IMG/VR virus record: IMGVR_UViG_3300048586_000089
Coordinates: 1 to 26,770 of that record
Direction: 5' to 3' (one strand)
Length of the DNA stretch: 26,770 bases
Origin: a virus
Below the pieces are notes generated by a model. That model searched no databases and had not been told where the DNA came from. It saw nothing but the letters and a program-made list of their open reading frames with translations. Numbering within the stretch: the stretch's first letter is position 1; every line of letters begins with the position of its first letter. Of the stretch, positions 1 to 26,770 are shown piece after piece. A program made the translations under genes and the position numbers.

Positions 1-498
1 ACCAGTAACAGGCAGATTTTTCCAATCAATGTCTTGGTCAAAATACATAACTGGGTCGCCGTTTGCTGACTCAGGGTAAGTTACTGTTCCGTGTTCGCTA
101 AGAATATCAAGGTATGCGACATCTTTTGCGGCACACAGCCGAAGTTGTCCATTGCGGTTTCCGTCGCCAAAGACAAACCCATGAACAAACCCAATAGACG
201 TTTTGTCACCAAGTGACTTAGTTGTAGCGGGCACTACGTCTCCTACACGAAGGTCTTCTGTCGTTGTGCCATTAGTGAGAAGCCACTTGTGGTTCTTTGT
301 AGCACGCACTACATACTCTACATTTGACTTACCACGAACAGGCTTAAAAGTAAGTTTGTAAACCATTTGTTCGCCGTGTTCGTTAAAGGTAGCCGGAAGA
401 AAACCCCCATGAGGGACGGAAAGAACGTTAGCCTTTCCAAGCTCTTCAACCCTACGCCAACCTTTATCAGTCAGCACACGAGTACCTGCACTAAAGCA
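1..498 (-). other. Intein (N-terminal splicing domain and start of LAGLIDADG homing endonuclease), truncated by window edge
   Basis: In frame with the RNR N-extein, the sequence becomes an intein starting at the conserved Cys. Block A is CFSAGTRVLTDKGWRRVEEL, with C1 as the nucleophile. Block B is VVRATKNHKWLLTNG, with the usual T..H, followed by EDLRVGDVV. About residue 190 there is GFVHGFVFGDGNRNG, which matches the first LAGLIDADG (DOD) motif of homing endonucleases. The intein is inserted exactly before the active-site Cys, the kind of conserved position inteins favour. The terminal HN and the +1 residue lie beyond the window, so splicing competence cannot be judged. Confidence 0.85.
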
Positions 499-738
499 AT
501 TGTTGTAGAAGGGGTTAGGACGACCCGCATAATACAGGTAACGGCCCCCAGGAATGAACTTCATCTCGGTCACATACTGGATAAGCTGGGAGATTTCGTC
601 TTTTGTCATAAACTCACTACAAACTTCTGTCACAAGAGTTGCAGCAAGTTTAGGCCACGTTTCCGCCCCTTCGTGAGCATACTTTTGATTAAAAATTGTC
701 CTACTAAATTCAGAGCGGAATGGGTCAATCTGGGTCAT
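1..738 (-). CDS. nrdJ: Class II (B12-dependent) ribonucleotide reductase, N-terminal part, interrupted by an intein; runs off the window
   Basis: Reduces ribonucleotides to deoxyribonucleotides with adenosylcobalamin, supplying dNTPs for phage replication. The ATG at 738 follows a good AAGGAG site. Residues 1-80 match the start of monomeric RTPR-type enzymes: an ETWPKLAATLV helix, then FIPGGRYLYYAGRP and FYNNC. The Cys of NNC (residue 81) is the conserved redox-active Cys region of the family. From that Cys onward the sequence is intein rather than reductase, so the catalytic barrel lies beyond base 1. Class II RNRs are typical of marine podoviruses and of some phages with T7-type replication. 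It is the last visible gene of the leftward replication operon, 41 bases after the methyltransferase gene. Family assignment is strong for the N-extein; the C-extein cannot be checked here. Confidence 0.85.
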   Translation of the reverse strand, partial: MTQIDPFRSEFSRTIFNQKYAHEGAETWPKLAATLVTEVCSEFMTKDEISQLIQYVTEMKFIPGGRYLYYAGRPNPFYNNCFSAGTRVLTDKGWRRVEELGKANVLSVPHGGFLPATFNEHGEQMVYKLTFKPVRGKSNVEYVVRATKNHKWLLTNGTTTEDLRVGDVVPATTKSLGDKTSIGFVHGFVFGDGNRNGQLRLCAAKDVAYLDILSEHGTVTYPESANGDPVMYFDQDIDWKNLPVTG

Positions 739-779
739 ACATCTCCTTTTTGTGTTTAGGCTTTCTTTTGTCTTTTCTC

Positions 780-1382
780 TCAACTACCCGTGTCGAGACT
801 GCCCCACTGCTCGGCCATTGCATCCGCGAACCCTTGGAAGGTAGTGCTCCTGATACGCGCCCTGTCTTCGCTTGGGGGGAGGTTGTACCATTTCGGAAGG
901 GACCTTCCTGACTTTGTGACATGGCGGGGCTCCGGGTTAACAACATTAGTCTGTATAAGTGGCGGTAGGTTTTTCAACCAAAGGCAGGTGGTTTTCTCGT
1001 AAGGGTCCCCAAACCACCAAGGCTGTACAATTTGGTCAGGCTTACGAATACGACTGCTAATAATACTTACGGGGTTTTCAATAGCTATCCTTGGTATATT
1101 ATTATACATCAGCAAGCGGACAAAGTCAAGGGCCTCTTCTTGTTCCGCCCGTTTGTCTTTAAACCACCTAGCCCCGCTTACTGCTAGGTGTGTGCAGGGT
1201 GGATGTGCAATCATTAAATCCCAGTCATAGGGGACTTTAAGAACAGCTTCAATAGGGGCTCGAATATGATAGGGGCTATCGTCTCGGGATTTAAGAATGT
1301 CGCAGGACCAAGCATCGTGACCCCGCGACCTAAAGGCTTCCCTAACTACGCCACTCTCTTCACACGCTACTAGAACTTTCAT
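780..1382 (-). CDS. Putative DNA cytosine methyltransferase-like protein (Dcm-related)
   Basis: 200 residues. The N-terminus VACEESGVVREAFRSRGHDA resembles the SAM-binding motif I of C5 cytosine methyltransferases. DLMIAHPPCTHL (PPC at 61-63) resembles motif IV with its Cys nucleophile, and ENP at 102-104 matches motif VI. QPWWFGDPYEKTTCLWL is the hallmark of a widespread phage family annotated as DNA methyltransferase. It is shorter than a classical C5 methylase and lacks an obvious target-recognition domain. A plausible role is methylation or other modification of phage DNA to evade restriction; the exact product is uncertain. The ATG at 1382 has a GGAG upstream and overlaps the end of the DUF3310 gene by 23 bases, so the two are probably coupled. 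Confidence 0.75.
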   Translation of the reverse strand: MKVLVACEESGVVREAFRSRGHDAWSCDILKSRDDSPYHIRAPIEAVLKVPYDWDLMIAHPPCTHLAVSGARWFKDKRAEQEEALDFVRLLMYNNIPRIAIENPVSIISSRIRKPDQIVQPWWFGDPYEKTTCLWLKNLPPLIQTNVVNPEPRHVTKSGRSLPKWYNLPPSEDRARIRSTTFQGFADAMAEQWGSLDTGS

Positions 1383-1629
1383 TTTCTCCGTACTCGAATT
1401 GAAGAATAAGCTTACAATAGTGAATAGCCTTGTGAATATCTTCTGCTTTACCCTTATCCCGGTGGCGGGTCACATACTTGATTACACCGTGTTCAAGCGC
1501 CCCCATGTTGTTAGCGTAGGCATACTCGATAGGTTGAATCTTGTACTTCTTATAGTGGTCACCGCCTACCTGCTCGTCAGACGGTCGTGTAGAAGTAGTA
1601 GTCGTGAATGATGTTGTCGTAGTAGTCAA
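1360..1629 (-). CDS. DUF3310 family protein, TTG start
   Basis: 89 residues. The core EQVGGDHYKKYKIQPIEYA, then HGVIKYVTRHRDKGKAEDI.KA and HYCKLIL, is the DUF3310 signature. DUF3310 is common in phages next to nucleotide-metabolism genes and is sometimes labelled nucleotide kinase without proof. The frame has a stop just upstream and no ATG before the conserved core. TTG at 1629 is 6 bases after GGAGG and is the only well-supported start. The first 16 residues are a Thr/Ser-rich stretch (TTTTTSFTTTTST) encoded where the reading frame overlaps the small gene upstream. That low-complexity tail looks like a by-product of the overlap. Confidence 0.8.
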   Translation of the reverse strand: MTTTTTSFTTTTSTRPSDEQVGGDHYKKYKIQPIEYAYANNMGALEHGVIKYVTRHRDKGKAEDIHKAIHYCKLILQFEYGENESSSSV

Positions 1630-1720
1630 ACATTTCCTCCATTACATCAATCCAGTCCCCGTACGGGTCTGTGCCCTCACTAAAAGGCTTACCAATACCC
1701 CAGAAAAAATAGTTATCCAC
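1577..1720 (-). CDS. Small acidic Tyr/Asp-rich protein, unknown function
   Basis: 47 residues with a GTG start preceded by AAAGGAAA at good spacing. The protein is rich in Asp, Glu and aromatic residues (DNYFFWGIGKPF, then FDYYDNIIHDYYFYTTV) and has no recognised domain. Its last 53 bases overlap the DUF3310 gene in another frame, and the GGAGG used by DUF3310 lies inside it, which suggests translational coupling. The alternative is that this is only leader sequence for DUF3310; the plausible RBS and the compositional bias argue weakly for a real product. Confidence 0.45.
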   Translation of the reverse strand: MDNYFFWGIGKPFSEGTDPYGDWIDVMEEMFDYYDNIIHDYYFYTTV

Positions 1721-1834
1721 AAAGTTTCCTTTTCAAATATCTAACAGACTCATCCTCACTTGAAAACTTTTTATTGTTATACAACCACAACCAAAAGTAA
1801 ATAGAAGAGATTAGATATTGAGTATCTACATCTG

Positions 1835-2002
1835 CTAGTCGATACTGGTCCACCCGATAATCTCCATCAATTCACCACATTTACGTTGAATTTCACCTTT
1901 AAACCTTTCCACAATATCTTCACTTTCAATCTCAAGATATGTGCAAAGGTCATCAACAGTCAGCCTGTCTGCCAAAGCAGAAAGAAACTCAGGCGTAAGC
2001 AC
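1835..2002 (-). CDS. Small conserved-looking phage protein, unknown
   Basis: 55 residues from a GTG at 2002 that follows GAGAGG and overlaps the last bases of the phosphoesterase gene by 14 bases. An in-frame upstream ATG at 2047 also exists, but it lacks an RBS and would extend 59 bases into the phosphoesterase. The protein reads LTPEFLSALADRLTVDDLCTY followed by LEIESEDIVERF, an amphipathic helical pattern typical of small acidic phage proteins. No function is recognised. The roughly 110 bases downstream (1721-1834) contain no supportable gene. Confidence 0.6.
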   Translation of the reverse strand: MLTPEFLSALADRLTVDDLCTYLEIESEDIVERFKGEIQRKCGELMEIIGWTSID

Positions 2003-2729
2003 GCTCAATCCTCTCAATACTAATCCATTCAAGGTCAAACTGACCATTCTCAGCGTCTTTTAGAAGAGCCACGCCACTAGACCACAGAGCGTTAGCAGGG
2101 CCAGCATAGCCTGCGGGAGCGTCAAGGTAGCATCCCACCACGAGGCCGTGCAAAGTTCTTGCTGTGCTTTTAAGCACCTTGTAGTCAAACCCGTGATGAT
2201 GCCCTTGAACACTAGACTTGAACCTCTTTTTCAAAATACTGTAGGCCATATGCTCACCGCCAATAGGACGGTTCATTACACCAGAAGTATAATAATGGCA
2301 AAAATCAATACCTGCCACATCAACAGGAACCAAAAAGGGAGAAACCTCCCATCCAAAATCAGCTTCACAAAGGTCTGCCTCACTGATAATTCCTTCCCAT
2401 AAAGGGTGCTCATCAATAAACCGATTAATGCGGTTCTCATGGTTGCCTTGAGTCTTTACCTTTCGAGGCATCCTCTTTTTGTTACGCTTAAACGGGTGCC
2501 ATAGCTTTTCTTGAGCATCTTGATAGGCAGCAATATCATCCCTATAAGAAGCAAGACGTTGCTCACGAGCAGTGCCATGGCTACACAAGGAAGCCATATC
2601 GGCGCTGTCGCCAATGTCAACCACCACGTCCGGTTGGATATCGTAGATAAGTTTACCGAGTCGTTCAAACCGAACATTGTCTACTCCGGGCTGTGCGTGG
2701 CTATCAGGAATTACGAGAATATTAGTCAA
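1989..2729 (-). CDS. Calcineurin-like metallophosphoesterase
   Basis: 246 residues. The metal-binding motifs of the family appear in order: PDSHAQPG near residue 8, DIGDSAD near 38, GNHENR near 96, and GHHHG near 176. This is a two-metal phosphoesterase; in phages such enzymes are found beside replication genes and may act on nucleic acid ends or nucleotides, but the substrate is not known. The frame opens with TTG at 2729, 7 bases after GGGAG, and there is no competing ATG nearby. It starts 12 bases after the stop of the endonuclease I gene. A second, unrelated-looking phosphoesterase lies at 7176-7697. Confidence 0.85.
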   Translation of the reverse strand: MTNILVIPDSHAQPGVDNVRFERLGKLIYDIQPDVVVDIGDSADMASLCSHGTAREQRLASYRDDIAAYQDAQEKLWHPFKRNKKRMPRKVKTQGNHENRINRFIDEHPLWEGIISEADLCEADFGWEVSPFLVPVDVAGIDFCHYYTSGVMNRPIGGEHMAYSILKKRFKSSVQGHHHGFDYKVLKSTARTLHGLVVGCYLDAPAGYAGPANALWSSGVALLKDAENGQFDLEWISIERIERAYA

Positions 2730-2741
2730 TACTTAGCTCCC

Positions 2742-3125
2742 TTAACGCAACCATTCCAGGGGAACATGGGGGCCTTTGCACCATTTAAATCCATGTCGTT
2801 CACACCATTCTGCATAACTGGTTTTACTTGCTCTAGTAAGTTTGACATCGGGATTTTGAAAGACAAATCTAATGTCAAGTTCTGGCCTTTGCTGTCGAAT
2901 GAGTAGGTGCTTTGCCCTGTCAGCAGATGTGAACCTACCTTTAGCTTCCAAATAGGTTCCATTTCGAAGTCGCCAGTCGGGAAGATAGTTTCGACATTGA
3001 ACATACTGTATTCTGTCTTGCTCATATTGTGTTCCTTTTGGGAGATGCTTAGCTACAGAAGCTTCAAATTTACTCCTGTACTTTATTGTTTCCTGCTTCA
3101 GGGACTTGTGGTTCTTTTTCGACAT
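2742..3125 (-). CDS. Endonuclease I (T7 gp3-like Holliday junction resolvase)
   Basis: 127 residues, close to the usual 130-150. The PD-(D/E)XK residues of phage T7 endonuclease I are in place: RSKFE (E21), YLPDW (D50), and YLEAKGRF (E60, K62). In T7 the enzyme resolves branched DNA and helps degrade host DNA. The ATG at 3125 lies 56 bases inside the end of the exonuclease gene and has only a weak ribosome-binding site, so translation is probably coupled to that gene. The next gene downstream is the TTG-start phosphoesterase. Confidence 0.85.
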   Translation of the reverse strand: MSKKNHKSLKQETIKYRSKFEASVAKHLPKGTQYEQDRIQYVQCRNYLPDWRLRNGTYLEAKGRFTSADRAKHLLIRQQRPELDIRFVFQNPDVKLTRASKTSYAEWCERHGFKWCKGPHVPLEWLR

Positions 3126-3954
3126 GAGTTAAGTACACCGGCCCTGAGGAATAGAGGAATGTACGAAGACCGTTTCCTCCATTGGCATCGGCCCAACATT
3201 CGTGTTTATCTGGGCAATAAGAGCATCCGACTGGTAGTTTGAGATTACCTGATTTACCGTCAGGAATTGGTGCGTAACATCTTTCGGGCGGAGTGTCCCG
3301 TCCAATGACATCTCTAGCGTGACGGATGCGTTCTGCCACAAGTTCTTGTTTAACCTCGGCGTTACTGACCGGCAGAAGCGCAAGAGTAGCGACCTGCTTA
3401 TCGACAGCAAGAAACGCTGCGTCCGACTCAGGCGCAATAGCTTCCACGTATCCACTGAGTTGCTTGTAATATCCAAAGGGGTCGTCCTCTTTTAAAGTGC
3501 CATCTTTGAATTTCTTGAAGGCGTAGCTGCTAGCACTTTTAACATCAACTACAACCCCGTCAATAATAGCATCAAGATGACCAAATACACCATCCAGTAC
3601 AACCTCACTTTGCTGACCTTCTACTGTGTGCCCGGCTTGTTCCGCGAGAAAGAGTAGGACAGCCTCCCAGATATCACCGAAAAGAAACTTTAATTTTGCT
3701 TTAGCCCCGATATCTTCTTTTTGACTTTGACGGTGAAACTCATACCACAACTGTCGGTCAGGCCTACCAATGTTTGACATCCTTAAGACAGGTTGGTTTT
3801 CTTTTGTAAGGTTTGCTTTAAGCCTAGAAGTGACTACCGAAGCAATGTTCTTTCCAAGAGTTTCAGTGTCCGCCTCGCTTACATCCTTACCAAAATCAAA
3901 CAACCCGTAAATGTCTGTTATAAGAGTGTCAATTGACTTAGGGTACTTTGACAA
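3070..3954 (-). CDS. PD-(D/E)XK exonuclease (Cas4/RecB-like), TTG start
   Basis: 294 residues. The nuclease core is GHLDAIIDGVVVDVKSAS (Asp and D-x-K), preceded by RMSNIGRPDRQLWYEFH, which occupies the position of the N-terminal Cys-containing box in Cas4-like enzymes. The C-terminal part has ERCY, GCSYC and KHECW, a Cys cluster reminiscent of Cas4/AddB iron-sulphur sites. The N-terminal Cys that would complete a canonical four-Cys Fe-S site is replaced by Asp, so a cluster is uncertain. It probably fills the role of T7 gp6 exonuclease. TTG at 3954 is the only start before an in-frame stop, with GAAGGG upstream. Its tail overlaps endonuclease I. Confidence 0.8.
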   Translation of the reverse strand: MSKYPKSIDTLITDIYGLFDFGKDVSEADTETLGKNIASVVTSRLKANLTKENQPVLRMSNIGRPDRQLWYEFHRQSQKEDIGAKAKLKFLFGDIWEAVLLFLAEQAGHTVEGQQSEVVLDGVFGHLDAIIDGVVVDVKSASSYAFKKFKDGTLKEDDPFGYYKQLSGYVEAIAPESDAAFLAVDKQVATLALLPVSNAEVKQELVAERIRHARDVIGRDTPPERCYAPIPDGKSGNLKLPVGCSYCPDKHECWADANGGNGLRTFLYSSGPVYLTHVEKEPQVPEAGNNKVQE

Positions 3955-4156
3955 TATTCAGAATCCCTTCTACATCCATTACGTCCGTAGCCAGATTGAT
4001 TGCTTCTGAAATGTTTTTATCTTTGATATAGGGCCATTCATAGATAGCAGACTCAAAGATTTGTTCAGCGGCGGTAACGTTCTTTGCCTTGATTGTCATC
4101 TGAACAAGCTGCTCTGCTTTAATTAGTCGAGTACCTTGAAATGTATAACTTTTCAT
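3938..4156 (-). CDS. Small hypothetical protein
   Basis: 72 residues from the ATG at 4156; an in-frame GTG at 4180 would add 8 residues. A strong GGAGGA lies at 4171-4176, which is 14 bases before the ATG and inside the longer version, so the start is not settled. The product is mostly helical and mildly charged (KAEQLVQMTIKAKNVTAAEQ), with no recognised domain. It overlaps the exonuclease start by 17 bases and is probably co-translated with it. Confidence 0.55.
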   Translation of the reverse strand: MKSYTFQGTRLIKAEQLVQMTIKAKNVTAAEQIFESAIYEWPYIKDKNISEAINLATDVMDVEGILNIVKVP

Positions 4157-4197
4157 CAGATTGGGAATTTTCCTCCACACTAAAATGGAGCCACCTG

Positions 4198-4485
4198 TTA
4201 AAGAGATATTAAATTAGCGTGGACTTTTCGGTGGCAATTAGCGCACAACACAACACACTTATCAATTTCTAGTAAAAGTTTTTCAAATTTTATTTTAGAG
4301 GATAAGCTGCCGATTGTGTACTCTTTTTGTGTTGGGTCTAAGTGGTGAAAATCTAGACATACACTATTATTTTCTCCACAAACTTTACAAAATTGTTGAG
4401 CTTTCCACTCTTGAAAAAGAAGTTTTTGTTTTTCTTTCCAAGCATCATTTAGCTCTTTACGGCGTTGTTTATTTTTGGGTACCAC
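4198..4485 (-). CDS. HNH homing-type endonuclease, main reading frame
   Basis: 95 residues from GTG at 4485. The zinc-bound HNH fold is clear: CKVCG, LDFHHLDP, then CVVLCANCHRKVH, a very common free-standing phage HNH nuclease. In the family the N-terminus normally carries a KEYxKEYHKxxY segment. Here that segment is encoded in the -1-related frame just upstream (4449-4532), so the gene appears split by a frameshift at CCCAAAA. The GTG has no convincing ribosome-binding site. The gene lies directly after a tRNA gene, a usual location for homing endonucleases. Confidence 0.75.
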   Translation of the reverse strand: MVPKNKQRRKELNDAWKEKQKLLFQEWKAQQFCKVCGENNSVCLDFHHLDPTQKEYTIGSLSSKIKFEKLLLEIDKCVVLCANCHRKVHANLISL

Positions 4486-4532
4486 GCATTTTTGTGATAC
4501 TCTTTAATATACTCTTTATTTTTACTAGGCAA
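4449..4532 (-). pseudogene. Upstream 0-frame of the HNH gene (N-terminal segment)
   Basis: A TTG at 4532, 7 bases after AAGGAG, opens a frame reading MPSKNKEYIKEYHKNAWYPK, which looks like the missing N-terminus of HNH nucleases. It then runs INNAVKS and stops at 4449. The heptamer C CCA AAA at 4479-4473 has the canonical X XXY YYZ form for a -1 shift, and a -1 slip there joins exactly to NKQRRKELND of the HNH frame. This is either programmed frameshifting or a one-base lesion in an A-run. The ribosome-binding site is the 3' acceptor strand of the tRNA gene. Confidence 0.6.
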
Positions 4533-4534
4533 AA

Positions 4535-4610
4535 TGGTGCTCCTTAACTAGAATCGAACTGTTTCTTTCTCATTACAAAAGAGATGTGCTACCATTAACA
4601 CTAAAGGAGC
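4535..4610 (-). tRNA. tRNA-Thr (anticodon TGT)
   Basis: 76 bases including an encoded CCA. The acceptor stem GCTCCTT/AAGGAGC is perfect with discriminator A. The D arm GTGT...GCAC has a GG in its loop. The anticodon arm TCTCT-TTTGTAA-TGAGA has T33 and anticodon TGT, with a U.U at the top pair. The T arm reads AACAG-TTCGATT-CT(A)GTT: it pairs fully only if one A on the 3' side is bulged, so the gene carries a one-base insertion compared with a standard tRNA. It may be functional with a bulge or decaying. The 3' acceptor strand doubles as the ribosome-binding site of the HNH reading frame. Confidence 0.8.
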
Positions 4611-4650
4611 CGTACAAAGGGAGTGTAATAATCCACTATACTAAGGTGGC
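4611..4650 (-). pseudogene. Possible 5' half of a second tRNA (degenerate)
   Basis: Immediately upstream of tRNA-Thr, the minus strand reads GCCACCT-TA-GTATAGTGGATTATTAC-A-CTCCC-TTTGTAC, which fits a tRNA acceptor 5' strand, D arm and 5' anticodon arm. No 3' half follows; the next bases are the start of tRNA-Thr. It looks like a remnant from deletion or recombination within a tRNA cluster. The match is structural only and could be chance. Confidence 0.35.
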
Positions 4651-4750
4651 AAGTAGGCTAGCCCTCCGCTTGCAAAAAGGCAAACGCTTATCCAGCTTTA
4701 TCCCCCTGTAACGACGAATACAGTGCATCGGGGAAGGGATTTCATAGGTT

Positions 4751-5290
4751 TTAGTCGAAGGGGTTTTCGTCGTCAAGCATGTCTGCAAGGTCGTCCCGAC
4801 GAGGGGCCGGAGCTGCGCTTTCTTCTTCCTCCCAAGCAGGGAACTCATTGGAGACAAACTCCACAAGATTACCGACTTGAATTGCTTGGCAATAAAGAGA
4901 GCGGACCTTGCTCTTCCCGACAGTCCAGTCCTTTACAGTCACCTTAACTCGAACAGTAGAACCATTACCAATCTTGACTTCAGAGTTCCACGGTGCGCCA
5001 CTCCGGTCAACGACACGCCACGGCTTGTTAGGTTCGTTATCCCGCGTAAGCTCAGGGCGCTTAAAGGTAATGAAGTTATCACCATCAGGCGTAGTCTTTA
5101 ACACACCTTCCTTGTTCTTCTTTAGCTTTTCAGTAAGACCGTTAGCCTTAAGAAAGTTCTTGATGGCCGGAGTAGCTTCAAGGTCAAAAGACCATTGCTT
5201 TTCACCTGCATACTCATTAAAGGTAAGTTGGTCAGGAAGACCCTTAAACCAATAAACACGACCTTCAAGATAGAACGAATTTTCTGCCAT
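4751..5290 (-). CDS. Single-stranded DNA-binding protein, T7 gp2.5-like
   Basis: 179 residues. The N-terminal part has the OB-fold pattern of phage SSBs (FYLEGRVYWFKGLPDQ, YAGEKQWSFDLE, then VRVKVTVKDW). The C-terminus is a strongly acidic tail ending DMLDDENPFD with a near-terminal Phe, the feature by which gp2.5 contacts the polymerase and helicase. It coats single-stranded DNA at the replication fork. The gene has its own sigma70-like promoter (5335-5363), in keeping with the high dosage such proteins need. It sits between the DNA polymerase and the tRNA/HNH region. No recognised gene lies between 4650 and 4751; a hairpin CGTTTGC/GCAAGCG with a C-T5 loop is present there. Confidence 0.85.
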   Translation of the reverse strand: MAENSFYLEGRVYWFKGLPDQLTFNEYAGEKQWSFDLEATPAIKNFLKANGLTEKLKKNKEGVLKTTPDGDNFITFKRPELTRDNEPNKPWRVVDRSGAPWNSEVKIGNGSTVRVKVTVKDWTVGKSKVRSLYCQAIQVGNLVEFVSNEFPAWEEEESAAPAPRRDDLADMLDDENPFD

Positions 5291-5334
5291 ACTTTTTGAT
5301 AACCTTCTGTTGTTTAACTAATCTCTATACAAGT

Positions 5335-5363
5335 ATAATACCACGGGACTATAAGGCTGTCAA
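5335..5363 (-). promoter_or_regulatory. Sigma70-like promoter for the SSB gene
   Basis: TTGACA (5358-5363), a 17-base spacer, then TATTAT (5335-5340) with an upstream TGG giving an extended -10. The -35 box contains the TGA stop codon of the DNA polymerase gene. It lies about 45 bases before the SSB start codon. Confidence 0.75.
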
Positions 5364-7189
5364 TGGGTTTCTGCCCACGTCAATCCGATTTTATAATCCA
5401 TCTCAATGTCAACATTCAGATTGAACTGACCTCTAAGGAGAGAGGCAGCTAAATCAATAGCTTCGCAGTATTCTTTGATGTCCGTTAGAGCAACATCACT
5501 TTGAATTTCATCATGGATATTACCTACAAATAGAAAGTCAAGCTTTTCTCTCTTAGCTATTTTGTAGAGGTTAATCCCAAATTGCTTCATAACAATGCTG
5601 CCGTCCGGCTGTAGTTTGTAATTCAACGCAGCATGCTCACTAGGGCACAAAACTTTCCTTCCGTCAATAAGAGTAATGCGGCCACTTCTATGCTCTGCTC
5701 GGGCCTTGTCGATTGCGTTCTTCAACCCTGGTAGCGCGTTAAAGAGCGTTTGTTGAAGTTCTTTACCTTCTGCAACACCACCACCAACAATAGAACCAAT
5801 CTTTTTAGGAAAAGCCCCATACATAGTTGCATACAAAAGTGTCTTTGCAATTGCTTTAGTCTCAAGGCCACAAAGCTTTTGGTTGTAGACGTGAGGGTCG
5901 CCCTCACAAACTTGCTTAGTAAACTCAGGGTCATTGATGTGATGCGCTAGCATACGCAACTCAAGACCCTTAGCGTCCTTACCTACCAGCCTACGAAGTA
6001 CAGGGTTGCGGGTAACCCAGAGGTCTCTAAGTTCGTATGTATATCTTCCATCGTCCTTGAAGAGGATAACTGACTTATCAGTTTTGCTAACTCTGACTGC
6101 AGGGATGTTAGCGGTGTTTGGGGTATTATGAGACATTCGACCACCGCCAGCCCCATTGGTGTTGACGCGACCGTGGATAGCTTTTGTGTCATCATTATAA
6201 CATCCAATCCATGTTTTAAGCATCCTTGCTCTACTTGAGTATACTACCCAGTCAGCAAGTGCCCTAACTTCCTCAATTCCAGATTCTTCTGCATACTCGA
6301 TAAGGGATTCTTCATCAACCTGCGGGGCTCCTTTAGGTGTTAGAGACTTAGGTTCCCACCCAAGTTCTTGTAGTCGTAATGCTCTTTGCGCAGGGGAACC
6401 CAGATTAAAATCCACGAAATCGTAGAGAAGGAGCAATTCGCCCTTAATCTCGCTTTTAGGATACTGTTCAATCGCGTTTGAGACATTTTTAAATAGACTC
6501 CCATCTGCTTTCTTACGATACTTAATACGGTTGACTTCTTCAAGTCTTGGGGGAAACAACTTGTAGATTCGCTGTTGAAGCTTATCACATTTATCTGTAA
6601 GCGTGTTATACAGGATAATAGCACGCTCAATGTCAAAAGCAAACCCATTAGCCTCTTGTGTGTTAACAACTAGGCGAATCTCGTGCTCAATTTTAGCAGA
6701 CTTCTCTGAAAATCCTAGCTGTTTAAACTTGTCTAGAAGACGTAAGTAAACAGCTACACCAAGGTCAACGTCCCTTTCACAATACACAGCCATCTCTTCG
6801 CTGTATTTGTAAAAGTCATCAAACTTGTACTTAGGAAATTTCAGTCTTTCTCCCCAGCTTTCGAGGCTGTGTCCGCCTTCCAACGTAGGGTTAAACAAAG
6901 TGCTAAGAACATAAGTGTCCACACACCTTGAAAGACTAAGGCGTAACCCAAGAATCCGATTAAGAACAGGGATATCGAAAGAAAGAATATTGTGCCCAAC
7001 AAAAACAGCGTCAGGAGTAGAATCAATGCATTGATGAAACCAGTCAAGTATTCGTTCATGACCTACTAACCTCCATTTAATACCAGTAGTAATTTGCTTG
7101 ACAACAACTACCCAAATCTGAGTAGGCTTCAAGCCATCACACTCAATATCTACATAATAGTATCGTCCGTCTGGATTACTGAGATACAC
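5360..7189 (-). CDS. DNA polymerase I family (family A), T7 gp5-like
   Basis: 609 residues. The 3'-5' exonuclease domain shows VDIE (D14, E16), GHNILSFD (about 65-72) and YCERD (about 135). The polymerase domain has motif A KDAKGLELRMLA, motif B TKAIAKTLLYATMYGA, and motif C GNIHDEIQ with the catalytic His-Asp. In T7, motif B is TRDNAKTFIYGFLYGAG. Here the Arg equivalent (T7 R518) is Lys, while the Tyr that governs ddNTP acceptance (T7 Y526) is kept. Shorter than T7 gp5 (704 residues). Start GTG at 7189 overlaps the phosphoesterase gene by 14 bases, with AAGG upstream. It replicates phage DNA, probably with a host processivity factor. Confidence 0.93.
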   Translation of the reverse strand: MYLSNPDGRYYYVDIECDGLKPTQIWVVVVKQITTGIKWRLVGHERILDWFHQCIDSTPDAVFVGHNILSFDIPVLNRILGLRLSLSRCVDTYVLSTLFNPTLEGGHSLESWGERLKFPKYKFDDFYKYSEEMAVYCERDVDLGVAVYLRLLDKFKQLGFSEKSAKIEHEIRLVVNTQEANGFAFDIERAIILYNTLTDKCDKLQQRIYKLFPPRLEEVNRIKYRKKADGSLFKNVSNAIEQYPKSEIKGELLLLYDFVDFNLGSPAQRALRLQELGWEPKSLTPKGAPQVDEESLIEYAEESGIEEVRALADWVVYSSRARMLKTWIGCYNDDTKAIHGRVNTNGAGGGRMSHNTPNTANIPAVRVSKTDKSVILFKDDGRYTYELRDLWVTRNPVLRRLVGKDAKGLELRMLAHHINDPEFTKQVCEGDPHVYNQKLCGLETKAIAKTLLYATMYGAFPKKIGSIVGGGVAEGKELQQTLFNALPGLKNAIDKARAEHRSGRITLIDGRKVLCPSEHAALNYKLQPDGSIVMKQFGINLYKIAKREKLDFLFVGNIHDEIQSDVALTDIKEYCEAIDLAASLLRGQFNLNVDIEMDYKIGLTWAETH

Positions 7190-7697
7190 TTTCTAGTACC
7201 TTGCTAAGTAGTATGGGCCTGAAGTTTGTTTTTTCTACACATACATTAATATATCTTTTATCAATCTTACCTGATTTATCTTTAATCAAATTACCGTGCA
7301 AATGTCCGTGAATATTAACGCCCCATCTTTCCATACAATCAGGATGGACTGGAACGTGAGTCATCACAAATCCTTTTTTAACACAAACTCCCCTAATATC
7401 ATCAAAATACTGTGAATAATAAGACAGCTTATCATTGTCGTGGTTGCCACGTATAAGGATTTTTCGACCCAAAAGGCGTGGGACTGAGCGGTCAAGAGCT
7501 TTTCGATTAAAAGCTACGTCTCCTAGAATATAAACACGGTCCTCTGGTTGGACAAGTTCGTTATACCAACGAATCATATCTTCTGACATTTGCTCCGCGT
7601 CGTCCCACGGCCGTACTTTACTTCCGTCAAAATTAGTAAATCGACAAACACCTTCGTGGTAGAAATGGGGGTCAGAGTATAGCCAAGTATTGACCAT
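7176..7697 (-). CDS. Calcineurin-like metallophosphoesterase (small form)
   Basis: 173 residues with complete family motifs: SDPHFYH, GDVAF, RGNHDND, MTHVPVH and NIHGHLHG. This type is widely annotated in phages and bacteria as a phosphohydrolase or phosphoesterase; the substrate is not known. It sits between primase-helicase and DNA polymerase, so a role in nucleotide or DNA-end metabolism is inferred. The ATG at 7697 has AGGA with 7-base spacing. It is distinct in length and sequence from the phosphoesterase at 1989-2729. Confidence 0.85.
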   Translation of the reverse strand: MVNTWLYSDPHFYHEGVCRFTNFDGSKVRPWDDAEQMSEDMIRWYNELVQPEDRVYILGDVAFNRKALDRSVPRLLGRKILIRGNHDNDKLSYYSQYFDDIRGVCVKKGFVMTHVPVHPDCMERWGVNIHGHLHGNLIKDKSGKIDKRYINVCVEKTNFRPILLSKVLESVSQ

Positions 7698-7742
7698 TAA
7701 ATTATCCTAACACGTCTAAAAGTTTCAATAGAATCTTACTCA

Positions 7743-9371
7743 CTAGAAGGCTTCTGCATTGTTCAAACCTTCCCTGAAAGCTTTTTGCTCTTCCTCTGAT
7801 AGCTGCGATAACCTACTTGTAAACTCATTGTACCAGAGCATTGTTGCTGGGCCTGTTCGACCACAGAAACGGTTCTTCTCAATCAGAACTTCCGTCACAT
7901 TACGCCGCCAAGGGTCCGGGTCTGTCTTATCCCGTGTCAGCTTGATGACGATATTTGCAAGCTGTTCTGGGCCTGCAGAACTACGAATTTGACCGTTACG
8001 GTTTTGGTGAATTACTGCATGAACATTGATGTTAAGTTCCATACAAAGCATCTTTAACTTAGTGCTGATTTCATCAAGCTGCTTACGCTCATCACCTGAC
8101 TGGTCGGACACAACAATGCTGAGGTGGTCAAGAAAGATAAACTTACACCCAAGATTGTGCATGTGCCGGATTTTTGCCAAGACCTCGTGAATGTTGTTTG
8201 AGCCGAAGTGGTCCCAAATAACTACACGGTCATTGTTAAGGACGATGTTAAAAGCTTCTTGCAATTCTTCTTTTGTCCTAGGTGTGTCAGGAAGATGGTA
8301 TGGCTTACTGTTATGCACAGACAAAAGACCGAGAGCAGTATCTCGATTGGGCTCTTCTAGGTGAAGGAACCCTACACCATATTCAGTAGTTGTCAAGATA
8401 CTATATTCGATTTCCTTTAAGAACTGAGTCTTCCCAACACCAGTATCAGCGGTAATGAGGACAAGCTCAGACAGTCTTGCACCATAGGTCTGAGTGTTAA
8501 GCTCAGGAAACGGGTAAAGAATAGACTCATACTTCCTCTCCGTTAAGATTTCATCGAGCATATCCTTACCGACCTTAAGGCCAGCAGGCGTATACACTGG
8601 TGCTTGGAACCATTCTTTGACAAACTCAGCACTCTTTTTCATCTTAAGGTAGTCGTTAGCATCCTTAGCTTCTCGTAGAGTAAGAATACGAACTTTACCA
8701 ATAGGGAAAAGATTAGCTACGGCTTGGGCTGCTTCCTGCCCAGGATACCGAATAGCCCCTGTCCGCTTGTTTACCTTTGGTTCATCTTTGTCAAAGCAGA
8801 TAACAATACTGTCAAAGCTGTTTAAATACTCAAAAGCAGCAACACAATCCTCCGCGGCATAGTCAGCGCCCCTCGTGATAGACGCCACTGGGTATCGGTG
8901 TCCAGTCATCTCCCACGCAGCTAGGGCATCACACTCCCCTTCAACGAGAGTAATAGCCTTTGCAGAACCGGGTGGAAAAAGATGTTGGCCGAATAACCCA
9001 GCTTGTTCAAGGTCACCTTCGATGTAGTAAGTGCCATCAGTTTTCTTAATCTTGTTTGCTACATGATGACCTTCTGGGGTGAAGTAAGGAAAACAATAAA
9101 GCTTTCCATGGGATTCAGCATTAGGGTAAACACCTACTTTAAACCTCTCTGCCGCCAATGCTGAGATATTCCTGTCAACAAGCGGCCTGAACTTAGGGGG
9201 TAGCGGGGTTAGTGGGAGCTTCGTTTTTGTCTCCGAAACTTCCGCATTTTCTGGCATTGTATCTCCTTTTCGTTCATAGTGCCCACAAGAATGGCAGTAT
9301 TTATTTTCTTCATAATCGCTTAAAGCTTTCTTAGAACCACATTCAGGGCATCTAAGATTATGCTTTACCAT
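7743..9371 (-). CDS. Bifunctional DNA primase-helicase, T7 gp4-like
   Basis: 542 residues. The N-terminal zinc ribbon is C8, C11, C26, C29. A TOPRIM primase domain follows, with LVEGECDALAAWE and VICFDKDE. The C-terminal DnaB/gp4-type helicase has Walker A ADTGVGKTQF, Walker B IFLDHLSIVVS, and HAVIHQNRNG with the later GPEQLANIVIKLTRDK segment. The protein unwinds the fork and primes lagging-strand synthesis. An internal ATG at 9257 with a strong AAGGAG would yield a 504-residue form without the zinc ribbon, the same arrangement as T7 4A/4B. The start at 9371 has AGGAGG 12 bases upstream and overlaps the preceding gene by 14 bases. Confidence 0.93.
   Translation of the reverse strand: MVKHNLRCPECGSKKALSDYEENKYCHSCGHYERKGDTMPENAEVSETKTKLPLTPLPPKFRPLVDRNISALAAERFKVGVYPNAESHGKLYCFPYFTPEGHHVANKIKKTDGTYYIEGDLEQAGLFGQHLFPPGSAKAITLVEGECDALAAWEMTGHRYPVASITRGADYAAEDCVAAFEYLNSFDSIVICFDKDEPKVNKRTGAIRYPGQEAAQAVANLFPIGKVRILTLREAKDANDYLKMKKSAEFVKEWFQAPVYTPAGLKVGKDMLDEILTERKYESILYPFPELNTQTYGARLSELVLITADTGVGKTQFLKEIEYSILTTTEYGVGFLHLEEPNRDTALGLLSVHNSKPYHLPDTPRTKEELQEAFNIVLNNDRVVIWDHFGSNNIHEVLAKIRHMHNLGCKFIFLDHLSIVVSDQSGDERKQLDEISTKLKMLCMELNINVHAVIHQNRNGQIRSSAGPEQLANIVIKLTRDKTDPDPWRRNVTEVLIEKNRFCGRTGPATMLWYNEFTSRLSQLSEEEQKAFREGLNNAEAF
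9255..9268 (-). promoter_or_regulatory. Internal ribosome-binding site and start for a gp4B-like short helicase
   Basis: Within the primase-helicase gene, AAGGAG (9263-9268) lies 5 bases before an in-frame ATG (9255-9257, residue 39 of the long form). This site is stronger than the one at the gene's own start. It would produce a helicase lacking the zinc-binding primase module, which in T7 is needed alongside the long form. Confidence 0.65.
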
Positions 9372-9594
9372 TGCTGTTTTTTACCTCCTGTAACGCAGCG
9401 CGGCCCGCTGGGGACGGAGCCCATTGCCAACCGCCGCCACGCTTAGGCCAGTTCTTAGGCTCGATGGGCCAGATGTGAACAAGACCCTTGGCGTGCAACA
9501 TAGCGACATCGGGTGGCAAAGCGCCGTCAGTGCGTCCGCTAAACCTTTCTCGCTGCGACTTCGTCAACCACCACGCAATCTCGCGCGCTCCCAT
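9358..9594 (-). CDS. Hypothetical protein, GC-rich patch
   Basis: 78 residues from ATG at 9594, with GGAGG 5 bases upstream; the start overlaps the previous stop as TGATG. The N-terminus REIAWWLTKSQRERFSGRTDG followed by LPPDVAMLHAKGLV suggests a small winged-helix-like fold (a sequence also reading as a phage accessory DNA-binding type), but this is a guess. It belongs to a set of four overlapping small genes (9358-10469) with visibly higher G+C than the flanking replication and ligase genes, suggesting recent acquisition. Confidence 0.65.
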   Translation of the reverse strand: MGAREIAWWLTKSQRERFSGRTDGALPPDVAMLHAKGLVHIWPIEPKNWPKRGGGWQWAPSPAGRAALQEVKNSNGKA

Positions 9595-9935
9595 CACCGC
9601 CTCCACTCGCCGGACTCAATCCAGTCGGCTATGTCTTCCACGCCTTTGCGCTTGTAGCTGCGTTCTCCAGGTTCAGCGTCCCACGCTCCGCAGGCGCACT
9701 CTCCTTCACTGAGGGCAAAGCAGTCACACCGCTGGGCATCGTCTCTGAGTGCCGCCACAATCGCCGCCTGCCGCTCGTCGAGCGTCTCGGGCGGGGTGGC
9801 GTCAAGGGCAGCTCTGTGTCCGGCCATATAGGCGTCCACCATCATGCTGGCGCTGTATCCCAGGTCTTCGGCAGATTCGTCGCAGATGGGCTCAACCATG
9901 CGGTTAAGCCACTTCCAGGCCTCAGCCTCAGTCAT
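9594..9935 (-). CDS. Hypothetical protein, Cys-containing
   Basis: 113 residues from ATG at 9935, with GGGAGG 5 bases upstream, chosen over an in-frame ATG 30 bases earlier that lacks a site. The middle carries CDCFALSEGECACGAW, a cluster of four Cys that could bind a metal. The rest is helical and acidic. No family is recognised. ATG overlaps the end of the preceding gene by 8 bases; the stop overlaps the next start. Confidence 0.65.
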   Translation of the reverse strand: MTEAEAWKWLNRMVEPICDESAEDLGYSASMMVDAYMAGHRAALDATPPETLDERQAAIVAALRDDAQRCDCFALSEGECACGAWDAEPGERSYKRKGVEDIADWIESGEWRR

Positions 9936-10203
9936 CGTCGCCTCCCTGCTGTGCGAGGGCTGCACGGGCGACGGCCCGCGCTTGCCGAATAGGACGCCAG
10001 CAATCGCCGCCGTCGCAGTCGTTATAGGCGAGCCTCATGTCGATGGAGTCCAACGCCTCCCTCAGCCGCACGATCTCGGCGGCTTGGGATTGGAGGGCGT
10101 CTACAATCTTGCGGAGTATGTTACGGTCTTCTGTGACGGTGGATTTACGCACTAAGTTATCTATTTGCTCCACCAGCCCCGCCAGTTCATCCCTGTCGCT
10201 CAT
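9928..10203 (-). CDS. Hypothetical coiled-coil protein
   Basis: 91 residues from ATG at 10203, which overlaps the preceding TGA (ATGA). Residues about 1-60 form a heptad-like helix (LAGLVEQIDNLVRK, then IVDALQSQAAEIVRLREALD), so a short coiled coil is likely. The C-terminus ends GGDDD. No domain is recognised. In-frame sequence continues upstream to 10311 but lies inside the neighbouring gene and has no ribosome-binding site. Confidence 0.6.
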   Translation of the reverse strand: MSDRDELAGLVEQIDNLVRKSTVTEDRNILRKIVDALQSQAAEIVRLREALDSIDMRLAYNDCDGGDCWRPIRQARAVARAALAQQGGDDD

Positions 10204-10469
10204 TTTCCGGCCTCGCTTTCCACGGCGCAGATCAGGGCGGCAATCTGGTGGCCCTTCTCGGTCAAGGTGGCATCGCTCTCGCCGCGAATGAGCCCCTTGG
10301 CCGCAGCACATTCAAGCGCGAACGACATCGCGGCACCCCAGGGTTGCGGCTCGGCAAGTCCGGCCCAACCCAGCAGATACTGTACCAGCCATTTGTCGTG
10401 TGTTAGCAGCGATTGCAGCATAGGGTCTAACCTCCCGCCCGCTTCAATCTCATCTGCAAGTTTACTCAT
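10200..10469 (-). CDS. Hypothetical protein
   Basis: 89 residues; ATG at 10469 follows AAGGAG at 9-base spacing and overlaps the previous gene by 8 bases. The protein is helical and slightly acidic with a Trp-rich middle (DKWLVQYLLGWAGLAEPQPWG). The C-terminal segment KGLIRGESDATLTEKGHQIAAL resembles the wing region of small winged-helix phage proteins, which is weak evidence. It is the first gene of the GC-rich patch in transcription order. Confidence 0.65.
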   Translation of the reverse strand: MSKLADEIEAGGRLDPMLQSLLTHDKWLVQYLLGWAGLAEPQPWGAAMSFALECAAAKGLIRGESDATLTEKGHQIAALICAVESEAGK

Positions 10470-10716
10470 CCCTAGTCTCCTTCATAGCGCTTACCACAAT
10501 TACATCCTCGGGTTGCCAATCACACTCAGGCGGAATATCCCACTTGAGCAATTCAGGTCTTGTCGCCCAATGAATGAGATCAGAGATACAGACAAGAAAT
10601 GCAGTACGGTGCTCGTAAGCTGTGGCACGTCTTGTTGTAATATTCGATACCCGATATTTATAAGTATAACTTTTTACTTCTTTTTCAGAGAAAGTTGAAT
10701 CTACTGCTGTAGTCAT
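10462..10716 (-). CDS. Hypothetical protein
   Basis: 84 residues from ATG at 10716, overlapping the previous stop as TGATG. No domain is recognised. It contains a Tyr/Lys-rich N-terminal stretch (EKEVKSYTYKYRVSN) and a central FLVCISDLIHWA segment. Base composition is AT-richer than the four genes that follow, in line with the ligase operon upstream, so the compositional boundary falls at its end. Confidence 0.6.
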   Translation of the reverse strand: MTTAVDSTFSEKEVKSYTYKYRVSNITTRRATAYEHRTAFLVCISDLIHWATRPELLKWDIPPECDWQPEDVIVVSAMKETRDE

Positions 10717-10907
10717 CAAAAGCTGTCCTCTTCATAAAGAGTATAACCCGAATCGTGGGCATAGTCAAGGTCAGTTTGAGTGACCCCCATTAATTCACCT
10801 AAGGCGTCAAAGGCCACTTCTTCACAAGTATTACATGGAAGAATTGAACCATCTCTGTAGTCAAATTTAATTTTCTGGATAGGTGTGTTACAGATGTGGC
10901 AGCGCAT
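10716..10907 (-). CDS. Small zinc-ribbon protein
   Basis: 63 residues with CHIC at 3-6 and CNTC near 25-28, spaced as a zinc ribbon; the middle reads KIKFDYRDGSILPC. Proteins of this size and pattern are common among small phage genes. A nucleic-acid or protein-contact role is inferred only from the fold. It begins 3 bases after the ATP-grasp gene ends and so is likely on the same transcript. Confidence 0.7.
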   Translation of the reverse strand: MRCHICNTPIQKIKFDYRDGSILPCNTCEEVAFDALGELMGVTQTDLDYAHDSGYTLYEEDSF

Positions 10908-10910
10908 ACC

Positions 10911-11663
10911 CTACAAGTCCTTCTTTAAAAAATAGTCACAATAGTCCGTTACAGTAGTCCCTGCAAGACCCGGTGCCGTGTTAATCTCTAATACATATGC
11001 CTTGGAATAGTGGTTATTCCAAATAACATCCACAGCACCGAAATCAAGGCCCGTAGCATCTAAAGAAGAACAAGCCGCAGTGATAACCCCCTCAGGGGGG
11101 TCTACACCTTCCCTAGCGTAAATAAACCCGTTCTGATGGTTACGGATAGCGAAGTTAGGGTTTTCCGCATCTAATCGCCGCATTTTCTTTTGCAGACTGA
11201 TGATAGAGCACCCTTTGCCTACATGAACACGATACTCTTCTGCTTTCTTTACATAGCGGACGTAGAGGTTACAATCCACAAGCTCCAAACGGTTACGAGC
11301 CAAGACAATACCATCGCCGCTATGACCGTTAAGTCTTGTGCGACAAACAACCATTCCATCTTTTTCAAAAACTTCATCAGGGATATCTTCCTTATTTGTC
11401 CAGTATTCAGGTGTAAGACCCTCAGGCATACTCCGAAAGAATAGCAGCTTATTTGAGGCGGTGCTGACTTTAAGCCTTGGGTTGAGAACAGTAGCCTCAG
11501 GAGGGGGGTGGTGTGAGGTATTGCCCCAATTAATCACAATGTCACCGGGGCGATACCTATATTTACTACCCTCAAGGCGAAGAACCTTACCCCCTAACTG
11601 GTCAGCAAGAGCCTTTGCGCTATGACTACCTTGCTTATAAGGCAGTACTCTAAATCTTGGCAT
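10911..11663 (-). CDS. ATP-grasp ligase (phiEco32-like)
   Basis: 250 residues. ATP-grasp features: VINWGN near 44, CRTRLNGHSGDGIVLA as the glycine-rich nucleotide loop, EYRVHVGKG, and the C-terminal metal-binding segment DFGAVDVIWN...AYVLEINTAPGLAGTT. ATP-grasp enzymes activate a carboxylate as acyl-phosphate and join it to an amine. In phiEco32-like phages an ATP-grasp accompanies COOH.NH2 ligases and a class II amidotransferase. Here it is the last enzyme of the eight-gene ligase operon. AGGA lies 10 bases before the ATG. Substrates are unknown; forming a peptide-like bond on a small molecule, protein or cell-envelope component is inference. Confidence 0.85.
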   Translation of the reverse strand: MPRFRVLPYKQGSHSAKALADQLGGKVLRLEGSKYRYRPGDIVINWGNTSHHPPPEATVLNPRLKVSTASNKLLFFRSMPEGLTPEYWTNKEDIPDEVFEKDGMVVCRTRLNGHSGDGIVLARNRLELVDCNLYVRYVKKAEEYRVHVGKGCSIISLQKKMRRLDAENPNFAIRNHQNGFIYAREGVDPPEGVITAACSSLDATGLDFGAVDVIWNNHYSKAYVLEINTAPGLAGTTVTDYCDYFLKKDL

Positions 11664-11682
11664 AATTTACAAGTCCTTTTTG

Positions 11683-12651
11683 TTAGAAGTCAATAACCCA
11701 TACGCCATCCCTTACCTGCCTAGGCCCTTCAAAGTCCCTTATAAGCTCCCTAAGGTCATTAATATCATCCATAAGAATCCGAGCATTGCCTCGTTGGGCG
11801 GCAGGGGCTTCTTCTTGTTCAACTTCTTGTCCCCAATCAAAGACATATGCAAGCTCTTGGATTACCCACACACCGTCTTGAACAGAATCCCAAGACCAGC
11901 CATCACCATTCTCGTCCGAAGAATAAATCTGGGAGAGAATCCGTCGAATAAAAGCAGGTCGGCCTTCTTCACTGTAGGTGGTTAGAATATGCGTTGGGTT
12001 TTTAAAGGAAAGTGCTTCGGTGTACAAAGCCTCAAGAAAGTTAAGCCACTTAAACAGCTTGCCAGGATTGCTCAACCCTTCTAAAGTCCTGAACTCCAAA
12101 GTCCCAAACTTCCTAAGTGTGTAGAGATTAAGAGAAGAATACTTCAGCCTATTCTCTTTGAAATCACAAAGCCCTGTAACAGTGAACTCAATGAAATCTG
12201 AAATAGGTTGAGGGGAAACATAGAAAGGAATGCAAAACAGATTTCCGTCCCTGCGTGGGGCGCACCAAGCAAGAGCGGCTTTCTCCACCATAGCCCAAAT
12301 CGTAATAATGTTTGCAACCTTACCCCAAGTAAGGTCGCTTACGTTAACGTGGACGTGGGTAGAGGTTCGATAAGAAGGCTTAAGGACAGAGCCGATATTC
12401 CTAAAATGCGCGAACAGGTCTTCGATTAATTTACGGGACTCCGTCAGGGTTTTGGGTGAGTCAAAGACATATTCACCTGACTCACCCCTGAGACTTCCAT
12501 CCCTATGGAAGGACCAACCGGGGATAAGGTCTTCTGCATCTGGTAGGCCAGCACCTTCCATCTCAACTTCAACACCAAAGCGAAGTCCTTTAGGACGGTA
12601 CCTAGAAGCACCAAACAATGAGGCTACAGTTTTTGTGAGATTAATGGGCAT
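11683..12651 (-). CDS. Amidoligase_2-type (glutamate-cysteine ligase fold) enzyme
   Basis: 322 residues. RFGVEVEMEG at about 24 carries the paired Glu of the glutamine-synthetase/GCS fold. W.FHRDGSLRG and GEYVF follow, then STHVHVNVSD (metal/nucleotide His pair), and KYSSLNLYTLRKFGTLEFRTLEG with the closing Arg. These match the Amidoligase_2 family, ATP-dependent enzymes that condense a carboxylate with an amine. A C-terminal acidic tail (about 270-322) is extra. ATG at 12651 has AAGGAG at 7-base spacing and overlaps the previous gene by 11 bases. It is one of three ATP-dependent ligases in the operon. Confidence 0.85.
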   Translation of the reverse strand: MPINLTKTVASLFGASRYRPKGLRFGVEVEMEGAGLPDAEDLIPGWSFHRDGSLRGESGEYVFDSPKTLTESRKLIEDLFAHFRNIGSVLKPSYRTSTHVHVNVSDLTWGKVANIITIWAMVEKAALAWCAPRRDGNLFCIPFYVSPQPISDFIEFTVTGLCDFKENRLKYSSLNLYTLRKFGTLEFRTLEGLSNPGKLFKWLNFLEALYTEALSFKNPTHILTTYSEEGRPAFIRRILSQIYSSDENGDGWSWDSVQDGVWVIQELAYVFDWGQEVEQEEAPAAQRGNARILMDDINDLRELIRDFEGPRQVRDGVWVIDF

Positions 12652-13330
12652 CCCTATACTCCTTGATAAGAAGCTCTTTAAGGAACGAATACTTAGGGTT
12701 TAGTTCGTAATTACCGTTGTCTCGGAAAAGGCCGATAGTGGTAATTGGCCCTCCCTTACAATACAAAAGGGACTTAGTGCCATTATCCTCGCCTTTGAAA
12801 GCAAAGGAGAAGCTGATAGGCCCACTAGCAGGGTTCCAAGGGTCGCCTCCTGCAATATACTCCCTGAAATTTTTCCTAATCCCACAGCAGGCATCCACAA
12901 ACTCTTGCGAGTAGAGTAAATCACGGAAAGAAGCGTTCCCTTGAATACGGGAATTACCGTCAGTTAGCCCTTGTTGATACCGACGGCAAGGTGCCCTGCC
13001 AATAAAACATAGAGACTGGTTAATCATAACAAAGCCTACAGAGAAGGCTTTAAAGTCGAACTTAGGGCTAGTCAAGACTCTTCGTTGCTTCTCACCCTCA
13101 CCTACAATAGGAAGAGGGTAGAAGTACACCCGAATTCTATTATCTCCAAAGAGTTTTGGATTAAAAGCAACCTCCGAGACATACACAGGCTTACCGTCGT
13201 ATTTGACAATAGAGCCTGCTAGCCTAAGGTTAGCCTCTTCTATACTGTCGTACCAATTGTCAGTATTTTCGGGAAGGCTGGCATCGTCATCAGCAAGGTC
13301 TAGCCCCTGCATATCAACAGCGTCAGGCAC
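12641..13330 (-). CDS. Conserved-context protein of the ligase operon, unknown
   Basis: 229 residues starting with GTG at 13330 (AGGA 9 bases before); an ATG at 13312 is an alternative. The sequence is beta-rich: KYDGKPVYVSEVAFN, RVYFYPLPI, FKAFSVGFVMINQ, FIGRAPCRRYQQGLT. CFIGRAPCRRYQQGL has basic residues that could hold a nucleic acid or phosphate. No family is recognised. It is wedged between the two amidoligases with overlaps on both sides, so a role in the same pathway is likely (carrier, substrate or accessory subunit), but this is inference from position only. Confidence 0.7.
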   Translation of the reverse strand: MPDAVDMQGLDLADDDASLPENTDNWYDSIEEANLRLAGSIVKYDGKPVYVSEVAFNPKLFGDNRIRVYFYPLPIVGEGEKQRRVLTSPKFDFKAFSVGFVMINQSLCFIGRAPCRRYQQGLTDGNSRIQGNASFRDLLYSQEFVDACCGIRKNFREYIAGGDPWNPASGPISFSFAFKGEDNGTKSLLYCKGGPITTIGLFRDNGNYELNPKYSFLKELLIKEYRDAH

Positions 13331-14222
13331 AGGTCATAATCCTTTCAATCTCGTTGAACTCCTTAGAAGCCTGAGGAAGGTTCGAATTTTTAAAGTACTT
13401 ATAAAGTTCTTGGGGCGATGCCTTACGGGAAATACGCTTCTGAAGACCTGTATTCAGACCATAATACCAATCCCTACAATATCCAAAAAGTTCTTCAACC
13501 TTAGTCGAATCCGATTGAAGCCTTCGGATTTTTGGGGCGTTTGGCAAAGACTCTTCAACAGCAAGGTTCACCATGTTAAAGACCCAAGACCTCATTTCAG
13601 GGTCAAGAACCCAGAAGTTAGAAAGAGTCCGGTACTCAACACCGTAAGGCTTAGGCCGGAAAGCTCCCGCCTTGCCATACATCTTACGACGACGAACATC
13701 GTTATCGTACATAAGAGACGGATAACCAACATAACGGTCAAGACGACGGACAACATGGCGACAATTTTGTAGGTGAAGAGGGTCGGTCACAGGAATGTCA
13801 GCCTGATTACGCCATCCAACATGGATGTGACCTCCGGCAGCACGGACCCTCCCAAGCGCCGCAGGTCGTGGGTTCTCAAGACCACTGTAAGCATTATAAT
13901 CCGGGTCGCACCCAAGCTCCTTAGCTTCATCAGGTGTCGCGTCCCATTGTTTCTGGCGGAAAGTGATAGACGGGATGGCTACGAGTTCATGCCCCGGCAG
14001 CATATCCCGAAGAGCGCCGAGAACTTTCTCAATATTCTTGTTCCAGTCTGTGACATTATCAACAGGGTCAATATTGAACTCAACTGCCATACCGTCAACT
14101 TGGACAGCACCTCCATCAACCTTAAAGGGTGCTTCCTTTGTTCCGGGGATAAGCCCAGCAGCAGAGATAAACGTCTTCTTCTTTCGAACAAAAAGTTCAG
14201 GGTCACAACCGTAAGTAAACAT
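13323..14222 (-). CDS. COOH.NH2 ligase, phiEco32-like amidoligase
   Basis: 299 residues. GCDPELFVR at the N-terminus supplies the catalytic Glu of the fold. GLIPGTKEAP, AVQVDGMAVEFNI, GGHIHVGW (metal His residues) and GKAGAFRPKPYGVEYRTLSNFW follow. The order matches the phage COOH.NH2 ligase family named after phiEco32, a member of the glutamate-cysteine ligase/glutamine synthetase superfamily. It uses ATP to join a carboxylate to an amine. The start overlaps the amidotransferase stop as TAATG, so the two are tightly coupled. It is a distinct paralogue from the Amidoligase_2 protein two genes later. Confidence 0.9.
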   Translation of the reverse strand: MFTYGCDPELFVRKKKTFISAAGLIPGTKEAPFKVDGGAVQVDGMAVEFNIDPVDNVTDWNKNIEKVLGALRDMLPGHELVAIPSITFRQKQWDATPDEAKELGCDPDYNAYSGLENPRPAALGRVRAAGGHIHVGWRNQADIPVTDPLHLQNCRHVVRRLDRYVGYPSLMYDNDVRRRKMYGKAGAFRPKPYGVEYRTLSNFWVLDPEMRSWVFNMVNLAVEESLPNAPKIRRLQSDSTKVEELFGYCRDWYYGLNTGLQKRISRKASPQELYKYFKNSNLPQASKEFNEIERIMTCA

Positions 14223-15475
14223 TAGTGAACACTCCTCTTTTGCTTGTCTTCAGAAAATCTTTGACCTAAAAGATACATAAACCTTGTCTGGGCATCAGTT
14301 TCGTTGGGCACTAAAATTACATTTTCAAATGAGGATGGAATAACACCCCAATAGAGGTTAGGTTTAGCGGCGTCTGAGCAAGACTCACAAAGGACTTGAG
14401 TATCACCTAGGATAAGTTGGTGAGGCCTGTCCCGTTGAACCTTTGCGCCGCAGCAGGCACATCCACCTTCTGTAATTTCATCCCATTCATCGTCAGGGAT
14501 AAAAGCACCAGGCCTACCTCTACCACTCCTAGAAGGGGATTTCGTCGTCGAAGAAGTCTTTTGAGGCAGCGAGATAACGTTGCTTTGCTCTTTTTCGCTG
14601 TCGTCGGCTTTTACCTTTTTCTCGACCTCCAAAAACTTCGCATGAAAGTCTTCCAAGCCCGCCCAAGGGTCCCGATAGCTGTCCGCCCAACTTGAGTGCC
14701 TTTGAAAAGGGGGCGTTACTTTAGCTGCCCCCTTCATTGTGATTGAAGTGTAATCATCAAAAGCTTTGTGCTTATCCGGTAGCTGGAAAACTAAACACTC
14801 TTCAGGCTCAATAGACCAAATACCCTTAGGGCAGTCATCCGTGGACTCGAACGTGACACCATTCTGGCTTGCTGCGAACGTCAGCATATTGACTTGAGAC
14901 GCCCAGAAAAGAGCCTTACGGTCCTTTGTATATGCAAAGAAAAGAGGCCGCTTGTCATTCCTTGTCAGAAACAGGCGCTGACTATCCGAGTCAAAGACAG
15001 TAAAGGCCCAGGCACCACTCATCTCAGCAATTGCAGCCTTCATCCCGATTTCGGACATTCGCCAGATAGCCCAATCGCTGTCAACTTCAAAATATTCAGA
15101 ATCCGTATAACCTGTAAAATTGTCAAGAGTTCCGTTCTGAGCGCCGATAATGTGCTTATGTTGGAAGGGGTGGGCGTTCATATCGTTAATTTGCCCAATA
15201 GTTTTAAACCTATTGTGGCCCATCAAGAGACGAGTCTCTGAAAAATTAGCGCGCATAAAAGAATTATATTCATGGTGGGCAGTGATAAACTCAAAGCTGG
15301 GCACTGCTCCCTTGAAAACCTTAGTGCTCGATGGCCGGCTCTTAGCAAAAGGCTCATGATAGACGCCTACCCCTGTGCTATGAGGTCCACGGTAAACATC
15401 AATGTAAAGTAGCGTGTGAAACATATCTACGGTTTGTTTCGTAGCAGTTCCCATAAATCCTACAAGACCACACAT
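14222..15475 (-). CDS. Class II glutamine amidotransferase (Ntn hydrolase)
   Basis: 417 residues. The start is set at ATG 15475 because it places the catalytic Cys at residue 2 (MCGLVGFMG), as needed for autocatalytic exposure. An in-frame upstream start would add 7 residues and block this. GHNRFKT and the oxyanion motif NGTLDN fit GATase II of the GlmS/PurF/AsnB type. The enzyme hydrolyses glutamine to release ammonia, or a related amide. The C-terminal third is low-complexity (SSTTKSPSRSGRGRPG), then CACCG and CESC form a zinc-ribbon-like module. No synthetase domain is fused, so it must supply a partner ligase in trans, probably the ligases next to it. AAGGGG lies 8 bases before the ATG. 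Confidence 0.88.
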   Translation of the reverse strand: MCGLVGFMGTATKQTVDMFHTLLYIDVYRGPHSTGVGVYHEPFAKSRPSSTKVFKGAVPSFEFITAHHEYNSFMRANFSETRLLMGHNRFKTIGQINDMNAHPFQHKHIIGAQNGTLDNFTGYTDSEYFEVDSDWAIWRMSEIGMKAAIAEMSGAWAFTVFDSDSQRLFLTRNDKRPLFFAYTKDRKALFWASQVNMLTFAASQNGVTFESTDDCPKGIWSIEPEECLVFQLPDKHKAFDDYTSITMKGAAKVTPPFQRHSSWADSYRDPWAGLEDFHAKFLEVEKKVKADDSEKEQSNVISLPQKTSSTTKSPSRSGRGRPGAFIPDDEWDEITEGGCACCGAKVQRDRPHQLILGDTQVLCESCSDAAKPNLYWGVIPSSFENVILVPNETDAQTRFMYLLGQRFSEDKQKRSVH

Positions 15476-16170
15476 TATTGAACCCCTTCCACACAAAGAA
15501 GAAAATCTTCAAAACAAGTTGAAAACAATTCGAAAGTGTCTCCATCCAAATCATATTCAGGGTGGGGTTGGAAACAGAAAATACCTAGCTCAGGATAGCT
15601 TAGGCATTCTGGTTCTATGCTTTCGCCAAGAATATCCATAATGTCGTTAGTGGTAGTCCAACTACTAGCTGACCCCTCGGTCTTACCAGCCACATGGACA
15701 GCAAACCTTTCACCAACACCTTGAGATGCTGCGTGGATAACAGCATCCTTTGTCGGGTGCATCATTTGGTGGTGTGTGCTAGTAACTTGGTAACGATACG
15801 CGGGAAGAATCTCGCCGTCGTTATCCACAAGAAAGGCTTCATGCGTTTTCCCTGTTGCATGACCCCGCACATCTTGAATCATCCCCCCACCGGCCATGAC
15901 ATTAAGGAACTGTCCGCCACGACAAATACCTACCATCAGAATGTCATTAGCTGCACAATACTCATACATCTCCTTGTCAATAAGGTCGCGGGCCAAGACA
16001 ACCTGTGTACTTGGGTGTCGCGGGCTGTCGTACAGTTTCGGGTCTACATCAGGCCCGCCTGTAAAGAGAACTACATTAGCGTCCTTTAGCCGAGGGGTTA
16101 GAGTCCAACCCATTTTTGCAACAAACTCGTGAAAAGCGTAGGGGTATTGACAGTTGATATATACAAACAT
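15475..16170 (-). CDS. Class I glutamine amidotransferase-like, peptidase C26 (gamma-glutamyl hydrolase) family
   Basis: 231 residues. The triad is in place: Cys83 in GICRGGQ, and His203 and Glu205 in QPHPEY. GGPDVDP and the THHQMM segment are usual for C26 enzymes such as PuuD, which cut gamma-glutamyl amides. It lies between the class II amidotransferase and an unknown protein, with TAATG overlaps on both sides. A hydrolase for gamma-glutamyl bonds within a cluster of three ligases suggests that gamma-glutamylated intermediates are made and then trimmed. Confidence 0.88.
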   Translation of the reverse strand: MFVYINCQYPYAFHEFVAKMGWTLTPRLKDANVVLFTGGPDVDPKLYDSPRHPSTQVVLARDLIDKEMYEYCAANDILMVGICRGGQFLNVMAGGGMIQDVRGHATGKTHEAFLVDNDGEILPAYRYQVTSTHHQMMHPTKDAVIHAASQGVGERFAVHVAGKTEGSASSWTTTNDIMDILGESIEPECLSYPELGIFCFQPHPEYDLDGDTFELFSTCFEDFLLCVEGVQ

Positions 16171-17150
16171 TAATTGTACTCCCCTCGAATAGTCTTAAGG
16201 ATTAAGATGATAAAGGACTTACGAGCTTCTTCAACAGTAAACCTGTAATCAAGCTTTTCTTCAACGGCTTGCCCGAATGGGTTAGGGGCTGAATAGACTT
16301 CCTTTACTTCTGGCCTACCTCCATTTCTAACAGAATCACGAATATCCATAAATTCTCTTAGCAGAGAATTTCGATTCTCGTATTGGAGTTCACGACTACC
16401 AGAGTATAAAGAATCACCCCACATAGGCGCGTAATACGACCCGGTTTGGTTTTTGCGAGCGTACTGACCCCTGAGATAATTGAAAAAGGATTTCCGCGTA
16501 AAATTTGGGAAGGAAAACAAGGTATGCCCTGTAATTGGGGATAATTCCCCCGCCTCCTCTGGGGTATCATACCACCACAATTGGCTGTAGAGAAGAAGTA
16601 GAAATGGGTCGATAGGGATTTGCTCTTTAAGTGAATCAACCCAATTTTGACAGGGATAACACCTCTCTGAGAACCTCCGGCCCATGGAGAAAGCCCCACC
16701 GTAATCACGGGAAATATACTTTGAATAGTCGTGGCGCGCAAAAAGAAAACCGTCGGAGTAATCTTTTTGTGCTAAGAAGAAATTAGCATAAGGGCTTTCT
16801 TCAGACAGCCATTTGAGATACGTGCTAACATCTTCCCTGTTTTTCGCGTACTTATGATTGCTATAATAAACAGAGATGGTATTATTTTCATCCCAGTCAC
16901 TGTCGTACGCGTAAAAAGCATGGCAAATCATGTGAGTTTTTGACTCAATAAATCCGCCGTCACAGTCAAACAAAAACTGACCACCTAAATCTCCCACATA
17001 ACGCTTATCAATTTGTTCTTTAATGCGAGTTAGAAGGGCATCAGGGAGGTATTCCTTAGGCTCTGGGGTGCAGCGCTCAAAGGCGGGCCATTCTTTGTTG
17101 AGCAAGGTGACAAGTTCGTCAAGGCTTTTGGTTTCAAGCTGCGTTCCCAT
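16170..17150 (-). CDS. Unknown protein of the ligase operon
   Basis: 326 residues from ATG at 17150, with AAGGAGG 6 bases before it. A longer frame to 17447 lies inside the cyclotransferase gene and has no start site, so it is rejected. The protein is rich in Tyr, Trp and Phe (DSDWDENNTISVYY, DYSKYISRDYGGAF, LWWYDTPEEAG), with CYPCQNW near the middle. No motif of a known enzyme is seen. Its overlaps with the cyclotransferase (17 bases) and the C26 enzyme (1 base) place it in the same translationally coupled operon. Confidence 0.7.
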   Translation of the reverse strand: MGTQLETKSLDELVTLLNKEWPAFERCTPEPKEYLPDALLTRIKEQIDKRYVGDLGGQFLFDCDGGFIESKTHMICHAFYAYDSDWDENNTISVYYSNHKYAKNREDVSTYLKWLSEESPYANFFLAQKDYSDGFLFARHDYSKYISRDYGGAFSMGRRFSERCYPCQNWVDSLKEQIPIDPFLLLLYSQLWWYDTPEEAGELSPITGHTLFSFPNFTRKSFFNYLRGQYARKNQTGSYYAPMWGDSLYSGSRELQYENRNSLLREFMDIRDSVRNGGRPEVKEVYSAPNPFGQAVEEKLDYRFTVEEARKSFIILILKTIRGEYN

Positions 17151-17550
17151 AAACAACCTCCTTGTTAAAGTGGAGATACTGCACCCAATCTGCGATAGCG
17201 ACATTCCTGTCGAAGGTCGTGATGATAGACGCCTTATCTTTCGCATCACCACAATAAACATACATCCAAGCCATCGAACCGCCGAAAGGTACGACAACTC
17301 GGTCATACATATACGGGTAGCCTTCCAAGTTATCACACCGCTTAAGGCACTCCTTGTCAATGGCGTAAATCTCACCAATGACAGAAGCCCCTTCCATAGC
17401 CTGAACACCGGGAAAGGCTCCAAGAGAGAACATTCGGAAGCCTTCAACAGTATGGATAGCTACAAGCTCCTGGTCTTGTAGGAGCCTGTGGTTAGGTTGG
17501 TTACGGCGCAAAGTTCCGTAGACAAACAAGTAATGGTCTTTCTTTTCCAT
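17134..17550 (-). CDS. Gamma-glutamylcyclotransferase-like protein (AIG2/GGCT fold)
   Basis: 138 residues. FVYGTLRR (YGTL at 11-14) is the phosphate-like substrate loop of the fold, and CDNLEGYPYMYDR carries the catalytic Glu (E76). MAWMYVY closes the domain. GGCT-type enzymes convert gamma-glutamyl-amino acids or amines into 5-oxoproline plus the free amine. It is the first gene of the operon. Upstream (17551-17696) is AT-rich with a promoter on the opposite strand and an inverted repeat; no leftward promoter is clear, so transcription probably continues from tRNA-Leu. Confidence 0.85.
   Translation of the reverse strand: MEKKDHYLFVYGTLRRNQPNHRLLQDQELVAIHTVEGFRMFSLGAFPGVQAMEGASVIGEIYAIDKECLKRCDNLEGYPYMYDRVVVPFGGSMAWMYVYCGDAKDKASIITTFDRNVAIADWVQYLHFNKEVVYGNAA
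17221..17230 (-). repeat. Copy of the GTCTATCATC motif
   Basis: GCGTCTATCATC within the cyclotransferase gene, 71 bases upstream of the start of the 326-residue gene. One of six identical 10-mers, all in the same orientation. Confidence 0.5.
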
Positions 17551-17577
17551 TATTTTTACTCCATTTCATTTTCCTAC

Positions 17578-17605
17578 TTGACAGGATTTTTCAGCATGGT
17601 ATAAT
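17578..17605 (+). promoter_or_regulatory. Consensus sigma70 promoter on the opposite strand
   Basis: TTGACA, 16 bases, TATAAT, preceded by TGG (extended -10). It points rightward, against every gene from 1 to 22,700. The following leader is very AT-rich and leads into the antisense strand of tRNA-Leu. Its sequence closely matches the main leftward promoter at 22703-22731, including TTGACAGG.TTTTT and ATGGTATAAT. Confidence 0.7.
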
Positions 17606-17664
17606 ATCTTTATAGATTATTACTTAATAAGAAAATATATTAATTAATAAATTATATTAATATA

Positions 17665-17688
17665 CTTCTTTAAGTATTTATAAAGAAG
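17665..17688. repeat. Inverted repeat, AT-rich hairpin
   Basis: CTTCTTTA and TAAAGAAG form 8-base arms around an 8-base loop between the tRNA-Leu gene and the cyclotransferase. It has no T-run after either arm, so it is a weak terminator candidate; it could mark tRNA 3'-end processing or termination of the rightward promoter's transcript. Confidence 0.45.
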
Positions 17689-17696
17689 ATAGAAAC

Positions 17697-17783
17697 TGGT
17701 CTGCCTGAAGGGACTCGAACCCTTACGTCTCGAAGGACACCGAATTTTAAGTCCGGGGCGTCTACCTATTCCGCCACAGGCAG
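17697..17783 (-). tRNA. tRNA-Leu (anticodon TAA)
   Basis: 87 bases with an encoded CCA. The acceptor CTGCCTG/CAGGCAG is perfect with discriminator A. The D arm TGGCGG...AGGTAGACGC, the anticodon loop CTTAAAA (anticodon TAA), the long class II variable arm (GTGTCCTTCGAGAC) and the T arm AAGGGTTCGAGTCCCTT are all present. It decodes UUA/UUG, plausibly to serve AT-rich phage codons. It begins 3 bases after the pentapeptide gene stop, and is likely processed from the same transcript. Confidence 0.93.
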
Positions 17784-17786
17784 TTA

Positions 17787-18374
17787 TTAATACGTGTACT
17801 CCTTAGCTTCTTTCTTTGTTAAGAAAAAGTGAACCCCCGGAGCACACTCAACACGAAAATCATCTGAATAAGAATCGGGGATAAATTTATCCCCAACATA
17901 ATATACAGCGTTATTGCGATAGGAATAACCAATTTTCCTAGAAAGCCCTTTTTTATTCTCAATGTGTATTACTTCCGCATAGGAGGCTCTACATTTACGG
18001 CCGACCAAGGAAGCGGTCCTTTTAGCGTCTGACGGTATCCTAAGTTGGGCTAAACTATCGCCGTGAAGCTTTTTCCAAACAATCAATTCCCCTTCTTGGG
18101 GGATTTGGAAGTCAGGGAGAATGGCATTCTCAAGGTTAGCACCACAAAGGTTAGCACCACAAAGGTTAGCACTCTCAAGGTTAGCACTCTCAAGGTTAGC
18201 ACTCTCAAGGTTAGCACCCCAAAGGTTAGCACCCCAAAGGTTAGCACCACAAAGGTTAGCACCTCTAAGGTTAGCACTCTCAAGGTTAGCATTTCTTAGG
18301 TCAGCACCTTGAAGATTGGCTTTACTAAGTTTGGAGTAGGGTTCAATCTTGTAACCGTTCACTATTTTCGTCAT
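17787..18374 (-). CDS. Pentapeptide-repeat protein with C-terminal DUF5758-like domain
   Basis: 195 residues from ATG at 18374, preceded by GCGGAG at 8 bases; a longer frame upstream runs through the previous gene and is rejected. Residues about 18-80 are roughly 13 A(N/D)LxxA pentapeptides (ANLQGADLRNANLESANLRG type), forming a right-handed beta-helix. The C-terminal part (LIVWKKLHGDSLAQLRIPSDAKR, then CRASYAEVI and CAPGVHFFLTKKEA) matches the DUF5758 pattern often joined to such repeats. Function is unknown: some pentapeptide proteins mimic DNA to protect gyrase, but nothing here shows that. Confidence 0.85.
   Translation of the reverse strand: MTKIVNGYKIEPYSKLSKANLQGADLRNANLESANLRGANLCGANLWGANLWGANLESANLESANLESANLCGANLCGANLENAILPDFQIPQEGELIVWKKLHGDSLAQLRIPSDAKRTASLVGRKCRASYAEVIHIENKKGLSRKIGYSYRNNAVYYVGDKFIPDSYSDDFRVECAPGVHFFLTKKEAKEYTY
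18131..18316. repeat. Tandem 15-bp DNA repeat coding for pentapeptides
   Basis: About twelve 15-base units of the type AAGGTTAGCACYNYNN, some identical in adjacent copies. Identity at the DNA level (not just protein) implies recent slippage or duplication, so repeat number may vary among relatives. Confidence 0.85.
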
Positions 18375-18379
18375 TGGAT

Positions 18380-18610
18380 TTACTCCGCAATAGTAGCCCG
18401 GCAAGGATAGAAAGAGTTTTCCAGCATTTGATACATAGCCTCTTGTGTAATAAACACAAAGATGTCGTGAGCTTCTTGTTTGTTCGAAACCCACTTCTCT
18501 ACAGGATTGATTGAGTGCTGCTCGAATGCGGCATGGCATGCGTTACGAAACTCTTCGTCTTCTGCATACCTATCGCGGTAGTTCTTTACATGGTCATAGT
18601 CGGTCTTCAT
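18380..18610 (-). CDS. Hypothetical protein
   Basis: 76 residues from ATG at 18610, with GGAG 8 bases upstream; a GTG at 18619 lies too close to that site. The product is acidic and helical (DHVKNYRDRYAEDEEFRNAC). No family is recognised. It ends 5 bases before the pentapeptide start. A copy of the GTCTATCATC motif lies about 56 bases before its ATG. Confidence 0.6.
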   Translation of the reverse strand: MKTDYDHVKNYRDRYAEDEEFRNACHAAFEQHSINPVEKWVSNKQEAHDIFVFITQEAMYQMLENSFYPCRATIAE

Positions 18611-18665
18611 GTGTCCCACTCCATTAGGTTATGTGGGTTACTGGGAGTCCGTCCCAGCGCGGGAT

Positions 18666-18675
18666 GATGATAGAC
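18666..18675 (-). repeat. Copy of the GTCTATCATC motif
   Basis: GTCTATCATC on the minus strand in the 55-base gap between the membrane protein gene and the 76-residue gene, 56 bases before the latter's ATG. Confidence 0.5.
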
Positions 18676-18872
18676 TACCAGCGGTCCAAATCATCAAGAA
18701 AGATGTAAAGCAACAGAAGTCCCATTGCTACAGCAGTCACAGCCAGGGTGGCGCTTGTGTGGGTGTACAAGGAAATCAGGTATACCGAAACAAGCAGCCC
18801 ACCAGCTAGAAGAAAGCTTGCAAGAAAGAAAGCACCAAGCAGAACTTGTGCTGCCCACCTAAGGTAGAACAT
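18675..18872 (-). CDS. Small membrane protein, two predicted transmembrane helices
   Basis: 65 residues. Two hydrophobic stretches (VLLGAFFLASFLLAGGLLVSV and LAVTAVAMGLLLLYIFL) are joined by a short polar loop. The ATG overlaps the previous stop as TAATG, with GAAGGGAAA upstream. It could be a holin-like or inner-membrane accessory protein, but it is encoded in the early/accessory arm, away from the structural genes, and holin identity is not supported. Confidence 0.6.
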   Translation of the reverse strand: MFYLRWAAQVLLGAFFLASFLLAGGLLVSVYLISLYTHTSATLAVTAVAMGLLLLYIFLDDLDRW

Positions 18873-19354
18873 TAGCTTTTCCCTTCAATCTTGCTGAGGG
18901 CTTTACGAACAGCGCAGACAGCCCACCCGTCGTTTGTGACGTTATCGACATGGCGCAGAGCCTCCACCGCAATCGCCAGCTTCTCCGCGTCCGTCAGCGG
19001 CGGCGTGAACTCTGGGGGCTGCTCCATCGGGTGCCAGTGGGTGATGCTGTCGGGCGACGCAAGCAAGCAACGGTATGGAACCGGCCATTCTTGCCCCTCC
19101 TCTTTCGCCCAGAACCACGACCCATCCACCGGATTCGGCTGTTCCTTGACCGACACCCAGCGCTCGGCTGGCTTGGCTGGCTCGACGATGCGATAGGCGA
19201 TGATTTGGTAGTCGCGGCCCGGCTGAGTGTCCCAAAGGCGTGTGCTTGCGACTTCCGGGCCTAATACATCGCCATTCCGAAACCGCACTTCCACCATCGT
19301 ATCTTCCGGCACCGGCATCGGGTCGCCGGGCGTATGTTCTTTCCACTCGTTCAT
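18872..19354 (-). CDS. DUF551-like hypothetical protein
   Basis: 160 residues from ATG at 19354 with GGAG 6 bases upstream; overlaps the previous gene as ATGA. The N-terminal segment EHTPGDPMPVPEDTMVEVRF resembles a phage accessory domain. The middle (RWVSVKEQPNPVDGSWFW... SITHWHPMEQPP) has the pattern of DUF551, a domain that ends in a Thr-His-Trp-x-Pro motif. The C-terminal part is helical (LAIAVEALRHVDNV). Its G+C is visibly higher than the ligase operon. Function is unknown. Confidence 0.7.
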   Translation of the reverse strand: MNEWKEHTPGDPMPVPEDTMVEVRFRNGDVLGPEVASTRLWDTQPGRDYQIIAYRIVEPAKPAERWVSVKEQPNPVDGSWFWAKEEGQEWPVPYRCLLASPDSITHWHPMEQPPEFTPPLTDAEKLAIAVEALRHVDNVTNDGWAVCAVRKALSKIEGKS

Positions 19355-19572
19355 CCGAATCTCCATTCACACATATAGCAGGTATTCCCATAGGTTGTGC
19401 CATCCGGTTTAAGGCAGACGTGACCAACCTTGTAGGACCAATACACATGTGCATACATTTCTCCGGATTTAAACGGATTGGGGTAGGCAATAGATTTGTA
19501 TATCTCGCCTTCCCAATCTTGAAGAAGCACAGGCTTTCCGCCTGTCAGTTTGGCATAGAGCTTTCGGAACAT
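19351..19572 (-). CDS. Hypothetical protein
   Basis: 73 residues; ATG at 19572 has AAGGA at 8 bases. Tyr/Trp-rich beta-like stretches (EIYKSIAYPNPFKSGEMYAH, then VYWSYKVGHVCL) end in CYMCEWRFG with a CxxC. No family is recognised. Overlaps both neighbours, so is probably co-translated. Confidence 0.6.
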   Translation of the reverse strand: MFRKLYAKLTGGKPVLLQDWEGEIYKSIAYPNPFKSGEMYAHVYWSYKVGHVCLKPDGTTYGNTCYMCEWRFG

Positions 19573-19775
19573 TTCTCTTGTCCTTTCACACGAGAACCAT
19601 CGAGCTTGCGAACACCCGCCATAACACGAGTGCCCTTGGAGAGAGTCACCATTTCAACTTCAATGGTGTCAGTCTCCTCGGTCACTTCGAGGGCAGGATA
19701 GGGGCGAAAGATGTTGTGCGGCTTTTCCCACCCACACGGGGTCATCTTCACGCGATTATGATAGACGAGTTGCAT
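19545..19775 (-). CDS. Hypothetical protein
   Basis: 76 residues from ATG at 19775, with AGGAG 7 bases upstream. The upstream in-frame extension to 19844 runs through a different small gene and lacks a site. The middle is beta-like (EVTEETDTIEVEMVTLSKG). No domain is recognised. Its last 28 bases overlap the following gene. Confidence 0.6.
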   Translation of the reverse strand: MQLVYHNRVKMTPCGWEKPHNIFRPYPALEVTEETDTIEVEMVTLSKGTRVMAGVRKLDGSRVKGQEKCSESSMPN

Positions 19776-19792
19776 AGCAATTCTCCTATTCT

Positions 19793-19876
19793 TTAGATGT
19801 TGAAAGCCAGGCTGTAGCCGAACAGGAAAAATCCTGCACACCACAGAATTGCAAACAAGATATTTCCCCAGTTCAT
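19793..19876 (-). CDS. 27-residue membrane microprotein
   Basis: Encodes MNWGNILFAILWCAGFF and then LFGYSLAFNI, a single hydrophobic helix with a polar first turn. The ATG at 19876 is preceded by AAAGGAGAC at about 9 bases. It lies in the short gap between two real genes and has its own stop before the next ribosome-binding site. Single-helix phage microproteins are often lysis regulators or membrane effectors; the function here is not determinable. Confidence 0.5.
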   Translation of the reverse strand: MNWGNILFAILWCAGFFLFGYSLAFNI

Positions 19877-19891
19877 CTTACTTGTCTCCTT

Positions 19892-20302
19892 TCACTTGCT
19901 GTAATGCTTGGTGAGATGGGTGAGGCGGACAGCCCAAAGTCCGTCGTCCCGCAAGACGCAGGCCTCGTCCTTGTGAACGGCCACAACGGTCCCCGGGCTA
20001 CCAAATAACAACACCTTATCCCCGACTTGGATACAGCTCGGGTCGCCCTCGGGCGCAGCGGGTTCGGTCGGCTTGGGCTGCCTCTCGTCCAGCTTGACAA
20101 GCACCGCCTCAACAACCTGCGCCAGCTGTGCGTCCGTCAGGGGTTGTTCAGGAACGAGTTCGAGATAATACGGAGAGCTCCAAAGTGCTCTCCCATCGTC
20201 CCACATAACACAAATGTATTGTCTGTCGATTTCTTTGACACGGCCATAGTCACAGTCGACTGTGTGGCGAACGCGGTCACCGACCTTATATGTATTGGTC
20301 AT
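19892..20302 (-). CDS. SH3-like/KOW-type repeat protein, paralogue A
   Basis: 136 residues from ATG at 20302, with AAAGGAAA upstream. Two SH3-like barrel modules of the YKVGDRV/QVGDKV kind are visible: YKVGDRVRHTVDCDYGRVKE with ICVMWDDG, and IQVGDKVLLFGSPGTVVAV with ACVLRDDG. They are joined by a helical linker with PKPTEPAAPEG. The next gene upstream has the same layout and leader, so the two arose by tandem duplication. Proteins of this type may bind nucleic acid or protein; no function is assigned. Confidence 0.7.
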   Translation of the reverse strand: MTNTYKVGDRVRHTVDCDYGRVKEIDRQYICVMWDDGRALWSSPYYLELVPEQPLTDAQLAQVVEAVLVKLDERQPKPTEPAAPEGDPSCIQVGDKVLLFGSPGTVVAVHKDEACVLRDDGLWAVRLTHLTKHYSK

Positions 20303-20315
20303 GTGTTGTTTCCTT

Positions 20316-20651
20316 TTACTTGTCCATTTTGGTGAGGTCAGCAACGGCGAAAAGCGAAGGGCCGTCACTGTGGGCAACAAAAGCCCATCCGTCATGGATA
20401 GCCAAAACAGTCCCTTCTGTCGTGTATCGGCGCACCGTATCCCCAACCCGAATCGAGTTCATCTCGGGCACGGCGGGTTCGAGCAATCGAACAATTTCGG
20501 TGGGACTGTAGGAACAGCCCCAAGTGTTGTTTTCTTCTTCTTCGTCCCACAGAACAAGGATTCCACCGTTCTTGAGAACCTCCACAACACGGCCACATGT
20601 ATTGTCGAGCTTGTAGCGCACCCGGTCACCGACCTTAAATGTGTGGGTCAT
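20316..20651 (-). CDS. SH3-like/KOW-type repeat protein, paralogue B
   Basis: 111 residues, ATG at 20651. The architecture equals paralogue A without the middle linker: FKVGDRVRYKLDNTCGRVVEV with ILVLWDEE, then IRVGDTVRRYTTEGTVLAI with AFVAHSDG. The leader (AAAGGAAACRACACATGAC) is nearly the same as in paralogue A. Two GTCTATCATC motifs lie 32 and about 107 bases upstream of the start. Confidence 0.7.
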   Translation of the reverse strand: MTHTFKVGDRVRYKLDNTCGRVVEVLKNGGILVLWDEEEENNTWGCSYSPTEIVRLLEPAVPEMNSIRVGDTVRRYTTEGTVLAIHDGWAFVAHSDGPSLFAVADLTKMDK

Positions 20652-20682
20652 GTGTCGTTTCCTTTCACAACTCTCAGAAAAC

Positions 20683-20767
20683 GATGATAGACGTGTAGGC
20701 TACCATCCGTTGTTGATACACGCCGTCGCCCCAGGCGGGTCATCCCGCTGCGGTTATGATGATAGAC
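20683..20767 (-). repeat. Two copies of the GTCTATCATC motif in a gene-free gap
   Basis: Copies at 20683-20692 and 20758-20767, both inside the 183-base gap before paralogue B, both preceded by TACAC. The gap holds no supportable gene. Each contains TATCAT, one base from a -10 box, but no -35 match lies at the right distance. Confidence 0.55.
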
Positions 20768-20834
20768 GTGTATTAATAACGGAGGGGAAAAGGTGGACAG
20801 TTTATAACCCCATGTCCAGGGGGTTTGTCGCCGG

Positions 20835-21350
20835 TTAGGCCGCCTCTTGAAGGGCGGGCTTGGCAACAGCGTTGCCTTCAGCACCAATGGTGCCAAAGTT
20901 GCGAGCTTCCAGGGCGCGGAGCGTGCGGATGATGCGCTTCACGTCGGCATCGTCGCTATTCTTCTCGAAGCGCTTCAGCAGCTTGTCGAAGCTGTCGGCG
21001 AAGCTTTCGCTGTCGAAGGTGGCATCCTTCTTTTCCCGCTTCATCTCGAAGGGGTTAACTTCGCTTGCGCCGACGACATTGAAGGGCTTGGCGCTTTCGC
21101 TGTTGTCCTTCTTGGCAATCTTGTTCGCCGTCTCGAAGGTAACGGGCGAGAAAGCCCGCGCCCAGTCACGAAGCTTCGATTGCATGAAGGCGGGGCAGCC
21201 GAACACAAGCCGTGCCAGCGGCATGAAATCCCCGTGCTGTTCGGCGTGCGCCAGACACATGACACCGGCCTTGTGGGCCAGCACCGTGCCGCGCGCAGTC
21301 GCCTTGATGGCAAGGTCGATTGCCTTGTCAAGTTCAGTCTTACGAGCCAT
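20835..21350 (-). CDS. Hypothetical helical phage protein
   Basis: 171 residues; ATG at 21350 has AAGGAA 7 bases upstream. The N-terminal two-thirds is predominantly helical and resembles a widespread class of small phage proteins with an AEQHGD segment (LAHAEQHGDFMPLARLVF). The middle is Lys/Asp-rich (MKREKKDATFDSESFADSFDKLL), the C-terminus Ala-rich. Function is not known. It is the first well-supported gene of the leftward arm and directly follows a CTAG-rich array that could control it. Confidence 0.65.
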   Translation of the reverse strand: MARKTELDKAIDLAIKATARGTVLAHKAGVMCLAHAEQHGDFMPLARLVFGCPAFMQSKLRDWARAFSPVTFETANKIAKKDNSESAKPFNVVGASEVNPFEMKREKKDATFDSESFADSFDKLLKRFEKNSDDADVKRIIRTLRALEARNFGTIGAEGNAVAKPALQEAA

Positions 21351-21681
21351 GTCAAAGTTCCTTACGCTATTCCTAGTCCCTAGTGACTAGGCTTTAACTA
21401 TGCGTAAGGGGGTTACAGTCATGGCTAAAGACTAGCCACTAGACCTAAGTTGCCTGTCAACCAGGCTAGACCTAGGTTACTAGTGAATAGTCATACTAAC
21501 CAACGCTATCAGGGCACAAGCCCTATTCGCGTTGTCATCCCTTGCCTAAGGGGGGCACCCATGCGGGGACATGGGGGGCTGGCTGTTGCTGCTACCTCTC
21601 GACCGATACCCTAGGGGCATCAGGATTAGCAGCAGCTAGGCCTGCCGTGCGGTTTGACCGCTATGTATTAGCGCCAGCTTG
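21351..21681. other. Gene-free stretch upstream of the first leftward gene
   Basis: No coding frame here is convincing. It holds the CTAG cluster (21373-21483), a short hairpin AGGGC-ACAA-GCCCT near 21510, and distant arms TGCTGCTA...TAGCAGCA around 21590-21650. G+C is high in the right half. It may be an operator or an origin region. Confidence 0.5.
21372..21483. promoter_or_regulatory. CTAG array, putative operator region
   Basis: Eight CTAG tetramers begin at 21373, 21380, 21387, 21432, 21439, 21466, 21472 and 21480, several with 7-base spacing. CCTAGTC/GACTAGG is a perfect 7-base inverted repeat at 21372-21391, and CTAGACCTA occurs twice (21439, 21466). It ends 22 bases before the start of the 171-residue gene. 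Confidence 0.5.
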
Positions 21682-22002
21682 TCAGGCTGGCCCCTTGGTG
21701 CGCGGCGCATTGCTATCGCTGACGCGATTGCGCAACCGCTTAGATTGCAGCCTGCCCGGTTTCAGGCTTGGCGCGTCGCCGCGCGTGAATCCTTGAGCGT
21801 GGCCGACTGCAACCATGTCCAAGCCAAGCCGCGACCCGCGTGTCTGCAAAGCGGTCGGCACAATCCCGCAAGAGATTGTTCCATCCGCCAGCATAGCGCC
21901 GGGGTTAACTTGTTCCCGCCGAACAGGCGTTAGGCTGGCAAGTGCCTTTCGGGCTTGCTTGGCCTTGGCGCGTCGAGCGCGGCGGGATGATGCGTTGGAC
22001 AT
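21682..22002 (-). CDS. Possible small Arg-rich protein
   Basis: 106 residues from ATG at 22002, with only GGGG upstream. The start is highly basic (SSRRARRAKAKQARKALAS), followed by LTPVRREQVNPGAMLADG and a mixed C-terminus. Third-position G/C bias fits a coding frame, but the other strand is also open across part of it, as expected in GC-rich sequence. Two GTCTATCATC motifs and a palindrome lie 77-118 bases before its ATG, as before other leftward genes, which supports it. The alternative is a noncoding leader. Confidence 0.4.
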   Translation of the reverse strand: MSNASSRRARRAKAKQARKALASLTPVRREQVNPGAMLADGTISCGIVPTALQTRGSRLGLDMVAVGHAQGFTRGDAPSLKPGRLQSKRLRNRVSDSNAPRTKGPA

Positions 22003-22078
22003 GCCCCAGCATATGGCAGGGCCGCCTAGGGCTGTCAAGGGGTATCATCAAATAAATGTGACAGGGGCAGGGGCAAGC

Positions 22079-22120
22079 GATGATAGACGCTAACGAGCTC
22101 GTTATGCGGCGATGATAGAC
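22079..22120 (-). repeat. Two GTCTATCATC motifs flanking a 14-bp palindrome
   Basis: GATGATAGAC at 22079-22088 and 22111-22120 (plus-strand reading) flank the self-complementary TAACGAGCTCGTTA at 22091-22104. The arrangement looks like a paired operator. Confidence 0.55.
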
Positions 22121-22188
22121 GCTCAGGGCGAGACCAGGAGCATGACCAGGACCAGGGACGAACGCACTCGCGATGCAAGGGCCATGCC

Positions 22189-22260
22189 CATTGGCATGTC
22201 ATTGGTATGCTATAGGTGCATATCTGATATGCTACCAGGGCATGGCAGGTGGAGGCGGGA
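22189..22260. repeat. Short direct and imperfect repeats, CATG/ATGC-rich
   Basis: CATTGGCATG (22189) and CATTGGTATG (22200) are direct repeats with an 11-base period. TATGCTA, GCATATC, ATATGCTACC and GGCATGGC follow. It resembles iteron-like or operator sequence; the function is unknown. Confidence 0.4.
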
Positions 22261-22437
22261 TGGCACGGGAAATGCAGAGTGCACTATGTATGCCAGGTCA
22301 GGGGGATAGCTAATGCGAGGCGCTATCAACAGGTGATACCCTACTAACATTCACAGAGTCGATATGTCCTCCCCCTAGGCCTCGGGGTTGATGTGGGGGG
22401 CAGGGGGTAGCGTGTTTCTTGCATATCACCCCTCCTA

Positions 22438-22454
22438 AATTTCTAGGAGAAATT
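22438..22454. repeat. Perfect inverted repeat
   Basis: AATTTCT-AGG-AGAAATT, 7-base arms with a 3-base loop. It has no adjoining T-run, so a regulator-binding palindrome is as likely as a terminator. Confidence 0.4.
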
Positions 22455-22494
22455 CACGGGTTTTGAAAAAGGGGGTAGGACTTAATACAAGAAA

Positions 22495-22591
22495 TAGCGG
22501 GAGGTCGCCCAACCCGCTACAAGAAGTCTTTATTAGCAATACCTGCCGGAAGATTTATCCTTCGGATGGTTACTCCCGGCCCAACCCGCTA
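22495..22591. repeat. Hairpin and duplicated 13-mer in the leftward leader
   Basis: TAGCGGG (22495) and CCCGCTA (22513) are perfect 7-base arms. The 13-mer GCCCAACCCGCTA occurs at 22507-22519 and again at 22579-22591, 72 bases apart. In the leftward transcript these appear as two TAGCGGGTTGGGC elements near the 5' end. Confidence 0.5.
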
Positions 22592-22702
22592 ATAAGAGTA
22601 TATATAGTAGTTTATTATCTCTCTATATATCTTTTTAAAGAAAAAGAAAAAAAAGGAAAAAAAGAAAAAGAAATCTTTTCTTCTTTAACTCTCTATATAA
22701 AG

Positions 22703-22731
22703 ATTATACCATTACCTAAAAACCCTGTCAA
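22703..22731 (-). promoter_or_regulatory. Main leftward sigma70 promoter
   Basis: TTGACA (22726-22731), a 17-base spacer, TATAAT (22703-22708), with TGG before the -10. It matches consensus at all twelve positions and would drive the leader and the long leftward gene set. Confidence 0.85.
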
Positions 22732-22744
22732 GTCTTTTTTTATG

Positions 22745-22773
22745 TTGACACCAATATTTTTTGATGTTATAAT
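22745..22773 (+). promoter_or_regulatory. Rightward sigma70 promoter for the structural genes
   Basis: TTGACA (22745-22750), 17 bases, TATAAT (22768-22773), with an extended TGT -10. Its -35 is only 13 bases from the -35 of the leftward promoter. Initiation near 22,780 leaves a leader of about 45 bases with AAGGAA before the first gene. Confidence 0.85.
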
Positions 22774-22824
22774 ATGTGTATGGTACGGACAGAAAAGGGA
22801 AGAGAAGGAAAGGAATAATTAAAA

Positions 22825-23562
22825 GTGACACTTACGCTTAGTCCTATTACAAGCCAGTACGCTTCAGTCACTTCGTTAAATCTCAATTTTGAATTAATTG
22901 AATCGTGGAGTGCTACTATTCTACCTAAAACAGGTGGAAGCATGGCAGGCAACATTGACATGAATGGGTTCAGGCTCCTTAACCTGCCTGCTCCTACAGA
23001 GCCTACAGATGCTGTACGGCTCATTGACCTCGATACAGGTGGACTTGATATCAATGATATTGTTCCTGACCAGTCAGCTAATGCTACTAAGTTCCTTTAT
23101 ACTGATGGTACTACTGTTAGTTGGGCTACTGCACCCGGAACGCCAGGTGCGGGTATCAGTCAAATCACAGCCGGTACTGGCCTCACTGGCGGTGTCATTA
23201 CTACTCTTGGGACTATTGCTCTCGCCAACACCGCTGTAACCCCCGGCAGCTACGGGTCCGCAGGCAACGTCCCGGTCCTGACTGTGGACGCCCAAGGGCG
23301 AATCACTGGGGCCGCCAACACCGCCATCAGCATCACAAAGTCGCAAGTGTCCGACCTCGGGACTATCGGCACAATGGCAGCCCAAGCCACGACATCCTAC
23401 GTTCCTAAGGCAGGTGGAGCTTTCACAGGGGTTATCTCCCAAAGCGGCCAAGGGGCTTACGTCCACCACAACAACAGCGCCCTTACAAGCGGGCGTATCT
23501 TTGTTCAAGCAGCGGGGGCACCCCCGGCCATGAACAACGGGGACATTCTCCTTGAGTATTAA
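22825..23562 (+). CDS. Tail-fibre-like structural protein
   Basis: 245 residues from GTG at 22825, with AAGGAAT about 10 bases upstream. The N-terminal segment NLNFELIESW and MAGNIDMNGFRLLNLPAPTEP is the phage tail-fibre start pattern. It is followed by ITAGTGLTGGVITTLGTIAL and VTPGSYGSAGNVPVLTVDAQ, typical trimeric fibre repeats, and VPKAGGAFTGVIS. It presumably forms part of a host-contact fibre or appendage. G+C rises about 400 bases into the gene, so the distal part may have been exchanged. Its end overlaps the next gene by 11 bases. Confidence 0.75.
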   Translation: MTLTLSPITSQYASVTSLNLNFELIESWSATILPKTGGSMAGNIDMNGFRLLNLPAPTEPTDAVRLIDLDTGGLDINDIVPDQSANATKFLYTDGTTVSWATAPGTPGAGISQITAGTGLTGGVITTLGTIALANTAVTPGSYGSAGNVPVLTVDAQGRITGAANTAISITKSQVSDLGTIGTMAAQATTSYVPKAGGAFTGVISQSGQGAYVHHNNSALTSGRIFVQAAGAPPAMNNGDILLEY

Positions 23563-24013
23563 GGTCAAGGACAGCACAGGGACTCTTCGTACCATTAGTC
23601 GTATTCGATTAATGGACAACGGCGTTCTGCGTACCATCAAGTCGGTTAAAGTAAAAGACAGCACTGGGACTCTTCGTACCGTACATTCTTCTCTCTCCGT
23701 TTCGCCCAATGCAGCTTCCTTTACCGGCTTTGGTACGCAGACACCCGTTCTGACAACGCCCAGCGCCCTTGTGACCGCAACCGGGGGTACCGGCCCCTAC
23801 ACCTACGCATGGAGCGTTGTCAGCAGCGAGGGCACGGGTACCGGCTCCGCGGTCAGCACATCAAGCGCACAAACAAACTTCAGCGCCACAGGGCTCCTAG
23901 AGTTCGTTCCGCTAGTGGTTCTGTTCCGCTGCACGGTAACCGACAGCCTTGGGGCTACAGGCTCCTGTGACGTTACCGCTAGCTTTACTAAACTTGGAGG
24001 TATTCAACCGTGA
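23552..24013 (+). CDS. Ig-like/PKD-type structural protein
   Basis: 153 residues; TTG at 23552 is the best start but has only a weak GGGGA upstream. The first 45 residues repeat KVKDSTGTLRT twice, separated by IRLMDNGVLRTI, a beta-rich repeat. The remainder (FTGFGTQTPVLTTPSALVTA, TGPYTYAWSVVSS, FRCTVTDSLGATGSCDV) is an Ig/PKD-like domain of the type used to decorate virions. It lies between the fibre gene and terminase and is probably displayed on the particle. Confidence 0.65.
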   Translation: MSIKVKDSTGTLRTISRIRLMDNGVLRTIKSVKVKDSTGTLRTVHSSLSVSPNAASFTGFGTQTPVLTTPSALVTATGGTGPYTYAWSVVSSEGTGTGSAVSTSSAQTNFSATGLLEFVPLVVLFRCTVTDSLGATGSCDVTASFTKLGGIQP

Positions 24014-24591
24014 CAAGCGGCCATTATTTCGAACGAAAGACGGAAGGGGACCCTAATCAAGAGGGAACCCACAGCCGAGGGTACTACACCGCACAGCTCT
24101 TCTACGAGCGTTATATTCTCATGCCACCTTCCAAGAAAAGCGGCAAGCCGAAGTTTACCCTGTACGCAAACAACGTCCCAGGGTGTGTTAACTTCGGAGA
24201 CCGATACGTTGCCCTAGAAGACCCGACAGGGTGGAAGATTTCCATGGAACTTCTTGACGGAGACTACAAGCACTGGCAAGCACTGATGAAGTGCTCGTGG
24301 TTCCGAGAGGCCAAGGAAGTTTGGGACGAAGCGCTTAACGCCAAGCTACAGACTCGGGGGCTTGACGTTATTCAAGAAATCGCCCGAGGAGACAGTGAGG
24401 AGGTCACACCTGCGATTCGGCTGCAAGCGGCAAAGTTTCTTGCCACAAAAGGATACCTTCCGCCTAAAGAGAAAAGCCCTAGAGGGCGGCCTTCCAAGGA
24501 AGAAGTCGAAGGCGAACTCAAACGGGTTGCGGAGTTACACACAACCGTTAGCGAAGACCTTGCGCGTATTGGAAAGAAAGGAACGAATTAA
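24010..24591 (+). CDS. Terminase small subunit (putative)
   Basis: 193 residues from GTG at 24010, with GGAGG 9 bases upstream, overlapping the previous stop as GTGA. The core segments CVNFGDRYVALEDPTGWKIS, DYKHWQALMKCSWFREA and LDVIQEIARGD followed by AAKFLATKGYLP are of the type found in phage small terminases. The C-terminus RGRPSKEEVEGELKR is basic and helical. It binds phage DNA and hands it to the large subunit. Position two genes before the large terminase supports this; identity is by pattern and context. Confidence 0.7.
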   Translation: MTSGHYFERKTEGDPNQEGTHSRGYYTAQLFYERYILMPPSKKSGKPKFTLYANNVPGCVNFGDRYVALEDPTGWKISMELLDGDYKHWQALMKCSWFREAKEVWDEALNAKLQTRGLDVIQEIARGDSEEVTPAIRLQAAKFLATKGYLPPKEKSPRGRPSKEEVEGELKRVAELHTTVSEDLARIGKKGTN

Positions 24592-24593
24592 CA

Positions 24594-24878
24594 ATGGCTA
24601 CTGGCCCCAATACCCAAAAGAATACCCCAGCCCGGCAGAGGGCTCAGGCGAAGTACAACGCCAAGCCTGAGCAGAAGAAGCGCAGGGCGGCCCGCAACGC
24701 CGCTAGGCGGGAGATGATTCGTAGGGGGAAAGCCCGCAAGGGCGATGGTAAGGATGTGGGTCACGCTAACGGCAACCCCAGGGATAACCGGGCGGGGAAT
24801 CTCCGCATGGAGACGAAGGCAAGCAACCGTAGTTTAAAGCGAACAAAGACTGGTCGTAAAAAGGACCCTCGTGACTAA
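24594..24878 (+). CDS. Small basic HNH-like protein between terminase subunits
   Basis: 94 residues, ATG at 24594, with AAGGAACG upstream. The first half is extremely basic (KKRRAARNAARREMIRRGKARKG). The second half reads KDVGHANGNPRDNRAGNLRM followed by TKASNRS, matching the core of phage HNH-type proteins: first His in VGH, then DN...NLR. The last His of a canonical HNH is replaced by Asn, so nuclease activity is uncertain. HNH proteins next to terminase genes assist DNA packaging in several phages. It overlaps the large terminase by 8 bases. Confidence 0.65.
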   Translation: MATGPNTQKNTPARQRAQAKYNAKPEQKKRRAARNAARREMIRRGKARKGDGKDVGHANGNPRDNRAGNLRMETKASNRSLKRTKTGRKKDPRD

Positions 24879-26424
24879 TAACGCAATGCAGGAAATCCGG
24901 GCAGCTGCTGAAGCTGACCTTGAGACGTTCATCCGTCTGGTAGCAAAGTACCAAGTGCTAGGCTCCGTGCATCAAGAACTTCTCTCGTGGATGACACGCC
25001 CCAGTGCTAGCAGCCACCAACTTATTCTCCTCCCACGGGACCACGGCAAGAGCCGTATGGTCGCCTTCTGGGTCGCATGGATGATTACTCGGCAACCGGA
25101 TATCCGCATTCTGTATATCAGCTCTACAAGTAACCTTGCGGAAAAGCAGCTACACTTCATCAAGCAAATCCTCACTAGCCCTATCTACCGCCGCTACTGG
25201 CCCGAGATGATTAACGCAGAAGAGGGCAAGAGGGAAAAGTGGAGCGCCGGGGAAATCAGCGTTGACCACCCCAAGCGTAAAGAAGAAGCCATCAGAGACC
25301 CTACGGTGTTCACTGCGGGTCTTACCACAAGCATTACGGGCATGCACTGCGATGTGGCGGTGCTGGATGACGTTGTTGTGTATGAGAACGCTTACACCGA
25401 GGAGGGTCGTCGTAAGGTTGAATCTCAGTACTCGCTGCTTACCTCTATTCAAGGGACCGGCAGCATTCAAAAGGTCGTAGGGACACGTTACCACCCCAAG
25501 GACCTTTACGGTACTATGATTGAGATGGAGGCGGAAGATTACGACGAAGATGGTAATATTATCGGAAGTACACCAGTCTACGAGGTCTTTGAGCGAGCCG
25601 TTGAGAATGCGGGGGACGGCACAGGGGAGTTTCTCTGGCCTAAGCAACAACGCACAGACGGTAAGTGGTTCGGGTTTGACAGGGCAGAACTGGCGAAGAA
25701 GCGCGCCACCTACCCCGACAAGACCCAATTCCGGGCGCAGTACTACAACGACCCCAATGACCCTGACAACGCCCGCATTGACAGGGACAGGTTTCAATAC
25801 TATGAACCCCGGTTCCTGAAATATGACCAGGGTAATTGGTTCTATAAAGACCGTAAGCTTAATATCTTTGCTGCTGTGGATTTTGCGTACACTGTTCATA
25901 AACGTAGTGACTTCACCGCAATCGTTGTTATAGGCGTAGACCGCGAGTGGAATACCTACGTTCTTGAGATTGACCGTTTCAAGACAGACAAAATCAGCGA
26001 ATACTTCCGACATATCCTAGACCTGCACGGGAAGTACGGCTTCCGAAAACTGGGGGCAGAAACCACTGCGGCTCAAAAGGCTATTGTGAAGGAGTTGCAA
26101 GAGCAGTATATCAAGCCGAACGGTATGTACCTGTCTATTGCTGAACTGAAGCACAGCGCCCATGAGGGGACAAAGGAAGAGCGTATTGCCGCTATCCTTG
26201 AACCTCGTTATGAAAACATGCAGGTGTGGCACTACCGCGGCGGGAACACAACTATTCTTGAAGATGAGCTTGTCAACCGCCACACCCAGCACGACGACAT
26301 GATGGACGCGCTAGCCGCTGCTATCAGCATTGCAGTGCCGCCTGTAGGTATTCTGGCAAGGGATAAAGAAGGTAATAGAAGGAATGTGTCTTATCACCCG
26401 CGTTGGGGCGGCGTCGCCGCGTAA
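24871..26424 (+). CDS. Terminase large subunit
   Basis: 517 residues from GTG at 24871, with AAGGA 5 bases upstream; an ATG 15 bases in is the alternative. Walker A is LPRDHGKS (54-61), and Walker B CDVAVLDDVV lies about residue 165. The C-terminal RuvC-like nuclease domain has FAAVDFAYTVHKRSDFTAIV and a later DDMMDALAAA. It is the ATPase motor and headful/cohesive-end nuclease that fills the capsid. It is followed 26 bases later by the portal gene, the usual packaging order. Confidence 0.93.
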   Translation: MTNNAMQEIRAAAEADLETFIRLVAKYQVLGSVHQELLSWMTRPSASSHQLILLPRDHGKSRMVAFWVAWMITRQPDIRILYISSTSNLAEKQLHFIKQILTSPIYRRYWPEMINAEEGKREKWSAGEISVDHPKRKEEAIRDPTVFTAGLTTSITGMHCDVAVLDDVVVYENAYTEEGRRKVESQYSLLTSIQGTGSIQKVVGTRYHPKDLYGTMIEMEAEDYDEDGNIIGSTPVYEVFERAVENAGDGTGEFLWPKQQRTDGKWFGFDRAELAKKRATYPDKTQFRAQYYNDPNDPDNARIDRDRFQYYEPRFLKYDQGNWFYKDRKLNIFAAVDFAYTVHKRSDFTAIVVIGVDREWNTYVLEIDRFKTDKISEYFRHILDLHGKYGFRKLGAETTAAQKAIVKELQEQYIKPNGMYLSIAELKHSAHEGTKEERIAAILEPRYENMQVWHYRGGNTTILEDELVNRHTQHDDMMDALAAAISIAVPPVGILARDKEGNRRNVSYHPRWGGVAA

Positions 26425-26450
26425 AGAGATAGAGAAGAAGGGAAAGTAGA

Positions 26451-26770
26451 GTGGCACGCACAATTGACATTCTTGATGTTGTAGACAAGGACGGCATTGC
26501 TGTTCGAATCTCCGACCTGTACACCTCTTGGGAAAATTTCCGAGGGGAATGGATTGACGAAAAGAAAGAGATTCGAGAGTATCTTTTTGCTATCGACACG
26601 GACAGCACGACAAACGCTAGTCTGCCGTGGAAGAACAAGACGCACATCCCGAAGCTGTGCCAAATCCGCGATAACCTTCACGCCAACTATATGGCGGCCC
26701 TCTTCCCTAACGAAAACTATCTTGTCTGGGAAGGGGACAACTACGAATCCGAAGTCGTAGAAAAGCGCAA
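26451..26770 (+). CDS. Portal protein, N-terminal part; runs off the window
   Basis: About 106 residues are visible from GTG at 26451, after GAAGGGAAAG. LYTSWENFRGEWIDEKKEIR, LFAIDTDSTTN, SLPWKNKTHIPKLCQIRDNL, HANYMAALFPN and NYLVWEGDNYES form the N-terminal signature of the portal proteins of podo-like phages. The portal is the dodecameric DNA gate at a capsid vertex and the docking site for terminase. The rest lies outside. Confidence 0.8.
   Translation, partial: MARTIDILDVVDKDGIAVRISDLYTSWENFRGEWIDEKKEIREYLFAIDTDSTTNASLPWKNKTHIPKLCQIRDNLHANYMAALFPNENYLVWEGDNYESEVVEKR

Follow-up and report, generated by a model that had tools for sequence, protein, structure and literature searches.

An amidoligase cassette of lytic phages in an IMG/VR virus record: partner genes, gamma-glutamyl-removing enzymes and candidate chemistry

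What lytic phages make with a compact operon of ATP-dependent ligases, glutamine amidotransferase and gamma-glutamyl-removing enzymes is the question raised by the locus described here, which occupies positions 10911-17550 of the window, i.e., the complete IMG/VR record IMGVR_UViG_3300048586_000089 (26,770 bases, classed linear). The lytic phages that spend 6-8 kb on such a cassette number in the hundreds; their hosts include Pseudomonas, Escherichia, Vibrio and Aeromonas, and some of them grow on laboratory hosts. Proposals concerning the cassette product date from 2009, and no measurement of this product was found in a literature search.

Gene organization

Eight co-directional and mostly overlapping genes, without internal stops by ORF check, were present on the minus strand in the order GGCT, U2, C26, class II GATase, COOH.NH2 ligase, U6, Amidoligase_2 and ATP-grasp, U2 and U6 being uncharacterized. 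The preliminary description of the region as an eight-gene, one-strand operon with named domains was borne out by the positions of the ORFs and by their Pfam and PHROG matches. In agreement with the overlaps claimed for most genes, the junctions in 5' to 3' order were -17, -1, -1, -1, +10, -11 and +19 nt, and the +10 junction between COOH.NH2 ligase and U6 becomes -8 if U6 uses a GTG start. A purine-rich Shine-Dalgarno-like sequence preceded most cassette starts, and that of U2 (ATG 17150) was preceded by a perfect AAGGAGG. For the GATase, the start chosen by the ORF caller (TTG 15496) was rejected in favor of ATG 15475, which places Cys at the N-terminus within the nucleophile motif M-C-G-L-V-G.

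A replication module, including primase/helicase (7743-9371) and DNA polymerase (5360-7189), adjoined the cassette downstream on the same strand. Proximity of replication genes would be in keeping with DNA hypermodification, in which an amino acid or amide is placed on phage DNA to evade restriction, as would the resistance of cassette-bearing Gordonclarkvirinae to restriction-modification without a known DNA-modification pathway (PMC11990801). However, kuravirus resistance was ascribed by the authors of that study to dCTP deaminase and dU (PMC11990801), and no base-activating enzyme was seen in the operon. Moreover, DNA of cassette-bearing phage tf was cut by RsaI, HpaI, EcoRV, SmaI and HaeIII (PMC3517423) and that of the cassette-bearing LUZ24-like phage U17 by 11 of 16 enzymes (PMC11945000). 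Since DNA from both phages was cut by many restriction enzymes, the published digests speak against wholesale tagging of DNA in LUZ24-like carriers. Thus, tagging of phage DNA, as suggested in the preliminary description, is disfavored for these carriers, and DNA hypermodification appears highly improbable as the function of the cassette.

Enzymes of the cassette

In all six recognized enzymes, alignment indicated that the window protein kept the residues conserved among its relatives; the catalytic degeneracy considered beforehand was thus not observed. The three ATP-dependent ligases noted previously were confirmed by domain matches as well as by conserved residues. The phiEco32-like COOH.NH2 ligase (13323..14222, 299 aa) matched COOH-NH2_lig (PF14395, 1e-13) and phrog_3815 (4e-81), with D7, E9, K29, E48, H132, H134, R178, R189, E196 and R198 invariant or nearly so. 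Amidoligase_2, a ligase resembling glutamylcysteine synthetase (GCS) (11683..12651, 322 aa; PF12224, 2e-6; phrog_7469, 2e-51), had conserved E28, E30, E60, H99, H101, E186 and R188, while the RimK-like ATP-grasp ligase (10911..11663, 250 aa), identified by phrog_2599 (1.5e-73) and weakly by Pfam (RimK, 0.11), had conserved K72, E143, R145, K160, D212, E226 and N228. In the class II (NTN) glutamine amidotransferase (14222..15475, 417 aa; PF13522, 1e-12; phrog_4736, 7e-63), the nucleophile Cys was conserved in 100% of relatives and positions of a C-terminal four-Cys motif in 87-96%. Unusually long versions of the ATP-grasp, GATase and amidoligase proteins carried no extra Pfam domain hinting at substrate, and none of the eight cassette proteins matched anti-phage defense models (PADLOC).

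The remaining two enzymes were a GGCT/AIG2-like gamma-glutamyl(amine) cyclotransferase (17134..17550, 138 aa; PF06094, 5e-23), in which E76 and other conserved positions were kept, and a C26-type gamma-glutamyl hydrolase of class I GATase fold (15475..16170, 231 aa; PF07722, 3e-17; phrog_7218, 7e-40) with conserved C83, H203 and E205. The nearest solved chains for GGCT were YtfP (1xhs, 5e-13) and AIG2-like domain-containing protein 1 (3jub, 4e-9), the latter being of the human GGACT type. For C26 they were 7d4r, 7d50 and 7d53 ('probable glutamine amidotransferase', presumably P. aeruginosa SpuA) and 3fij, and a weak NCBIfam match to gamma-glutamyl-CDP-amidate hydrolase was also noted. As judged by sequence similarity, the nearest solved or curated relatives of both proteins are enzymes that act on gamma-glutamyl compounds. 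The resemblance of C26 and GGCT to catabolic enzymes for polyamines and gamma-glutamylamines would also suit nutrient scavenging, in which the cassette degrades or interconverts gamma-glutamyl amines or polyamines and directs their nitrogen to phage synthesis. Three ATP-consuming ligases point instead to synthesis, however, and no oxidase or dehydrogenase was found alongside the cassette genes; we regard scavenging as very unlikely.

Distribution and gene order

A profile survey was performed on 58 loci, comprising 37 IMG/VR loci found through the COOH ligase, 20 annotated phage regions and the window. Apart from the COOH ligase, present in 58/58 by construction, genes were detected as follows, some loci ending early: GATII in 57, AMID2 in 57, ATP-grasp in 56, U6 in 49, C26 in 41 and GGCT in 29. 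Two main orders were noted, GATII-COOH-U6-AMID2-GRASP in 35 loci and COOH-U6-AMID2-GATII-GRASP in 12. Thus, the genes recur as an ordered set rather than as scattered members, and the return of the identical order in dozens of diverged phages excludes a chance arrangement. In tblastn searches, the COOH ligase was found in 317 phage records, every one below 60% identity, and carriers ranged over Zobellviridae and over lytic phages of LUZ24-like, phiEco32-like, 7-11-like and further types. When the genomes of 84,980 prokaryote species were scanned, with one search pattern only, the sole matches were 12 MAG contigs, which look like phage DNA since 11 of them hold further cassette genes, the other (L066) having the ligase alone. 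The terminase of the window was nearest to that of Cobavirinae (Celeribacter phage P12053L, 62.5%). Both COOH ligase and ATP-grasp were absent genome-wide from the cobaviruses P12053L, ICBM1, SIO1 and T5S1-k141_653015, and the cassette therefore seems to be gained and lost as one block.

The eight genes almost certainly belong to the amidoligase ('peptidoglycan modification') cassette already described from lytic phages, here in intact form. The PF14395 ligase has its conserved residues, Amidoligase_2 lies close downstream beyond one gene of about 200 aa, ATP-grasp and class II GATase are in the operon, and C26 and GGCT are both present. According to Duhaime et al. (2017), who cite Iyer and Hardies 2013, a seven-gene 'peptidoglycan modification cassette' occurs in many such phages (PMC5498523), and the proposal is repeated in papers on phiM6 (PMC6256558) and U17 (PMC11945000). 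The related idea of a role in phiEco32 wall modification or superinfection is credited to Iyer 2009 in a later paper (PMC10580990). In these sources, with Iyer 2009 and Hardies 2013 represented by the papers that cite them, the function is a hypothesis each time (Iyer 2009, Hardies 2013, Duhaime 2017), and our literature search found no bench experiment on it. Of the candidate pathway in the preliminary description, therefore, the gene set in one operon stood, whereas novelty was not supported, the cassette having been published for many phages.

Partner genes U2 and U6

The expectation that both unassigned families accompany the ligases was upheld. The U2 protein (16170..17150, 326 aa) was without a match in direct tblastn, pattern, Pfam and PHROG searches. 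It is nonetheless not an orphan, since a profile built from its positional neighbors, with U2 itself left out, recovered it at 2.7e-15. Iterated profile searches drifted into Amidoligase_2 and were rejected in favor of a two-round search. The resulting family, usually located directly upstream of C26, was characterized by C76 (32/32), R158 (32/32) and H209 (29/32), and U2 may thus be a Cys enzyme with C76/R158/H209 as candidate catalytic trio. It was also the fastest-evolving cassette protein, with a mean pairwise identity of 0.18 compared with 0.43 for COOH ligase and ATP-grasp over the same 27 loci, a pace that would suit a component whose target varies. The AF2 model of U2 was too poor (pLDDT 63) to bear on a papain-like or other Cys hydrolase fold around C76/H209, and it gave no credible fold match.

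U6 (12641..13330, 229 aa from GTG or 223 aa from ATG 13312; phrog_11055, 3e-16) was detected in 49 loci, in all of which it lay between COOH and AMID2. The profile did not detect it in the most diverged order types, tblastn alone found only 5 records, and sequence searches revealed no solved homolog. Its AF2 model was good (pLDDT 85.3), its fold matches were viral proteins only, one of them named as coming from cassette-bearing CW02, and its N-terminal half showed weak SH3/chromo-barrel-like matches to solved folds (Z at most 6). Since the alignment contained no invariant set of catalytic appearance, our reading is that U6 may be a non-catalytic scaffold.

The weak SH3-barrel-like half would also allow U6 to be an adaptor for protein tagging, in which the RimK-like ATP-grasp and GCS-like ligases decorate a protein of the host or the phage with amino acids or a peptide and thereby redirect host machinery. 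Annotation of phrog_2599 as ribosomal protein S6 glutaminyl transferase is in keeping with such tagging, as is middle or early cassette expression; in PaP3, cassette genes ORF42-48 were middle genes with a peak at 10-30 min alongside replication genes (PMC4707531). However, no small tag protein was recognized in the operon, no proteomic report was found in the literature, and one tagging step needs fewer than three ligases and two gamma-glutamyl removers. None of the results points to a tagged protein or envelope component. On balance, protein tagging seems quite unlikely.

Gamma-glutamyl-removing enzymes and the proposed pathway

Among 45 loci with enough flanking sequence, C26 and GGCT were both encoded in 15, C26 only in 17, GGCT only in 13 and neither in 0, i.e., all 45 encode at least one gamma-glutamyl-removing enzyme. 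Genome-wide searches of seven C26-only phages revealed no GGCT, and those of eight GGCT-only phages no C26. By Fisher test, complementarity gave p = 0.0005 with each locus counted separately and p = 0.0025 with the loci grouped into 39 clusters at 60% identity. With a coarser grouping into 21 clusters at 50% identity p rose to 0.37, and the complementarity is therefore suggestive only. Furthermore, occurrence of the two together in 15 loci indicates that they are not simple alternatives.

The notion of a gamma-glutamyl conjugate that is made, trimmed and recycled, as put forward in the preliminary description, is a reasonable if putative reading of the genes. Ergothioneine, putrescine, butirosin and Campylobacter phosphoramidate pathways attach a gamma-glutamyl group and later detach it with C26-, NTN- or GGCT-type enzymes, and PuuA-PuuD, EgtA-EgtC and BtrJ-BtrG are precedents for its use as a protecting group. 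Because of these precedents and the relatives of C26 and GGCT described above, we favor, tentatively and at somewhat less than an even chance, a chemistry in which a soluble precursor carries a gamma-glutamyl handle. From the observed gene set, gene order, conserved residues and co-occurrence we infer the following steps. Starting from a soluble amine or peptide, the two GCS-like ligases, together with the RimK-like ATP-grasp enzyme, would assemble a compound with amide or peptide linkages. A gamma-glutamyl group would be attached as handle or protecting group, and C26 and/or GGCT would take this group off. The class II GATase would supply ammonia or act as an amidohydrolase, U6 would be the non-catalytic scaffold that joins the two GCS-like ligases, and the rapidly evolving U2, with its Cys, Arg and His, may be the enzyme that determines the last step, either transfer or trimming. 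The fuller picture, i.e., an assembly line with protecting-group logic that yields an undescribed amide metabolite or conjugate in lytic infection, with U2 as a host-adapting family of Cys-dependent enzymes and U6 as a dedicated scaffold, is offered as speculation that we think unlikely.

As acceptor, a peptidoglycan precursor is the single most likely candidate, one that we nevertheless name with considerable doubt. Modification of peptidoglycan, in which the ligases alter stem-peptide precursors through three unusual linkages and so block superinfection or prepare lysis, can be compatible with the gamma-glutamyl mechanism, to which it adds a named acceptor. It is the published proposal for phiEco32, RIO-1, PSA-HP1, phiM6 and LUZ24-like phages; the relatives of ATP-grasp include D-Ala-D-Ala ligase, and the carriers have bacteria as their listed hosts. 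On the other hand, none of the cassette proteins matched a cell-wall substrate domain in Pfam or NCBIfam, the published proposals rest on gene content, and no wall analysis was found in the literature. Peptidoglycan modification is accordingly a possible but doubtful explanation.

Comparison with known systems

The favored gamma-glutamyl chemistry resembles PuuA-PuuD, EgtA-EgtC and BtrJ-BtrG in that an ATP-dependent ligase adds, and a C26, NTN or GGCT enzyme would remove, the gamma-glutamyl group. The likeness is by analogy only, since those systems have known substrates and mostly other ligase families; PF00120, the glutamine-synthetase type to which PuuA of the Puu gamma-glutamyl-putrescine pathway belongs, had no Pfam match among the eight proteins.

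Among phages, LUZ24, PaP3, UFV-P2, phiEco32 and 7-11 share COOH, U6, AMID2, GATII, ATP-grasp and GGCT with the window but, unlike the window, have GATII after AMID2. LUZ24, PaP3, phiEco32 and 7-11 also differ from it in having no C26 genome-wide, and LUZ24, PaP3 and phiEco32 carry two genes in the place of U2 that are not detectably related to it. The cassette of RIO-1 and PSA-HP1 is likened to that of the window by description rather than by sequence. The passage describing it lists seven genes, including GGCT, glutamine amidotransferase, two amidoligases and ATP-grasp, and does not itself mention U2 or U6.

The closest agreement in order was with Zobellviridae (Pseudomonas TC6, PA11 and O4, Citrobacter CVT22, Salinivibrio CW02 and oyster phages), in which U2-C26-GATII-COOH-U6-AMID2-GRASP is arranged as in the window and likewise located upstream of primase/helicase. 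In the window, however, GGCT comes first and overlaps U2, whereas most of the listed Zobellviridae are without GGCT, and in CW02 and T5S1 it is located downstream. Thus, the window cassette is a further member of a known group, with a slightly unusual order. What is new here is the description of U2 and U6 as partner families, the pattern of C26 and GGCT occurrence and the case made against tagging of DNA in bulk; the fixed partners, the candidate trio of U2 and the C26-or-GGCT rule turn the label 'cell wall modification' into testable predictions.

The class II glutamine amidotransferase encoded in the cassette (window 14222-15475, minus strand) carries a four-cysteine motif at its C-terminal end, formed by C346, C349, C370 and C373 in the numbering of the open reading frame. 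Conservation of these four residues was 87-96%, and the motif is probably a zinc ribbon. A diverged type of cassette, with two class II amidotransferase genes and a different gene order, was found in four of the compared loci (L030, L032, L034 and L037), in none of which was U6, the uncharacterised protein encoded between the COOH.NH2 ligase and Amidoligase_2 genes, detected.

Directly 3' of the ATP-grasp gene lies a minus-strand gene for a 63-aa protein (window 10716-10907) with weak matches to both DUF4428 and Lar-like restriction alleviation proteins. At the other end, the operon is directly preceded by a minus-strand tRNA-Leu gene with anticodon TAA (17697-17783) and, further upstream on the same strand, by a gene for a pentapeptide-repeat protein with a DUF5758 domain (17787-18539). 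An extended sigma-70 promoter sequence (TTGACA-16-TATAAT plus TG; 12/12 consensus match) is located immediately upstream of the operon at 17578-17605 on the plus strand, yet is oriented away from the operon genes and toward the region of the tRNA-Leu and pentapeptide genes.

In four unrelated phages, a ribose-phosphate pyrophosphokinase and nicotinate/nicotinamide phosphoribosyltransferase gene pair, representing NARP2-like NAD salvage, was noted close to the cassette (L046, 1979-4260; L050, 3978-6541; L053, 4739-8948; L058, 17009-20147).

By its terminase (window 24871-26421, plus strand), which served for placement of the phage, the nearest group is Cobavirinae; four members of this group lack the cassette. 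Among known cassette-bearing phages, phiEco32 (L049) and other Gordonclarkvirinae have been reported to show strong restriction resistance without a known DNA modification pathway (PMC11990801).
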